From: Pontibacter kalidii
Lineage (GTDB): Bacteria; Bacteroidota; Bacteroidia; Cytophagales; Hymenobacteraceae
NCBI RefSeq assembly: GCF_026278245.1
Contig: NZ_CP111079.1
Location: 1,986,501 to 2,050,500, forward strand
Direction: 5' to 3'
Length of the DNA: 64,000 nt
Shown: positions 1 to 64,000 of the stretch, piece by piece
Numbering within the stretch: the stretch's first letter is position 1
Layout of the letters: every line of letters starts with the position of its first letter
Position numbers and translations under genes: made by a program
Notes under the pieces: model-generated
Told to the model about the DNA's origin: nothing
The model's input: the letters and a program-made list of their open reading frames with translations, nothing else
The model's database searches: none

Positions 1-633
1 CTCTCCTATCTCAACCGTCTGCTGCTCCGTCGCAAACCGAATCCTCCCCTCCAGCACCTGCACAGTAATGATGCCGGGAGCGGTATGGGTCTTCATCTCC
101 GCACCCTGGTGCAGGCCAACTAACACGAGGCGCATGCCATTCGTCTTGAAGATCGTAATAGCATTGCGGTCGCTGTTCTGCCAGGCCTGCTCCTCCTTAA
201 TCTGCCTCCTGAACGAAGTGAGGTCCATATCTACCAGCGGCGCGTCCAGCGGGCGATCCCCTTCCGGGCGTTGCGGCGTGGCCTCATTCGACTTCTCCAC
301 TGGCAGGGCAGTATCTGTGGAGCCTGAAGCCGCTTTTTGCTGCAGCGCCTGTATCAGTTCACTGGTTGCCCCTTCGCTGTAGATCCCGTACCCGTCCACC
401 AGCGTGCCCTTCACGTTATGTTTTGTGGAAGAGATGGCATACACCACGGCTTCATCACCCGGGTCCGATATACCCTCGAAGCGAAAGTGCCTGTCTACCA
501 CAAACTCATGGGGGAAGATCCGAAGGGAGTTGCCGTTACAGACCAGGCAGTTAGCTTCCAGGTTGAAATCTACGGTATAGCCTTCCTGCTTGAGCTTGCT
601 CAAAACTTCTGATACGGTGGTCATGGTGTCCAT
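1..633 (-). CDS. Cupin-domain protein with N-terminal PRPP-synthetase-like region (3' end cut by window)
   Basis: The reading frame is open for 211 codons from ATG at 633 and runs off the left edge, so the C terminus is missing. Residues 1 to about 100 resemble a short Bacteroidota family usually labelled 'phosphoribosylpyrophosphate synthetase', although I see no PRPP synthase catalytic motif. A polar linker follows (about 100-140), then a cupin barrel from about residue 160 with HQGAEMKTHTAPG (H175, H183 are candidate metal ligands). A second in-frame ATG lies at 624; no clear ribosome binding site decides between them. The role is unknown; a small-molecule-sensing or stress role is only a guess. 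It lies downstream of tyrA on the same strand, 280 bp away, probably as its own unit. Confidence 0.75.
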   Translation of the reverse strand, partial: MDTMTTVSEVLSKLKQEGYTVDFNLEANCLVCNGNSLRIFPHEFVVDRHFRFEGISDPGDEAVVYAISSTKHNVKGTLVDGYGIYSEGATSELIQALQQKAASGSTDTALPVEKSNEATPQRPEGDRPLDAPLVDMDLTSFRRQIKEEQAWQNSDRNAITIFKTNGMRLVLVGLHQGAEMKTHTAPGIITVQVLEGRIRFATEQQTVEIGE

Positions 634-915
634 AGGTGCTGCATTATGTGGTTGTTATTCGCAATAATATAACTCAGTACTCCTTACGTGTAGCGCTCTA
701 CTCCATGTATATGCTAAACGCTGGCCTAAGGTTATTTTCGGTGATTTATACTTGCCGTAAGCTTGCCGCTTATACTTTTCCTATGCCACTTCACAACCCA
801 CCCCGGCGCCTGGAGGAGCATCGTCTGTTATACTTATTACCTTTGGATCGGGCTATACTTTTACAGCATTTATGAATCGCGCCCTGGATTTTACTTACTG
901 TCTGAGAGTCGAATC

Positions 916-1815
916 TTACTCCGCCGTAGGCGCAGGTTTTACAGGCGGGTTTTGCTTGTTTTTCAGTTCTATACCGCTAAGGACACGGCTTACGTGGTTT
1001 GCCCTGGAAATCATATCATAGGTTTCCGTCACCATTCCCTGATCGATCGCCTCTTTAAAGCGCAGCAGTTGTTGAATATAGGCATCGAGTGCTTCGGATA
1101 CATGGCCGGCGTTTTGCCTGAAGATGGGGGCCCACATGGCCGGCGAGCTCTTTGCAAGCCTTACGGTGGAGGCAAATCCGCTCCCTGCCAGGTTAAAGAT
1201 GCTTTTCTCGTCTTTTTCTATCTCCAGTACCGTAAGCCCCAAGGCAAAGGAAGTAATATGGGAAAGGTGCGAGACGAAGGCGAGGTGCCGGTCGTGCGCA
1301 CGTGCGTCCATATGAACGGTTTCCATCTTTAGGCAGGCAAACAACTCTTCTGCTGTTTCTACAGCATGGGCATCGCTGTCTGCGGCGTTGCAGATGATAT
1401 TGACCTTATTATCGAAGAGCCCGTGGTGCGCCGCGCCGGGGCCGGTATTCTCCGTACCTGCAATGGGGTGGCAGGCTACAAACTGCTTCCGGCGGGGATG
1501 TTTCTCCACTGCCTGGCAGATATGTTCCTTCGTGGACCCAACATCCAGTATGATTGTCTTATCGCTGGCAAGTTCTAAAAGACTTAAAAGAATGGCGGGA
1601 GCTACATCCACCGGCGTGGCCAGGATGATCAGGTCACATCCCCGGGCCAGGTCTGACAAACTGCCTTCTTCCTGTAAGATGCCTGCCTGTTTTGCAACCC
1701 GAACATGCTCCGGATTGCTGTCTGTGCCTATTACGCTGCTAGCAAAGCCCCTTTGCCTCAGGTCCAATGCCACGGAGCCTCCAATGAGCCCCAATCCTAC
1801 GATTCCGATTTTCAT
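916..1815 (-). CDS. tyrA: Prephenate dehydrogenase
   Basis: Oxidises prephenate to 4-hydroxyphenylpyruvate with NAD(P)+, the committed step to tyrosine; cytoplasmic. The 299-residue protein has an N-terminal Rossmann dinucleotide site GLGLIGGS at residues 7-14, DVGSTK at 91-96 and the family's HPIAGTE at 116-122, followed by the helical C-terminal dimerisation domain. Length is normal for a monofunctional enzyme without chorismate mutase or ACT domain. Start ATG at 1815. Its 5' leader holds two predicted attenuator units with Tyr-rich peptides (2159-2260 and 2014-2097), which fits end-product control by charged tRNA-Tyr/Phe. No co-transcribed aromatic gene is visible in the window. Confidence 0.93.
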   Translation of the reverse strand: MKIGIVGLGLIGGSVALDLRQRGFASSVIGTDSNPEHVRVAKQAGILQEEGSLSDLARGCDLIILATPVDVAPAILLSLLELASDKTIILDVGSTKEHICQAVEKHPRRKQFVACHPIAGTENTGPGAAHHGLFDNKVNIICNAADSDAHAVETAEELFACLKMETVHMDARAHDRHLAFVSHLSHITSFALGLTVLEIEKDEKSIFNLAGSGFASTVRLAKSSPAMWAPIFRQNAGHVSEALDAYIQQLLRFKEAIDQGMVTETYDMISRANHVSRVLSGIELKNKQNPPVKPAPTAE

Positions 1816-1963
1816 TTCTTTTCTGTTTTGATGTTCTATAATGATTTATTCAGCTTAATGCTATAACAACCCTTAGTCAGTGCGCAGGAAGCCGTTATAC
1901 TTTAACTCAGGTGTTCTCTGTTCCTGCTTTTCCTGCTCTTTTTCAATCCTGTTGCTAAACAAA

Positions 1964-1990
1964 AAAGAGTCCGCCGGTTGGGGACTCTTT
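1964..1990 (-). terminator. Attenuator terminator 2 upstream of tyrA
   Basis: On the minus strand, AAAGAGTCC pairs with GGACTCTTT around a 9-nt loop and runs into a T tract at 1966-1961. It sits 23 nt after the stop codon of the Tyr/Phe-rich leader ORF and about 150 nt before the tyrA start, the expected place for an attenuation terminator. A short GGGAC stretch inside the leader (2029-2025) could pair with GTCCC (1985-1981) as a weak antiterminator; this pairing is tentative. Confidence 0.75.
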
Positions 1991-2013
1991 CTAGGTAATG
2001 TGCCTGCTTTAGA

Positions 2014-2097
2014 TTACCATAGATGTCCCTTCTCCTTCCTGAAATAGAAGTAGTAATAGTAAAAAGGGTAATATAGGGTAAGGTTCAGCTTCATCAT
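2014..2097 (-). CDS. Aromatic leader peptide 2 (Tyr/Phe-rich, 27 residues)
   Basis: A 27-codon ORF starting ATG ATG at 2097 contains the run YYPFYYYYFYF (7 Tyr and 3 Phe in 11 residues), a Lys/Arg/Glu-rich tail, and ends W-stop at 2014. It is followed 23 nt later by a terminator hairpin and then tyrA. This is the classic layout of ribosome-mediated attenuation of aromatic amino acid genes, known for pheA and trp leaders in proteobacteria. Stalling at Tyr (or Phe) codons when charged tRNA is scarce would favour read-through into tyrA. An overlapping frame from ATG 2104 reads as Leu-rich and could be an alternative, but the Tyr/Phe frame fits the downstream gene. Confidence 0.75.
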   Translation of the reverse strand: MMKLNLTLYYPFYYYYFYFRKEKGHLW

Positions 2098-2104
2098 GTC
2101 GCAT

Positions 2105-2130
2105 AAAAAAAGCCTCCGTTCGGGAGGCTT
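2105..2130 (-). terminator. Attenuator terminator 1 between the two leader ORFs
   Basis: On the minus strand AAGCCTCC and GGAGGCTT form a stem with loop CGAAC-type sequence, followed by seven T residues ending at about 2105. It lies after leader ORF 1 (stop 2159) and immediately before the start codons of leader ORF 2. The T tract exists only on the minus strand, so it acts in the tyrA direction. Confidence 0.75.
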
Positions 2131-2158
2131 GTGTAAGATGTATTTTTCAGCACACAGG

Positions 2159-2260
2159 TCAGCCACCCTTATGACATAAGGTATGATAATAATAGCTGGC
2201 GTATGCTGTATGCTGGTGTGTAGTGCTCATTTCTGTAGGCAATGTATCACAATAATCCAT
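2159..2260 (-). CDS. Putative leader peptide 1 (Tyr/His-containing, 23 or 33 residues)
   Basis: ORF from ATG 2260 (33 residues) or in-frame ATG 2230 (23 residues), stop TGA at 2159. It carries HQHTAYASYYYH: four Tyr and several His close together, then a terminator hairpin 28 nt later. Together with leader 2 it makes a tandem leader/terminator pair before tyrA. The Tyr run is weaker than in leader 2, so this may be a true first attenuator, a decayed duplicate, or chance. A near-consensus -7 box (TGAATTTG, 2273-2266) lies just upstream. Confidence 0.5.
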   Translation of the reverse strand: MDYCDTLPTEMSTTHQHTAYASYYYHTLCHKGG

Positions 2261-2678
2261 ACTATCAAATTCACCACCTGTTTATTTCTGCACAGTAAAA
2301 TTGGCCCCTCAAGGGGAAAGTTTATACTTTAGGCAGCCCTTATACTTTATAACAGACCCTGCCGCAAGTTTAGCGTTAGCGTAACTTGTGGCAGCGCATG
2401 AAGCCAGTTTATAACTGGCGAAAGTATCAGAATGAGTATAATGCCATTTATGAACTGGCTTTTATACTTACCACCTTTACCGCTTCGCGCAGACCTGCGG
2501 TATAATGAGGTGTAATTATGAAAAACCAGCAATGGCTGATACATAGCGCTACGTTATACTTCCTGAGCAGTCTATTAAAAAAGGAGACTTCGTTCGTATA
2601 GGCCAAAAATAGCATGGAGCGAACATCAGAGCCCGCTCCACGCTATGGTTTTCTGAAGGGCTTAAAGCCCTTGCTGAA
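2261..2678. other. Non-coding interval with hairpins upstream of the tyrA leader
   Basis: About 420 bp between the efflux operon's 3' end and the tyrA leader. Visible structures are an imperfect hairpin at 2361-2392 (GCCGCAAGTT / AACTTGTGGC), a short perfect palindrome GCCAGTTTATAACTGGC at 2403-2419 with a half-copy near 2442, and several TATACTT words. A 65-codon frame inside shows no protein-like features and is not called. Confidence 0.5.
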
Positions 2679-4236
2679 TCAGGCAATCTCCTTACGCAAA
2701 AATTTTAGGATAGTCCTGCGCTTCGGGTATAGCGTGAATTTCGGGTAAAGCGGGTATCTGTAAAGTATAAACAGCAACAAAAAACCCAACGCCGCCATCA
2801 CCAGGTAACCGTACAGCTCTTTAAATGACACTAGCATTACATGGCCCTGCAACTGTCCGAATAGCGCTCCCATATCCACCTGCTGCAACTTATAGTTTAC
2901 ACTGTCTAGTCCTGAAGACAGGAGCATAAAGTTCTTCGCTGTCAGCACGTTCAGGAAATGGTGCAGAACAGCCGTTCCAAGCACGCCCCCAAAGCCGGCG
3001 CTTACAAAAGCCTGTATCGATAACGCCTGCCAAAAGTGTTGGAAAGGCACTTTCACGAGGTTGGTCAGCAGCACGATAGAGATGATCACATAGCCGAAGT
3101 TCCTGAAAAAGATAGGCACGAACAGCATTTCCCTGACAGTGGTGTAATCGATCAGGAAATACATCAGCAGTAAGTATAAAACCAGGGCGGAAAAGCCGAT
3201 CAGGAACATACTTTTGTAGGAATGTTTCTTCAGCGCAAAAAAATAATAGGCAAAAAAGGCTCCCACAAGCACCCCGGCCCATCCAAACCAGTTCATCGAG
3301 ATCAGATGCCCGGCATCGTAGTGCAGCACGGCTTCCAGGTAGATATGCTCGATCAGGTGCGCCGGCGCTAAAAAAATATCCACCATGATGTATAAAAAGA
3401 ACGTCATGTAAACGGCTTTATACTTGAAGGTCTGGAGCGAGATAAAGGGGTGCCTGATAAAGGAAGCCCGCCAGAAATTCAGGAATAAAAGTATAGCCAG
3501 AATCACCACCGCCGTCCGGATCTCGAAGGACTGGAGCCAGTCGTAGTGCTCGCCATAAATGCAGATAAAGTTGATGGTCAACAGGATCAACCCCCACATC
3601 AAACCACCCAGCCAGTCGATGCCAAACAGCGGGAAAGGTCGCATCATACGGTTATTGTTGAATAGCAGGATCGTGACCAGCATCACCAGCAGCAACAGCC
3701 CGGTGGATGTACTGCCAGTTCGAAAACAGCGCCACGTAAATACCCGAGATACCGGAAAGCAGGATGCTGCTCTGCACCAGCAAATAGATGTAGCAGAAAA
3801 AGACCGACAGGTCGCGCGTGGGCGTTAGCCACAGCTGTATGCTGGAGTTGCACTCAAAGGTAGCCCACATCCGGAAGATGCCCGCAAAAAAACAGGTTGC
3901 CACCAGCACCGGAAGGTTGTGCGTAGAGATGGCGATAACATTGCAGATAATGAGCGCGCTGCTGCAGACCAGGAAAGTATACCTGGACGTGAACCGCATT
4001 TTCAGCCGCAGCATCACCGTAAAAGTCAATGCCATCCCGATCATGGAGGCATACCCGGCCATCAGGATGTCTTCGTGCAGTAAGGCCGTGCCTCCTACCA
4101 TTTCGTTGGCCGCCGCCAGGTAAATGCCGCCCGAAAACTGAAAGATGATCACAAAGAAAATGAGCAGCCAGGGCTTCCACTTCTCGGGCACTACGTTGTT
4201 AATGGCAGGTATAGAAAAAGGTCCTTGATGATGCAT
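2679..4236 (-). pseudogene. MFS (DHA2/EmrB-type) transporter, single frameshift
   Basis: Inner-membrane drug/proton antiporter of a tripartite efflux system, third gene of the TolC-HlyD-MFS operon. The N-terminal part (4236 to about 3700, start ATG 4236) contains roughly six membrane helices, and the C-terminal part (about 3695 to 2679) continues with the remaining helices in another frame. The switch lies near 3690-3715, where a one-base shift after the Trp-Gln-Tyr-Ile-His segment restores VMLVTILLFNNN. Joined, the product would be about 515 residues, normal for a 14-helix DHA2 protein. The rest is well conserved, so this is either a recent inactivating mutation or a sequencing error; I see no slippery heptamer arguing for programmed frameshifting. 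Confidence 0.8.
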
Positions 4237-4443
4237 AGAAAATTATGAATTATAAATAATGACTGATGAATGCGTCGCAGGATGGATCATTCATCAGGCA
4301 GGAGGCCAAAGCAGGCTTTAATTGTAGGACTGACTGTAAATGAAGCAGCAGGACAATGGAAAGTATGACAGGTTGCCTTCAGTATGTAAAAAAATTACTG
4401 CTTTAACCCTTTTCTTTTGTCACACTTTCCTTTGCCCGGCCAC

Positions 4444-5475
4444 CTAGTACTGCACCAGGCACTCCACGTTCATACCGGCGCGCAGTCTGTTCAGCAGCTC
4501 CGCACTTTCCTTTGCAAACTCAATCCGAACCGGGATGCGCTGCTCCACTTTCACAAAGTTTCCTGCCGAGTTATCCTGCGGGATCATAGAGAAACTGGCA
4601 CCTGTGGCACCGGAGATGGATTTTACCACGCCCTTCAGCTTCGCGCCTGGCAGCGCGTCCACCTCAATCTCCACCGACTGGCCTTCCCTGATATGGTGCG
4701 TCTGTGTCTCCTTATAGTTGGCAACGACCCACTTTTCGTTGTTGTCCACCACATCCACGATCGTCTGGCCGGGCTGTATCAGCTGCCCTTCCTGTATGTT
4801 TTTTCTGCCTGTGTAGCCATCGGTGGGCGCTACAATAACGGTGTAGGAGAGATTGAGCTTGGCCAGGTCAAGGGCTGCTTCGGCGAGCTTGATAACGGCT
4901 TCGTTCTGCTCCAGCCGGGTGTTATGCTCGTTCTTTACCGAAACCATCGTTTGTTTCTGCCGCACCAGCGTCTGGTACTTTGCCTTCAGGGATTTGTAGC
5001 GTGTCGACACTTCGTCGAACTCCTTCTGCGTGACCGACTCCTGCGCCAGCAGGTTTTTGTAGCGCTTGTAGTCTTTTTCGGCGTTGTCGAGCAGTGCCTT
5101 CACTTCGGCTATACTGGCATCCGAAACCGAGACGTTGTTCTGAGCCGTGCTTACAGACGAGGACACGACCATTTTACCGGCCAGTGCATTCTGGTAGTCT
5201 GCCTCGGCCTGCGCCAGGCGAAGTATAAACTCAGCGTCTTCGATGATGGCCAGCGTATCACCCTTTTTAACCGGCTGGTGCTCTTCAAAATACACAGCCT
5301 TCACAAAGCCCGGCACCCGCGAATTAACCGGTACGATCAGTTGCTTTACCTGGGCGTTATCGGTGTACTCCACGTTGCCCAGGTGGATGAACCTGGAGCT
5401 TACCCATACGATGCCACCCACCACTAATGTAATCACTACAGCATTGTAGATCAGCTTCTTTGTTCTATGTCTCAT
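4444..5475 (-). CDS. HlyD/EmrA-family membrane fusion protein
   Basis: Periplasmic adaptor linking an MFS pump to TolC. The 343-residue protein has one N-terminal transmembrane anchor (residues about 9-28), a biotinyl-lipoyl-like half near residues 50-80, a long helical hairpin (about 85-200, Ala/Glu/Lys-rich coiled coil), the second lipoyl half with YTGRKNIQEGQ, then a beta-barrel domain. It lies 21 bp downstream of the TolC gene and about 200 bp upstream of the MFS gene, all on the minus strand. The absence of a lipobox and the MFS partner point to the EmrA type rather than AcrA. The last residues are CLVQY at 4444. Confidence 0.9.
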   Translation of the reverse strand: MRHRTKKLIYNAVVITLVVGGIVWVSSRFIHLGNVEYTDNAQVKQLIVPVNSRVPGFVKAVYFEEHQPVKKGDTLAIIEDAEFILRLAQAEADYQNALAGKMVVSSSVSTAQNNVSVSDASIAEVKALLDNAEKDYKRYKNLLAQESVTQKEFDEVSTRYKSLKAKYQTLVRQKQTMVSVKNEHNTRLEQNEAVIKLAEAALDLAKLNLSYTVIVAPTDGYTGRKNIQEGQLIQPGQTIVDVVDNNEKWVVANYKETQTHHIREGQSVEIEVDALPGAKLKGVVKSISGATGASFSMIPQDNSAGNFVKVEQRIPVRIEFAKESAELLNRLRAGMNVECLVQY

Positions 5476-5496
5476 TTTAATGTTCGGTTTGATGTG

Positions 5497-6816
5497 TTAT
5501 AAAGTGCCTGTTAATTTCTTAAGGTTGTAAAAACTGAAAAGGATGTTGATCTGGGCGTTGGCCGCCTGCAGCTCGGCATCGATTTTAGCGTTCTGGGCGT
5601 CCAGCATCTCCGTGATCAGCACCAGCTCGTCCAGGTAGCGGTTCCGGATAACGGTGTAGTTCTCGTTGGCCAGTTCCTGGCTTTTCAGGTGGGTGTCGTA
5701 TACTTGGAAGGTCTCCTGGTAGCGGATGTAGGCGGCGTGGATCTCCTGGAACAGGTTATCTTTCACCAGCTCGTTTTGCTCCAGCACCTTCTGCATGCTC
5801 AGCTGCGCCAGGTTAACCCTGCTGTCGGCTTTGTAGAGGGAGGCGATGTTATACGTCAGGCCCACCCCCAGATACCAGTAGTTGAAGTTCTTGTCCAGCG
5901 GCGGCACTTCGATCACGACCGGGCCATCAAGCTTGTTTGCGGCAAAGGCCACCACCTGCGGTTTCTTGTCTGCCCTGGCCAGCGTCTCCTGGTTTTTGGA
6001 CTGCTCTGCGCGCAGGTCCAATTGCTTCAATACCGGGGCATTGGCTACCGCCAGGTCCTGCCAGTAGTTCGGGTCGGCCTGGTAATTTGGCGCGATCGTT
6101 TGCAGCTCATCTACCTGAATGGTGGTGCCTTTTGGCAAATTAAGCGCTGTGGCCAGCTCGCTGTTGAGGATGGTGCTGCTGTTCTCCAGCTTTACCAGGT
6201 TCAGCTCCAGCGATTTCAGCTGCAGCTCGTAGCGAGTAATATTGCTGCGCAGCGCCAGCCCCTGCTTATACTTGGCGTTGATCTGTTCCAGCAGCTTCTG
6301 CGTCTGGCTGATGCTGTTCTGCAGCACCTGCTTCTGGTTCTCCAGCTTGGCCATCTCCAGGTAATAGCCGGCCAGCAAAAACCGGATGCCCTGCCTGTCG
6401 TTGTCTTTTTGCAAAGCCGCGACCTGCTCACCTAGCTCCGCGTTTTTAATGGTGGCATCCACGGCGCCACCGGCATAGATCACTTGCGAGGCCTCGATAG
6501 CGAAGTTGTTCCCAAAATGCGGCATCGGCGCTTTCAAGCCGTTCGAGAAATCACGGTCAGCGATCCAGCCATCGCCCAGGTAGCTGGCTGAAACTGAGGC
6601 TTCCAGCGAGGGCAGGGCCTTCTTTTTGGCATCCGTTACCGCCGCATCCGCCAGCTGCCGGTTATAATCCGAGATCTTAAGCGCGCGGTTCTTTGCCTCT
6701 GCCATCTCGAATAAGTCTTCCAGATTGAGTTTCAGCGCTGCGGCATTCTGGGCAGACAAAGGATGGGTACTTACCGTTAGAAGTAGCAGGAATAGAAATA
6801 ATTTCCCGTGTTGCAT
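5497..6816 (-). CDS. TolC-family outer membrane efflux protein
   Basis: Outer-membrane exit duct of the efflux operon. 439 residues, signal peptide with hydrophobic LFLFLLLLTV and cleavage after LSAQ at about 23. The body is the tandem alpha-helical OEP repeat: long Gln/Glu/Ala/Leu-rich helices around residues 30-230 and 245-439, with a central segment containing ANKLDGPVV. First gene of the operon, start ATG 6816, 130 bp from the divergent AraC regulator gene; the shared intergenic region probably holds both promoters. Confidence 0.9.
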   Translation of the reverse strand: MQHGKLFLFLLLLTVSTHPLSAQNAAALKLNLEDLFEMAEAKNRALKISDYNRQLADAAVTDAKKKALPSLEASVSASYLGDGWIADRDFSNGLKAPMPHFGNNFAIEASQVIYAGGAVDATIKNAELGEQVAALQKDNDRQGIRFLLAGYYLEMAKLENQKQVLQNSISQTQKLLEQINAKYKQGLALRSNITRYELQLKSLELNLVKLENSSTILNSELATALNLPKGTTIQVDELQTIAPNYQADPNYWQDLAVANAPVLKQLDLRAEQSKNQETLARADKKPQVVAFAANKLDGPVVIEVPPLDKNFNYWYLGVGLTYNIASLYKADSRVNLAQLSMQKVLEQNELVKDNLFQEIHAAYIRYQETFQVYDTHLKSQELANENYTVIRNRYLDELVLITEMLDAQNAKIDAELQAANAQINILFSFYNLKKLTGTL

Positions 6817-6946
6817 GTATGGATTGTTTAGAAGCTATAGTATTAAAACCGGGTGCAAACTTCCGGAAAAAAACCCGCCACCTACTGTTCCACAATTAGA
6901 CTAATTTGGTTTAATTTGAACATCGCGCCCTAACACGAAGCCTCCC

Positions 6947-7852
6947 ATGAAGTCAGGAATAGATATAAAAACAGATGCTGAACTATTTGAAAATCAATCC
7001 TACTTTAGCGGATTAAGGAAGAGGGTAAACAGCTTTTACCTGAACAATGGCGGCATCAGTAGCTTTATCGGCACCTCTGTGTATCTCAAGTCATCGATGT
7101 TTATTTTGGTTTTAAGTGGAAGCGGCCGGCTGCAGATCAACTTTAAGGAGTATGAGCTGGAGCAGGATAACATGCTGCTGCTCTCCTTCGGGCACTTCTT
7201 CATGTTCACGCATGTAAGCACAGACTTCCGGTGCAAGTGCCTGTACATCGGCAAGGAGTTTAGCGATGAGATGTACTCTACCGACATGCTCTACAAGCGG
7301 GTGAAGTACGGCGTCAGGATGCACAGCATCCCCGTGCTGGACCTGAACCCGGAGAAGGCGGGACTGCTTAACAAAAGAATGCTATTTACGGAGGAGATGC
7401 TGGCCGAGCCGACGCACAACTACTACAAAGAGATGGTCCTGAACGCGCTGCTCATCTTTTTACTGGACCTTAGCAACATCATCGAGAACGAGCGTTCTAT
7501 CTCGCAGCGGCCAAACCTTTCCCGCGACGAGTTCATCATCCAGTCCTTTATCGAACTGCTGGCCGACCATTACAAGACAGAGCACCACGTATCTTTTTAT
7601 GCCAACCAGCTACACATCACGCCGCACTACCTCACGCTGGTAGTAAAGCGGATCACGGGCCAGACGGTGGCGAACTTTATCTTCCAGATGCTTTACAGCG
7701 AGGCCCGTCTGTTACTGCAGCAGCCCCGGTTGTCGATTCAGCAGATCGCGGATATGCTGCATTTTTCGGATCAATCGGCCTTTGGCAAGTTCTTCCGGCG
7801 AAAGAGCGGGCTATCGCCCAGGCAGTTCCGGAAGGAAAGGGAGATACTTTAA
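6947..7852 (+). CDS. AraC-family transcriptional regulator
   Basis: Divergent from the TolC-HlyD-MFS operon and therefore its likely regulator. 301 residues: an N-terminal cupin-like sensing part (about 30-130) and a C-terminal pair of helix-turn-helix motifs (about 200-300) with the signatures VSFYANQLHITPHYL and IQQIADMLHFSDQSAFGKFF, ending SGLSPRQFRKE. The ligand is not deducible; regulation of the pump in response to a pump substrate is the usual arrangement in this family. Start ATG 6947. Confidence 0.9.
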   Translation: MKSGIDIKTDAELFENQSYFSGLRKRVNSFYLNNGGISSFIGTSVYLKSSMFILVLSGSGRLQINFKEYELEQDNMLLLSFGHFFMFTHVSTDFRCKCLYIGKEFSDEMYSTDMLYKRVKYGVRMHSIPVLDLNPEKAGLLNKRMLFTEEMLAEPTHNYYKEMVLNALLIFLLDLSNIIENERSISQRPNLSRDEFIIQSFIELLADHYKTEHHVSFYANQLHITPHYLTLVVKRITGQTVANFIFQMLYSEARLLLQQPRLSIQQIADMLHFSDQSAFGKFFRRKSGLSPRQFRKEREIL

Positions 7853-8073
7853 CACCTTTTCGCCAGCAGTAGCGGAAAAGATGGCGTGCAACCGACCCGC
7901 CGGCTACGTATCCCCTTTTCTCAGTAAGAGCATTAACAACCGAAGCCTTTTTGTAAGATACTTTTCCTGTTTTTCATCTTTTCCTGAAATACTGGTCTGC
8001 TTGCAATTATTCGTGCCCTGCTTCAGTTGAACCCTTATATTTATGTCGGAATCTCTTGTTGGTAGAATCAGGT

Positions 8074-9315
8074 ATGGCCTTTCTAAAAGTACAATTACTA
8101 TTACTTCGGGGTGTTATTGCTTCTCTCTCCTGTCTTTTCCTCTTTTCCTGCCAGGAGGCAAGGCAGGATAATTTGGGGGAGACGAAGGTAGCGGAGGTGG
8201 AGGAGCACGGCAGGCTGCGCATTCCGGTCCCCGCCTACTTCACCCCAGACAGCGCCCGCCAGCTGGGCCGCCACCTCGACTCCATCTTCACCCACCTTCA
8301 TAAGCGCAAAGGCTTTAACGGCACGGTGCTGGTCACTAAGTATGACCAGGTGGTGTATACGGGCGCCTTTGGCTATGCCGACTTTCAGCGCAGGGACTCC
8401 CTGCACACGCAGACCGCTTTTCAGCTGGCTTCCGTGTCGAAGCAGTTCACGGCCATGGCCGTAATGATGCTGCAGGAACAGGGCAAACTGCAGTATGACG
8501 ACAGCGTGCAACAGTACATCCCCGATTTCCCCTACAGCGGCATCACCATCCGCCAGCTGCTCACGCACCGCTCAGGTCTATCGAACTATACTTACTTCAG
8601 CGACGAGCTCTGGCCCGACCGGAAAGTGCCGATCACCAACGACGATGTGCTGGGCCTGATGGCTACGCACCAGCCGCCGGTATACTTCCAGCCAGACAAG
8701 CGCTTCGACTACAGCAACACGGGCTATTTCTTACTGGCCTCTATCGTGGAGAAAGCCTCCGGGGTGCCCTTTGCCACCTTCCTGCAGAAGAGAATCTTTG
8801 CCCCCCTGCAGATGACGAACACGTTCACCTTCAGCGACAGCCTGGTGGCGCAAACGGATAAGGTAGCTACCGGACACACCGGCGGCAGGCGGAAGCGGTG
8901 GCCGGATTACCTGGATTACGTGTTGGGCGACAAAGGCATGTACTCTACTGTGGAGGATCTGTATAAGTGGGACCAGGCGCTGTACACGGAGAAGCTGGTG
9001 AAGCACGAAACGCTGCAGAAAGCTTTTACCGGCACGCGCCAGGAAAGGAAAAAAGACGAGGACTACGGGTTTGGCTGGCGCATCAAAGAGCTCAGCAACG
9101 GCGACACGGTGGTGTACCACGGTGGCTTGTGGCACGGCTACGCCACCTACCTGCTCCGGAATCCCAAAGACCACAGCGCCCTGATTATACTGAGCAATGT
9201 GCCCAACGGCAGCTTCAGGCACCTGAAGGAGATAGAGCAGTTCCTGTACCCGGAGCAAAGCGGCGGCAAGGAAGAGGAGAAGCAAATCATCGTCGCCAGC
9301 GCCAGGAAAGACTAA
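8074..9315 (+). CDS. Serine hydrolase of the beta-lactamase/class C family, lipoprotein
   Basis: Penicillin-binding-protein-like serine hydrolase, probably acting on peptidoglycan peptides or esters rather than on antibiotics. I chose ATG 8074 over an upstream TTG because it gives a clean lipoprotein signal, LFLFSC, with lipidated Cys26. Catalytic SVSK is at residues 120-123, YSN at 213-215, and the HGG triad equivalent near residue 350 (VVYHGGLWHG). 413 residues, near the family's usual 350-450. It stands alone, with no obvious operon partner; the next gene is convergent. Confidence 0.88.
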   Translation: MAFLKVQLLLLRGVIASLSCLFLFSCQEARQDNLGETKVAEVEEHGRLRIPVPAYFTPDSARQLGRHLDSIFTHLHKRKGFNGTVLVTKYDQVVYTGAFGYADFQRRDSLHTQTAFQLASVSKQFTAMAVMMLQEQGKLQYDDSVQQYIPDFPYSGITIRQLLTHRSGLSNYTYFSDELWPDRKVPITNDDVLGLMATHQPPVYFQPDKRFDYSNTGYFLLASIVEKASGVPFATFLQKRIFAPLQMTNTFTFSDSLVAQTDKVATGHTGGRRKRWPDYLDYVLGDKGMYSTVEDLYKWDQALYTEKLVKHETLQKAFTGTRQERKKDEDYGFGWRIKELSNGDTVVYHGGLWHGYATYLLRNPKDHSALIILSNVPNGSFRHLKEIEQFLYPEQSGGKEEEKQIIVASARKD

Positions 9316-9405
9316 CTGTTTCGGTCGCCGGATAGAACAAGCGCCCTTTAACGGACTTTAAAGTAGGATGCTGGGAGCTGAGTTGAGGCCGCCGGTATGT
9401 ATACT

Positions 9406-10218
9406 TTATACTTGCGCCACGGCTCTTTCGCGCGCCTGCGCGTTCCTGTAAAGTATACCTATTACGGCTACGGCCACCAGGGCCATTCCTGCCCAGGCCG
9501 TAACGACAATTTCGGGGAAAGAGGCAGGATACAACTCCCGCTGCTTCAGTATGATGCCATAAAATGCCCAGATGGTAACGAGTCCCACAAACGAGTTATG
9601 CCGCGCCAGCACCACAAACAGGGTCAGCAGCGTGGCTACCACCAACATCACGACCGTCCAGAACTCAGGAGAAAGCCCAAAACCATCCCAGCCCACGCCC
9701 ACCAGCATGGCACTGACGTTGGCAATAGTGGCAATACAGATCCAGCCAAAGTATAAACTAAGCGGAAACTGCGTGCACCACCTGGAGGCAGCGGGACGTG
9801 CAGGATCAAAAATACCAATCCTTAGCTGCATGCCCACCAGCGTTAGGAGTTGCATGAGCATCAACACAACTGACAGCACCAGCAGCTCATGCACCCAGGC
9901 GATGGTCCAGGCGCCAGTGGCCAGGTTGTTAAGTATAAACAGATAGCCTAGCCGCTGCACATCGCGGTTGGCCTCAAGGGTGGCACCCGCCTTGAAAGCC
10001 ATTATCAGGTGATAGATACAGAAGATGATCAGCGCCAGGTAAATAAGGCCCCAGATGGAGAACGTGATGCTTGCCGGTGTAAACAGCGTCGGGTACTTAT
10101 CCGACACATCCCCAATTGTCTGGCCGCTCAGCAGCTTGAGCTGGGTTAGCTGCGAGGGTACCAGGTGCAACAGGAAAAACACTGCGTTAAGTATGGCGAG
10201 GGCTCGTATCTTTTTCAT
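9406..10218 (-). CDS. TspO/MBR-like tryptophan-rich membrane protein
   Basis: 270-residue integral membrane protein with about eight hydrophobic segments. The region FTPASITFSIWGLIYLAL (residues about 47-65) and later WIC, WTVVM and WAFYG aromatic segments match the group annotated as tryptophan-rich sensory proteins, larger than classical 5-helix TspO (about 160 residues). Function in this enlarged group is not known. Start ATG 10218; ends at 9406, convergent with the serine hydrolase gene and 90 bp from it. Confidence 0.72.
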   Translation of the reverse strand: MKKIRALAILNAVFFLLHLVPSQLTQLKLLSGQTIGDVSDKYPTLFTPASITFSIWGLIYLALIIFCIYHLIMAFKAGATLEANRDVQRLGYLFILNNLATGAWTIAWVHELLVLSVVLMLMQLLTLVGMQLRIGIFDPARPAASRWCTQFPLSLYFGWICIATIANVSAMLVGVGWDGFGLSPEFWTVVMLVVATLLTLFVVLARHNSFVGLVTIWAFYGIILKQRELYPASFPEIVVTAWAGMALVAVAVIGILYRNAQARERAVAQV

Positions 10219-10311
10219 AATTCGGAGAATCTGCTACAAGGGAATTATACTTGCTTCATCTATAAAATCTGCCTGTTTATATAATTTCCGGATTAACTAT
10301 AACGCCAGCCT

Positions 10312-10341
10312 TTTGCTTCCATTAAATAAGCGCTACTTTTG
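10312..10341 (+). promoter_or_regulatory. Bacteroidota-type promoter (TTTG ... TACTTTTG)
   Basis: A -33-like TTTG at 10312-10315 and a -7 box TACTTTTG at 10334-10341 (consensus TAnnTTTG) are 18 bp apart. It would transcribe the short ORF at 10425 and possibly read on to the TonB receptor. Confidence 0.6.
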
Positions 10342-10424
10342 CGGCCGATTTCAGGGGATGTCACATCTAAACCGCCGCTCCGGAATCGCGACGCAACCAG
10401 TATCCTACTACAAAAAATAAAACC

Positions 10425-10541
10425 ATGAAAAAAAATGTAAAAGCCCACCTCGGGCTTATCCCACTACGCCTGCTCCGGCAGTATATCTGCCAGCTGCCAT
10501 CCGTAACCCCGTTGGTCTCCGGCTCCTTCACCGTTAAATAG
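10425..10541 (+). CDS. Possible 38-residue ORF in the TonB-receptor leader
   Basis: ATG at 10425 preceded by TACTACAAAAAATAAAACC, stop TAG at 10539-10541. Its upstream promoter and the A-rich sequence before the ATG are close matches to those of the TonB receptor gene 270 bp further on (TATCTACAAAATAAAACT before ATG 10699). The peptide (MKKNVKAHLGLIPLRL start, then mixed) is not recognised. It could be a real small protein, a leader ORF, or the relic of a duplicated gene start. A small hairpin (AAGCCC/GGGCTT) lies just after the start codon. Confidence 0.3.
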   Translation: MKKNVKAHLGLIPLRLLRQYICQLPSVTPLVSGSFTVK

Positions 10542-10634
10542 GTAACGTAATATTGCCCCAAGCGCGCCTCCCCGGGATCATAATCTTATAATCCTTAGGT
10601 GGAATTATATAAAACTCTCCGGAAGAGCACCGGC

Positions 10635-10642
10635 TACTTTTG
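10635..10642 (+). promoter_or_regulatory. -7 promoter box TACTTTTG for the TonB receptor gene
   Basis: TACTTTTG matches TAnnTTTG exactly and lies 57 bp before ATG 10699. I see no clear -33 TTTG at the right distance. The box and its flanks (GGCTACTTTTGCGCCG) repeat those at 10332-10346. Confidence 0.55.
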
Positions 10643-10698
10643 CGCCGTTGTTTTGCTTCTGCAGCCAACGCCTACTCCATTATCTACAAAATAAAACT

Positions 10699-13035
10699 AT
10701 GATGAAAAGATTGATTACTTCTGTTATCCTGCTGCTTTGCCTGCTCTCCACGGCGGTCCGGGCGCAGGACAAGGTCACCGTAAGCGGTTACGTAAAAGAC
10801 GGCGCCACCGGCGAGGGGCTGATCGGGGCCTCGGTGAGCGTGCAGGAACTTCCGGGCACCGTCGTCGCCACCAACGAGTATGGCTTCTACTCCCTCACCT
10901 TGCCGAAGGGCCAATACACGTTACTATTTAATTACATCGGTTACGTTACCACCAGCAAAGCTCTTCAGCTTACCACCACTCAGAAGCTGGACGTGGCGTT
11001 GGGCCAAAGCGCTACCGCCCTGAAAGAGGTGGAAATTACCACGCGCAAGGAAGACAACAACGTGCGCTCGATGGAGATGAGCACCCTGAAAATGCAGGTA
11101 TCGGAAATCAAGAATATGCCGGCGCTGCTGGGTGAGGTGGATGTGGTAAAAGCCATACAGATGATGCCGGGCGTGCAGACCGCCGGGGAAGGAACCAGCG
11201 GGTTCTACGTGCGCGGCGGCGGCGCCGACCAGAACCTGATCCTGCTCGACGAAGCCCCTGTTTACAATGCCTCGCACCTGATGGGTTTTTTCTCCGTGTT
11301 TAATGCAGATGCCATAAAGGATGTGCAGCTTTACAAAGGCGGCATTCCGGCACAGCACGGCAGCAGGCTTTCCTCACTGCTCGACATCCGCATGAAAGAG
11401 GGCAACAACCAGAAAATGGAAGTATCCGGCGGCATTGGAACCATCGCCAGCCGCCTTACCCTGGAGGCTCCCATCGTCAAAGACAAGAGCTCGTTTATAC
11501 TTTCCGGTCGCCGCACCTATGCCGATGTGTTCTTTGGCCTAAGCAAGGACGAGCATATCAAAGACAACGATTTATACTTCTACGACCTCAATGCCAAGGT
11601 AAATTATACTTTGAATGAGAAGAACCGCCTGTTTGTGTCGGGTTACTTTGGCAGGGATGTGGCCGCAACCAACAGCTTTATGATGAACTGGGGCAACGCT
11701 ACGGCCACCGTGCGCTGGAACCACCTCTTCTCAGACAGGCTTTTCTCCAACACCACGTTCATCTTCTCCGACTTCGATTATGCACTGGGCTCTACCCTGG
11801 AGGAGTCGGAGTTTACCTGGAAATCGCACATCAAGGACTACGGCATCAAGAACGACTATACTTTCTTTCTGAACCCGAAGAACCAGCTGCGCTTTGGCGT
11901 GCAGGTTACCTACCACAACTTTATGCCAGCCGAGGTTAAACCGGGCAAAACATCGTATGTAAACGAGCTGAAACTGAATGCTAACAGCGCGTTGGAGGGA
12001 GCCTTATATGTAAGCAACGAGCACCAGCTCACGGACCGCCTTACCGTAGATTACGGCCTGCGCTTCTCCAACTTCACCAACCTGGGCCCAGGCAAAGTAT
12101 ACCGCTACGACGAGCGCTTTGAGACACCGATCGACACGGTAAACTATGGCCGCTTCGAGAAGATAAAAAGCTACGGAGGGCTGGAGCCGCGCCTCGCTGC
12201 CAAGTATGACCTGAACGAGGTGAGCTCCATCAAGGCTTCCTACAACCGCACGCTGCAGTACCTGCACCAGGTTTCCAACTCCACTTCTGCCATGCCTTTT
12301 GATGTCTGGATTCCGAGCAACACCTATGTAAAGCCACAATTGGCAGACCAGGTTGTCGCGGGTTATTTCCGCAATTTTAACGACAACATGTTCGAGGGCT
12401 CGGTAGAGTTATACTACAAGTGGATGGACAATCAGATAGACTACAAAGACTACGCGGAGATCTTCCTGAACGAGCGGCTGGAGACAGAGCTTCTGACGGG
12501 CACCGGAGAGGCTTACGGAGCGGAGTTTTACCTGCGCAAGCAGAAAGGACAACTGACCGGATGGCTGAGCTACACTTTGTCGAAGACGGAGCGTACCGTG
12601 CCCGGCATTAACGAGGGCAACCCTTACCCGCTGCGCCACGACCGCCGCCACTCCGGTAACCTGGTGCTGGCCTACCAGTTCAGCCCAAGTATAAACTTCG
12701 GCGCCAACTGGACCTACAGCACCGGCGGCGCGATTACGATGCCGGTGGGCCGCTACGAATACAACGGCAAAACTTACCCGGTGTATTCTGAGCGCAATGG
12801 CTACCGCCTGCCGGCCTACCACCGCCTCGACCTGTCGGCCACTTATGAGAAGCCGCGCAACGAGTTTAAAAAGTATAGCGGCAGCTGGACGCTGAGCATC
12901 TACAATGCCTACGCCCGCAAAAACGCCTTTTCCATCTACTTCCGGGAAAGCGAAGACGACAGAACCAGAACCGAGGCCGTGAAAACGTACCTGTTCGGCC
13001 TCTTGCCGTCGCTTACTTACAACTTCAACTTTTAA
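10699..13035 (+). CDS. TonB-dependent receptor with carboxypeptidase-like N-terminal domain
   Basis: Outer-membrane beta-barrel importer driven by TonB/ExbBD. From ATG 10699 (MMKRL, 778 residues) there is a signal peptide ending near AVRAQD, a carboxypeptidase-D regulatory-like domain (about 24-100), a plug domain (about 125-240, with GFYVRGGGADQNLILLDEAP), then the barrel ending with aromatic-rich LTYNFNF, a typical outer-membrane C terminus. Upstream codons to 10648 use non-ATG starts and would put residues before the signal peptide, so I reject them. The next gene, 15 bp downstream, is a DUF4249 lipoprotein, a pairing common in Bacteroidota. The substrate is not indicated. Confidence 0.92.
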   Translation: MMKRLITSVILLLCLLSTAVRAQDKVTVSGYVKDGATGEGLIGASVSVQELPGTVVATNEYGFYSLTLPKGQYTLLFNYIGYVTTSKALQLTTTQKLDVALGQSATALKEVEITTRKEDNNVRSMEMSTLKMQVSEIKNMPALLGEVDVVKAIQMMPGVQTAGEGTSGFYVRGGGADQNLILLDEAPVYNASHLMGFFSVFNADAIKDVQLYKGGIPAQHGSRLSSLLDIRMKEGNNQKMEVSGGIGTIASRLTLEAPIVKDKSSFILSGRRTYADVFFGLSKDEHIKDNDLYFYDLNAKVNYTLNEKNRLFVSGYFGRDVAATNSFMMNWGNATATVRWNHLFSDRLFSNTTFIFSDFDYALGSTLEESEFTWKSHIKDYGIKNDYTFFLNPKNQLRFGVQVTYHNFMPAEVKPGKTSYVNELKLNANSALEGALYVSNEHQLTDRLTVDYGLRFSNFTNLGPGKVYRYDERFETPIDTVNYGRFEKIKSYGGLEPRLAAKYDLNEVSSIKASYNRTLQYLHQVSNSTSAMPFDVWIPSNTYVKPQLADQVVAGYFRNFNDNMFEGSVELYYKWMDNQIDYKDYAEIFLNERLETELLTGTGEAYGAEFYLRKQKGQLTGWLSYTLSKTERTVPGINEGNPYPLRHDRRHSGNLVLAYQFSPSINFGANWTYSTGGAITMPVGRYEYNGKTYPVYSERNGYRLPAYHRLDLSATYEKPRNEFKKYSGSWTLSIYNAYARKNAFSIYFRESEDDRTRTEAVKTYLFGLLPSLTYNFNF

Positions 13036-13050
13036 CCTGCCTTTTATACT

Positions 13051-13845
13051 ATGAAAAAGATCGTTTTATACTTGACAGCTATGCTGGCCCTGGGCTTTAG
13101 CAGCTGCGAAGAAGTCATTGATTACGAGCTCAGGAGTGCGAACACCAAACTGGTGGTGGAGGGCCTGATCACCAACCAGCCCGGCCCGTATAACGTGCGC
13201 CTTTCCAACACCAAAGGCTACCTGGAAGCGGGCAGCACGCCGGGCGTGAACGGTGCCCTGGTGATCGTTTCTGATAACCACGGCCTTATCGATACGCTCC
13301 GGCAGGTGAGCGAAGGAGTATACCAGACCACAAAACTGCAGGGCACGTCTGGCTCAACTTACTACTTTAAAGCCATTGTCAACGGAAATGAATACACGGC
13401 CCAAAGCTTTATGCCTACGGTTTCTCCCCTCGACTCCCTGACATTTGAGTACCAGACAGCCATGGACGAGGAAGACGAAGGCTACCACCCGTTCATCCAC
13501 TTCCGCGACCCATTGGGCAAAGGCAACTACTACCGCTGGAACATTTATGTGAACGATGTGCCGGAACCCGGCGAACTGGCCGTGTTGAATGATGAGCTTT
13601 ACGATGGCAACTACGGCCACGCAGACATGGGCTTTGCCCTGAAAAAAGGTGACAAGCTAAAAGTGGAAATGTATGGCATTGATAAACCAGCCTATAAATT
13701 CTGGCTTGCCCTGGTGAACCAGCAAAACGCCAGCGGCGGCCCCTTTGAAAGCACCCCCGCCAATGCCCCGGGCAACATCAGCAACGGAGCCATGGGGTAT
13801 TTCGGTGCCTCGGTTGTTTCGGTTATTGAAGGAGTGGTGGAGTAG
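13051..13845 (+). CDS. DUF4249 lipoprotein, partner of the TonB receptor
   Basis: 264 residues with a lipoprotein signal (MLALGFSSC, lipidated Cys near residue 19). The body has DUF4249 features: ANTKLVVEGLITNQPGPYNVRLS at the N-terminal beta domain and a GALVIVSDN strand. The family is found beside TonB receptors and is thought to form the surface-exposed or periplasmic partner, possibly a substrate-binding lid; biochemical function is unknown. Separated from the receptor by 15 bp, so co-transcribed. A long hairpin follows at 13876. Confidence 0.85.
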   Translation: MKKIVLYLTAMLALGFSSCEEVIDYELRSANTKLVVEGLITNQPGPYNVRLSNTKGYLEAGSTPGVNGALVIVSDNHGLIDTLRQVSEGVYQTTKLQGTSGSTYYFKAIVNGNEYTAQSFMPTVSPLDSLTFEYQTAMDEEDEGYHPFIHFRDPLGKGNYYRWNIYVNDVPEPGELAVLNDELYDGNYGHADMGFALKKGDKLKVEMYGIDKPAYKFWLALVNQQNASGGPFESTPANAPGNISNGAMGYFGASVVSVIEGVVE

Positions 13846-13875
13846 ATTTCAAAGAATAAAGTACCGGCGGTCCTC

Positions 13876-13921
13876 AACACACAGCAGCCTCGCCGGGTAT
13901 GCGGAGAGGCTGCTGTGTGTT
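13876..13921. terminator. Long hairpin after the TonB/DUF4249 operon
   Basis: Perfect 16-bp stem: AACACACAGCAGCCTC at 13876-13891 and its complement at 13906-13921. There is no T tract on either strand, so it is either an end-of-transcript structure or a processing/stability hairpin. It lies between the operon end and the convergent small gene at 13990. Confidence 0.55.
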
Positions 13922-13989
13922 AAAGCTGGTAACTCAACCAATGTTATCATAATTTCAGCCGCACCTCCAGCTTGGGGTGCCGGCCATTG

Positions 13990-14166
13990 TTACTTTTTCT
14001 TGCTGCGGATAGCCCCATAGAGCACCGGGCTGAAATAGCGCAGATTCTCCAACACGCAAATCATGCTATAGAATTTGCCCGGGTCTATCACCTGCTCCTC
14101 AGCCATGGCGGCGATAATAGCATCCAGGGCATCCGTATAGTTGTCGTTAAATTCTTCTTCCGTCAT
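13990..14166 (-). CDS. Small acidic hypothetical protein (58 residues)
   Basis: ATG 14166 to TAA 13990. N terminus MTEEEFNDNYTDALDAIIAA is acidic and helical; the middle contains IDPGKFYSMICVLENLRYFSPVLYG and the tail is basic (RSKKK). Codon use and amino acid balance look protein-like and the opposite strand frame does not. No signal peptide or known domain. It has its own strand, convergent with the DUF4249 gene. Function unknown. Confidence 0.65.
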   Translation of the reverse strand: MTEEEFNDNYTDALDAIIAAMAEEQVIDPGKFYSMICVLENLRYFSPVLYGAIRSKKK

Positions 14167-16728
<2,562 letters not shown>

Positions 16729-16748
16729 AAAGTATAAACACAAGTATA

Positions 16749-16785
16749 AAAAGGCGCGGTGCAGCAAAGCATCGCGCCTTTTTGG
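16749..16785 (+). terminator. Rho-independent terminator after GH97 gene
   Basis: AAGGCGCG(G)TGC / GCATCGCGCCTT stem with loop AGCAAA, then TTTTT, 20 bp after the GH97 stop codon. Two AAGTATA words sit between stop codon and stem. Confidence 0.85.
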
Positions 16786-16926
16786 CTTTAGAAAGTATGG
16801 GCAGTAAGAGCGGTATTCTTTCTATTCATGTATGGGATCATCTCAACACTCCTTTTAAGGGGGATTATCCTACAAGTATAACTTCCCTATAAAGGAGACG
16901 CAAGGATAGCTGTAATAGCAAAAGTC

Positions 16927-17733
16927 TCAAGGCTGAACTCCCCCCTGCTTCAGTGCCTCCTGCACCTCGCGGTCGGTTATACTTCCCCAGTACCTTCGGT
17001 ATTCCAGTTCATCGGTTGTGTGCGGGATGGGCTCTAGCTCGGGGGCCACCTGCTTCAGGGCTTTTTCCAGTGCTTCGTACGGCCTGTAGCCCACGATCAT
17101 CACGCCTGCTGTGGCTCCTGTCAGGCGCATGGTAAACGTAGGGAAGCGGCTGATGTTGTGCAGGCGCACCCGCAGGAGATCTTCCTCAAAGGCCTTACGG
17201 GCTTCGCGGCCGCTCAGGTCGTCCTCAAACTTTTCGGTATCCAGTATTTCAGGGTGCTCCTGTGCCAGCTCCTTCCCTGTCTGCCGCAACACCTCCCACT
17301 CCGCAATGTTCTGCCCGTGCAGCATCACTGCCTCGCGCACTTTGCGCAGGTAGGTCTCCGCTGCCACCGGCGACTGCAGTTCCGCGGCCTTTACGGCAAT
17401 ACAGGCCGGGTACGAGGAGGAGGGCGGGTTATCAAACCATACTTTGTCTTTGATAGGCATACCCGAAGTATAGCGGGCCTCCATCCACAGCGGCCCCATC
17501 TGCAGCGGCCGGCTAATAGCATGCATGGGGTCGTTAAAGGAATCCCAGTTTGGAATAAGGCCTCCCATGCGGTAGCGCCACTTCAGGCTGCCCTGGTAGG
17601 CGTAGCGCAGGCGGCGCCACTGCGGCTCCAGGGCCCAGCTCCAGCAACAAAGAGGGTCGGTGTAGACCTCTATCTCCACCGACCCCGTTTTCGTTTGCTT
17701 TGTATCTTTTAGTTTGCTTTCTTTTTTTATCAT
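16927..17733 (-). CDS. DsbA-family / YjbH-like thioredoxin-fold protein with CxxS motif
   Basis: 268 residues, no signal peptide, thioredoxin fold with an inserted helical domain. The active-site segment is YTDPLCCWSWALEP: the usual DPxCxWC motif is changed so the second redox Cys of CxxC is Ser (C29-C30-W31-S32). The cis-Pro loop may be ISRFPTF around residue 195. The family includes DsbA-like isomerases, FrnE and the SpxH/YjbH proteolysis adaptors. It starts 18 bp after the manganese catalase gene on the same strand, so both are probably one oxidative-stress operon. Whether it is catalytic or an adaptor cannot be decided. Confidence 0.78.
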   Translation of the reverse strand: MIKKESKLKDTKQTKTGSVEIEVYTDPLCCWSWALEPQWRRLRYAYQGSLKWRYRMGGLIPNWDSFNDPMHAISRPLQMGPLWMEARYTSGMPIKDKVWFDNPPSSSYPACIAVKAAELQSPVAAETYLRKVREAVMLHGQNIAEWEVLRQTGKELAQEHPEILDTEKFEDDLSGREARKAFEEDLLRVRLHNISRFPTFTMRLTGATAGVMIVGYRPYEALEKALKQVAPELEPIPHTTDELEYRRYWGSITDREVQEALKQGGVQP

Positions 17734-17751
17734 TTGCTTCGAATACTACCC

Positions 17752-18699
17752 TTAGGCCATTCCGTTCTGAGGGTACTCACACCATTGGTTCATGCCACTA
17801 GGTACGGCTGCTTTTACTTTTTTGCTGCGTTCCTCGCTTAAAGCCTTGTTCATTTTCTCCACGGAGGCCTCCGTACGGTCGGTGCCGCGCAGCCCGTGGT
17901 CTAGCATACCGTTCGTCTCTACTACATGGCTGAATGGCTCCTCCACATACTGCCAGGTTTCTCCCAGGCTCGGGCTCTTTCCTTCGTTCCAGGGCCCTCG
18001 GGCATCACCTCCGCTCGACATGTTAAAGTATGAATTGCTATAGCGTGGGTCGCCCTGCAGCACGCCCGGCGGGAAGTTTGGCTGAATGGTCTCCAGCGCC
18101 GCCTCGAACATCTGGTAATGCGCCACCTCACGCGTCATCAGGAATCGGAGCGTCTCCTTCACGTAGGGGTCGTCCGTAAACTGCAGCAGGTATTCATACA
18201 CGATCTTAGCCCTCGACTCAGCAGCAATGTTGGAGCGCAGGTCTACGGATGGGTCGCCGTTGGCATCTACATAAGAGCCGTTCCAGGGCACACCCTGGCT
18301 GTTGGTGAGGGTTGGGCCGCCGCCACTCAGCACGAAGAACTGCGGGTTCACCATGGCGTTATGGATAAAATCCTCCTTCCTGGCCTTGCCGTCGAGCAAC
18401 TGCATGATCTCCGACTCCTCGGCTGCATTCTTCAGTTCGCCGTTGATCGGGCCAAGCAGCATCTGTATAGTAGCGCCAACGATCTCCAGGTGACTGAATT
18501 CCTCCGTGGCAATGTCCATCAGCAAATCATACTTTTCGGGGTGGGGCTGGCGCATGGCAAAAGCCTGCACAAAGTACTGCATGGCCGCCTTCAGTTCACC
18601 GTTGGCCCCACCAAACTGCTCGAGCAGCAGGCTGGCAAAAGCCGGGTCGGGCTTAGACACGCGGGCGTTAAACTGTAACTCCTTTACGTGATAAAACAT
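17752..18699 (-). CDS. Manganese catalase (non-haem)
   Basis: Dismutates H2O2 at a di-manganese site. From ATG 18699 the protein has 315 residues; start MFYHVKELQF matches the family. Likely ligands are E35, E67 and H70 (TEEFSH), E161 (AAESRAKIVYEY) and H194 (REVAHYQMFE). The start is fixed by a strong AAAGGAGG sequence 5 nt upstream of the ATG, which is uncommon in this phylum; an extended reading frame to 18789 is unlikely to be translated. Followed closely by the DsbA-family gene. Confidence 0.92.
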   Translation of the reverse strand: MFYHVKELQFNARVSKPDPAFASLLLEQFGGANGELKAAMQYFVQAFAMRQPHPEKYDLLMDIATEEFSHLEIVGATIQMLLGPINGELKNAAEESEIMQLLDGKARKEDFIHNAMVNPQFFVLSGGGPTLTNSQGVPWNGSYVDANGDPSVDLRSNIAAESRAKIVYEYLLQFTDDPYVKETLRFLMTREVAHYQMFEAALETIQPNFPPGVLQGDPRYSNSYFNMSSGGDARGPWNEGKSPSLGETWQYVEEPFSHVVETNGMLDHGLRGTDRTEASVEKMNKALSEERSKKVKAAVPSGMNQWCEYPQNGMA

Positions 18700-18713
18700 C
18701 TGTCCTCCTTTCT
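18700..18713 (-). promoter_or_regulatory. Strong Shine-Dalgarno of the manganese catalase gene
   Basis: On the minus strand AGAAAGGAGGACAG directly precedes ATG 18699, with GGAGG at 5 nt spacing. Bacteroidota genes mostly lack such sites, so this one decides the start and may support high expression or foreign origin. Confidence 0.75.
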
Positions 18714-18892
18714 TAAGTGAAAAATAGTTAAGGTTTCCACTAAGAAACGAGGCAATGCGGCGGCGGGTTTGCATAGAAGGCCGAGCCACCGACAGCAGCT
18801 GTGCAGGCAGGTAAAGGTCATGTAAGCAGCTGAAAGCTGCTCCCTTCTTCTTTTGACAGCTTCACTAAAAAATTATACTTCTATACTTCTGT

Positions 18893-18930
18893 AAAAAAGA
18901 AACCGTCTCCCCTGCGTGCAGGAGAGACGG
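18893..18930 (-). terminator. Terminator of the 18957-19559 gene
   Basis: On the minus strand CCGTCTCTCCT and AGGGGAGACGG pair around a short loop and lead into TTTCTTTTTT. It lies 27 bp after the stop codon of the secreted hypothetical gene. Confidence 0.8.
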
Positions 18931-18956
18931 CCTCGTAATTTTTAATACATTATACT

Positions 18957-19559
18957 TTAGTTGCGCGGCGGGTTGATCATGATGTGCGCGCCGTGGGTAC
19001 CGGGGTGCATGATCCAGGGCATGGCCGGCGCATCCGGTTTCAGGGGCAGGCCGGTGCTTTCGGCGGTGGCGTACGGGATGTAGACCACATAGCGCAGGTA
19101 GCCGTCCTTTACCTCGCCGGTGGCCGCGTTAAAGCCTTCTGCAGGTGCCGAGTACACAAAAAGTGTGGTGGGCTGCCTGGGCATTTTCATTTTGCCGCTT
19201 TTGGCCTCCGCCTCCCTTGCCTTAAAGATCTCCTCAGAGCTTTTGCCGGCTTTTCTCAGTTCGCGGCCACGGGCCATAAACGGCTCCAGATCTTTGTGGT
19301 AGCAGGATACAGACAAACCTTCCTGCGCCGGATCGTCGGCCAGACAGATGAGCTCGTTGGTGCCTTTGCGCAGCAGCACGAACTTGCCGCTGGCATCGTA
19401 GCCATACACGGCGGCACCTTCGCGTTTATCGGCAGGTGCGGCTAGTACGGCAGCCTTGATCTGGGCATCAGCAGCAGGAGCTTTCTTAGTGGATTTGGTC
19501 TGCGCCTGCACTGCATAACTAAACAGGCCTAGCAATACCATTATGACGGTAATCTTCAT
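18957..19559 (-). CDS. Secreted hypothetical protein (about 200 residues)
   Basis: Starts at ATG 19559 (MKITVIMVLLGLFSYAVQAQ), a clear signal peptide cleaved near residue 20, followed by a Lys/Ala linker and a mature domain with GAAVYGYDASGKFVLLRKGTN and, near the end, the PWIMHPGTHGAHIMINPP stretch. The latter's His-rich pattern could bind metal, but this is speculation. I do not recognise the family. Upstream codons to 19601 lack the signal feature. A TACGTTTG box at 19641-19634 is a plausible promoter; its terminator separates it from the catalase operon. Confidence 0.7.
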   Translation of the reverse strand: MKITVIMVLLGLFSYAVQAQTKSTKKAPAADAQIKAAVLAAPADKREGAAVYGYDASGKFVLLRKGTNELICLADDPAQEGLSVSCYHKDLEPFMARGRELRKAGKSSEEIFKAREAEAKSGKMKMPRQPTTLFVYSAPAEGFNAATGEVKDGYLRYVVYIPYATAESTGLPLKPDAPAMPWIMHPGTHGAHIMINPPRN

Positions 19560-19633
19560 ATCATCCAGTGGTTTACGGGTAAGGATTATACAGATAGCCA
19601 TACATCGTTGAAACCGACATAAGGCTAATTCTG

Positions 19634-19641
19634 CAAACGTA
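19634..19641 (-). promoter_or_regulatory. -7 promoter box TACGTTTG
   Basis: Minus-strand match to TAnnTTTG, 75 bp before ATG 19559. No confident -33 element. Confidence 0.45.
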
Positions 19642-19741
19642 CATCCTGACTTAAAGATAGGATTTTTGAAGTATAAATGCGCGGCAGCGCGCAGGAAGTA
19701 TAAAATAGGTGCGAAAGTATACTTCCACGGAAAGGACAGAC

Positions 19742-20569
19742 CTACTCCAATACGGCATTGAACAGGCTGATCTGCCTGCCGATGCTTTTTACTACCACCG
19801 GCACGTTGCTGATAGTATACACCGGCGTTTCCTCAAAGCGTGAGGCCACCACCACCTTGGTTCCGTCGGCGTGAAGCGTGAACAGGTCTTTTACCAGCTT
19901 GGGGCAGTTGTTATCTTTGGAGAGGTGCGAGAGCAGCACATGGCTCATAAAATCAGGCTTATATGCCGTGAACAAGCTAAGCGCCTGCCTGTTGGAAAGG
20001 TGGCCCCTGCCACCCCGGATGCGGTTTTTCAGGTAGTAGGGGTAATGGCCTTTCTCCAGCAGCCCCTCATCGTAATTGGCTTCCAGAAACACCGCGTGGC
20101 ACTGCTGAAAATGTTCAATCACGTGGTCGCAGGGCGCACCGATGTCGGTAAACACCCCTACCTTCACCTCCTGGCAGGACACCACAAAGCTATGCGGGTC
20201 GCGGGCGTCGTGCAGCTTCGGGAACGCCTTTACTTCAATCCTGCCTACTTGCACCGTCTCGTGCGCCTCAAAATGCAGCACCTGCACGCCCGTAAAATCC
20301 AACCGGCAGTTGTAGAGCGTACCTGGGGAAATGTACACCGGCAGGTTATACTTGCGGGCCAGCACCGGAATTCCCTTGATGTGGTCGGAGTGCTCATGCG
20401 ATACAAAAATTGCCTTCACCTTGCTCATCGAAAGGCTCAGGCGCCTCATGCGCTTCTCGGTCTCGCGGCAGGAAATGCCCGCATCCACCAGCACCGCCTC
20501 GCGGTCGTTGCCAATGTAATAGCAGTTGCCGTTGCTCCCCGAATTTAACGATGTGATCTGTAGCTTCAT
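19742..20569 (-). CDS. YycJ/WalJ-type MBL-fold metallohydrolase
   Basis: 275-residue cytoplasmic MBL-fold protein from ATG 20569 (MKLQITSLNSGSNGNCYYIG). The metal site is HEHSDH at residues 58-63; later ligands include LHDARDP, FTDIGAP, and SHLSKDNN near the C terminus, as in the exonuclease-like YycJ group. YycJ proteins act in DNA mismatch/repair-type exonuclease processing or cell-wall signalling in Firmicutes; the role in Bacteroidota is unproved. Monocistronic, minus strand, divergent from the Cys-rich gene at 20771. Confidence 0.85.
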   Translation of the reverse strand: MKLQITSLNSGSNGNCYYIGNDREAVLVDAGISCRETEKRMRRLSLSMSKVKAIFVSHEHSDHIKGIPVLARKYNLPVYISPGTLYNCRLDFTGVQVLHFEAHETVQVGRIEVKAFPKLHDARDPHSFVVSCQEVKVGVFTDIGAPCDHVIEHFQQCHAVFLEANYDEGLLEKGHYPYYLKNRIRGGRGHLSNRQALSLFTAYKPDFMSHVLLSHLSKDNNCPKLVKDLFTLHADGTKVVVASRFEETPVYTISNVPVVVKSIGRQISLFNAVLE

Positions 20570-20741
20570 GAGTTTACAAAGTTCGTACATTTTCTACTGC
20601 CATTCAACCCGCGTTATCTAAAAGAAGTGCAACATCCACCTAAAAAATAAGGCAAGATGGGTTTAGAGGGTTAGAGGCGACAGAAAAGTAACGATAGCCA
20701 ATAACTAACCTCCAATATCCAACAACTAAATTTCGCTTCTG

Positions 20742-20749
20742 TATCTTTG
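20742..20749 (+). promoter_or_regulatory. -7 promoter box TATCTTTG
   Basis: Exact TAnnTTTG match 21 bp before ATG 20771, giving a very short leader. No clear -33 TTTG. Confidence 0.6.
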
Positions 20750-20770
20750 TATATCACAGATGAAGAAACT

Positions 20771-21769
20771 ATGATCGACCTGACACTATATGACCCGTTC
20801 GAGAAAATGCAGTTTACCGACACCAACTGCTTTTTGTGCGGCACCATTATTACTAAGGAGCACCGTGCGCCGGTGTTTGGCGAGTGGCTGCAGCAAAAGT
20901 ATAACCTGAAGGACAAGGAACTGCTGCTGCTCGACAAGAGCGTAACCACCTTCGGCCGGCTCAGTATCCCCTGCTGCGACCGCTGCCACACCCATTACCT
21001 GCTTCCCCTGGAGCATGAGGTGGAACAGGCGGCCGCTAAAGGCATGGCCGGCCTGCAGGCCATGCCGCCGCAGCGCCTATTCCAGTGGATCGGCAAGATG
21101 TACTACGGCACGCTGGTAACCGAACTGATAAAGGAGGCCGACCCGCTGGTAATGCCGGAGTATGCCGTGAGTGAAGATCCGAAGATGCTGGGCAAGTTCC
21201 GCTCTTTTTACCAGGTGCTGCAGTCGCTGCGCGTGCCGATGGAGTTTGACGGCTTCCTGCCTTGTTCGCTGTTTCTGCTGGAGGTAAGCCCCACCGAGGA
21301 CGAACTTCCGTTTGAGTACCAGGACGAGCTGACGACCATGGCCTTCAGCATAAAGCTGGGCCCTGTGGCTATTGTATGTACCTTGCTCGATAACGGCATT
21401 ATCCGGAAGGCGCTGGGCAGGTTGTACCAGGTGACGGAGGGACAGCAGCTGCACCCCATCCAGCTAGCTGAGTTTAAGGCGCGGGTTTTCTATGCTGCCT
21501 ATATTTTCAACGTGGTGCCGGAGTATTTCATCCGCCCGCAAAAATCCGGCGACGACCACCTGGTGCTGGATACCCTGATCGATGACGTAACGAATGAGAT
21601 CTTTAACCCCTGGGAGATGCCGGCTTACGCGCATATGCTGGAGGAGATGTGGAAACCGTGGAGCATCCGGGAACAGCAGATCCTGCAGAACCCCAGGCAA
21701 CCGCTCAGCTTTTTGCTCGATGAGTATAACCAGTTTAAACCGATGGAGCGGTACGTGAAACAGGTATAA
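20771..21769 (+). CDS. Conserved-looking protein with HNH-like zinc Cys pairs, function unknown
   Basis: 332 residues from ATG 20771 (MIDLTLYDPF). The N-terminal part has CFLCG (C20, C23) and CCDRCH (C69, C72) about 45 residues apart, a spacing typical of treble-clef or HNH zinc knuckles. The remaining 250 residues are helical and acidic without signal peptide or membrane segment. No catalytic HNH His-Asn-His arrangement is evident after the knuckle, so nuclease function is unsupported. A TAnnTTTG box lies 21 bp upstream; a bidirectional terminator closes it. Confidence 0.75.
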   Translation: MIDLTLYDPFEKMQFTDTNCFLCGTIITKEHRAPVFGEWLQQKYNLKDKELLLLDKSVTTFGRLSIPCCDRCHTHYLLPLEHEVEQAAAKGMAGLQAMPPQRLFQWIGKMYYGTLVTELIKEADPLVMPEYAVSEDPKMLGKFRSFYQVLQSLRVPMEFDGFLPCSLFLLEVSPTEDELPFEYQDELTTMAFSIKLGPVAIVCTLLDNGIIRKALGRLYQVTEGQQLHPIQLAEFKARVFYAAYIFNVVPEYFIRPQKSGDDHLVLDTLIDDVTNEIFNPWEMPAYAHMLEEMWKPWSIREQQILQNPRQPLSFLLDEYNQFKPMERYVKQV

Positions 21770-21990
21770 AATCTGGAGGAGAGTTTCTGCCCTACCTGAA
21801 CAGAACTGATCTTTCTGAAAAAATTTAAGGAGAAGAGAGTCTTTACTTTGTATGGTGTAGGCTACAAAGTTGCCAACCTCCCAGAGATGAGTTCTAACTT
21901 TTCCAAACAAGTATGGAATTGAGAATCGGCAGGAGGAAGTATAACTAACCAGGAAGTATAGCTTTTTGAAAGCTAGCATACCAGGTATAA

Positions 21991-22037
21991 AAAACCAGCG
22001 GCGGCACCCATCAAGTATGAGTGCCGCCGCTGGTTTT
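21991..22037. terminator. Bidirectional terminator between convergent genes
   Basis: Perfect 17-bp stem: AAAACCAGCGGCGGCAC at 21991-22007 and its complement at 22021-22037, 13-nt loop. A/T ends give a T run on each strand; it serves the Cys-rich gene (plus) and the SIMPL gene (minus). Confidence 0.88.
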
Positions 22038-22051
22038 AGTTTTACTTGCGA

Positions 22052-22774
22052 TTACTCTATCACAAAGCTCACATCCACATTGGAGGTAATCACCACCTCA
22101 CCGCCAGCAATCGTAGGGCCGCCGGCGCTGTCGTAGGCTGCTGATTCCATCATGGCCATTTTATACATAGGCCTTGGTCCGCCGTTGCTGCTGCTTTCGC
22201 TGATGGCATACACGCGGCCTAGCTTCGAGCCAAGCTCAGAAGTAAGCTGCGTAGCTTTTGCCTTCGCGTTGGCAACGGCTTTCTTGCGGGCCTCTGCTTT
22301 ATACTTCTCTACGTCAGCGTCAGAAACCTGGAACTGCACCCCGTGCACATGGTTCACTCCCACGCCATACAAGCCAGAAAGTAGCTCATCAAACTTATCC
22401 AGCTTTTTCACGGTTACCGTCATACTTTTCTGGGCCATGTAAAAGTCCGGGGTGGTGCGGCCATACTCGCCGCTGTTGTAGATGGGCTGCAGTGTCACAA
22501 AAGAGGTTTGGATGTGCTTGGCATCCACGCCCTGCTTTTTAAGGTAGCTGATGATGGCGGCGGCTTTCTTGTCTGTTTCTTTTCTGGCCTCGTCCAGCGT
22601 CTTGCCGCGCGTCTCCACGCCCAGGTTCACCACCACCTCGTTTGGCTGCACCCGCACCTCGCCGGTACCGTTCACGCTGACCAATGGAGGCAGCACCTGC
22701 CCCTGCTGGGCCTGCACAGAAAGAGCCGAAACAAAAAACAGGCTCAGGAGCAACATCAGATTCATCTTCTTCAT
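22052..22774 (-). CDS. SIMPL-domain (DUF541) secreted protein
   Basis: 240 residues, signal peptide MKKMNLMLLLSLFFVSALSVQAQ, then the DUF541/SIMPL fold: VSVNGTGEVRVQPNEVVVNLGV at the start, an ARKKAVANAKAKATQLTSELG helix near residue 168, and a final VDVSFVIE strand. Such proteins form periplasmic oligomers (BP26-like); biochemical role is unknown, sometimes linked to oxidative stress. A TATTTTTG box at 22812-22805 is 31 bp upstream of ATG 22774. Confidence 0.88.
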   Translation of the reverse strand: MKKMNLMLLLSLFFVSALSVQAQQGQVLPPLVSVNGTGEVRVQPNEVVVNLGVETRGKTLDEARKETDKKAAAIISYLKKQGVDAKHIQTSFVTLQPIYNSGEYGRTTPDFYMAQKSMTVTVKKLDKFDELLSGLYGVGVNHVHGVQFQVSDADVEKYKAEARKKAVANAKAKATQLTSELGSKLGRVYAISESSSNGGPRPMYKMAMMESAAYDSAGGPTIAGGEVVITSNVDVSFVIE

Positions 22775-22804
22775 AGTAGTAGCTTTTGGTTTACGTTAGT
22801 TAAG

Positions 22805-22812
22805 CAAAAATA
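22805..22812 (-). promoter_or_regulatory. -7 promoter box TATTTTTG for the SIMPL gene
   Basis: Minus-strand TAnnTTTG match 31 bp before ATG 22774. Confidence 0.5.
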
Positions 22813-22875
22813 TAGTGAATATCTATTATAGTGACCCAACGCAAACCATGTGCCATAAAGTACGGAGGCCAATAA

Positions 22876-22904
22876 AAAACCCTTAGCCGGGGGCCAAGGG
22901 TTTT
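22876..22904 (-). terminator. Terminator of the 22925-23281 gene
   Basis: AAAACCCTT and AAGGGTTTT arms with GC-rich centre; on the minus strand it ends TTTTTTAT. It lies 20 bp after the stop codon at 22925. Confidence 0.75.
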
Positions 22905-22924
22905 GAAAATCCTTTTAAAAAAGA

Positions 22925-23281
22925 TCAGTCTTCTTCGTAGGCGTACGCATCATCTCCGCTGCTGTAGCGGGCTACCAGAATAGCGCCAATGGTCAGCGCG
23001 CCTGTAGCCAGGATTAACTGGGTGGTGGTAAGGCGCCTGGTTGCTTTCACGATAATGTGGCCCAGGTCCTGCATCAGGTCAGGCAGCTTATCATGGCGTC
23101 CCTGAAACACGTGCATCGCCGATTCTACCGTCCTCGACATATCATGCGGCTGCAGCAGCTGCATCATGCTTCCCTCCTTCTTCTGCTCACCTTTCTGCTG
23201 GCTGCCACCACTGTTGCCGCCGTTATCGTTATTGCTATTGTTGTTCTTGTTTTGCGATGTATTGTTTTCCATAGTTTTCAT
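22925..23281 (-). CDS. Small membrane-anchored hypothetical protein
   Basis: 118 residues from ATG 23281. The N-terminal 40 residues are a disordered Asn/Gly/Gln/Ser/Lys tract, followed by an amphipathic segment (MQLLQPHDMSRTVESAMHVF) and one transmembrane helix near residues 83-103 (LTTTQLILATGALTIGAILV), then an acidic tail DDAYAYEED. An alternative start is ATG 23272. Not recognised; could be a small envelope or stress protein. Own terminator downstream. Confidence 0.65.
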   Translation of the reverse strand: MKTMENNTSQNKNNNSNNDNGGNSGGSQQKGEQKKEGSMMQLLQPHDMSRTVESAMHVFQGRHDKLPDLMQDLGHIIVKATRRLTTTQLILATGALTIGAILVARYSSGDDAYAYEED

Positions 23282-23339
23282 GTGTTTATAGATTGCTATT
23301 CAACATATACGGAGCTTAGGTAAAAAGTATAATTTTATG

Positions 23340-23615
23340 CTAATGCTGCGGCCTTCCACCGTGCTGCACCATCAGCTCATCCATGCGCGCCTGCAGCGAA
23401 TCTTCGTTCACCATCATACTTGCAGGGAAGCCCACTGTTAGGCTGTCCAGCCTCAGCGTTTCCGCTTCCGGGTTATAGTCGTAGCTACCCGACACACCTT
23501 TCTCGCTGAAGCTGCCGCTGTTGGACTGCAGTTTGATGCCATAGGTCTGCAGCTTGCTTTTCAGTTGGTCGAAAGCTTCAGGCTTGATGCCTTCGTATTG
23601 TAGGTTTTTAGCCAT
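23340..23615 (-). CDS. Small hypothetical protein (91 residues)
   Basis: ATG 23615 to 23340. Soluble, with an N-terminal helix (LQYEGIKPEAFDQLKSKLQTYGI), then a beta region GSFSEKGVSGSYDYNPEAETLRLDSL and a C-terminal helix carrying MDELMVQHGG. No signal peptide or membrane segment. Same direction as the 22925 gene, 60 bp upstream of it, so possibly one transcript. Function unknown. Confidence 0.7.
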   Translation of the reverse strand: MAKNLQYEGIKPEAFDQLKSKLQTYGIKLQSNSGSFSEKGVSGSYDYNPEAETLRLDSLTVGFPASMMVNEDSLQARMDELMVQHGGRPQH

Positions 23616-23768
23616 TCCTCAGTATTATTTCAGGTTTAAGAATAGATTCATACTAACGCAAGAAGGCATTATTGGTTAACATTTACCAGCGGCGGCGGAA
23701 AGGATGATTTTTTCATCTTGATAATCAACCACATCCTTTTTGCCCGGAAAAAGTTTTAACCAGCCCTA

Positions 23769-23798
23769 TTGCGGATTAAGAAACACCCGCTATATTTG
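23769..23798 (+). promoter_or_regulatory. tRNA-Glu promoter (TTG ... TATATTTG)
   Basis: TTG at 23769-23771 and TATATTTG at 23791-23798, 19 bp apart, fit the phylum's TTTG/TAnnTTTG consensus. It is 20 bp before the tRNA. Confidence 0.7.
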
Positions 23799-23817
23799 CA
23801 CCACAATCAGACAGAAC

Positions 23818-23889
23818 GGCCCGTTCGTCTAGGGGTTAGGACGCCAGATTTTCATTCTGGTAACAGGGGTTCGATTCCCCTACGGGCTA
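23818..23889 (+). tRNA. tRNA-Glu (anticodon TTC)
   Basis: 72 nt with complete cloverleaf: acceptor stem GGCCCGT / ACGGGCT (first pair G-T), anticodon stem CCAGA / TCTGG around TTTTCAT with anticodon TTC, T stem AGGGG / CCCCT with loop TTCGATT. CCA is not encoded. It is followed by a terminator and marks the left border of the AAGTATA-poor segment, so it may be an integration target. Confidence 0.95.
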
Positions 23890-23893
23890 CACA

Positions 23894-23927
23894 AAAGCCT
23901 CTCAGTTAACACTGAGGGGCTTTTTTT
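23894..23927 (+). terminator. Terminator after tRNA-Glu
   Basis: AAGCCTCTCAGT / ACTGAGGGGCTT stem (one wobble) with loop TAAC, then TTTTTTT. Confidence 0.85.
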
Positions 23928-24335
23928 GTGCACTTCAGATACTATCCAGGCTCATACGCTAATTTATACAACCCTGTGCAGGAACATAACGCTCTCTACA
24001 AGCAACTGGCAAAGCTTAGGATTTTTGTCTAAGAAAAATCCGATATAGTGGGTTGCGGTATTATCTCTTCCTGCTCACTGCGAAGAAATGCATCGGAAAC
24101 AGGCATTCTCCTACCCGATATAAGGAGACGTTTTCAGCCAGGCAGGTACCTGAACCTGTCGAAATACGAGGCGTTATACATCTAAAGAATTGCCTCGCAC
24201 CACTCTATGGGGACACCAGGCACTGGAGTTGCTGGTTGGCGCTACCCTTCTCTGGAAGCAATATTAGAAAAGGAAGCCAGAACGGTTGATGTCCGCTCTG
24301 ACCTTATGGTAATATTCCTGTTCCGAAGGCTACAG
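23928..24335. other. Interval after tRNA-Glu without visible gene
   Basis: About 400 bp. A short hairpin GGATTTTT / AAAAATCC lies near 24020-24042 and a fragment ACCTGAACCTGTCGAAA near 24147 resembles dispersed bacterial repeat debris. No protein-like frame; the open frames overlapping its right end are shadows of the TPR gene. Confidence 0.4.
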
Positions 24336-25853
24336 CTACTTCGTGGTGGCTACCTTTGGCTTTTTATACATCGAAGCCTTTACCAGGGCAAAATCGAAAT
24401 CGGGTTCATTCAGGGCCGCCAGTTTATTTTTCAGTTCGTTTGCTTTGGCTTTGTTACCTGCCTTTTCGTGTGCCAAAGCCTGCACATACAGCACCCGTGG
24501 ATGTTGCTGATCTGCCTGCTCCAGTGCCGTGATTGCCTTCTGATAATTCCCAGCCTCATACTGAATCAGCCCGATCAAAGCATGGTGGCTTTTTACTACA
24601 TCTGGGTTTTCACTACCACTGACCATTTGCTTGTATTCTTCGGCCTTCCTGTTGGCCAGATTGAAATTCTTTACTTTTGCAGCCAGAATAGCTTCGTCGA
24701 ACAGGAGCCGCTGATCAAAATTATTCAGGTAAAGCGGCGGCATTTCACTGGTGCTTTTCAGGGTTCTGTAGTCATCAAAGCTTTGCTGGGCCTGCGCTGT
24801 GTCTCTTAGTTGTGTATAGACCTCTCCCTTGCCAAGGTATAGCTGGGCAAGGTAATCCGGATTCATTTCTTTGTCCAACAGTTGTGCTGCTTTGTCGGCA
24901 AGCTGTAAGGCATCTTTGTAGCGCGCCTCGTAGAGATACGTTTGCGCACGGGCCAGCATATTGTTTACTTTATTTACATTGGTAGTAGCCTTGCTTTCCG
25001 CTTCCTGCAGGGCTCTGCGACTTTCCTCCAACTTCCCCATAAGAGCCATCGTAGTACCGGCTTTTGTGAGCGACATGTTAAAGTTTTCAGGATCCAGTTC
25101 TGCTGCCTTCCTGAAGTATTTGATGGCATCCTCGTGCTTCCCCATTTTCACGTATAAATCGCCCATTGAATCGTAGGGATTCGCTTCCTGGGGTACCAGA
25201 CTGATATAATTCTTATAAGCAGCTTCCGCCTGCGGATAATCCCTGGTGTAGGTATAAGCATACCCTAGCTCATTATAAACCGGGGCAAAGTCGGGGTCTA
25301 TGGCCGTGGCCTTCTTGTAATATTCTATGGCTTTATCATAATTATTATTCACAAAGTAAAAGGTACCGAGGTCATATTGAATATTTTTATCCTGTGGATA
25401 GAGTTCAGCTAACCTGGTAAAAAGGGCAATGGCTTCTTCAGGTTTGTTGTTAAACTGCGCTTCCATGGAACTGATCATCAGCTGCTCTCCTTCAGACACA
25501 TTTCCTTTCAGCGCAGAAGCTTTCTGTAAATGCTTGCGAAAAGACTCCATATCAGGACTTGATGCCATCCCTCCTTCCATTGATGCCATCGCTCTTTCCA
25601 AATGTGCCAGAGCAAAATCAGGATCAAGGGAAAGGGCTTTGTCAAGTACATCTGCTGCTTCCTTAAATTTGTACTGAGCCATCCTTAAGTCTCTGCCCTG
25701 CAGGTACAATTGGCGTGCTTCCTCTGAATTGGTTGTGATGGGCATTTCGGCCTTGCCCGTCTGTTGGGTCTGTGCGAATAGGCTACTGTAGGGCAGTAAA
25801 CAGGAGCAGATTGCCAAATAGTAGCTGAAGTAAAGTATGATCCCTTTTTTCAT
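24336..25853 (-). CDS. Secreted TPR-repeat protein
   Basis: 505 residues from ATG 25853 (MKKGIILYFSYYLAICSCLLPYSSLFAQ), a signal peptide, then TPR repeats for nearly the whole length: clear units read YPQAEAAYKNYISLVP, HEDAIKYFRKAAELDP and NYDKAIEYYKKATAIDP. Periplasmic or outer-membrane-associated scaffold; partner unknown. Codons before 25853 would precede the signal peptide. It is monocistronic on the minus strand after tRNA-Glu and contains no AAGTATA word over its 1.5 kb, unlike typical genes here. Confidence 0.85.
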   Translation of the reverse strand: MKKGIILYFSYYLAICSCLLPYSSLFAQTQQTGKAEMPITTNSEEARQLYLQGRDLRMAQYKFKEAADVLDKALSLDPDFALAHLERAMASMEGGMASSPDMESFRKHLQKASALKGNVSEGEQLMISSMEAQFNNKPEEAIALFTRLAELYPQDKNIQYDLGTFYFVNNNYDKAIEYYKKATAIDPDFAPVYNELGYAYTYTRDYPQAEAAYKNYISLVPQEANPYDSMGDLYVKMGKHEDAIKYFRKAAELDPENFNMSLTKAGTTMALMGKLEESRRALQEAESKATTNVNKVNNMLARAQTYLYEARYKDALQLADKAAQLLDKEMNPDYLAQLYLGKGEVYTQLRDTAQAQQSFDDYRTLKSTSEMPPLYLNNFDQRLLFDEAILAAKVKNFNLANRKAEEYKQMVSGSENPDVVKSHHALIGLIQYEAGNYQKAITALEQADQQHPRVLYVQALAHEKAGNKAKANELKNKLAALNEPDFDFALVKASMYKKPKVATTK

Positions 25854-26543
25854 AATGTCATGGATTGAAATAATGGTGCAAAAAACCAATAATGAGGTGG
25901 GAATTAATTAGGCCACTTATAGCAGCAGCCAACGGGGAGCAATAGAAAAGACAAACTTTCACGTACCCAAAAGTACAGGAATGGCTCCCAGCACATTGGG
26001 ATTAAAGCGGACGTTGTTGCAGGAAACAGATTCGCTCCGGCAATTTGACTCATAGTTATAAGCTTGGAAATTATTGGCAGTTCTTAATGTTAGTACTGCC
26101 CATAGGTTCCAAGACTAGCACAGGCTTGCGCCGTAGCAAAAGCACAGTGTCACTTCCTGTAGGTACCTATTTAGGATTAGAGAGAAGCAAAATTCATGAG
26201 CAAGAGCTCTTTTGGCAAGAGGCTTCAAAGCGAGGGAGGAGAAAAATGCTGCATTCTCAAGAATGGGCTTTACTATTGAATATCTTTTATTTATACTGTT
26301 CCTTTTTTCAGTTGTTTTATATATGAGTACGATTCTACAAGGTTAGTAGATAATCATTGTGGGATAGTATAAATACTGGGTAAACAACCTTTTAGACTGC
26401 TTTAACTTTATAATTCGATGGTAGCAGTATGTTAGGCTAAATGTGGAGCTTTACATCTCCTTCGCTACTATAGCAAAAGAATAATGAACTGCTCTAACAA
26501 TTAATACCTATCTCCAGATACTGACGCACAGCCACTAAATCAT
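25854..26543. other. AT-rich interval without visible gene
   Basis: About 690 bp between the TPR gene start and repeat copy A. I see no frame with protein-like composition, no strong promoter box and no hairpin. Confidence 0.4.
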
Positions 26544-26629
26544 AGTGGAAAAGGTTCGGTAATCCCATCCTTCGGTCTACTATAGAAAAAAGCCGCTCCA
26601 CATCAAATGAAGCGGCTTTTTTTGTTCGA
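26544..26629. repeat. Terminator-bearing repeat, copy A
   Basis: Consists of GTGGAAAAGGTTCGGTAATC, then CCATCCTTCGGTCTACTA, then an A-rich stretch and a hairpin AAAAAGCCGCT / AGCGGCTTTTTTT (26586-26623). Three relatives are at 28161, 30111 and 30601. The first half looks like the 3' part of a tRNA (T-loop-like TTCG, terminal GGTCTAC). The hairpin has A and T tracts on both sides and can terminate in either direction. Confidence 0.65.
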
Positions 26630-26685
26630 CAATGCATCCTCTTCAGTTTTAATAACAATTTTTTTCCCTTACTTTCCCATCATGA

Positions 26686-27402
26686 CTAAAGATAATTTAC
26701 CGATTCATGAACTCCCCTGCCAGCTACATTCAACTTGTGGTAAAGCATTTGCCGGATAGTGGCCAGGTGTGAAAATAGAACTACCGGAACTATATAGCCT
26801 GGCAACCAGATAAAAGGAAAGTATAAAAGAGCTGTATTAGGCTGCTCAAATCCAAACTGTTGGAAGGGTGTGGGAACTGACAATATCCCATGTATGACAA
26901 TATTCACCAGCAGGCCCAAACATATGATGTTCCAGCCAATTATCACGCTTGCAGGAAATCTGTGCCTTAAAAACCCAAAATAGTAAATAATCGGGGCAGA
27001 CAGACCGGCCAGTATATCAAGATTCCTGCCTTCGAAGGTCATTAGTTCCGGCACATTACCATGTACGAATAACCAGAACAGAACTAACTCTACGGGGATA
27101 CGTGCCAAATGTAACAGCGTCAGGAAACCTGTATGCAGGCTATCTATAAAAACCCTGCCCTGCCTTGTAACGAACAATACAGCTATCAGAACAAGAGGCG
27201 GCAGTACTAGCAGCAACATCCTAGGGGGAAGCGTATAAGTTACAGTATAAAAATCTGTTACCCCGAGTATGCCCTGCCCGCCAAGCCAGATCAGAGCCAG
27301 TACAACAACTTTGGAATTGCTGGTTGCCTTATACAACATCCAGGTGACGAAGGCGGTTATTGAGGCAAAGATAATTGGGATGAAGACAGGTAAATTTTCC
27401 AT
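26686..27402 (-). CDS. Multi-pass membrane protein, function unknown
   Basis: 238 residues from ATG 27402 (MENLPVFIPIIFASITAFVTWMLY), with about seven hydrophobic helices and a short basic/polar tail. Sequences upstream to 27465 would place a non-membrane segment first and are not preferred. The gene is 85 bp downstream of a Crp-type regulator on the same strand, suggesting a regulator-target pair. I do not recognise the family. Confidence 0.75.
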   Translation of the reverse strand: MENLPVFIPIIFASITAFVTWMLYKATSNSKVVVLALIWLGGQGILGVTDFYTVTYTLPPRMLLLVLPPLVLIAVLFVTRQGRVFIDSLHTGFLTLLHLARIPVELVLFWLFVHGNVPELMTFEGRNLDILAGLSAPIIYYFGFLRHRFPASVIIGWNIICLGLLVNIVIHGILSVPTPFQQFGFEQPNTALLYFPFIWLPGYIVPVVLFSHLATIRQMLYHKLNVAGRGVHESVNYL

Positions 27403-27487
27403 AGCATGATGTTTTAAATGTATCACTGCAAAGGAAAACAAACTGCAAAGCATTCCACTTGCCAAATGACAAGAAATGAATAGCAGG

Positions 27488-28069
27488 TTATTTTTTTGAA
27501 TATTCTTTTCGGATGCGGCTCAGAGAGCTATCAGTTACCCCCAAGTAAGACGCTATGTATTTCAGTTGAGCATGCTGAAACAGTTCCGGTCTTGTTCTTA
27601 GCAAATGGACGTAACGTTCTTCAGCCGATTCGGTGATCATTGTCAGCATCCTGTCTTTCAGGCTGGCAAATCCTTTCACTAAGATGGATCTGCCAAATTC
27701 TCTGAACTCCGGTATCGCATGAAATAAGTGATTCAATTCTGCGAAGGCTATACTCCAGCCTTCACAATCTGTTAAGGCCTTTATATTTTCCTTTGATGGT
27801 AATTTATTAAAGAATGAAGATACTTCGAAGACTACCTGCTTATCGGTGTAAAAGCCTGTAGTCACTTCGCTTCCGTTCGTATCATAGGCGAAGGCACGCA
27901 GGCATCCTTCTTCTAAAAACAGGTATTCATCGGACACCTTTCCTTCCTGGAGAAAAAATTCGTTCCGGGAGATTTTTCTATCAATAAAATGATGGGCTAC
28001 TTCTAGCGCCGTTTGATGGCAGACAAGGCCCGTACTCTGAAGAAAATGCAGCAAGTTTTCTTTCATCAT
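27488..28069 (-). CDS. Crp/Fnr-family transcriptional regulator
   Basis: 193 residues from ATG ATG at 28069. N-terminal cyclic-nucleotide-binding-like barrel (about 20-115; FLQEGKVSDEYLFLEEGCLRAF), a linking helix, and a C-terminal helix-turn-helix with LKYIASYLGVTDSSLSRIRKE. The barrel lacks the canonical cAMP-binding Arg-Ser/Thr signature, and no Fe-S Cys set of FNR is seen, as is usual for Bacteroidota members of this group. Immediately upstream of the membrane protein gene it probably controls. Confidence 0.87.
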   Translation of the reverse strand: MMKENLLHFLQSTGLVCHQTALEVAHHFIDRKISRNEFFLQEGKVSDEYLFLEEGCLRAFAYDTNGSEVTTGFYTDKQVVFEVSSFFNKLPSKENIKALTDCEGWSIAFAELNHLFHAIPEFREFGRSILVKGFASLKDRMLTMITESAEERYVHLLRTRPELFQHAQLKYIASYLGVTDSSLSRIRKEYSKK

Positions 28070-28160
28070 GATAGATGTTGTTGCCTGGGAGATTCTAAAA
28101 CGTCTGAAGAAGAAAAGCAAATATTGCAAGTAACCTATTCCATAATAGCTTTCAAGTTCT

Positions 28161-28250
28161 TGTGTATTAAGTTCGATAATTCGATCCTTTGGTCTACTAC
28201 TACAAAAAGCAGCTTCAAGTAAAACTGGGCAGCTTTTTTGGTTCGATAGA
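28161..28250. repeat. Terminator-bearing repeat, copy B
   Basis: TGTGTATTAAGTTCGATAAT, TCGATCCTTTGGTCTACTAC, then A-rich and a hairpin AAAAAGC / GCTTTTTT, then GGTTCGA. It matches copies A, C and D in order and spacing of these parts. Confidence 0.6.
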
Positions 28251-28669
28251 TTTCCCCTTTGGTCAGAGTTAGCGATCTTTTAAGGAAACATTTTGAGACA
28301 CTTCCAAAAAACTTCCCTCATTTAATTCTATAGGTTGTCTTTCCTAAAGAACCAACCTCATCTTTCTCTATTGTTTTTTGTTAAGCATCTCTCTGCTAAT
28401 CGTATTTAAATTTAAGGTATCCTATTCGCCCCAAAAACGCTTTTTAACAGTATCAATTCAAAAGTATATCAAGCTATCAAATGATTTATTTAGTAGCTTA
28501 ACTTACTCTTACAACATGAAAAGGACTAATGCTACTTTCCAATAAAGCTGTTCCGACTAAGTATAATAGTTGGTTACGAAGTTTTTCCCTTTTCGCCATC
28601 ACCCCACTGAACCTTTCGTAAGTATAACATGCTATACTTATACTACAACAAATTCAATAATGTATTTCT
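28251..28669. other. Intergenic interval with AAGTATA cluster
   Basis: About 420 bp, very AT-rich. No gene. Four AAGTATA/TATACTT words near 28460-28640 lie just before the NmrA-like gene. Confidence 0.4.
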
Positions 28670-29620
28670 ATGCCTGAGAAAAAAATTATAACAGTGTTTG
28701 GGGCAACCGGCGCTCAAGGCGGCGGGGTTGCACGGGCTATATTGGAAGACAGCAACAGTGAGTTTGCGGTTCGCGCCGTCACCAGAAACCCTGACTCAGA
28801 CAAAGCGAAAGAACTTGCTGCTATGGGTGCAGAAGTAGTAAAAGCAGATATTGACGATAAAGAAAGTATGAAACGGGCACTGGATGGTGCTTATGGAGCG
28901 TACCTTGTTACCTTCTTCTGGGCACATTTCTCTCCTGAAAAGGAATATGAAGAGGCCAAAAGCATGGCCGAAGCTGCTAAAGAAGCAGGATTAGAACATG
29001 TAATTTGGTCTACGCTGGAAGATACCCGCAAATGGGTGCCGCTGGATGATGACCGGATGCCTACCCTGCAGGAAAAGTATAAAGTACCTCACTTTGATGC
29101 GAAAGGTGAAGCGGATAATTTCTTTACTGATTTGGGAGTACCTACCAGTTTCCTTCGTGCTTCGTTCTACTGGGATAACTTCATCTACTTTGGGATGGGG
29201 CCTAAAAAAGGAGACGACGGAAAGTATTATCTAACCTTACCGATGGGAGACAAAAAGATGGCAGGCATTGCTTCTGAAGACATAGGAAAATGTGCCTATG
29301 GCATTTTTAAACGTGGCAAAGAAATGATTGGTAAAACCGTGGGCGTGGCAGGCGATCAGCTTACTGGTCAGGAAATGGCACAAGCCATGACGAAAGCATT
29401 GGGGCAGGATGTAACCTATAACAGCATCTCGCCAGAAACTTATCGGGGGTTCGGCTTTCCTGGAGCAGACGACCTGGGCAATATGTTTCAATTCTACCGT
29501 GATTTTGACCAGGTCTGCAATAGTGTGCGTAACGTCAACTTTTCAAAAGAGCTAAACCCTGAATTGAAATCCTTTGACTCGTGGCTAGCTGAAAATGGAA
29601 AGCGAATACCCATGGAGTAA
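28670..29620 (+). CDS. NmrA-like NAD(P)-binding protein
   Basis: 316 residues, atypical short-chain reductase fold. Dinucleotide motif GATGAQGGGVA at residues 11-21, basic Arg residues after strand 2 (VRAVTRN) consistent with NADP(H), and the long LVTFFWAHFSPEKEYEEA loop. No catalytic Tyr-Lys pair of classical SDRs, as in the HSCARG/NmrA redox-sensor branch, which bind NADPH and rarely catalyse reactions. Isolated gene; its codon use is AT-richer than the surrounding native genes. Confidence 0.85.
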   Translation: MPEKKIITVFGATGAQGGGVARAILEDSNSEFAVRAVTRNPDSDKAKELAAMGAEVVKADIDDKESMKRALDGAYGAYLVTFFWAHFSPEKEYEEAKSMAEAAKEAGLEHVIWSTLEDTRKWVPLDDDRMPTLQEKYKVPHFDAKGEADNFFTDLGVPTSFLRASFYWDNFIYFGMGPKKGDDGKYYLTLPMGDKKMAGIASEDIGKCAYGIFKRGKEMIGKTVGVAGDQLTGQEMAQAMTKALGQDVTYNSISPETYRGFGFPGADDLGNMFQFYRDFDQVCNSVRNVNFSKELNPELKSFDSWLAENGKRIPME

Positions 29621-29730
29621 ATTGCAGGTACTACCAATTTTAAGGCTATATTAAAAGGTGCGAGCAGCAGGTTTTCTTATGCTATGATAGAGGAATGTTT
29701 AACTCTATTCAGATTTGAGAATAGCTTTAA

Positions 29731-29898
29731 TCATTTTTCCAGCATGCCTCTTTTTATGCTATCATCGATCAGTTCTTCGGCATAGTTCCAGAGCGTATTA
29801 GATCCCTCTTTGATTATTTTCTTCTTATCGTACACTTTACTATAATCTACTCCAAACAGCTGCAGCGTGCTTTCGCGCTCATTTGCTGTCAAGATCTG
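29731..29898 (-). pseudogene. Protein remnant (about 55 codons)
   Basis: An open minus-strand frame with protein-like sequence (TANERESTLQLFGVDYSKVY, then KEGSNTLWNYAEELIDDSIK) but no ATG; a stop codon lies directly upstream at about 29899 and no continuation is seen in other frames. It is best read as the surviving 3' end of a lost gene. The family is not recognised. Confidence 0.45.
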
Positions 29899-30110
29899 TT
29901 ACTTGTGGCTGAAGTACGCATGTGTTTATGTAATTAATAAGGTAGGTGAATGCTAGAAATTATCCAACTGCTAGTTCCTTTATCAAAGGCATGGGAGCTA
30001 TGGGTATAGCTCCAGAAACCTTGTCGAGAAAACCTACTAGTATACGTAATAGGAGTTTCAAGCCTCACTCTCTCCTATTTTAAAGCATTCTTCTAGAACA
30101 GCCAAATCCC
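29899..30110. other. Intergenic interval without visible gene
   Basis: AT-rich stretch between the protein remnant and repeat copy C; nothing recognisable. Confidence 0.3.
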
Positions 30111-30181
30111 TGTGGAAAAAGTTCGATAATTCACCTTTCAGTCTACCAAAGCCGCTTCATTTAGAACTGGAGCGGCTTTTT
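30111..30181. repeat. Terminator-bearing repeat, copy C
   Basis: TGTGGAAAAAGTTCGATAAT, TCACCTTTCAGTCTACC and hairpin AAAGCCGCT / AGCGGCTTTTT. Upstream, CAGCCAAATC also resembles the sequence before copy A (CAGCCACTAAATC), so the homology extends beyond the core. Confidence 0.6.
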
Positions 30182-30275
30182 AATCTATTAATTTAATAAC
30201 CAATCTTACTTTCTAAGAAAGACCCTTCATTCAGGCAAGGAACCGCACCCCATCCTGAAAAAGAAAGGGACAAGC

Positions 30276-30437
30276 TTAGTCTTCAATTTCGGACGTCCTA
30301 TCAATTTTATCTTCATTTCCAGATGAAACGCGTTTAGCTTTTTTTGCCGCAGCTTTAAGGAGTTCCTGATGTTCTTTCCTTTCCTTGAATTCTTTCTGGC
30401 GCTGCTTCTTCTGTTGGTCTCTTGATCTGGTACTCAT
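30276..30437 (-). CDS. Small Lys-rich basic protein (53 residues)
   Basis: ATG 30437 to TAA 30276, preceded by TTAAGGAGACA, a good Shine-Dalgarno. The sequence begins MSTRSRDQQKKQRQKEFKER and continues highly charged and helical, ending in an acidic SEIED tail. Its Lys/Gln/Glu-rich character resembles the N-terminal extension of the cold-shock protein at 58581. It could bind nucleic acid or ribosomes; unproved. Confidence 0.65.
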   Translation of the reverse strand: MSTRSRDQQKKQRQKEFKERKEHQELLKAAAKKAKRVSSGNEDKIDRTSEIED

Positions 30438-30600
30438 TGTCTCCTTAAATTTATTCCTACGTGATTTCGGCCCATGCTATGCCCGGATTTCCACACCTAC
30501 CTACTATATACGCTTAAATGCAATTATTTTCTGAATAGCTGAAGGAAATGATTCACTATCAAATGTTCTAGAAATTAAATATAAGCTGTATATCCTGCAC

Positions 30601-30680
30601 TAAGCAGCTCAATGATTCAATCCATCGGTCTACTACAGCAAAAAGCCTCTCTACATTAGATGGAGCGACTTTTTGCTGTA
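30601..30680. repeat. Terminator-bearing repeat, copy D
   Basis: GCTCAATGATTCAATCC, ATCGGTCTACTACAGC, then hairpin AAAAGCCTCTC / GGAGCGACTTTTT with several mismatches. The most diverged copy. Confidence 0.5.
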
Positions 30681-31060
30681 GATACATTACCCCCTCCGGT
30701 TCATATTGAATTATAGGCTAGCACCCACTAAATTCCCACAGCGTGGTGATGCCCGCCCTTTCCATTTTAGCTGAAAAGCGTGGCCTGTACTATCCGCCAT
30801 GGATTGCCCGCCTTCCTTTACAAAAGTAACAGCAGGAAAGGATAGCTACAAGGAATCAAAATACCGCTTGGTAGTACAATGCGACAGATTTCTCCTTGCG
30901 CTTACTACTTGCACTTACTATAGGAGTAATATCTAAAATTTGAAGGCATAGCCTCTGACCCCAGCCAATCAAGATAACCTTCACATTGCATGCAGGGTAC
31001 TGTACTCCTGCAGCCGCTGTTGCTGCAGAAGAGAGTTTTGCACATAAACGCATGAACTAA
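30681..31060. other. Interval with possible gene debris
   Basis: About 380 bp. A minus-strand stretch near 30725-30835 reads as protein-like (KEGGQSMADSTGHAFQLKWK) but has only about 29 codons after its ATG and no recognised family; I treat it as possible debris. No other feature. Confidence 0.3.
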
Positions 31061-32299
31061 ATGGGCAGTAACGAGATAAATGTCTTCATCACGATTTTAG
31101 GAGGCCTGGTGCTTATGCTGGGGCTCGGTTCCAAAAAGCTGGAGGAGAGCGTCATCCCGGCGACCCTGCTTGCCCTGCTCATAGGCATACTGCTGGGCCC
31201 TAAGGTACTGGATGTCATAGACCCGGAAAAGCTTGGGGACAAGGCCACCATCCTGGAAACAACGGCCAGGCTAGTACTCGGGATCGGGCTGATCAGCGTA
31301 GCCCTCCGCATCCCAAAGGAGTATCCGCGCAGGAACTGGCGGCAGATATTAACGCTGGTGGGGTTAGGCATGGTGCTGATGTGGGCAATAGGCACCATGC
31401 TGATCTACCTCATACTGGATATACCTTTCTGGCTCGCAGCCCTGATCGGCGCCATCATCGCCCCGACCGACCCTATAGCCGCAAGCCCTATCGTAACAGG
31501 GCCGGTAGCCAAGAAGAACCTGCCGGAGCGCCTACGCCACGCCATCTCTTTGGAGTCCGGTGCCAACGACGGCCTTAGTTACCTGTTCGTGTTCCTGCCG
31601 CTCCTGATGCTGACGCGCACACCTGAAGGCGCTCTTTCACATTGGCTCACCACAACGCTGCTGTGGGAGGTGCTAGGAGCTACCGCTTTCGGGCTGACGC
31701 TCGGTTACATAGCGGCCAAACTCCTGAACGCGTCTGAAAAGCACGACCTGATACAGGAGAACTGGAGACTGATCTACACCGTTGCGCTCTCGCTGCTGGC
31801 AGTTGGGGGCGGTAAGCTGATCAAAAGCGATGAGGTATTGGTGGTTTTTGCCGCCGGCGCTGCTTTTGTTCAGGTTGCAAGCGAGGAAGAACGCGGCGAG
31901 GAGGAAAAAGGCCAGGAGGCGGTTAACCGCTTTTTCTCCTACCCTATCTTCGCCCTGCTTGGCACGGCTATCCCCTGGTCCGGTTGGACAGCGCTGGGCT
32001 GGAGCGGTATACTGCTGGTGATAGCTTTACTTTTGCTGCGTCGCCCTCCCGTGCTGTTGCTCCTGAAGCCTTTACTGCCGAGCCTGAGAAGCACGAAGGA
32101 TGCTTTGTTTCTGGGTTGGTTCGGCCCGATTGCCGTAGCCGCTATCTACTACGGTGCCATGGCCGAGCATAGGTTAAAAGAGCCCCTTGTGTGGGATGTA
32201 GTAAGCTTGGTTGCCTGTGCTTCGGTGGTAGTGCATGGCCTCAGTTCCACGCCATTGTCCAAGCTATACGCAAGAGCCGCAGGGAGGCAGCACCATTAG
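31061..32299 (+). CDS. Cation:proton antiporter (CPA1-type Na+/H+ exchanger)
   Basis: 412 residues, about twelve membrane helices. Transport core motif APTDPIAASPIVTGPVAK near residue 135-155 followed by LPERLRHAISLESGANDGLSY, where the Asp pair carries cations and protons; the ESGANDG segment is diagnostic for NhaP/CPA1 proteins. A charged cytoplasmic loop (EEERGEEEKGQEA) sits near residue 275. Inner membrane, pH and sodium homeostasis. Monocistronic; the only AAGTATA-free gene of this size near the island, with GC similar to the native genes. Confidence 0.9.
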   Translation: MGSNEINVFITILGGLVLMLGLGSKKLEESVIPATLLALLIGILLGPKVLDVIDPEKLGDKATILETTARLVLGIGLISVALRIPKEYPRRNWRQILTLVGLGMVLMWAIGTMLIYLILDIPFWLAALIGAIIAPTDPIAASPIVTGPVAKKNLPERLRHAISLESGANDGLSYLFVFLPLLMLTRTPEGALSHWLTTTLLWEVLGATAFGLTLGYIAAKLLNASEKHDLIQENWRLIYTVALSLLAVGGGKLIKSDEVLVVFAAGAAFVQVASEEERGEEEKGQEAVNRFFSYPIFALLGTAIPWSGWTALGWSGILLVIALLLLRRPPVLLLLKPLLPSLRSTKDALFLGWFGPIAVAAIYYGAMAEHRLKEPLVWDVVSLVACASVVVHGLSSTPLSKLYARAAGRQHH

Positions 32300-32488
32300 T
32301 GTGGCCAGGCATAGGGGGTGCCGGCCACTTATTTGTTTTGTCTTTCCCAACAGGAGCTATGGTGTCCGCAATAGTAGTCAGCACAATGAGAACAACATCA
32401 ACTACTGTTTGAACTGGCCATCCCCCCCAGCGCCCGCCCAAAACTAGTGCCTTTAATAAAACTTCGATATGTCTACCCTATGGCCTAC

Positions 32489-32532
32489 AAAAACAAAAAC
32501 CAGCTTAGCTAAATAAGCTGGTTTTTGTTTTT
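32489..32532. terminator. Bidirectional terminator between antiporter and amine oxidase genes
   Basis: 19-bp perfect stem beginning AAAAACAAAAACCAGCTTA at 32489, 6-nt loop, complement ending at 32532. T-rich tracts are present on both strands, fitting the convergent gene arrangement. Confidence 0.88.
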
Positions 32533-32619
32533 GATACTTCGCTGCTCTTTCTGGACTGCTTCACGCCAGGAGAATTATGCAACACTTAAACCTATTAATC
32601 ATCAAACTGCTATAAAGTG

Positions 32620-33675
32620 CTATGCATGAGTGTCGGCTATTTTTTTGGCAGCCATTACCGCTCCTTCCATATACCCGGCAAACTCAGGTGCCGTCTCTGT
32701 ACCACAGAAAAAAAGCCTTCCACCCATATACTTTTGCTGCAATAAAGGATGTCCGTTATTCTGGTGTGGACGATGAATTACCTGATTGCCTGCCAAAACA
32801 AATTCATCCGTCCACACTTTATCAAAATAAGCAGTAGGCTGTAGCGCTTTACCTCCTAACAGCTCTCCGAGTTGGCGTAACACAAATTCTTTTCGCACCT
32901 CCTGGGTATAGGATGCGGCCCCGCTATTTAGAAAACCTGTAAAGCCAAATTTGTCTTCTTCGAAATTGGTATGGTCGTACATTTCGGTAATAATGCCCGC
33001 GTGGCTGTACAGCATACCTGAAAAGCCTTCGTTTCGCCAGAACGGTTCCGCATACTCTAGGGCAAACTTTACAGCACCAGCCATCCACGTTTGTACCGAT
33101 GGTAGAACTTGGCCGATAGCATCTGGTAACTCTGGAGAGAACGCTATGTGCGAGGCAACTAACTGTGGCGGCAAGCAAAGCACTACTTTATCTGCTTCAT
33201 ACACTTCCCCGCTTACAGTTTCTACTGTTATTGTATTCTCCGAATCGCTTATACCCGTTACCCTTGCATTTAACCTGACCTTTTGAGGTTCCAGTTTCTG
33301 TGCTAAGGTAGCTATCAAGGCTTGGGTTCCCCCGGCAAGTCTGTAGGAAGGTGTTTCTGCCTCTGGCACGAAGAACTTTTGAGGCGGCTCGAATGATTTG
33401 GTTTGAAAGAGGGAAATCCCTTCTGAAAACTGAGGGTACTTCTCTAAACCGAGTTCTATCATCAAAGCCAATAAATGGGTATGCACGTCTGAAAACCAAG
33501 TGGCGCCTAATTCCATTGGCGTACCCAGAGCCCCTTCCACAGTTTGTATCCTGCCGCCTAGTCTGGGAGAAGCTTCTAAGACTATTGCTTCTACACTCTT
33601 TAGAGATAACAGATAAGCTAACGTAAGACCGCTTAACCCTCCTCCCACTATAATGATGCGTTCACTCGTCTTCAT
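32620..33675 (-). CDS. FAD-dependent amine oxidase-like protein (short form)
   Basis: 351 residues. FAD-binding IIIVGGGLSGLTLAYLLS at residues 7-24, the acidic end of strand 2 (VLEASPRLGGRIQT) and a C-terminal FFCGTETAPEFAGYMEGAV FAD segment, all typical of flavin monoamine oxidases. The family is usually about 450 residues, so this member has a reduced substrate domain. Substrate unknown. It abuts a decayed SDR gene on the other strand (33690 onward), which suggests a recombination junction. Confidence 0.85.
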   Translation of the reverse strand: MKTSERIIIVGGGLSGLTLAYLLSLKSVEAIVLEASPRLGGRIQTVEGALGTPMELGATWFSDVHTHLLALMIELGLEKYPQFSEGISLFQTKSFEPPQKFFVPEAETPSYRLAGGTQALIATLAQKLEPQKVRLNARVTGISDSENTITVETVSGEVYEADKVVLCLPPQLVASHIAFSPELPDAIGQVLPSVQTWMAGAVKFALEYAEPFWRNEGFSGMLYSHAGIITEMYDHTNFEEDKFGFTGFLNSGAASYTQEVRKEFVLRQLGELLGGKALQPTAYFDKVWTDEFVLAGNQVIHRPHQNNGHPLLQQKYMGGRLFFCGTETAPEFAGYMEGAVMAAKKIADTHA

Positions 33676-33689
33676 TTAACAAAAATCAG

Positions 33690-34159
33690 GCTTTCCAGCG
33701 AATTATTGATGGTAAAAATGAAAAAATGTAAAGCATTTTTCTTTGCTACGCAGGCAGTTGCTAAAGTTATGAAAGCGAACGGCGGCGGTTCTATTGTGAA
33801 CATTGGCTCCATCTGGGCCTGGCAGGCAATAAAGGCTACACCTTCCTCCGCTTCTTCCATGGTCAAAGCAGGCTTACAAAGCCTGACACAACATCTTGCC
33901 ATGGGACTTGCCGATTTCAATATCAGTGTGAACGCGGTTTCGCCGGCTGTTTTGGTGCCCCCTATTTATGGTTCTCTCATTGATAGAGTCGCTCCAAGGG
34001 TTAACTTCCTTCCACCCGATCGGAAGAGTGGGCAGACCAGGAGACATAGCTAATACGATAGCTTTTCTGCTATCCGATGAAACCAGTTGGGTAACGGGTG
34101 CCATTATTTGGGAGGTTGACGGGGGGTATAAAAGAAACGGCCCCTGCCATATGAAATAG
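33690..34159 (+). pseudogene. Short-chain dehydrogenase remnant
   Basis: N-terminally truncated and frameshifted SDR. About 33693-33730 still encodes an FQRIID-like segment in one frame, 33706-33990 encodes FFFATQAVAKVM, SIVNIGS and NAVSPAVL in another, and about 33990-34159 encodes the C-terminal GRPGDIANTIAFLLSDETSW and the IIWEVDGGY segment in a third. The Rossmann GxxxGxG half is absent and the catalytic Tyr of YxxxK is replaced (SSASSMVKAG). It cannot give a working enzyme. Confidence 0.82.
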
Positions 34160-34321
34160 CAGGGGCCGCTTTTAACACTCTCGCGGGGAGCGGCTATCGG
34201 CAGCGGTGGGCTTCATACTACTCCGCACAAAACCTGAATCAGCAACCCGGTTCAGTTAAAACAAATTACACTCGCTTTGTTTTAGGGAGCATGCCTTAAA
34301 ACACAACCATTGTTCCTGCTT

Positions 34322-35431
34322 CTACCGTTGCCGCCATTTGCTGCTCAGGTACCTCCTGACAGGGATATCATACGCCACCATTACAACATAGGCTACACCG
34401 ACCAGCAGGACTGTTCCTATTGACACGATAAGAAACAGTTCGTTTGCTCCTGGCTTGCTGCTTGTGAAATAGTTTCCAAACATCCAGATCACGGCGTAAT
34501 GGGTCATGTAGAGGGGGTACGATATATTTCCGGAGAACACACAGAGCTTTTTCAATCCTGGTGACAGGCTGGAGCCGGCTCCCAATGCAACCAGCAATGG
34601 AAAATAGAACAGGACAACCATTGTCTCTGCCACCCAATTCCATTTAAAATAAGGCATGACGAAGGCCAGCGACAGCAGGATAGCCAGGCCGATGAACCCG
34701 AGCCTGTTTTTGATGATCCAGTTAGAACGATAGATCAACAACCCGGCTGAGAAGGAGTAGAAGATACGAGCGCCGCCATCCCAGAAATTCTCCCCTGACC
34801 AGCCCCCCAGCAGGTTTCCGGCACGATAGCTAACAAAGCAAAGAGTAACCGCTGCCAGTACTGTCAGTACAGTCAAATAGCGGCGGGAGAGCCTGTAGAG
34901 GATAAGGGCATACACGATATTGGCCACGTATTCCCAGAACAAGGACCATGAAGGAGCATTGAGCCCGAACAAGTTGAAAGCACGCTCTTCCATCACCGGA
35001 TAAGGAATGAGAAGGGCAGAGCAAAGAAACACCAGAATAAGTTTGCCTGTGCCATACGCTCCTGTATAGGCGGCAAATGGATCAAAGAGAAAAGCCAACA
35101 GGCCCAGCACCGAGCCAAGTATAACCAGAGGGTGCAGCCGTATCAGCCTGGCTTTAAAAAACTCCATAAACCCCATTTTCCCTATACGGTCGTCATAAGC
35201 GTACCCAATGACAAAGCCGGACAGACAGAAAAAGAAGTCCACGGCCAAAAAGCCGTGCCCGATGAAAATCTTGCCGGAGTCTGGTGGGTGAACCCACTCC
35301 ATGAAATGGAAAATCACGACAGCCAGAGCAGCTACTCCCCTTAACCCATCGAGGATGACAAAGTGCTGTTTCGTCTTGAGAAGGCCCGAGCTGGCTTCTA
35401 GATTGCCCGTGTTTACTTTAAGCTTATTCAT
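34322..35431 (-). CDS. Acyltransferase 3 (OafA/YrhL-type) membrane protein
   Basis: 369 residues with about ten membrane helices. N-terminal ILDGLRGVAALAVVIFHF (residues about 27-44) carries the family's essential His, and HGFLAVDFFFCLSGFVIGYAY matches the conserved second motif, followed by the R-x10-H type loop RLIRLHPL. These enzymes move acyl groups, usually acetyl, onto surface sugars. No polysaccharide cluster is nearby. Last member of the accessory region. Confidence 0.88.
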   Translation of the reverse strand: MNKLKVNTGNLEASSGLLKTKQHFVILDGLRGVAALAVVIFHFMEWVHPPDSGKIFIGHGFLAVDFFFCLSGFVIGYAYDDRIGKMGFMEFFKARLIRLHPLVILGSVLGLLAFLFDPFAAYTGAYGTGKLILVFLCSALLIPYPVMEERAFNLFGLNAPSWSLFWEYVANIVYALILYRLSRRYLTVLTVLAAVTLCFVSYRAGNLLGGWSGENFWDGGARIFYSFSAGLLIYRSNWIIKNRLGFIGLAILLSLAFVMPYFKWNWVAETMVVLFYFPLLVALGAGSSLSPGLKKLCVFSGNISYPLYMTHYAVIWMFGNYFTSSKPGANELFLIVSIGTVLLVGVAYVVMVAYDIPVRRYLSSKWRQR

Positions 35432-35940
35432 TAATTATGGTAAGGGTGAAATGCCACCAGCAGCGAACCGTTATCATGGGTTCTTTGCAGTAGCATAGGA
35501 TGGTTAAAAGCGTAATATATTAAGTTTATCGCATTTAAACGAAGAGACCAAGCCGGAAATCTTGCCACCCCTCCTCCTTTATACTTTAGCTGAAAATCTT
35601 GCTTAACATAAAGCAGCTCATCGGCTATCTTATACTTCCGACATTAAACAAGTCTCCTATCCTACTAATAAGCAGGACTTTATATATCAAATGCATCATA
35701 CAACTTATCCCGGCTGTTTAGCTTGCAAGGCTCCTCCGCATCATCTGGAGTGAGTATTAAACGCTCCGTACATTTCTCCTCTGCCGGCACTCATCAACGA
35801 CAGTACCAGCCCATACTTCTCCCTAATTGTGGGCCGGCAGAAGTATAAATCACCCTCTGAGCCTACCCTCCTGCTCCTGGAACGTATCATCATTTACTGG
35901 CTTGAAAAAGTATACTTGTGGTAGTTAAGGTTTGTATCTG
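35432..35940. other. Interval with AAGTATA words
   Basis: About 510 bp containing five AAGTATA/TATACTT words but no protein-like frame and no strong hairpin. It marks the return of the word's normal density after the accessory region. Confidence 0.4.
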
Positions 35941-37026
35941 ATGGTTTATAAAATACTGGTGGTGCTTACGTATGTGCTGGCCATTGTAACAGTGCTGCCG
36001 CTGTGGCGCCACAACGCCTGGTGGGTGCGGGGCTTCGATTTTCCCCGGCTCCAGTTCATGGCCTTCTCCTTCTTCATGCTGGTGGCAGAAACTATTGCCC
36101 TGGACTTTTCGCGCTACACCACCTGGGTGATGGTGGGGATTGCCTTCGGATGCTTCTGCTTTCATTTGGGTTGGATACTTCCCTACACCACGATCTTCCC
36201 TGTGGAGGTAAAAACAGCGCGACACCGGAAGCGCAACAACCTTATCCGTATTATGACGGCCAATGTGCTTATGCCCAACCGCAATTATAAAGGTCTATTG
36301 GAGCTTGTAAAGCAGCATCAGCCGGATGTACTGGTAGCCCTGGAGACAGACCTGTGGTGGGAAGGAAAACTGAGCGTGCTGGAAAAGGAATACCTCCATA
36401 CCATGAAGTGCCCCTTAGACAACAAGTATGGGATGAATGTATACTCCAGGCTGCCACTGGAGGATGCCGCCATACAATTTCTGGTAGAGCCTCATGTACC
36501 AAGTATGCATGCGCTGGTGGTGCTGCCCTCCGGGGTTAAGATACGCGCCCACTTCCTGCACCCGGCCCCGCCAAGCCCAACCGAGAACCCAGACTCTTCG
36601 GAGCGCGACGCTGAGTTACTGGTAGTAGCTAAAAGTGTGTCTGATGAGCACGAACCAATCATCGTATCCGGTGACCTGAACGACGTGGCGTGGTCGGAGA
36701 CAACGCGCCTCTTCCGGAAACTAAGCGGCTTGCTGGACCCACGCATCGGGCGGGGCATGTACAATACCTTCCATGCCGGTTTCCGGTTCGCCCGCTGGCC
36801 CCTCGACCACCTCTTCCATAGCGAGCATTTCACCTTATCGCACATCAGCAGGCTCCCATACTTTGGCTCCGACCATTTCCCGATGCTGGTGGAGCTGGTG
36901 TATGACGTGGCGCACGGGGCCGACCAGGAAGGCCTCGAAGCAGACGAAGAGGACTTGGAATGGGCAGAAAGCAAAATGGACGAGCACAAGGTGGAAGAAT
37001 CGCACGTGCACGAGCCGGGGAAGTAA
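35941..37026 (+). CDS. Endonuclease/exonuclease/phosphatase-family membrane protein
   Basis: 361 residues from ATG 35941; the TTG at 35932 is less likely. Three N-terminal membrane helices (residues about 3-75) anchor an EEP domain: IRIMTANVLM near residue 97, the VLVALETD metal-binding Glu near 127, GDLNDVAW, and the GSDHFPML catalytic His near 305. A charged C-terminal tail (EADEEDLEW) follows. Substrate could be nucleic acid, lipid or phosphoester; not determined. Monocistronic. Confidence 0.85.
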   Translation: MVYKILVVLTYVLAIVTVLPLWRHNAWWVRGFDFPRLQFMAFSFFMLVAETIALDFSRYTTWVMVGIAFGCFCFHLGWILPYTTIFPVEVKTARHRKRNNLIRIMTANVLMPNRNYKGLLELVKQHQPDVLVALETDLWWEGKLSVLEKEYLHTMKCPLDNKYGMNVYSRLPLEDAAIQFLVEPHVPSMHALVVLPSGVKIRAHFLHPAPPSPTENPDSSERDAELLVVAKSVSDEHEPIIVSGDLNDVAWSETTRLFRKLSGLLDPRIGRGMYNTFHAGFRFARWPLDHLFHSEHFTLSHISRLPYFGSDHFPMLVELVYDVAHGADQEGLEADEEDLEWAESKMDEHKVEESHVHEPGK

Positions 37027-37083
37027 GGCGGATAAGGTATTTATACTTTATACTAAGTATAGAAATCGGCATCAACTCCGCTC

Positions 37084-37227
37084 TTTCGGATTTGCAATCC
37101 GAAAGTATGCTATTGTCAGGATTTGCAATCCGATTTTATACTTTGCCAGCTGTTGAACTACAGCTATAAGCCGGAAGTCGGATTGCAAATCCTCATAATA
37201 GAGGCTTCGGGATTACAAATCCCGAAG
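37084..37227. repeat. Cluster of four short TGCAAT-type palindromes (REP-like)
   Basis: TTTCGGATTTGCAATCCGAAA at 37084-37104 (21 nt palindrome), AGGATTTGCAATCCG at about 37119-37133, CGGATTGCAAATCC at 37179-37192 and TTCGGGATTACAAATCCCGAA at 37206-37226. Such repeats usually lie downstream of genes and in some genomes are tied to REP-associated transposases, none of which is seen here. Confidence 0.75.
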
Positions 37228-37254
37228 AGCAAATGGCTTTTATACTTGTGTCCG

Positions 37255-37335
37255 AATCGTAGGCCCCTCCGATAGGAGTTTTGAACTTAACATGTGATTC
37301 CCCGCCTCGGAGGGTGTGGGTTTACACCTGCACTG
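37255..37335 (-). repeat. Short inverted copy of the long non-coding repeat
   Basis: Read on the minus strand it contains GTAAACCCACACCCTCCGAG, then GCGGGGAATCAC and CCTATCGGAGGGGC, parallel to the start of the repeats at 46876 and 56263. Partial and degenerate. Confidence 0.45.
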
Positions 37336-37357
37336 CATTCGAGAATCGCAAATTGGG

Positions 37358-39001
37358 TTACTTAGTAGTACTTCGCTCGATCTCACGAAGGTTCTCCATC
37401 TTCTTATTTCGCAGGAAGCCGTTGATGTCCTCGAAGTGCTCGCGGATGCGCTTGTTGCCGAACTCGAACACCTTCGTGGCCAGCCCGTCGAGGAAGTCCC
37501 TGTCGTGGGAAACAAGGATGATGGTGCCGTCGAAAGCTTTCAGCGCGTCCTTCAGGATATCCTTCGTTTTGATGTCCAGGTGGTTGGTCGGTTCGTCAAG
37601 TATAAGCAGGTTCACGGGTTGCAGCAGCAGCTTGATCATGGCCAGGCGAGTTTTCTCTCCACCAGAGAGCACCTTCACTTTCTTCTCCACGGTTTCGCCG
37701 CTGAACATAAACGCACCCAGCAAATCCTTTACGCGGGTGCGCACGTCACCTACGGCAATCTCATCAATGGTCTGGAACACGGTCAGGCTTTCATCCAGCA
37801 GCGAGGCCTGGTTTTGGGCAAAGTATCCGATCATACTGTTGTGGCCCAGCTGCAGTTTGCCCTCATACTCCAGCTCGCCCATAATGGCTTTCACCAGGGT
37901 AGACTTTCCTTCGCCGTTCTTGCCTACAAAGGCCACCTTCTCGCCACGGTTAATCGTTAGCGAAGCGTCCTGGAAAACAGTATAGTCGCCATACTTTTTG
38001 GTGAGGCCCTCCACAATAACCGGGTAGTTGCCTGAGCGCGGCGCCGGCGGAAACTTAAGGTTAAGCGCCGAGGTATCCACTTCATCCACCTCAATGATCT
38101 CCATCTTCTCCAGCATCTTCACCCGCGACTGCACCTGCAGCGTTTTGGAGTAAGTACCTTTAAAGCGATCAATGAACGTCTGTATCTCGGCTATCTCCTT
38201 CTGCTGGTCCTCAAACTGTTTTTGCTGCTGCTCGCGGCGCTCTTTGCGCAGCTGCAGGTATTGGCTGTAGTTTACCTTGTAGTCGTAGATGCGGCCCATC
38301 GTTACCTCGATGGTGCGGTTGGTGATGTTGTCGACAAAGGCTTTGTCGTGCGAGATCACGATCACCGCCTTCGCGTTGTTCACCAGGAAATCCTCCAGCC
38401 ATTGGATGGACTCGATGTCGAGGTGGTTGGTGGGCTCATCGAGCAGAATGAGGTCGGGCTGCTGCAGCAGGATTTTGGCCAGCTCGATGCGCATGCGCCA
38501 GCCACCGCTAAACTCTTTGGTGGGCCGCGTAAGGTCTGCCCTGGAGAAGCCCAGCCCCTTCAGCGTTTTCTCTACCTCCGCATCATAGTTGATCTCTTCC
38601 ACCGAGTAATACTTCTCGCTCAGCTCCGACACCTGTTCTATAATGGCGTAGTATTCGTCCGACTCGTAATCGGTGCGCGTCTCCAGTTCCGAGTTCAGGA
38701 ACTCCATCTGCTTTTTCATCTCCAGGATCTTGGCAAAGGCCTTGGAGGCTTCCTCGAAAACGGTGCAGTCGTCGTTGGTGAGCAGGTGCTGCGGCAGGTA
38801 GGCAATTACGGCATCCTTCGGAGCCGAAACCTTACCACGGGTGGGTTTGTTCACGCCCGCGATGATCTTTAGCAGGGTAGATTTACCCGCCCCGTTCTTC
38901 CCCATCAGGGCTATCCGGTCGTTCTCGTTAATATTGAAGGTAACATTGCTGAAAAGAGCTGCCCCGTTAAACTCTACTGCAACCGCGTCTACTGAAATCA
39001 T
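37358..39001 (-). CDS. ABC-F family ATPase (translation factor/ribosome protection type)
   Basis: 547 residues with two ATP-binding cassettes and no membrane domain. Walker A GKNGAGKST near residues 35-43, first signature FSGGWRMRIELAK, Walker B LILLDEPTNHLD; second Walker A GKNGEGKST, signature LSGGEKTRLAM, Walker B LLILDEPTNHLD. A charged linker (about 235-300, YSQYLQLRKERREQQQKQF) lies between the cassettes, as in EttA/Uup-like proteins acting at the ribosome. A TACCTTTG promoter box lies 20 bp before ATG 39001. Confidence 0.93.
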   Translation of the reverse strand: MISVDAVAVEFNGAALFSNVTFNINENDRIALMGKNGAGKSTLLKIIAGVNKPTRGKVSAPKDAVIAYLPQHLLTNDDCTVFEEASKAFAKILEMKKQMEFLNSELETRTDYESDEYYAIIEQVSELSEKYYSVEEINYDAEVEKTLKGLGFSRADLTRPTKEFSGGWRMRIELAKILLQQPDLILLDEPTNHLDIESIQWLEDFLVNNAKAVIVISHDKAFVDNITNRTIEVTMGRIYDYKVNYSQYLQLRKERREQQQKQFEDQQKEIAEIQTFIDRFKGTYSKTLQVQSRVKMLEKMEIIEVDEVDTSALNLKFPPAPRSGNYPVIVEGLTKKYGDYTVFQDASLTINRGEKVAFVGKNGEGKSTLVKAIMGELEYEGKLQLGHNSMIGYFAQNQASLLDESLTVFQTIDEIAVGDVRTRVKDLLGAFMFSGETVEKKVKVLSGGEKTRLAMIKLLLQPVNLLILDEPTNHLDIKTKDILKDALKAFDGTIILVSHDRDFLDGLATKVFEFGNKRIREHFEDINGFLRNKKMENLREIERSTTK

Positions 39002-39020
39002 AATCCTAAATTTAAGGGGG

Positions 39021-39028
39021 CAAAGGTA
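39021..39028 (-). promoter_or_regulatory. -7 promoter box TACCTTTG for the ABC-F gene
   Basis: Minus-strand exact TAnnTTTG match 20 bp from ATG 39001; no clear -33 element. Confidence 0.6.
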
Positions 39029-39500
39029 GTATAATTTAGACGATTGCCTTCGCTCCCTGGCATGCTAATCCTAATTTCTGATAGGAGGAAAGTATACCTC
39101 CACATCAAAAACCTGTTATTATAGCCCAATGACCATCAGGTCTGTTACGTTCTGACTTACTCATTATTCCGAAAACTGAAAACCTAGAACTTGATTCGGA
39201 GTAGTTTGGCAGCGACTAGAATAACCTTAACCTACGGGGAAATTAGACTCTATACATGCTGTTTTTGTCATCCTGTAAGGATTTTGTGGGCGAGTAGTGT
39301 GGCTTACCCTGTCGGGACGCCCTCCTTTTCTACCAGTTTATTACAGCCTGGCAAACGCTTTAGCAGCAGTAGAGCCAGAACTTAAGAGTTTTAAAAGTGT
39401 GGTTATAAAGTATAAAACGTGCATTGTCTGGGATAAACCGTGGCTGGAGCTAAGCTACAAGTCTTCCTACAAAAATCACAAATGAACTTGACGTAGAAGT
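39029..39500. other. Intergenic interval with dispersed GTCATCCTG repeat
   Basis: About 470 bp. TTTTGTCATCCTGTAAGGAT at 39262-39281 has a near copy at 46822-46841 (CTTTGTCATCCTGGAAGGAT). No protein-like frame. Confidence 0.45.
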
Positions 39501-39668
39501 TTAGTCCAGCAGGTAGTTATTTACGGCGGATAAAAGCATGGCGATGGCGTAGATAATCATAAACCATCGGAACAGCCGCTTCCTGCCAATGGCGTGCTTT
39601 AGCCACGGGTAGAACAGGAAATAGGCCACGCCCACAACAACAAACATCAAAACCAGTGCCTTCTGCAT
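39501..39668 (-). CDS. Small two-helix membrane protein (55 residues)
   Basis: ATG 39668 to TAA 39501. N-terminal helix MQKALVLMFVVVGVAYFLF, a basic loop PWLKHAIGRKRLFRW, second helix MIIYAIAMLLSAV. The hydrophobic-basic-hydrophobic layout fits a real small inner-membrane protein with a cytoplasmic loop. Too short for typical gene-calling cut-offs. Function unknown; a TATACTT word lies just upstream. Confidence 0.68.
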   Translation of the reverse strand: MQKALVLMFVVVGVAYFLFYPWLKHAIGRKRLFRWFMIIYAIAMLLSAVNNYLLD

Positions 39669-39918
39669 ACTTTATACTTTTATTGATACCTCTGCGGCAG
39701 TGAAACGTGTAGCTGGAAGTCGGATGCATCACATCACCGACCCGGGCCATGCTCCCTCTCTCTAGCCGGGCAAGTGCTTTGACCAACAGCGCCTGCAAGT
39801 TAGCCAACACCAGCCGAAAACCGGCACTCATAAGGGATGATTATACTTTCCAGCCCCTTCTTGCAGATCAGAATTAAATTAAAGTAACTTTACAGCCCTT
39901 TTATAGGTTTTCATCTGC

Positions 39919-40872
39919 ATGGTTGACATTCTCCTCCTCCTCGTGGGCTTCGTTGCCCTGATTTTTGGTGCCACAAAATTAGTGGACGGCGCCTCCAGCC
40001 TTGCCACCAGGCTCGGTGTCCCGAACATCGTTATCGGCCTTACCATTGTAGCCTTCGGCACGTCGGCCCCGGAACTGGTGGTTAACCTGTTCGCCTCCCT
40101 TAACAACAACACGGAAATGGTGCTCGGAAACGTGCTGGGCAGCAACATCTTTAACGTGCTGGGCATCCTGGGTATCACCGCCCTCATCTATCCCCTATCC
40201 GTTAAATCCAATACCACCTGGATCGAGATCCCGCTGAGTCTGCTAGCGGCCATTGCTGTGCTTGTTGTTGCCAACGATGCTTTCCTGGATGGGGCAGCCA
40301 CCAATTTAATTGCCAGGGGAGATGGCATTGTGCTCCTGCTGTTTTTCGCTATTTTCCTGGTCTACAATATTACCCTGGCTGCCGGGGGCACCGGAGAGGA
40401 TGAGGTCCCAGCCAAGCAATACTCGTTCCTCCTATCCGGACTTTTCATTGTTCTGGGTCTTGCCGGGCTGATTATCGGTGGGCGGTTGATCGTGACGAGC
40501 GCCGTGAGCATTGCCCAGCTCCTGGGCCTTTCGGAGCGTATCATTGCCCTGACGATCGTTTCCATCGGCACCTCACTTCCCGAGTTAGCCACATCCGTGG
40601 TGGCAGTCCGGAAACGTAATGTGGACATAGCCATAGGCAATGTGGTAGGCTCCAATATCTTCAATATCTTCCTGATCCTGGGTGTCTCGACCGTCGTTAC
40701 CCCACTTGCCGTGAATGCCGGGTCGCTGACAGACATTGTGGTCAACATCATCGCCGGCCTGCTGCTTTTTGTGTTCATTTTTACGGGCAAGGGAAGGCAG
40801 TTGGCGCGTTGGGAAGGCGGTGTTTTCCTCGCCCTCTACATCGGATACCTCGTCCTGCTGATCATGCAGTAA
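39919..40872 (+). CDS. Calcium/sodium antiporter (CaCA family)
   Basis: 317 residues, about ten membrane helices in two inverted halves. The two alpha repeats are clear: GTSAPELVVNLFASL with GNVLGSNIFNVLGILG (residues about 49-95) and GTSLPELATSVVAV with GNVVGSNIFNIFLILG (about 217-258); the Glu of PEL coordinates calcium. Exchanges Na+ (and perhaps K+) for Ca2+ across the inner membrane. Monocistronic; a long palindrome follows its 3' end by about 95 bp. Confidence 0.93.
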   Translation: MVDILLLLVGFVALIFGATKLVDGASSLATRLGVPNIVIGLTIVAFGTSAPELVVNLFASLNNNTEMVLGNVLGSNIFNVLGILGITALIYPLSVKSNTTWIEIPLSLLAAIAVLVVANDAFLDGAATNLIARGDGIVLLLFFAIFLVYNITLAAGGTGEDEVPAKQYSFLLSGLFIVLGLAGLIIGGRLIVTSAVSIAQLLGLSERIIALTIVSIGTSLPELATSVVAVRKRNVDIAIGNVVGSNIFNIFLILGVSTVVTPLAVNAGSLTDIVVNIIAGLLLFVFIFTGKGRQLARWEGGVFLALYIGYLVLLIMQ

Positions 40873-40966
40873 AAACAGGGCTGGTTATACTTAATGGATT
40901 ACTTGCACCCGGGCCGCGGGATCTAAGCGATCAGCAGGGTTTAGCCAACGTATGAGATCTGCTGCT

Positions 40967-41021
40967 CACTTTGCCCCTGCTTATACTTTCTATCATAGAA
41001 AGTATAAGCAGGGGCAAAGTG
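40967..41021. repeat. Perfect 27-bp inverted repeat with 1-nt centre
   Basis: Left arm begins CACTTTGCCCCTGCTTATAC at 40967, the centre is the C of CTATCATAG at about 40994, and the right arm ends GCAGGGGCAAAGTG at 41021. Both arms contain a TATACTT/AAGTATA word. There is no T tract, so it is not a standard terminator; it sits between the exchanger gene and the convergent DUF72 gene. Confidence 0.9.
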
Positions 41022-41192
41022 AAATGTGTACTCTTATCAACTCACCCATTTAAAGGCCTTCGCTCGCCTCCGGCGCGTGTGCTGTACGAGGCAGCTTCTG
41101 GCTGCTTAAAATTTTAGTATAGGAATAAAGTGGCGGGACACCACCAGATAGCACAACCATTTTAATTGTAGCTTATACTTTGATTTCCTGAA

Positions 41193-41939
41193 TTACAGCT
41201 CCTCCACCAGCTTTCGCAGCTTATCCGCATCCGTCACGGCATTGCCCAGAATGGTGTTGTTAAAGAAAACCCATACTTGCTTGCCGTCTTCCAGCCAGTC
41301 CTTCACCATGTAGGCATAGCGCTCTAGTTTATCGTCCGAGTAAGCCGAGGAGTACATCTTTTCGTCGCCGTGCAGGCGCAGGTAGGCCGTGTTGGTGGTC
41401 GTCACCTCCGTCCCCGGAAAACGCTTGCCGGCGCTGGCGATGACGGTGGTAATGTCATACTCCCGGAGCAGGTCCAGGGCCTCCTCCGTAAACCAGGAAA
41501 CATGCCGCGCCTCCAGGGCAAAAACATGCTCCGGATAAAGCTCGCGCAACGTATGGAAAAAGTCTGTTGCCACAAGCCTGTCAAAGCGGAAACTGGCTGC
41601 AATCTGTACCAGCACCGGCCCCAGCCGCTCCCCCATCAGCAGGTAGCGCGACATAAATTTCTGCAGCGGCTCCTCTATGTCCCTAAACTTTCTTTTATGG
41701 GTGATTTCCTGGTGCAGCTTGGGTGCGAACTTAAAATTAGTCGGTGTCTGCGAAAGCCACTTTTCGATGGTCTTGGCCATGGTGAAATGGTAAAAGCTGC
41801 TGTTGATTTCGGTGGCGTTAAAGCGGGTGGCATAGTGGCTGAGGTAGTCTGCCGATTTGAGCTCCGGAGGGTACAGCACCTCCTGCCAGCGGTAGCTCCA
41901 GCCGGATGTGCCGATTTGCAGTTTGGTAAAATTGGTCAT
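41193..41939 (-). CDS. DUF72 family protein
   Basis: 248 residues, TIM-barrel-like DUF72: IGTSGWSYRWQEVLYP near residue 8, the RFNATEINSSFYHF segment near 38-51, and YLRLHGDEKMYSSAYSDD with WVFFNNT near the C terminus. Function in the family is unproved; some members sit near DNA repair or radical chemistry genes. Minus strand, convergent with the exchanger, monocistronic. Confidence 0.9.
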   Translation of the reverse strand: MTNFTKLQIGTSGWSYRWQEVLYPPELKSADYLSHYATRFNATEINSSFYHFTMAKTIEKWLSQTPTNFKFAPKLHQEITHKRKFRDIEEPLQKFMSRYLLMGERLGPVLVQIAASFRFDRLVATDFFHTLRELYPEHVFALEARHVSWFTEEALDLLREYDITTVIASAGKRFPGTEVTTTNTAYLRLHGDEKMYSSAYSDDKLERYAYMVKDWLEDGKQVWVFFNNTILGNAVTDADKLRKLVEEL

Positions 41940-42089
41940 GCGTGTGGTTTAAGTATGGAAAGTATACTTTGTTACCGGTGGGTGGTTGCGGTTATACTTT
42001 GGTAAAGGGAAAATATCCACCGAAAACGCTTGGGGTCAGTAGCATTAAATTAGTTTATACTTATATTTAGTAAATGAACGGGCACTTCC

Positions 42090-43970
42090 ATGAAACAGCT
42101 TCTACCCCTGCTCCTCCTACTTTCCGCCATACTTACGGTCTCGGCCCAGCAAACCCAGAAGCCGGTACTGCATGGTAAAAACTGGATGGCCATTACCGGG
42201 AAACCGCTGGCAGCCACCGCCGGCGCCATCACCTTTCAGAAAGGCGGCAATGCCGTGGATGCTGCCTGCACCATGCTGGCCGCCACCTGCACCATGTGGG
42301 ACGTGCTAAGCTGGGGAGGCGAAACACAGGCTCTGATCTACAATCCCAAAACGAAAAAAGTCATTGCCATTAATGCCCTGGGAGTTGCGCCAACGGGTGC
42401 CACGCCGGAGTTCTTCAAAAGCAAAGGCTACAATTTCCCGCCGGAGCAGGGCCCTTTGGCGGCTACCACACCAGGTACAGCCGGCGGCCTGATGCACATG
42501 CTGGCCAACTACGGCACCCTGAGCCTGGAAGAAGTACTGGCACCCGCCATGGAACTGGCTGCCGGCTACCCCATCGAAGCCCAAACTGCCAACAGCATCG
42601 AGCGCGGAAAGGATAAAATAAAGCAGTGGCCCTACAGCAAAAAAGTCTTTTTGACGCACCCGGGTCAGGAAAGAGAAGCCCCCATGGCCGGTGAAATCTT
42701 TGTCCAGCAAGACCTGCTGCAAACCCTCACCAAACTGGTAGAAGCAGAAAGGGCGGCACTAAAAAAAGGCAAAAGCCGCAAAGAGGCCATTATGGCGGCT
42801 TACGACCGCTTTTACACAGGAGATATTGCCAAAGAGTTTGTGCGCGGCAGCAAAGAGCAGGGCGGCCTGATCACGATGAAGGACCTGGCCAACTGGAAGG
42901 TTTTGGAGGAAGAGCCGCTGGTAACAAACTATAAAGGCGTTGACGTGTACAAGTTGCAGCAGTGGACGCAGGGACCGACCATGCTGCAGGCGCTCAACAT
43001 CCTCGAAAACTTCGACCTCCAAAGTATGGGCTACAACAGCTCCAGGTACATCCACACGCTCTACCAAAGTATGAACCTGGCTTTCGCCGACCGCGATTTT
43101 TACTACGGCGACCCCTACTTTGCGCCACAGGAACCGATGAAAGGCTTACTGAGCAAGGACTATGCCAAGCAGCGTGCCGCGCTTATTCATCTTGATAAAA
43201 ACGATGCAAAAATTGGCCCCGGCGACCCCTACCCTTTCGAAGGAAAGAAAAACCCTTACTTAAAGCTCCTGAAAGAAAGAGGTTTTGAGCTTGATACTAC
43301 CCGCCGCAACTTCGCTCCGACCCACGACATCCGCAACGGCTCCTCTATGGTGGAGTACCAGGACAGGTTGTGGCGCGGCACCACTACGATAGAAGCCGCA
43401 GACAAAGAAGGTTGGGTGGTGTCGATTACGCCGAGCGGGGGCTGGCTACCTGCCTGCATTGCCGGCAACACAGGTATTGGCATGAGCCAGCGTATGCAGA
43501 GTTTTGTGCTGGATGAGCAGCTGAACCCCTTTAACGTGGTAGCACCGGGCAAAAGGCCGCGCGTGACCTTAACCCCATCCATGGCGCTAAAAGACGGCAA
43601 GCCATACTTATCTTTCGCGGTGCAGGGCGGTGACACGCAGGACCAGAACCTGCTGCAGTTCTTCCTCAACGTTGTGGAGTTTGGCATGAACGTACAGCAA
43701 GCATCCGAGGCGGCTAACTTCAACACCAACCAACTGTGGCTCTCGTTGGGCGGCACCAAAACCGAAGACCGTCAGCCCAAGCCAGGCCACATCCTACTCC
43801 ACGACAGCACCCCCGAAACTGTACGAACCGAGCTCAAGAAGATGGGTTATACATTGACGTTCGACGACCGCACCAGCGGCCCGATCAACGCGCTATACTT
43901 CGACTGGAAACACAACAGCCTCTGGGGAGGCTCCAGCAACCACGGCGAAGATTATGGGATTGGGTGGTAA
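42090..43970 (+). CDS. Gamma-glutamyltransferase-family protein, secreted
   Basis: 626 residues with signal peptide MKQLLPLLLLLSAILTVSAQ. Self-processing Ntn hydrolase: N-terminal half with GGNAVDAACTMLAA near residue 51, and the processing Thr in RGTTTIEAADKEGWVVSITPSGG near residue 430, which becomes the N-terminal nucleophile of the small subunit. PSMALKDGKP and GGDTQDQNLLQ complete the substrate pocket. Periplasmic; glutathione or glutamyl peptide breakdown is likely but the substrate is not fixed. Monocistronic. Confidence 0.88.
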   Translation: MKQLLPLLLLLSAILTVSAQQTQKPVLHGKNWMAITGKPLAATAGAITFQKGGNAVDAACTMLAATCTMWDVLSWGGETQALIYNPKTKKVIAINALGVAPTGATPEFFKSKGYNFPPEQGPLAATTPGTAGGLMHMLANYGTLSLEEVLAPAMELAAGYPIEAQTANSIERGKDKIKQWPYSKKVFLTHPGQEREAPMAGEIFVQQDLLQTLTKLVEAERAALKKGKSRKEAIMAAYDRFYTGDIAKEFVRGSKEQGGLITMKDLANWKVLEEEPLVTNYKGVDVYKLQQWTQGPTMLQALNILENFDLQSMGYNSSRYIHTLYQSMNLAFADRDFYYGDPYFAPQEPMKGLLSKDYAKQRAALIHLDKNDAKIGPGDPYPFEGKKNPYLKLLKERGFELDTTRRNFAPTHDIRNGSSMVEYQDRLWRGTTTIEAADKEGWVVSITPSGGWLPACIAGNTGIGMSQRMQSFVLDEQLNPFNVVAPGKRPRVTLTPSMALKDGKPYLSFAVQGGDTQDQNLLQFFLNVVEFGMNVQQASEAANFNTNQLWLSLGGTKTEDRQPKPGHILLHDSTPETVRTELKKMGYTLTFDDRTSGPINALYFDWKHNSLWGGSSNHGEDYGIGW

Positions 43971-44187
43971 GTACGGATTCTGATTTTCGCGACGAAAATA
44001 TAAAAGGTGTATGAAGTATAAGCTGCCGTCCGGTTAGAGTCGAACCAAACGTACTAAAACGAATCTTTTATAACTAACGCAGTTATGCCTTCAATTTATT
44101 GTAACTCCACACTTTAAATTTTGAAAGTCAAAATCATCTTTACGGAGAATTTAACCTTCCATCAAACAAGCTAAAAAAACATGACTT

Positions 44188-44598
44188 ATGAGTACCGACC
44201 AATCCATGAAACTTGACATCTATGTCAACTATCCCGGGCATTGCGAAAAAGCATTCCGGTTTTACGAGCAGCATCTTGGCGGAAAAATAACAATGATGAC
44301 ACCTCACCAACAACCGCCTCCCAATTTTCCAAAAGAATGGAAGAAACCAATTCTTCATGCAATAATAGAGATTGGCGGTACTGTGGTCAGGGGTGCCGAC
44401 ATTCCTGATGCCGAACCTATGCGCAGCGCCTATCTAACGCTTAGACTTGACACGCCGGAGAAAGCAGAACTCATTTATAACCTGCTTTCCAGTGATGGCG
44501 AAATCTTTATGAAGATGGAAAAGACTTTCTTTGCGAATCGCTTTGCTATGCTCCGTGATAAGTTTGGAACGTCGTGGATGCTTCTTAATGAAAAATAG
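44188..44598 (+). CDS. VOC-family protein (PhnB/glyoxalase-like)
   Basis: 136 residues in two beta-alpha-beta-beta-beta halves: LDIYVNYPGHCEKAFRFYEQ at the start and the FANRFAMLRDKFGTSWMLL metal-binding tail, with Glu residues replacing some His ligands as usual in the PhnB subgroup. Enzymatic role is unknown for this subgroup. Monocistronic; ATG 44188 (an out-of-frame ATG is at 44181). Confidence 0.85.
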   Translation: MSTDQSMKLDIYVNYPGHCEKAFRFYEQHLGGKITMMTPHQQPPPNFPKEWKKPILHAIIEIGGTVVRGADIPDAEPMRSAYLTLRLDTPEKAELIYNLLSSDGEIFMKMEKTFFANRFAMLRDKFGTSWMLLNEK

Positions 44599-44830
44599 AA
44601 TTTGCTTCTTTCATATTGCGTCTAAAAAATTTGAGCATTAAATTAAATGACAATAGCCTGCAGCCAACATGGGTTTTGTGTTGTGGTGGGCGGACGATCA
44701 AAGGCTATACATTAGTTTTTCAATTAGGCTTTTAGATATAGGCTGGGCTTACCTCCACAACACAAAGTTCTAAACCGTTCAGTATACTTTCACCATCTCA
44801 CCAAGCGTACATCAGAAAAAGACCGAACTT

Positions 44831-45718
44831 TTGAGAACAATAAAATTCGATAAAACACAGTGCGGCGTAGAAGTCCTGCTTCGGGTAGGTTCAGGCAATG
44901 AGTTAAAAGAAGCTTACACCGACACAGAGGTTTACAACACCGATTACTTTGAGGTTCTGCTTTTCCGGAAGGCAAATGGGCACGTGCTGTTAAACCAGCG
45001 AAAGATCAACCTGAGCGATAATTCTATTGTCTTTATTTCACCCTTCCAGAAGCGGCAATGGCAACTAGACCCGGACCACCTGGACTTCACGTTTCTGATC
45101 TTTCAGGAAGATTTTCTCAACGACTTTTTTGCCGATAAGCTGTTCACGTACCGGCTTCTATACTTTTACCAGCTCGATCATCCGCTGCGCATGAACGTTT
45201 CTGCAGAGTATATCCAGAAAGCCTGCAGTACACTTACGGAGATCCATACCGAGCTGAAAGAAGCCAATCCGGACAGCGAACACCTCATCCGCTCCCTTCT
45301 CTATTATTTACTGCTCAGGCTCAACCGGGATTACGCGCACCAGAATAACCTGCCGCTCGAAAAGCCGGAGAACAACTATGCCTATCAGTTTAAGAAACTG
45401 CTGGAGCTACAAATCAAGGAAAAACAGCGGATCAGTGAGTATGCGGACCTTTTGGGGATAAGCAGGATCACGCTCAACAAATCGGTACAGGCCCAATTCA
45501 ACGTAACGGCTACACACCTACTTAAGCAGAGGCTGCTCTTCGAAATCAAAAATTACCTGATTCATTCGGACCTAACGGTAGCCGATATAGCGCACGAGTT
45601 GAATTTCTCGGAGCCCAACCACCTGATGCGCTTTTTCAAGACCCAAACCGGCCAAACCACCTCCGCCTTCCTTGCCGATTATCAAAATGGTAGCAAGGCA
45701 AATAGCTTTGGTACCTAA
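44831..45718 (+). CDS. AraC-family regulator with TTG start
   Basis: 295 residues; N-terminal cupin-like sensing domain and C-terminal double helix-turn-helix (ISEYADLLGISRITLNKSVQ and VADIAHELNFSEPNHLMRFF, ending TGQTTSAFL). A stop codon lies at 44771 and there is no in-frame ATG or GTG between it and residue 1, so TTG at 44831 is the best start. It is 59 bp upstream of an MBL hydrolase gene on the same strand, its likely target. Confidence 0.85.
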   Translation: MRTIKFDKTQCGVEVLLRVGSGNELKEAYTDTEVYNTDYFEVLLFRKANGHVLLNQRKINLSDNSIVFISPFQKRQWQLDPDHLDFTFLIFQEDFLNDFFADKLFTYRLLYFYQLDHPLRMNVSAEYIQKACSTLTEIHTELKEANPDSEHLIRSLLYYLLLRLNRDYAHQNNLPLEKPENNYAYQFKKLLELQIKEKQRISEYADLLGISRITLNKSVQAQFNVTATHLLKQRLLFEIKNYLIHSDLTVADIAHELNFSEPNHLMRFFKTQTGQTTSAFLADYQNGSKANSFGT

Positions 45719-45736
45719 GCACAACAACTGCGCCCT

Positions 45737-45744
45737 TACCTTTG
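45737..45744 (+). promoter_or_regulatory. -7 promoter box TACCTTTG for the MBL gene
   Basis: Exact TAnnTTTG match 33 bp before ATG 45778. It begins 18 bp after the regulator's stop codon, so the two genes can be transcribed separately. Confidence 0.6.
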
Positions 45745-45777
45745 CATTGAACTTAATAGATTTAAATTCAATACGAT

Positions 45778-46545
45778 ATGTCAAAAAGCAATAGTATACA
45801 GTTAGTCCGGAATGCTACTCTGGTGGTTCATTATGCCGGCAAGAAGATTTTGGTAGACCCTATGCTGATGCCGAAGGAGTCCATCGACCCATTGGCAGGC
45901 AAGGCAAGAAATCCAATGGTTGATCTACCTTCGTCTATTGAAGAAATTACGAAGGACGTAGACCTGGTATTGGTAACCCATACCCATCCCGATCACTTCG
46001 ATCCGGTGGCCAGTGCAACGCTGAACAAAAGTATAAAGCTAATCAATCAGCCTGCCGATGAGGAATTCTTTCAGAAGGAAGGCTTCACCAATGCAGAAAC
46101 AGTACAGGAGAGCACCGTTTGGAACGGCATCACCATCTACAGAACAGGTGGCGAGCACGGCAGCGGAGAAATCCTGAAACAAATGGGCACTGTTTCGGGC
46201 TTTGTGTTGCAAGCAGAGAACCAGCCTACCATTTATATTGTGGGCGATAGCATCTGGATTGACGAAGTGGAGCAGAGCATCCAAAAGTATAAACCGGATT
46301 ATATTGTAACGAACTCGGGCGGTGCGGCTTTCCCTGGCTTTGAAGCAACGCCTATTCTGATGGACGAAGAACAGACGGTGTCGCTGATAAAGGAAAGCGG
46401 AAATGCCGGGGTAATAGCCGTTCATATGGATGCGTTGGACCATTGCCGCACCACAAGAACCACGCTGCGCCAGAAAGCTGAGGAATCGGGAATCGCAAAA
46501 GAGAAGCTAATCATTCCGCAGGATGGTGAAGTAATAGCCCTTTAA
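45778..46545 (+). CDS. MBL-fold metal-dependent hydrolase
   Basis: 255 residues. Metal site HTHPDH near residue 68-73, a GGEHGSGE loop, VGDSIWIDE for a further ligand, and AVHMDALDHC near the C terminus. It belongs to the UlaG/YhfI-like branch acting on lactones or phosphoesters; precise substrate unknown. Preceded by an AraC regulator and its own TACCTTTG box, closed by a strong terminator. Confidence 0.88.
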   Translation: MSKSNSIQLVRNATLVVHYAGKKILVDPMLMPKESIDPLAGKARNPMVDLPSSIEEITKDVDLVLVTHTHPDHFDPVASATLNKSIKLINQPADEEFFQKEGFTNAETVQESTVWNGITIYRTGGEHGSGEILKQMGTVSGFVLQAENQPTIYIVGDSIWIDEVEQSIQKYKPDYIVTNSGGAAFPGFEATPILMDEEQTVSLIKESGNAGVIAVHMDALDHCRTTRTTLRQKAEESGIAKEKLIIPQDGEVIAL

Positions 46546-46577
46546 TCTGCGACTCTACAGTCAGGTAGTACTTTTTC

Positions 46578-46631
46578 AAAACACATGCACGAAACATCTC
46601 AAAACACAGAGATGCTTCGTGCATGTGTTTT
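46578..46631 (+). terminator. Terminator after the MBL gene
   Basis: 23-nt arms with a single mismatch: AAAACACATGCACGAAACAT at 46578 pairs with ATGCTTCGTGCATGTGTTTT ending at 46631, loop AAAACACA. Confidence 0.85.
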
Positions 46632-46875
46632 GTAAGGAATTACTAAGATGATCTGCTTATCCTGAAACCCTATCCTGCTATACCTCCCTCATTCAATTCC
46701 CAGCGTTATCAGATATGTGGGAGTATCAAGTTGCCGTTAACCTACCCCTGGGAGCTACGCTCGCTCCATCAAAACCCGCGTGTTGGTTAGTCCTGAGGAG
46801 AACCGTAATTACGCCTTCCTCTTTGTCATCCTGGAAGGATCCTGGAGGAAGGGAGGCTAAGCTGCAACTACAAGT
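46632..46875. other. Intergenic interval before the long repeat
   Basis: About 240 bp with one GTCATCCTG repeat at 46822-46841; no gene. Confidence 0.4.
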
Positions 46876-47609
46876 ATAAACCCACCCCTAGCCCCTCCGA
46901 GGAGGGGAATTCTTTAGCACCGGTCCCATCCACCCCTACCCTCCGAGGAGGACTACCCCTCCCCAGCCCTCCCCTAAGAACAGGGGAGGGAGCTATACTT
47001 GCTCCTTTCCCTGTCAGCTCGAGCAGGGCGAGAGATCTATCCGGAATTTCGGACGAAAGACTATGTGACTTAGGACAAAAGAGGCAAAGTAAAAATCACT
47101 TCCACTTATACTTGCTCCGTCGCTAAAGCAGTGGCTATCGAATCCGATCCCAGTCTTTCCGTTGAGCGCCTTGTGAGATTCCGGTGCCGCCTTGGCGGCA
47201 TTGCGACCGAAGGGTAGCAAAGGAAGGGAACACAGCGCGATGCGGGAAGACGAGCCCTCCCGGGCTGGAGGGCACCAAAGCCAGAAATGAAACGAGCTAG
47301 ATGTAAAGCAGTGGATGAACGGTAGCTATTAAGTATAGCTTGTGTCCAGTTGCAGGAAGCAGCGGCTAGAAGCGTAGAGCCAAAGTATAAAGTATGGCTC
47401 AAGTATAAAAGGCACGGGCTGCAAGCCCGCGCCAGCGAAAGGCCAGGGAGGCGGCTAAGGAAGTAAAGCCAAAGTTGAAGTATGGCTCTCCGAGCCAGTC
47501 AGGTTGCAAACCCGACACCATCGTAGGACACGAGTTGCAAACTCGCGCCAGCGATAGGATGAAATATAGCAGCGGCAAAGGCACAAGCGGACGCCTGCGC
47601 CAGAGAGGC
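46876..47609. repeat. Long non-coding repeat, copy 1
   Basis: About 730 bp composed of hairpin-prone blocks in the same order as the copy at 56263: AACCCACCCCTAGCCCCTCC, CCCTCCCCTAAGAACAGGGG, CCAGTCTTTCCGTTGAGCGCC, GACGAGCCCTCCCGGGCTGG, CACCAAAGCCAGAAATGAAA, TTGCAAACC and GAGTTGCAAACTC palindromes, and GGCACAAGCGGACGCCTGCG. No protein-like frame. Several AAGTATA words are interspersed. Confidence 0.75.
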
Positions 47610-47922
47610 GTTTTACTATGCGTGGCCTTCTTACTTCCCTCCTGCTATACTTTACCCCTACCCTGCAGGTGCCTCCCCTCTAGCAGCTACTTCTCCTATC
47701 ATTTCTCCGGGTTCTCTACTTTATATCATCTCAAACACCGCTTAGAAGTTATGGGTGCCGAAACACCAGGCTTTGTGCCAGTAGCTTCTCTTGCCTGCAT
47801 CGTTCTCCCTGCTGATCATGGTTTTACAGAAAAACAGAAATCATTTACACAATTTTCCGGATTGACAACACAATCGATACCCCTTAGTATAAACTTCTGA
47901 AACCGGGCAAACTGCAAATAAG

Positions 47923-50019
47923 ATGAACCACGAGCACCAGCACAATAAAAATCACCACCAACAGGCCACGGAGCAGAAAGACCAGGCAACCGAACGCTTG
48001 GAAGAAAAAGCGCTGCACGGCCACGAGCAAGCCATGCACGGCGATACACATCCGCCGCATGGTGAGCACGGACACGACCACCACCGCATGATGATCGCGG
48101 ACTTTAAGAAGCGCTTCTGGGTATCGCTGGTGCTGTCTGTGCCCGTTATCATTCTCAGCCCGATGGTGCAGCACATACTGGGTTTCTCCCTGGATGTTCC
48201 TTACAGCCTATACATCGCCTTTGTACTATCTTCTGTCATTTATTTCTACGGCGGCTGGCCTTTTTTAACAGGCTTAGCAGAAGAGGTGAAGAAAGGCGCG
48301 CCGGGCATGATGACGCTCATAGGGGTGGCCATCACGGTGGCCTACCTCTACAGCTCCGCCATCGTTTTCGGGCTGGAGGGAATGGACTTTTTCTGGGAGC
48401 TGGCCACGCTGATTGTGATCATGTTGCTGGGCCATAGGATCGAGATGCGCTCGGTGCTGGGCGCTTCCAAGGCGTTGGAGCTGCTGGTAAGTATGATGCC
48501 TGCTGAGGCCATGCTGATCCGCGACGGGGAAACAGTAAAAGTACCGATCGAGGAGCTGCAGAAAGGCGACCTGATATTAGTAAAGCCAGGCGAGAAAGTG
48601 CCCGCCGATGGCGTGGTGGAGGACGGGGAAAGCCACCTGAATGAAAGTATGCTGACTGGCGAGAGCAAGCCGGTGAAGAAAACCAGGGGCGAAAAAGTCA
48701 TCGGCGGCGCCATAAACGGCAACGGGGCGCTACGGATTCGGGTGGAGTTTACGGGCAAGGAAAGCTACCTCAACAAAGTGATCACCCTGGTGCAGGAAGC
48801 GCAGAAAACTAAGTCAGAGACGCAGCGCCTGGCCGACCGGGCTGCCAAATGGCTGACGTACGTGGCCCTAACGGCCGGCTTCGGCACCTTTGCCGTATGG
48901 CTTCTACTAGGCCAGAACCTGGCTTTTGCCCTGGAGCGGATGGTGACGGTAATGGTGATCTCCTGCCCGCACGCACTGGGGCTGGCAGTGCCGCTGGTGG
49001 TAGCTATCTCCACGGCTGTTTCGGCCAACAACGGCCTGCTTATCCGCAACCGAACTGCCTTCGAAAACTCCCGCAAGATCACCACCGTCATCTTCGACAA
49101 GACAGGCACCCTGACCCAGGGCTCCCATGAAATTGCCTCTGTCGTGCTTTTTGACAAGGCCATGGACGAGCAGGAAATGCTGCGCCTGGCCGCTGCTGTG
49201 GAGCAGAACTCGGAACACTTTATTGCCCAAAGTATACTTCGCAGGGCAAAGGAAGAAAGTATAACCGTGCCTCCTTCACAGGCATTTAACTACCTGCCGG
49301 GCAAAGGGCTCGAAGGTATGGTGGAAGGAAAAGACGTAAAAGTAGTGGGCCCGAACTACATCAGGGAATTCAACATCTCCGTGCCCGCCAGTCAGGCAGA
49401 GGAAGGCGTGGAAACAGTGGTGTACGTGCTGGTGGAAAAAAAGCCGGTTGGCTACATTACCATGCGCGACCAGATACGGGAAGAATCGGCTAAAGCCATA
49501 CAGGTACTGCAACAGCATGGCATCCGGAACCTGCTACTGACCGGAGACAACGAGCGGGTAGCTAAAAGCGTGAGCGACCACCTGCAGATGGATGGCTTCC
49601 TGGCCAACGTGCTGCCGCACCAGAAACAGGAGAAGGTAAAAGAGCTGCAGGCAAAAGGCGAGTTCGTGGCCATGACCGGCGACGGCGTGAACGACGCCCC
49701 TGCCCTGGCGCAGGCCGATGTGGGCATCGCCGTGGGCTCGGGCACTGACGTGGCCGCCGAAACGGCCGACATCATCCTGGTGAACAGCAACCCGCAGGAC
49801 ATCGCCTCGCTTATCCTTTTCGGCAAAGCCACCTATCGCAAAATGATTCAGAACCTGATCTGGGCCACCGGCTATAACCTGATCGCCCTGCCCCTGGCCG
49901 CAGGCGTGCTCTACCACCAGGGCATCATGGTCTCGCCCGCCGTGGGCGCTGCCCTGATGAGCCTGAGCACGGTGATCGTGGCCATTAATGCCCAGTTGCT
50001 GCGCAGGGAGATCAAGTAA
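47923..50019 (+). CDS. Copper-translocating P-type ATPase, CopB type
   Basis: 698 residues. His-rich cytosolic N terminus (residues 1-55), eight membrane helices, TGES actuator motif at 245-248, CPH in the transport helix at 348-350 (the CPH form marks Cu+/Ag+-exporting CopB enzymes), phosphorylation site DKTGT at 392-396, GDGVNDAPALAQADVGIAVG near the C terminus. The ATP-binding loop usually reading SEHP is SEHF at 430-433. Exports copper; ATG 47923. Followed 78 bp later by a Met-rich lipoprotein and on the opposite strand by a PepSY protein, a copper-handling cluster. Confidence 0.93.
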   Translation: MNHEHQHNKNHHQQATEQKDQATERLEEKALHGHEQAMHGDTHPPHGEHGHDHHRMMIADFKKRFWVSLVLSVPVIILSPMVQHILGFSLDVPYSLYIAFVLSSVIYFYGGWPFLTGLAEEVKKGAPGMMTLIGVAITVAYLYSSAIVFGLEGMDFFWELATLIVIMLLGHRIEMRSVLGASKALELLVSMMPAEAMLIRDGETVKVPIEELQKGDLILVKPGEKVPADGVVEDGESHLNESMLTGESKPVKKTRGEKVIGGAINGNGALRIRVEFTGKESYLNKVITLVQEAQKTKSETQRLADRAAKWLTYVALTAGFGTFAVWLLLGQNLAFALERMVTVMVISCPHALGLAVPLVVAISTAVSANNGLLIRNRTAFENSRKITTVIFDKTGTLTQGSHEIASVVLFDKAMDEQEMLRLAAAVEQNSEHFIAQSILRRAKEESITVPPSQAFNYLPGKGLEGMVEGKDVKVVGPNYIREFNISVPASQAEEGVETVVYVLVEKKPVGYITMRDQIREESAKAIQVLQQHGIRNLLLTGDNERVAKSVSDHLQMDGFLANVLPHQKQEKVKELQAKGEFVAMTGDGVNDAPALAQADVGIAVGSGTDVAAETADIILVNSNPQDIASLILFGKATYRKMIQNLIWATGYNLIALPLAAGVLYHQGIMVSPAVGAALMSLSTVIVAINAQLLRREIK

Positions 50020-50097
50020 AACCGGCTATACTTTGAGGAAAGGAAGGCCCTATACGTTGTAGCGCGCGTACATATAAAAATATAACTCCCTACAACT

Positions 50098-50580
50098 ATG
50101 AAAAACTTAATAGCACCAGCCATTTTCCTGCTTCTTCTAACAGCAAGCAGTTGTCAGCGGCAGGCAAGCGTGCAGGAGGTAATGGACTCCGAGTCACAGC
50201 GCAAAGAAGTATACGCCACCATTATGGATAACCCCGAGATGCGCCAGGAGATGATGCAGGCCATGCGCGCGCATCCGCAGGGCGGCATGATGATGGGAAG
50301 AAGCGGGATGGGCCAGGACCGCATGATGGGGGATACGACCATCATGATGAGCGATACCGTTATGATGGGTGGCATGAGCCGGGAAAACATGCGCACGATG
50401 ATGCAGCAAATGATAGCCGCCTGTGCCGAAGACTCGGCTAACTGCACCCAGATGGCGCAGATGATGACCCAGCACCGCCAGTTGATGCAGGGCATGATGC
50501 AGCAGATGCGCCAGAAAGGCATGATGGGTGAGAACTGCTACCAGCAGGCGATGAAGAATATGAGCAATACCACCAAATAA
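50098..50580 (+). CDS. Methionine-rich lipoprotein, likely copper-binding
   Basis: 160 residues with a lipobox at LLLLTASSC (lipidated Cys19). The mature part is exceptionally Met-rich (QEMMQAMRAHPQGGMMMG, MMGDTTIMMSDTVMMGG, MQGMMQQMRQ), with MxxM spacing typical of periplasmic Cu(I)/Ag(I) binding. Sits directly after the CopB ATPase gene, so a periplasmic or outer-membrane copper sequestration role is inferred. Not a recognised named family. Confidence 0.8.
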   Translation: MKNLIAPAIFLLLLTASSCQRQASVQEVMDSESQRKEVYATIMDNPEMRQEMMQAMRAHPQGGMMMGRSGMGQDRMMGDTTIMMSDTVMMGGMSRENMRTMMQQMIAACAEDSANCTQMAQMMTQHRQLMQGMMQQMRQKGMMGENCYQQAMKNMSNTTK

Positions 50581-50659
50581 AATACGACCTACCCCAGGCT
50601 TGAACACTACCAAAACCTTAGTTCGGGAGGGGCATCTTTAACCCAAAACACTTAGCAAA

Positions 50660-50929
50660 ATGACAGACGTAAGTACAGAGCATCCAGACAGACTACCTGC
50701 TGTTGAACTTCTGGAGCAGGGGCGCAGCATATCATTCAACAAAGACTGCCTGGGCGATGTAAGGGTGAGGCGTAGCGTGAACAATGGCCCCTGGGACACC
50801 CTGACGGAGCAGGCAAGGTCGCCGTACGTAGACCAGGATTATTTTCCGGCAGGCACTCATTTGCTGTATGAGGTGGAGCTGGAGCAGAACAATGAACGGA
50901 AGAAGTATGAGCTGGAGGTGTCGCTTTAG
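50660..50929 (+). CDS. Small hypothetical protein (89 residues)
   Basis: ATG 50660. Short soluble protein with ELLEQGRSISFNKDCLGDVRV and an all-beta look (WDTLTEQARSPYVDQDYFPA, then LLYEVELEQNNERKKYELEV). One Cys, no signal peptide. Possibly a third gene of the copper cluster by position, but nothing in the sequence shows metal binding. Confidence 0.6.
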   Translation: MTDVSTEHPDRLPAVELLEQGRSISFNKDCLGDVRVRRSVNNGPWDTLTEQARSPYVDQDYFPAGTHLLYEVELEQNNERKKYELEVSL

Positions 50930-50970
50930 AGAAATGCCCCCAACAGTGCTACCCGCCAGCCTGGGCCTGT

Positions 50971-51780
50971 CTAACCAGCCTTAAGTAGGCGCCTCTTGCC
51001 TTTTCTTGCAGACGGAGAGGATATAAAATACAGTACAAAGCCTGAGACCACCGTCATCAGGCCAAAAATGGAGAATGCCTTCAGCAGGATATTCCCGAAA
51101 TTATCCCGCCCCTCATAGTCCATGGTGTGCAGCATCCACAGGAAATCGAACACGCGCCATTGGTCGTGGCGAATGGATTGAAAGGTACCTAGTTCCGCCG
51201 CTACATAAGCTGTGCATTCGGCAGGCTGGCTGAGCGTGATGGCCCACACCGGAAGCGGTTTATGGCGGTACTCGTGGTGCGATCCCACTTCGGTCAGGTA
51301 CACCGCTTTTTCAACCTTGAACGGGCCTGCTAGCTGGCTTTTGGCAACGGCAATAGCCTGGGCTTCGGTAAGCGCGGGTAATAGGGAGCCGGTGGCGGCA
51401 TTTGCTAACTGCACTTTTATGTTGGAGGCTTGGCCTGCAGCGTGCGCTCCTGCCTCATGCGCTGCGTGGTCTGTACTTCCGGAAAAATAACGAAGCTGGT
51501 AAACTGGCTCCCCTCCCAGCTCAATTACCTGAATGGAAAGGATGGAATCTACCTGGCTCTCCGCCTTTAGCTTATCCAGCACCACCTGCGGCGAAACCAT
51601 ACTAACAGATGCAGGGATATGTCTCTTTTCTTTCCGCAGGTGATCCCCATGCACTTCGTCAATGTCATTCCAGCTGAAATACAGTCCACCGACTGTCCAT
51701 AAGAGGAATTGCACCCCAAGTATAAGCCCCAGATAGCGGTGCGATTTGCGGATATAGTACTGTTTGCTCCTTAGCTTCAT
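50971..51780 (-). CDS. PepSY-domain membrane protein
   Basis: 269 residues from ATG 51780 (MKLRSKQYYIRKSHRYLGLI); upstream codons to 51816 precede the usual start of this family. One N-terminal membrane helix, a PepSY-like periplasmic domain with a His/Ala-rich stretch (DHAAHEAGAHAAGQ), then a second helix near the C terminus (GLMTVVSGFVLYFIS). Related to the PepSY proteins that reduce Fe or Cu or act in ferric-siderophore uptake. Convergent with the copper cluster. Confidence 0.8.
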   Translation of the reverse strand: MKLRSKQYYIRKSHRYLGLILGVQFLLWTVGGLYFSWNDIDEVHGDHLRKEKRHIPASVSMVSPQVVLDKLKAESQVDSILSIQVIELGGEPVYQLRYFSGSTDHAAHEAGAHAAGQASNIKVQLANAATGSLLPALTEAQAIAVAKSQLAGPFKVEKAVYLTEVGSHHEYRHKPLPVWAITLSQPAECTAYVAAELGTFQSIRHDQWRVFDFLWMLHTMDYEGRDNFGNILLKAFSIFGLMTVVSGFVLYFISSPSARKGKRRLLKAG

Positions 51781-52160
51781 ATAACTAATATAGCGATTTA
51801 AGGAAATTACTTTCACTCAGGCAATATAGATTTTATGATAAGGAATCAAGTATGGAGGCTTCCTCCTGATCCATTGCAGAACCCATCCTTCGTTTCTGTT
51901 TAAAGTATGAAAACACCCCTCTTATACTTTTGCATCCGCTCTAATTTAAGTTTAGGATGAAAGTATAAGTCTCATCAGGCAAAGTATAAATCCCTGCCTA
52001 TCCTCTTCTCCGGCAAACACATTCGTGCTTTTTTTGATGTATAGATTTATTTTATGTTGTAGTTTTACCTAAAAATAAAGCCGAAGATCAGCAACACGGC
52101 CTCTGCACCTGCTCGGGCGGTGTGGCCTTCGCTTGCTGGAACCTTAACCTAAACCTGCAA
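51781..52160. other. Promoter-containing interval upstream of gnd
   Basis: 380 bp with several AAGTATA words. TACTTTTG at 51925-51932 matches TAnnTTTG but lies 229 bp before gnd; whether it serves gnd is unknown. No gene. Confidence 0.45.
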
Positions 52161-53579
52161 ATGAACAATACACTATACGAATTCGGAATGGTTGGCCTTG
52201 GCGTGATGGGCCGTAACCTGGCGCTTAACATGGCCGACCATGGCGTCGCGGTGATTGGCCTGGATCTGGACCCGGAAAAAGCCGGCGCGCTCGAAACAGA
52301 GGCCGGGGCAGGCAAACCGGTCCGTGGTACCACCTCCGCCGAAGAATTCGTGAAGTCGATACGCAGGCCGCGCGCGCTGATGCTGCTGGTGCCGGCGGGC
52401 AAGCCTGTGGATATGGTCATCGCCAGCCTGCTGCCCCTGCTGGAGCCGGGCGATATTATCGTGGATGGCGGCAACTCCTACTTCCCGGACACCGACCGTC
52501 GCGTCACGGAGCTGGCCGAGAAAGGGATCCACTTCTTCGGGATGGGGATTTCCGGGGGCGAGAAAGGCGCGCGTTTCGGCCCAAGCATGATGCCGGGCGG
52601 CAACCGCGAAGCTTACGAGCGGCTGCGCCCTACCTTCGAGGCCGTGGCCGCCAAGGTTAACGGCGAGCCATGCGTCACCTACCTGGGCAACGGCTCAGCG
52701 GGCAACTATGTAAAGATGGTGCACAACGGCATCGAGTACGGCATTATGCAGCTGATTGCTGAAACCTACGACCTGCTCAAGCGCGGGCTTAATTTTTCGG
52801 ATGAGGAGCTGCAAGCTGTTTTTGAGCAGTGGAACCAGACAGAGCTGCAATCTTTCCTGATCGAGATCACGGGCGAGATCCTCAAGAAAGAGGACGAAGT
52901 TACAGGCAAGCGCCTGGTGAGCGTGATCTCCGACAGGGCCCGCTCCAAAGGCACGGGCAAGTGGACCTCCCAGAATGCCATGGACCTGCAGGCGCCCGTT
53001 CCGTCCATTGATATGGCCGTGCTGATGCGCGACATGTCGAAGTATAAAGAGGAGCGCGTGGAGGCGGCCAAACTTTTACCAAACCATACGTTGGGGGCAA
53101 GTACAGTTGCTCAGCGAGACGAGCTTGTGAACCACCTGCGTAACGCTTTTTACTTTGCCATGGTGTCTACCTACGCGCAGGGCATGGCCCAGCTGCGCCT
53201 GGCGTCCGAGGCCTACAATTATGGCCTGCAACTGCAGGAGGTGGCCAAGATCTGGCGCGGTGGCTGTATTATCCGTGCCGTGTGCCTGGAGGATTTCCGG
53301 CAGGCGTACGATAAAAACCCTGAGCTGCCGAACCTCCTGCTGGACCCCAAAATCGGCAAAGACCTGCTGGACCGCCAGCAGGACATCAGAAGCATCCTGA
53401 AGCTGGCCATCGACAAAGGCATGCCCATGCCTGCCTTTATGGCCTCGCTCAGCTACTTCGACGCCTACCGCAGCGAAACTCTGCCGACGAACCTGATACA
53501 GGCACAGCGCGATTACTTTGGTGCGCACACCTACGAGCGCATCGATCAGGAGGGCCTTTTCCATACCCAGTGGAGCTAA
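52161..53579 (+). CDS. gnd: 6-phosphogluconate dehydrogenase (decarboxylating)
   Basis: Converts 6-phosphogluconate and NADP+ to ribulose 5-phosphate, CO2 and NADPH in the oxidative pentose phosphate pathway. 472 residues from ATG 52161 (MNNTLYEFGMVGLGVMGRNLALNMADHG), with the N-terminal NADP site GLGVMGRN and the helical C-terminal domain; GISGGEKGARFGPSMMPGG is the catalytic loop and KMVHNGIEYG follows it. First gene of gnd-zwf-pgl, all plus strand, so the three oxidative steps are encoded together. Confidence 0.96.
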   Translation: MNNTLYEFGMVGLGVMGRNLALNMADHGVAVIGLDLDPEKAGALETEAGAGKPVRGTTSAEEFVKSIRRPRALMLLVPAGKPVDMVIASLLPLLEPGDIIVDGGNSYFPDTDRRVTELAEKGIHFFGMGISGGEKGARFGPSMMPGGNREAYERLRPTFEAVAAKVNGEPCVTYLGNGSAGNYVKMVHNGIEYGIMQLIAETYDLLKRGLNFSDEELQAVFEQWNQTELQSFLIEITGEILKKEDEVTGKRLVSVISDRARSKGTGKWTSQNAMDLQAPVPSIDMAVLMRDMSKYKEERVEAAKLLPNHTLGASTVAQRDELVNHLRNAFYFAMVSTYAQGMAQLRLASEAYNYGLQLQEVAKIWRGGCIIRAVCLEDFRQAYDKNPELPNLLLDPKIGKDLLDRQQDIRSILKLAIDKGMPMPAFMASLSYFDAYRSETLPTNLIQAQRDYFGAHTYERIDQEGLFHTQWS

Positions 53580-53640
53580 CGTGCCTGCTTCGGGGTAGTC
53601 TTTTTAAAGCGGAAATACAAGATCTGAAGAATCCATACTT

Positions 53641-53648
53641 TACCTTTG
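53641..53648 (+). promoter_or_regulatory. -7 promoter box TACCTTTG before zwf
   Basis: Exact TAnnTTTG match 61 bp before ATG 53710, in the 130-bp gnd-zwf gap. It could give an internal transcript in addition to read-through from gnd. Confidence 0.5.
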
Positions 53649-53709
53649 CATAGCCACGGGCGGCTGAGACAGCTTTTTGCCGCCTTCAATACCTATTACA
53701 TAACACCTA

Positions 53710-55218
<1,509 letters not shown>

Positions 55219-55239
55219 AACCTAAACAAGGATAGCATC

Positions 55240-55968
55240 ATGGTAACCATTTTCAAAGATACCTCCTACCTGAGCCAACGAGCCGCCGAGTTGTTTGTAG
55301 ACGCAGCGCAGGAAGCAGTGCAGAAAAACGGGCGCTTTACCGTGGCCTTAACCGGCGGCTCCTCCCCCAAGGAGCTGTACCAGTTGCTGGCAAAGGCCCC
55401 TTACAAGGATCAGATGCCGTGGGAGCAAACCTACATTTTCTGGGGCGATGAGCGCTGGGTGCCTTTAACGGATGATCGCAGCAACGCCAAAATGGCCAAA
55501 GAGCTGCTGCTCGACAAAGTACCGGTACCGCAGGAACAGATCTACCCGATGTGGGAGGACATGGAGCCGCAAGCGTACGCGCAGAAGTATGAGCAGATCC
55601 TGAAAGATCATTTCAAAGGCCAGGTGCCTGCTTTTGATCTTATACTCTTAGGTATGGGAGATGATGGCCACACTGCCTCCTTATTCCCGCACACGGAGGT
55701 GCTGCAGGAGCAGTCGCGTTGGGTGCAGGCTTACTACCTGGAGCCACAATCGATGCACCGCATCACACTTACGGCGCCCCTCCTCAACCAGGCAAAAAGA
55801 ATTCTGTTCATGACCTTCGGGGAGAACAAAGCCAAGGCGCTGTACGAGGTGCTGGAGGGCGAAAGAAACCCGGAGGAATATCCCTCGCAGCTCATCAGGC
55901 CGCAACAGGGAGAAATCTACTGGTTTGTGGATGATAAAGCCGCCTCGCGGCTGGAGAAGTATAAATAA
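55240..55968 (+). CDS. pgl: 6-phosphogluconolactonase (DevB/SOL3 type)
   Basis: Hydrolyses 6-phosphogluconolactone, the step between Zwf and Gnd. 242 residues; ALTGGSSPKELYQLL (phosphate loop) near residue 36, FWGDERWVPLTDDRSN near 66-82, and GMGDDGHTASLFPHT near 138-152 are the family's signatures. ATG 55240, 21 bp downstream of zwf; a terminator follows. The three genes give a complete oxidative branch supplying NADPH. Confidence 0.95.
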   Translation: MVTIFKDTSYLSQRAAELFVDAAQEAVQKNGRFTVALTGGSSPKELYQLLAKAPYKDQMPWEQTYIFWGDERWVPLTDDRSNAKMAKELLLDKVPVPQEQIYPMWEDMEPQAYAQKYEQILKDHFKGQVPAFDLILLGMGDDGHTASLFPHTEVLQEQSRWVQAYYLEPQSMHRITLTAPLLNQAKRILFMTFGENKAKALYEVLEGERNPEEYPSQLIRPQQGEIYWFVDDKAASRLEKYK

Positions 55969-55978
55969 GCATGATCGG

Positions 55979-56012
55979 CAGCCTCTTCGTTTTACGGAGA
56001 GGCTGTTTTTTT
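55979..56012 (+). terminator. Terminator after pgl
   Basis: CAGCCTCT at 55979-55986 pairs with AGAGGCTG at 55998-56005, followed by TTTTTTT. Confidence 0.88.
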
Positions 56013-56262
56013 ATACTTTGGGATGAACATCCATCCGACAGCAATACAAAGTATAAAACGGGAAGTCCCTCCTGCCCTGCCTCTACCCAGAAAACAGGAG
56101 CGGGAGCTTTCAGTAGTATCGGGTCCAACCACCCCTGCCCCTCCTTAGCTTTTTCGAGGGCCCCTACCCCCAGGAGGGGGGGCTGAAATTGCTTTAGCGA
56201 AAGTATAGGTTTCATAGTCACTGGTATCGCGCGGACAGGTCACGACCTGTCCCTACAGATGT
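56013..56262. other. Intergenic interval with palindrome and partial repeat
   Basis: GGACAGGTCACGACCTGTCC at 56233-56252 is a perfect hairpin. Around 56070-56185 lie fragments resembling the long repeat's C-rich blocks. No gene. Confidence 0.5.
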
Positions 56263-56858
56263 AAACCCACCCCTTAGCCCCTCCGAGGAGGGGAATTATC
56301 CGCAGACGATTACATCCCCTTGCCCCCTTCAAAGGGAGACTACCCCGCCCCAACCCTCCCCTAAGAACAGGGGAGGGAGCTCTGTTCAAGTTCCGTCAGC
56401 AGCGGCTATCGAAATGATACCCAGTCTTTGGGTTGAGCGCCTATGCGAGTTTTTCCGGTGGCGAGCGTGAGCGAGTCATTGCGACGCAGGAGCAAAGGAA
56501 AAGCTCCCAGCGCGATGCCCTTATCGAGGGCCCCTACCCCCAGGACGAGCCCTCTCGGGCTTGAGAGCACCAAAGCCAGAAATGAAACGAGCAGGCTGTA
56601 AAGCTGAGGATCAGCGGGAGCTAGTAAGGATAGCTTGGTTAAGGTTGAAGGAAGCAGCGGCTAGGAAAGTATAAAGTATAGCCAGTGTATGAATCAGCAA
56701 GTATAAACTGGCAAGTATAAAAGTAATAGCCTAACTGAAGTGAAAGTGTGGCGTTTCAAGCCAGTCGGGTTGCAAACCAGACGCCATCGTAGGATACAAG
56801 TCTGAAGACCTGCACCATGAACAAGGCAAAGGCACAAGCGGACGCTTGCGCCAGGGAA
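56263..56858. repeat. Long non-coding repeat, copy 2
   Basis: About 600 bp matching copy 1 block by block: AACCCACCCCTTAGCCCCTC, CCCTCCCCTAAGAACAGGGG, CCCAGTCTTTGGGTTGAGCG, GACGAGCCCTCTCGGGCTTG, CACCAAAGCCAGAAATGAAA, GGGTTGCAAACC and GGCACAAGCGGACGCTTGCG. Same strand as copy 1, separated by about 8.6 kb. No open frame with protein-like sequence. Confidence 0.75.
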
Positions 56859-57006
56859 AGTATAAACCGGCAAGTATAAAGGTATAGCCCAAGTATAAGG
56901 TATGGCTTTTCAACCCTACAGAAGGTTGAAAACAAAGCATATATAGCTCCGATCAACCCAAAAACAGGAAGCACGTTTAAGCACTTGAACCTAAAGACCT
57001 ATCCCT

Positions 57007-57798
57007 ATGAGCTTTATCTTTACCCACACGCTGCACCTTGCTCTTTCTATACTTTGTGCCTTCTCTCCGCCCACAGCCACTCAGTCCGATGGAATATTAC
57101 GAACCGGGCAGAAAGCACAGCAGCAGGAGGCGCTGAAGGGGGCCTGGCAGCTGACCTCCGGCGCAGGCCAGTTTGCTACCCTGCCAAAAGGCGCCACGGC
57201 CGTGGCCATGCTGGAGGACGGTTACTTCACCGTGGCCTACTTCAGCGAAGCAGACAGGAAGTTTATCGGCACCTTTGGCGGCACCTATACATTAAAGGAC
57301 GGAAAGCTGACGCAGCAGCTCGAGTATAATACCTTGGATTCGGCCGTGGTGGGCACCTCCAACACACTTGATTATACTTTGCAGAACGGGCAGCTGCAGC
57401 TAAGCGGCGATAACCTGAAGCAGACCTGGGCCAGGACAGACAAAAACACAGCCTCGCCACTGGAAGGCGCCTGGCGCATCACCGGCCGCGCCGGACAGGA
57501 TGGCAAAGTGAACCCGATCCATACCACCGGCCCGCGAAAAACACTCAAGATCCTTTCCGGCGACCGCTTCCAGTGGATTGCCTTTAACACCGAGACTAAG
57601 GAGTTCTCCGGCACCGGCGGCGGCACGTATACCGCCGAAAACGGAACGTACACCGAGCACATCGAGTTCTTCTCCCGCGACTCCAGCCGCGTGGGGGCCA
57701 GCCTCAGTTTCGACTTTGAAGTACGGGACGGCAAGTGGCACCACAGCGGCACCAGCAGCACCGGCAAGCCCATCAACGAAGTATGGGAGCGCCTGTAG
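57007..57798 (+). CDS. Secreted protein with two tandem lipocalin-like domains, unknown
   Basis: 263 residues. N-terminal hydrophobic segment (HTLHLALSILCAFSPPTATQ) suggests export. Two internal repeats align: LKGAWQLTSGAGQ, FGGTYTLKDGKLTQQLEY (residues about 40-140) and LEGAWRITGRAGQ, GGGTYTAENGTYTEHIEF (about 155-263), each ending in a GQL/GKWHHSG strand. The pattern resembles lipocalin-like or DUF-type beta-barrels. Ligand unknown; no operon partner visible. Confidence 0.75.
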   Translation: MSFIFTHTLHLALSILCAFSPPTATQSDGILRTGQKAQQQEALKGAWQLTSGAGQFATLPKGATAVAMLEDGYFTVAYFSEADRKFIGTFGGTYTLKDGKLTQQLEYNTLDSAVVGTSNTLDYTLQNGQLQLSGDNLKQTWARTDKNTASPLEGAWRITGRAGQDGKVNPIHTTGPRKTLKILSGDRFQWIAFNTETKEFSGTGGGTYTAENGTYTEHIEFFSRDSSRVGASLSFDFEVRDGKWHHSGTSSTGKPINEVWERL

Positions 57799-57980
57799 CG
57801 CTACCCAAAAAGACACCCGGATTCATACTTATTTGGCGTGCAGGCGCAGTGGCCGAAAAAATAAATAAGTGATTTTAATCCGCTTAAAAATGGCTTTGTA
57901 AAATATTTATCGTACATTGTAAGAAATAATGAACAAATACACCGCCATTTATGTAGTAGGTGTATAATAATCAACATAAT

Positions 57981-58172
57981 ATGAATCAAGGAACAGTAAA
58001 ATTCTTTAATGACTCGAAAGGGTTTGGGTTTATTAAGGAAGCAAATTCAGATCAGGAGTACTTCGTACACGTATCAGGTTTGGTACACGAGATCAAAGAA
58101 AATGACGAGGTAACTTTTGACCTGCAAGAAGGTAGAAAAGGACTAAACGCGGTTAACGTTAAGCGTGCTTAG
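57981..58172 (+). CDS. Cold-shock protein (CspA family)
   Basis: 63-residue single cold-shock domain from ATG 57981 (MNQGTVKFFNDSKGFGFIKE). RNP1 KGFGFI and RNP2-type YFVHVSG are intact, so it is a single-strand nucleic acid-binding chaperone. The upstream 120 bp is AT-rich non-coding and may act as a regulatory leader, though I cannot define its structure. Terminator at 58199. Confidence 0.93.
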   Translation: MNQGTVKFFNDSKGFGFIKEANSDQEYFVHVSGLVHEIKENDEVTFDLQEGRKGLNAVNVKRA

Positions 58173-58198
58173 TTTTAACATACAAGTTATCCTAAAAG

Positions 58199-58224
58199 AG
58201 CCTTACGTTAAGTAGGGCTTTTTT
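58199..58224 (+). terminator. Terminator after the CspA gene
   Basis: AGCCTTAC at 58199-58206 pairs with GTAGGGCT at 58212-58219 (one G-T pair), followed by T residues. Confidence 0.75.
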
Positions 58225-58287
58225 ATTTACCTGCGGATGCAGGCACCGCCTGCTGCTTTCCGATCGTTATACCTTTAAACCACTTCC

Positions 58288-58515
58288 ATGAATAGAAAAT
58301 ATATAGTAGACCCCACCACTCGCGAATACATATGCGTAGCACTAAAGAAGGGACAGGATTGGATACCTAACAACCAGGAAGCGCTGCAGGAATTTATGAG
58401 CTCGCGCTCAGAAGAGTTAAGTACCGAAGAAGAACTGGTGTCCGGCGAGTTTAACGATAACACTTTCTTTGAGAAGTGGATCCGCAACGGCACCAACTAC
58501 ATGTTCCAATATTAA
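58288..58515 (+). CDS. Small acidic hypothetical protein (75 residues)
   Basis: ATG 58288. MNRKYIVDPTTREYICVALK at the start, then an acidic middle (SSRSEELSTEEELVSGEFND) and TFFEKWIRNGTNYMFQY at the end. Soluble, no known domain. Sits between two cold-shock-domain genes, so a stress role is likely by context only. Confidence 0.65.
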   Translation: MNRKYIVDPTTREYICVALKKGQDWIPNNQEALQEFMSSRSEELSTEEELVSGEFNDNTFFEKWIRNGTNYMFQY

Positions 58516-58580
58516 GGATTTTAAACCCTATGGGGCATCCGGCAAGTATAATAAAGAACATCAAAGATCATTAACAATAT

Positions 58581-59036
58581 ATGGGTAGATCACAGGAAAC
58601 CTTTAGTAAAAAAGAAAAAGAGAAGAAACGCCTCAAGAAGAGGCAGGATAAGGAGCAGAAGAAAGAGGACCGGAAGGCTTCGTCCAGCAAGGGCCAGGAC
58701 CTGGAGGACATGCTGGCTTATGTGGATGATGAGGGCAATATTACCTCTACCCCGCCAGACCCAACCAAGAAGCGGAAAGAGGTAAAGCAGGAAGACATCC
58801 AGATCGGGGTGCCGAAGCAGGAAGACCTGGAGCCGACTGACCTGACCAGAACAGGAACGGTGACCTTCTTCAACACCTCGAAAGGCTATGGCTTTATAAA
58901 GGACAGCGACACGCAGGAAAGCATTTTCGTGCACCAGAACGACCTGAGCGGCCCTGTAAAGGAGAACGACAAGGTAACGTTTGAGGTGGAGAGAGGCCTG
59001 AAAGGCCTGAACGCCGTGAATGTGAAGATCGCCTAA
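58581..59036 (+). CDS. Cold-shock-domain protein with basic N-terminal extension
   Basis: 151 residues. The first 85 residues form a very basic, disordered-looking Lys/Glu/Arg tract (KKEKEKKRLKKRQDKEQKK) and a Pro-rich spacer; residues about 90-151 are a cold-shock domain (TVTFFNTSKGYGFIKDS, SIFVHQNDLSGPVKEND) with RNP1 KGYGFI and FVH intact. This RNA-binding layout is known in Bacteroidota; the extension may bind ribosomes or RNA non-specifically. Confidence 0.88.
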   Translation: MGRSQETFSKKEKEKKRLKKRQDKEQKKEDRKASSSKGQDLEDMLAYVDDEGNITSTPPDPTKKRKEVKQEDIQIGVPKQEDLEPTDLTRTGTVTFFNTSKGYGFIKDSDTQESIFVHQNDLSGPVKENDKVTFEVERGLKGLNAVNVKIA

Positions 59037-59056
59037 CACAACCTCTTAAATCAGTA

Positions 59057-59122
59057 CCTTTCGGTTCTATAGCCGAAAGGCAGGAGTAGCTTTATCGGTG
59101 CCCCAACGGGCACCTTTTTTTT
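59057..59122 (+). terminator. Hairpin pair with terminator after the second cold-shock gene
   Basis: CCTTTCGG / CCGAAAGG hairpin at 59057-59080 without T tract, then GGTGCCC / GGGCACC hairpin at 59097-59114 followed by eight T residues. Confidence 0.8.
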
Positions 59123-59299
59123 GCCCTACCCGCCCGGTTCTGCCCGCCCTATTTATTCTTTGTGCCGCCTCCGCACCACCTTCCTGCATCTCAATTTCAA
59201 CATATATCTCATGATCAGCGTATTACCAACACCGCCGGCTGCCTGCTGATTTGCGGGCGCTGCGCCAAACCTAAACTATGGAAAAAACGATCTATCGAG

Positions 59300-59503
59300 A
59301 TGGCTGAAATCAATATTGAGAAAAAGAAGAAATCTATGTGGCCCTGGTTAATTCTGCTGCTGGTAATTATAGCACTGATCGTCTGGGCACTGTATGAACT
59401 GACGAACGAACCCGATGAAGTGGAGTTCCAGGAGGCCCCTGCCACAGGCATGGTAATCCCTGCCGAAACGCAGCTTGCCTCTCATGCCATTACAGTAGTA
59501 TAA
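59300..59503 (+). CDS. Small single-helix membrane protein (67 residues)
   Basis: ATG 59300 (MAEINIEKKKKSMWPWLILL); codons upstream lack the usual composition and are rejected. A Lys-rich N terminus precedes one membrane helix (residues about 14-34), then a short acidic tail TNEPDEVEFQEAPA. Twenty-four bp before the PRC-barrel gene, so likely co-transcribed. Function unknown. Confidence 0.68.
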   Translation: MAEINIEKKKKSMWPWLILLLVIIALIVWALYELTNEPDEVEFQEAPATGMVIPAETQLASHAITVV

Positions 59504-59527
59504 AAATGAAACTAAGAAAGCAAAGCT

Positions 59528-60274
59528 ATGAAAAACGAGGATTTTAGAAACGAGCGCCTGGTGCCGCTAAGCGCCATGAAAGACTATAAAGTGGCCAAGG
59601 ATAACCCGGATGTACTGGGCTGGAGAGTGGTTGGGGCCGACGGCGAGAGCCTGGGCATGGTTAGGGACCTGATCTTTGACCCGGCTGCCATGAAGGTGCG
59701 CTACCTGGCCGTGTTGGCTGATCGCAGGTTCTTTAACACCGGCGACGACCAGCGGCTGCTGGTGCCTATCGGTGTGGCCGCGCTGGATAAGAAAGGAAAG
59801 AAGGTGTTTGTGTCGGCCATAGACTCCAACACCGTAAGCAACTACCCTGTTTACCAGGGCGGGCCGATTTCCGAGGACTATGAGTATGCCGTTCGCGATA
59901 CCCTGCAGCGAAACCAGCGCGCCACCATGCCGGGCACCACAGCAGAGCACCGGGAAGAGTTCGACGAGGCGCTGCACGAGCAGAAAACACGTTCCGGCAA
60001 TATTCCCAGCGATTTCTATAACGACGCCTCCTTCGACGAGGACCGGTTTTATACATCGGACCAGGAGGTATACCGCGAGAAAATCTACTCCACCCGGGAT
60101 TATGATGAAACGCTAACAGATCCGTCAGACACAGACCTTCGCCACGAGGAAAGGGGGCCGAAATCCGTGGAAGAGTCTATCTCTACCATTGAAAGGCTGG
60201 AGCACCTGCGCGAGAAAGGCTCCATTACGCAAGAGGAATTTATACTTCTGAAGAGGCGCGCCCTGGACCTGTAA
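59528..60274 (+). CDS. PRC-barrel protein with C-terminal SHOCT domain
   Basis: 248 residues, cytoplasmic. Residues about 8-110 form a PRC-barrel (DVLGWRVVGADGESLGMVRDL and the FVSAIDSNTVSNYPVYQ strand), the middle is an acidic charged linker, and the last 30 residues are a SHOCT domain (SISTIERLEHLREKGSITQE). The SHOCT tail suggests oligomerisation or membrane recruitment. Function unknown; grouped with stress proteins by neighbourhood. Confidence 0.85.
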   Translation: MKNEDFRNERLVPLSAMKDYKVAKDNPDVLGWRVVGADGESLGMVRDLIFDPAAMKVRYLAVLADRRFFNTGDDQRLLVPIGVAALDKKGKKVFVSAIDSNTVSNYPVYQGGPISEDYEYAVRDTLQRNQRATMPGTTAEHREEFDEALHEQKTRSGNIPSDFYNDASFDEDRFYTSDQEVYREKIYSTRDYDETLTDPSDTDLRHEERGPKSVEESISTIERLEHLREKGSITQEEFILLKRRALDL

Positions 60275-60296
60275 GCGCTGCGTTACTTCAAGTTGT

Positions 60297-60333
60297 AAAG
60301 CCACATCGTTCACAGCGATGTGGCTTTGCTTTT
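60297..60333 (+). terminator. Terminator after the PRC-barrel gene
   Basis: AAAGCCACATCG / CGATGTGGCTTT stem at 60297-60327 with loop TTCACAG, then TGCTTTTT. Confidence 0.8.
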
Positions 60334-60460
60334 TGCGGCTTCCTGTACTTCCTCCGGCGGCTCTTAAGCTGCAAGCGGCGCAGATGGGCAGAAAGAAGGA
60401 AGTATGGTCTTCGAGCAGGCTTGAGTGGCAATGATCACAGACTACGAAATTCTACCGAAC

Positions 60461-60468
60461 TATCTTTG
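60461..60468 (+). promoter_or_regulatory. -7 promoter box TATCTTTG of the decayed MBL-rhodanese gene
   Basis: Exact TAnnTTTG match 86 bp before the former start codon at 60554. Confidence 0.5.
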
Positions 60469-60553
60469 TACGATAAAATGGAGCGACACCATGCCTCCGG
60501 AACAGAACACAACTAGATTCGCAAAGTATAACCGAAAATAACCGATCCAGACC

Positions 60554-61319
60554 ATAAAAGTAAAGCAACTTAATGACAAGGGGTTAGCTCATCTCTCTTA
60601 CGCCATCCTAAGCGAGCAGACCAGGGAAGTGAAGCTGGTAGACCCGGCCCGTAATCCGGAGCCCTACTATGATTTCGCCTCGGAAAATGATGCCCGCATC
60701 GTGGGTGTGATCGAGACGCACCCGCACGCGGATTTCTTGAGCTCGCACCTGGAGATACACAAGAAAAATAAGCGCCACCATTTATACCCATACCCTGGTG
60801 GGCGCGTATTATCCGCGTGCCCCCTTCATTGAAGGGGGGCGTTCAACATCCAGAACGGGGCCAAATTTGATGGCTGGGTAGCAACGTGGGCCCCGGTGAA
60901 AAGTTTTATCTGGTGGCAGACAGTGGGCAGGCGCTCTCCGAGTTAATCGGCAAAGCAGCCAAGATCGGCTAGGAGCTACTTATAAAAAGGGCTTTTGTCG
61001 TGGAGGGCGTCACGGAAGAACAGTCTCCGCTCATATCCCTGGAGGATTTTAAGCGCAGCCCTGAAAAGTATACCGTCGTGGATATACGCAACGAGTCAGA
61101 GGTGAAGGGTTGTAAGTTTTTTGACAAGGCGGTCAACATCCCGTACCGGAGTTTCGGGAGCGCGTGGAAGAGGTTCCTGCAGACAAGACCGTGGTGATGC
61201 ATTGCGCCGGGGGCTACCGCTCCGCAGCCGGTTTCAGCATCCTGCAGGCGTCCCTGCCCCAAACGCAAGTGTTTGACCTGAGCGAAGCTGTCAACGAATT
61301 TAAGAACAAGCCAAAATAA
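60554..61319 (+). pseudogene. Decayed MBL-fold/rhodanese fusion (persulfide dioxygenase-like)
   Basis: Still recognisable from KVKQLNDKGLAHLSYAILSE through VIETHPHADFLSSHLEIH (MBL half with the HPHADF metal motif) to a rhodanese half with TVVDIRNESEVKGC and, in another frame, VVMHCAGGYRSAAG containing the catalytic Cys. The expected start codon reads ATA (60554-60556), most of the middle MBL region is deleted between about 60790 and 60890, and there is at least one further frameshift near 61160. The intact family oxidises persulfides; it lies 440 bp before a TauE/SafE gene, a common sulfur pairing. Confidence 0.85.
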
Positions 61320-61339
61320 GCAAAAGCTGCATAAGTATG

Positions 61340-61375
61340 CAGTGCGGGCGCTACCGGTGTCCGCACTGTTTTTTT
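61340..61375 (+). terminator. Terminator after the pseudogene
   Basis: CAGTGCGG at 61340-61347 pairs with CCGCACTG at 61361-61368, followed by TTTTTTT. Confidence 0.85.
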
Positions 61376-61754
61376 ATCCGTACCTTAGTCCAAACAAGCG
61401 CTTATATGTTGCTTAAATGGAAAAACTGAACAGAGACACCGGGGTTTAGGAGATAGAGGAGTAGAGGGTTAGAGCGTTTGTTTCAACTGCTCCTTTTATG
61501 TGAGAAGTATAGATTATTTTATACTTTCGGCCTCTGAAAAAGTATAAATTTCTCCTAACCCTACTACGTGTTAAGAAAAATAATGCCACCGATTTCCAGA
61601 AGACAAAAAGGTTTACTTATCGGGAATATTGCTATCCTCCTTAATCCTCTAACTCTCTTACTCCTAAACTCGCAACTCTCTCTGTGATAATAGTCACTGA
61701 TGCGGGCGGACAGGTACTGTACCTTTACATCATTAAGTAACAAGAAAAACAACA
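61376..61754. other. Intergenic interval before the TauE/SafE gene
   Basis: About 380 bp with three AAGTATA words. TACCTTTA near 61719 is a one-off match to the -7 box, 30 bp before ATG 61755. No gene. Confidence 0.4.
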
Positions 61755-62597
61755 ATGGAAATTTTTGGATACGTGGCTGCACTCTTCATCGGGTTCTCGC
61801 TGGGCCTTATTGGTGGCGGCGGTTCTATTCTGACGGTTCCGGTACTGGTATACCTGCTTGGCCTAAGCCCGGTTATCGCAACAGCCTACTCCCTCTTCAT
61901 CGTGGGCCTGACCAGTTTGGTAGGCAGCTATAAGTTTTACAAAAACGGGCTGGTGAGCCTGAAAACAGCGACCGTGTTTGGCCTGCCCTCTATCGTGGCA
62001 GTTTACCTGACGCGGCGCTACATCGTGGCGGCCATCCCTGAAAACATCTTCTCTATCGGCAACTTAATGGTCACCAAAGACCTGTTGCTGATGCTACTCT
62101 TTGCCGGCCTCATGGTCTTTGCCTCCATCAGCATGATCAGGAAGAAAAGATCGCCCGCGCTACCAGTGGACGAGAACATAGACACCGCCCCCGGGGTAAG
62201 CAGCCCTAACGGCAAGCACCCGGAGCCCCGCTTCAACTATGGCGGCATTTTAGCCGAAGGCCTGGTGGTAGGCACGCTCACGGGCCTGGTGGGAGCAGGC
62301 GGCGGCTTTTTGATCATCCCGGCGCTGGTACTCTTCAGCAAGCTGGACATGAAAATGGCGGTAGGCACATCCTTGCTCATCATCGCAGCAAAATCACTCT
62401 TCGGTTTTGTGGGCGATATCTTTAACTATGAGATCGACTGGCTCTTCCTGGTAACCTTTTCCGCCATCTCTATCGCCGGCATCTTCGTTGGCACATTCCT
62501 CTCTACCAGGATCCATGCGGATAAGCTGAAGACTTCCTTTGGTTGGTTTGTGTTGGCCATGGGCATTTACATCATCGGCAAGGAGCTTTTCTTTTAG
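61755..62597 (+). CDS. TauE/SafE-family sulfite/organosulfur exporter
   Basis: 280 residues, eight membrane helices in two repeats; GFSLGLIGGGGSILTVPVLV near residue 15 and TLTGLVGAGGGFLIIPALVLFS near 180 are the two family motifs. A soluble 25-residue loop lies in the middle. Inner membrane; probable export of sulfite or related anions. The upstream MBL-rhodanese pseudogene suggests a sulfur-detoxification module that has partly decayed here. Confidence 0.9.
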   Translation: MEIFGYVAALFIGFSLGLIGGGGSILTVPVLVYLLGLSPVIATAYSLFIVGLTSLVGSYKFYKNGLVSLKTATVFGLPSIVAVYLTRRYIVAAIPENIFSIGNLMVTKDLLLMLLFAGLMVFASISMIRKKRSPALPVDENIDTAPGVSSPNGKHPEPRFNYGGILAEGLVVGTLTGLVGAGGGFLIIPALVLFSKLDMKMAVGTSLLIIAAKSLFGFVGDIFNYEIDWLFLVTFSAISIAGIFVGTFLSTRIHADKLKTSFGWFVLAMGIYIIGKELFF

Positions 62598-62858
62598 CCA
62601 CCGGGTTCTGTACCGCCATAGAAGTATAAAAAACCTGAACGGAAGTATAACGTCAGGTAAGCGGAGGTGAGTTACCGCGGCATCCAGAAGCATTTGAGGA
62701 ACTGGCCGCATTAACCCGGTGCACGGGCTAGTTGCTCAGGAACTGAATTCTGCTTTCTGCGTGGCTGCCGGAGTTGTCTGTGGTCCGCGCTTGTGTGGTA
62801 AGGCGCATGTTCGTAATTTGTTTGCCAACCATACGTTTATACCTGCCAGGTTTATTTT

Positions 62859-63221
62859 ATGAAAAGCCACCTGCTCCTGTTTCTGAGTGCTGTGCTCCTG
62901 CTCTTCACGCTGCCGAAGAGCGGTAATCTTTATGGCATCAGTGGGGTGGAGCAGAGCCAGCAGGTGAAAAAAAACTGCGCGGCGGGGGCACTGAAGCGGC
63001 CTTGTACCCGTAAGTGCCTGAAACACCAGACGCACTCCGGTCAGCGCGGGGCGGGCACCGTGCTAACCGACTGCAGCCAACCTTTTTACGCCCTTGCTCC
63101 CGCACCGCAGCAACAGCCCTCGTTTGTGGCTGAACCCGCGCAGCAAGAGGCGCGACTGCCAAGCGGCAAGCCCCACTCCCCTTTCCTTCAAATAGAACCT
63201 GACCCACCGCGCCTCTTATAG
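62859..63221 (+). CDS. Secreted Cys-containing hypothetical protein (120 residues)
   Basis: Signal peptide MKSHLLLFLSAVLLLFTLPKSG, then NCAAGALKRPCTRKCLKHQT (three Cys and a His) and a TDCSQPF segment; the remainder is Pro/Gln-rich. It loosely resembles the Cys-rich secreted proteins found beside TlpA or copper genes in this phylum, but the pattern is incomplete. The thioredoxin-like gene starts 164 bp downstream. Function unknown. Confidence 0.55.
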   Translation: MKSHLLLFLSAVLLLFTLPKSGNLYGISGVEQSQQVKKNCAAGALKRPCTRKCLKHQTHSGQRGAGTVLTDCSQPFYALAPAPQQQPSFVAEPAQQEARLPSGKPHSPFLQIEPDPPRLL

Positions 63222-63384
63222 GAAATACACCCGCAGCTTATACTTTTGTATGGGGTGCGGCTAAAGTATGTCCCTACTACCGGACCAATTCTTGCGCACC
63301 TGGCCCCTGGTTAACGGAATTTACCTGCATGCTAAGGTTCGGGTGTGGCACAGTTATCGCATTATTTCAACTTCAAGAATCAAC

Positions 63385-64000
63385 ATGGCTAAAAATAAAT
63401 TTTCTATCAAGAACATACCTGGCTGGGCGGTGATGCTCGGCATATTCGGCATTTTATACCTCACCGGCCTGCACACAGAGGCTATCGGGCAGGTACAGCG
63501 CCTGCTGCTGGCCACCGGCATCCGCAATGCCGATGTGCCGGAGACGCTGCAGAACCCCGACGCAACAGCAGTGGAGGAAGCATCTGCTGCAGCCGGTTCA
63601 TCCATGGCCGGTGCCGGCTTTAAAATGCTAGACCTCAACGGCAAAACAACCAACTTCGAGAGCCTGAAAGGCAAGGTTATTTTCCTGAACATCTGGGCTA
63701 CCTGGTGCCCACCCTGCGTTGCCGAGATGCCGAACATCCAAAGCCTCTATGAAAAGATCGGCTCCGACAAAATCGCCTTCGTAATGCTCTCCGTGGACGA
63801 GGGAGGTATGGAAAAAGTAAAGAAGTACATAGATAAGAAAGGCTATACTTTCCCGGTGTACATGCCGGGCAGCCAGTTCCCCAGAGAGTTCTATTCCAAC
63901 GCCATTCCCACAACCTTCATCATTTCGCCGGAGGGTAAAATAGTGGCCAAACAGGAAGGCATGGCCGACTATGATACCAAGGAAGTGCGCGAGTTCCTGC
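63385..64000 (+). CDS. TlpA-family thioredoxin-like protein (3' end cut by window)
   Basis: 205 codons visible from ATG 63385; the gene runs off the right edge. N-terminal membrane anchor (residues about 14-28), linker, then the TlpA/ResA thioredoxin domain from about residue 76: FLNIWATWCPPCVAEMPNI with the redox WCPPC at about 108-112, and the cis-Pro NAIPTTFIIS near 175. Periplasm-facing thiol-disulfide reductase or cytochrome c maturation factor. The partner Cys-rich gene lies upstream. Confidence 0.9.
   Translation, partial: MAKNKFSIKNIPGWAVMLGIFGILYLTGLHTEAIGQVQRLLLATGIRNADVPETLQNPDATAVEEASAAAGSSMAGAGFKMLDLNGKTTNFESLKGKVIFLNIWATWCPPCVAEMPNIQSLYEKIGSDKIAFVMLSVDEGGMEKVKKYIDKKGYTFPVYMPGSQFPREFYSNAIPTTFIISPEGKIVAKQEGMADYDTKEVREFL

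Follow-up and report, generated by a model that had tools for sequence, protein, structure and literature searches.

Tandem tyrosine-rich leader peptides and a predicted double attenuator upstream of tyrA in Pontibacter kalidii

Results

Two leader-terminator units upstream of tyrA

Expression of tyrA in Pontibacter kalidii is very probably governed by two ribosome-mediated transcription attenuators placed in series before the gene. A preliminary description of this DNA had put forward such a double attenuator, and the proposal is supported by leaders, terminators and predicted competing antiterminators that are conserved at all 11 loci compared. The elements lie on the minus strand of the window (the whole 64,000-nucleotide stretch analysed) and are given here in the direction of transcription.

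2241..2269, minus strand: promoter-like TTTG-N19-TACATT (pattern match); a sigma-70-like match also lies at 2268-2241
2159..2230, minus strand: leader peptide 1, MSTTHQHTAYASYYYHTLCHKGG, with 4 Tyr, 4 His and no Phe
2161..2168, minus strand: predicted antiterminator 1 5' arm, GGGTGGCT, at the leader 1 stop codon; pairs with 2129-2122 with one mismatch in constrained folds
2105..2130, minus strand: putative intrinsic terminator 1, hairpin 2130-2110 with a T tract to 2105; listed by a pattern scan
2014..2097, minus strand: leader peptide 2 (ORF2), MMKLNLTLYYPFYYYYFYFRKEKGHLW, with 7 Tyr and 3 Phe
2056..2065, minus strand: possible protector (1:2) stem, 5' side, in Phe/Tyr codons; partner at about 2011-2020 in a consensus fold
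2025..2029, minus strand: predicted antiterminator 2 5' arm, GGGAC, in late leader 2 codons; pairs with GTCCC 1985-1981 in constrained folds
1961..1990 (about), minus strand: putative intrinsic terminator 2, fold of -14.6 kcal/mol; kept in 11 of 11 aligned loci
916..1815, minus strand: tyrA, prephenate dehydrogenase, 299 aa (NCBIfam NF006307, 344 bits against a cut-off of 295)

A protein search with TyrA (E 0.001) gave no second match in this genome. The two short aromatic-rich ORFs on the tyrA strand, each followed by a terminator, are present as had been claimed: the translation of ORF2 agrees with the Tyr/Phe run ascribed to it, and both terminators lie where they had been placed, with T tracts in the tyrA direction. 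Terminator 2 was not among the sites listed by the pattern scan, which picked out 9 terminator-like sites over 5 kb where 4.8 would be expected. For ORF1 the end at 2159 and the motif YASYYYH hold, but the start given at 2260 does not: as the ATG at 2260 falls inside the promoter-like element and all 11 loci share the one at 2230, leader 1 very probably runs from 2230 to 2159. We take the element itself to be promoter-like from the Bacteroidota -33/-7 consensus, so that its function is a predicted one; a looser form stands at the same place in 9 of the 11 loci scanned and is absent in genome G022 and in Nafulsella.

Both leaders are enriched in codons for products of the pathway, as ribosome-mediated attenuators are expected to be. 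Of 1123 window ORFs of 10-60 aa, none but ORF2 has at least 7 Phe/Tyr in 11 residues (10 in its case), and at least 4 Tyr in 7 residues are found in ORF2 and ORF1 alone. When the 865-nt intergenic region was dinucleotide-shuffled 1000 times and the tyrA strand read, an aromatic leader followed by a terminator arose once and a pair of such units never. On the census and the shuffles, chance ORFs were rejected as an explanation of the leaders. At the threshold of the shuffle test the real sequence was flagged for unit 2 and not for unit 1, and support for unit 1 therefore comes from conservation. In leader 1 of this genome the His codons equal the Tyr codons in number (4 of each) and may provide a His input; the stop codon of this leader is shifted relative to most relatives.

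Conservation of the tandem units

We sampled 50 Pontibacter genomes, 204 genomes of the family and 291 of the order. In the genus sample, 10 genomes carry a tyrA at 68-100% identity to that of P. kalidii (clade A), 17 carry another type (47-51%), 7 gave weak partial matches and 16 gave none. Both leaders and both terminators occur in order in all 10 clade A genomes, among them Pontibacter flavimaris, P. virosus, P. aydingkolensis and Pontibacter sp. BT731, and also in Nafulsella turpanensis. Alignment of the regions upstream of tyrA, as the preliminary description had proposed, showed at 11 of 11 loci the two ORFs, the two hairpins and a possible antiterminator per unit, an intrinsic terminator lying between leader and gene in every locus for each unit. 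Within the genus the alignment showed no synonymous drift, as leader 2 keeps its control codons even at third positions; an aromatic content encoded by different nucleotides was seen between genera only.

From these 11 loci we built two covariance models, R1 for unit 2 and R2 for unit 1, whose strong E-values there arise by construction. Among the 50 genus and 204 family genomes their strong matches, with the units end to end, are the 10 source genomes alone, so that the searches are informative in finding no good match elsewhere, including the other 40 Pontibacter genomes. Beyond the source genomes, R1 had weak matches in G036 and G091 alone (12 of 204 family genomes in total; 2 of 291 in the order sample), and R2 weakly matched 8 more genomes (18 of 204 in total) and G012 a second time; the weak R2 matches of G042, G047, G020 and G012 adjoin pheA. 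The R1 match in G036 (locus L106, E 8.5e-4) showed no aromatic leader by eye and was taken as chance.

A single Tyr leader precedes the other tyrA type in 4 of the 17 loci examined (L069, L070, L073 and L074). These leaders have a Tyr-rich run, an ending like SLSRDLGMGCC and then a terminator-like hairpin.

The tandem arrangement had been described as a double attenuator for a lone tyrA. It does stand before a lone tyrA in P. kalidii, P. flavimaris and G022, but it is not special to that context, as in 8 of the 11 loci it lies upstream of an aminotransferase gene followed by a fusion of tyrA with DAHPS/chorismate mutase (CM), and in 11 of 16 loci of a related genus, g4, it precedes pheA. The fusions are open frames of about 660 aa, and some gene names were assigned by eye. 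In G022 an aminotransferase fragment lies between leader 2 and tyrA (L068, 1140-1501, E 0.001) and a stop-ridden DAHPS piece follows tyrA (L068, 2386-3885, E 5e-29); no remnant of either gene was found beside tyrA in P. kalidii or P. flavimaris. The decayed pieces flanking the G022 gene make it probable that the lone tyrA is what remains of a pruned operon whose leaders were retained.

Nafulsella (Cesiribacteraceae; L004, 945-4447) has the same tandem leaders, and its tyrA, at about 75% identity, is as close as that of several Pontibacter. This closeness, together with the presence of the arrangement in only 10 of 50 genus genomes, suggests that operon and leaders moved by horizontal transfer. 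Besides the genus genomes noted above as having no tyrA match or a weak partial one, 16 of the 50 have no pheA match; genomes without a tyrA or pheA match are possibly Tyr and Phe auxotrophs.

Leaders of the phenylalanine branch

P. kalidii has a separate Phe operon composed of DAHPS, a single leader (MLHNTFYFSFYFFGTPPGLHR) with its terminator, pheA, an aminotransferase and DAHPS/CM. Across the 30 Pontibacter pheA loci examined, out of 34 genomes with pheA, 25 have one aromatic leader with a terminator and 5 have two, tandem units having been sought within 350 nt. The latter (L133-L137, from G042, G003, G030, G048 and G040) are Phe-rich, read MNKQQ..YTFFFYFFP and M..TQQNF.Y.FG.SFYFFGK.PGLY with a terminator of their own each, and make up a second tandem type in Pontibacter.

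Genus g4 belongs to the same family (Hymenobacteraceae in NCBI taxonomy). Its pheA is preceded by two leaders in 11 of 16 loci and by one in 5 (the g4 sequences read are L107, L173-L187, L233, L234 and L236); the count covers 16 of 17 genomes in a pheA sample that is not exhaustive, and the automated leader finder had overlooked several second leaders that were later read by eye. All 5 single-unit loci retain the unit-1 type. Three g4 operons read further have the order pheA-aminotransferase-tyrA-DAHPS/CM, by eye. Outside the family the finder matched at least 14 of 71 loci, some of them doubtful (L156, L213), and found a pair in at least 1 of 71 (L199, doubtful). Other Bacteroidota (e.g. L014, L019, L029 and L047) have one Phe-rich short ORF upstream of pheA, with about 350 nt of upstream sequence covered in some.

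Leader composition is biased by branch, towards Tyr in the Tyr branch and towards Phe in the Phe branch. Tyr accounts for 0.74 of Phe plus Tyr in the Tyr branch (21 distinct units, with Nafulsella counted), for 0.38 in the Phe branch (32 units) and for 0.42-0.48 in g4 (27 units); the difference between the Tyr and Phe branches gives p 2e-9 in a Mann-Whitney test that ignores kinship.

Predicted competing structures and covariation

Constrained folds were computed on the assumption that the ribosome shields about 12-15 nt past the A site. If it sits at the first Tyr codon, the segment left exposed pairs with the terminator 5' arm in all 22 units of the 11 loci, and the exposed stretch folds at -9.7 to -25.9 kcal/mol, other helices counted in. 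For a ribosome at the stop codon the fold energies of the stretch are 0 to -4.5 kcal/mol, and between 0 and 5 weak pairs join it to the arm, the weak upstream pairing of up to 5 arm bases being found in some unit-2 folds. In unit 2 of G039 and of Nafulsella the "last Tyr" lies near the stop and the antiterminator is lost with the ribosome there; the first-Tyr folds were used. In these predictions, with the footprint assumed, the antiterminator excludes the terminator and is gated by ribosome position. The terminators fold at -13.0 to -15.9 kcal/mol, so the antiterminator would have to form before the terminator in order to prevail, as happens in classical attenuation.

In P. kalidii unit 1, GGGUGGCU is predicted to pair with AGCCUCCC with one mismatch, in an antiterminator fold of -16.9 kcal/mol, so that the terminator 1 5' arm (2122-2129) doubles as the antiterminator 1 3' arm; the antiterminator 5' arm is hidden when the ribosome sits at the leader 1 stop. 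In unit 2, GGGAC pairs with GUCCC, and the GTCCC at 1981-1985 in the terminator 2 5' arm likewise doubles as the antiterminator 2 3' arm. The stem is lengthened by UCUA (TCTA, 2020-2023) pairing with UAGA directly upstream of terminator 2. The possible protector hairpin has 10 pairs in the unit 2 consensus fold, 7 of which form in P. kalidii unit 2 by alignment; the minimum free energy structure of that unit adopts another fold, and the unit 1 fold of this genome shows a possible protector hairpin.

Pairing was also assessed over 80 distinct units, obtained from 87 unit detections by removing 7 with identical arm segments (repeats or identical loci). The terminator arm prefers the stall-exposed over the stop-exposed segment in 80 of 80, a figure which, like all counts and pairing statistics given here, ignores kinship and is inflated by related sequences. 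Cognate pairing stands at -13.9 against -11.1 (sd 0.3) for permuted partners, a value reached by none of 5000 permutations; for g4 unit 1 alone the figures are -15.4 and -11.5, again with 0 of 5000. Against mononucleotide shuffles, 45 of the 80 units reach p 0.05 on their own, with p 0.032 for unit 1 and 0.018 for unit 2 of P. kalidii. Arms rich in G+C do pair across classes: T2 segments bind the single Phe-branch terminators (-14.3) better than those of their own class (-11.1), T1 segments reach -13.1 with H1 arms against -12.4 with their own class, and single Phe-branch segments reach -16.8 with second-tandem Phe arms against -14.5. We therefore do not take pairing energy alone as proof.

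The clearest test is provided by the antiterminator arms of g4 unit 1, which occur as AACGAG/CTCGTT, GTCGAG/CTCGAC and GTCGGG/CCCGAC. Over 14 loci (L107 and L174, with their arms in another register, were left out of the 16 unit-1 loci), 83 of 84 cells are paired and 3 of the 6 pairs have changed on both sides; when the arms were slid as controls, 29-34 of the 84 cells were paired.

Discussion

Proposed mechanism and alternatives

Judging from sequence, each unit would work as follows. A ribosome that finishes the leader and sits at its stop codon would cover the antiterminator 5' arm, the terminator would form and transcription would end. When Tyr-tRNA is scarce, the ribosome would stall in the Tyr-rich run and leave the antiterminator arm free to capture the terminator 5' arm, and RNA polymerase could pass. 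The gene would be reached only when both terminators had been passed, and tyrA is thus probably transcribed only when tyrosine is short. If the units are independent, read-through would be the product of two probabilities, so that basal leak is multiplied down and logarithmic sensitivities add. This multiplication in series, together with the Tyr/Phe content of the leaders, suggests control mainly by Tyr.

We tentatively consider a further possibility, about which we are rather doubtful, namely that the series arrangement is a logic device in which the gene answers to the intersection of the signals of both leaders, and that the leaders of the branches were re-tuned after an operon duplication. 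Leader 1 has Tyr without Phe and leader 2 has both, so a Phe shortage would open the second lock and not the first; tyrA would answer to tyrosine with its basal expression multiplied down. The aromatic operon would have been duplicated into Phe and Tyr branches, each re-tuning its leaders by F-to-Y codon changes.

Decay of unit 1 in the lineage of P. kalidii, leaving unit 2 alone to regulate, would fit leader 1 of this genome and of P. flavimaris, which has no Phe and a displaced stop, as well as the failure of the chance test to flag unit 1 and the presence of one unit alone in 5 of 16 g4 loci. We regard such decay as improbable, as unit 1 of P. kalidii retains its Tyr number (4, against 4-5 in relatives), its terminator and the antiterminator fold of -16.9 kcal/mol, and the unit kept by the 5 single-unit g4 loci is of the unit-1 type.

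Two other explanations were considered. The hairpins could be ordinary terminators or the ends of small RNAs, and the peptides could act in trans, like peTrpL, or have no action. PMC7298713 reports a leader peptide that acts in trans, but covariation of the antiterminator arms with the terminator arms in g4 and a leader composition that tracks the pathway branch make this very improbable here. Competition between terminator and antiterminator by itself names no sensor, and a metabolite- or tRNA-binding riboswitch (T-box-like) or a protein-dependent attenuator would show it too. We give these little credence, the least of the alternatives considered, as no Rfam family reached its gathering score in 12 related loci and the ribosome is predicted to free the arm at the first Tyr codon and to cover it at the stop in 22 of 22 units.

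Relation to known attenuators

Two ribosome-mediated attenuators in series, the reading we prefer, would build on a familiar plan. In pheA and trp operons, a single leader-peptide attenuator consists of a leader rich in cognate codons, an antiterminator and an intrinsic terminator before an amino acid gene. At a relaxed threshold the leader region gave six sub-threshold Rfam matches (Phe_leader twice, Thr_leader and three unrelated). Phe_leader (RF01859) scored 24.1 and 19.1 bits at the two units against a gathering score of 55, and the locus falls outside that family. It shares with Phe_leader and the single pheA and trp attenuators the order of leader, antiterminator and terminator and this weak resemblance at both units, but it differs from RF01859 in lying far below the gathering score, in having two units in series and in its Tyr-biased codons.

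The comparisons that follow are drawn from excerpts of the sources. An attenuator is predicted upstream of the Bacteroides thetaiotaomicron operon pheA>hisHb>aroAI-beta-aroQ>tyrA (PMC1173090, Table 7), which is alike in phylum, pathway and the presence of tyrA in an operon; it carries one attenuator symbol there, against two units here, and leader peptides are not described in that excerpt. The aromatic supraoperon of Streptococcus pneumoniae "displays two attenuator units" by prediction (PMC1173090), and thus resembles our locus in its pair of predicted attenuators, which belong to a single aromatic cluster including tyrA and pheA, but its second unit lies after tyrA within the cluster and not in tandem before the first gene, and the excerpt gives no mechanism. 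Small ORFs in B. thetaiotaomicron 5' UTRs, with attenuation predicted or inferred (PMC7366714), and Bacteroid-trp, which is named among cis-regulatory RNAs (PMC2864571), are also on record, as are amino acid operons of Flavobacterium psychrophilum, of the same phylum, for which leader-peptide attenuation is inferred but no tandem leader appears in the operons described in the excerpt (PMC9723704).

Among double systems, Salmonella mgtCBR has two leader ORFs, mgtM and mgtP, in one leader mRNA, both acting on transcription; they respond additively to different signals (ATP and proline) through stem-loops unlike intrinsic terminators (PMC3641672), whereas the tyrA locus has hairpins resembling intrinsic terminators and Tyr codons in both units, with overlapping amino acids, which sets it apart from the mgtCBR type. 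The macrolide-sensing mefA/msrD region has two transcriptional attenuators forming a "double-lock", of which msrDL is a ribosome-mediated one; the second regulates msrD alone (PMC10314930). The double-lock precedent at msrD, as far as the excerpt goes, supports the reading of attenuators in series. The rimP-leader of some Gammaproteobacteria has tandem terminators, one with a potential antiterminator, but does not belong to an amino acid operon, and its excerpt mentions no leader peptides (PMC2965389). Two pT181 attenuators in series gave a wider dynamic range (PMC3753616), and the attenuator-sensitivity analysis of Elf and Ehrenberg makes no mention of tandem units in its excerpt (PMC1183508).

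Among the matches listed, double attenuators are discussed for msrD, mgtCBR and engineered circuits; from these excerpts, single attenuators in Bacteroidota and double ones elsewhere are already in print. The same matches from the open-access literature hold neither tandem leaders of Phe/Tyr synthesis that different genera share nor a report of such control of Phe/Tyr synthesis in Pontibacter, and a tandem Phe/Tyr leader common to several genera is apparently new within that scope. These loci would be natural series attenuators on amino acid biosynthesis, with single and double, Phe-tuned and Tyr-tuned forms in close relatives. Such a natural set permits a direct test of what a second attenuator brings (a lower leak, a steeper response or a combined specificity) and provides a proposal for the control of Phe/Tyr synthesis in Hymenobacteraceae.

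Two further features of the window lie near the locus. A membrane-transporter gene at 2679-4236 (minus strand) appears to be split over two overlapping frames of 194 and 338 aa, the latter with a weak EmrB match. By eye, the motif AAGTATAA occurs several times in intergenic DNA at 690-900 and 1870-2480, and again upstream of P. flavimaris tyrA.
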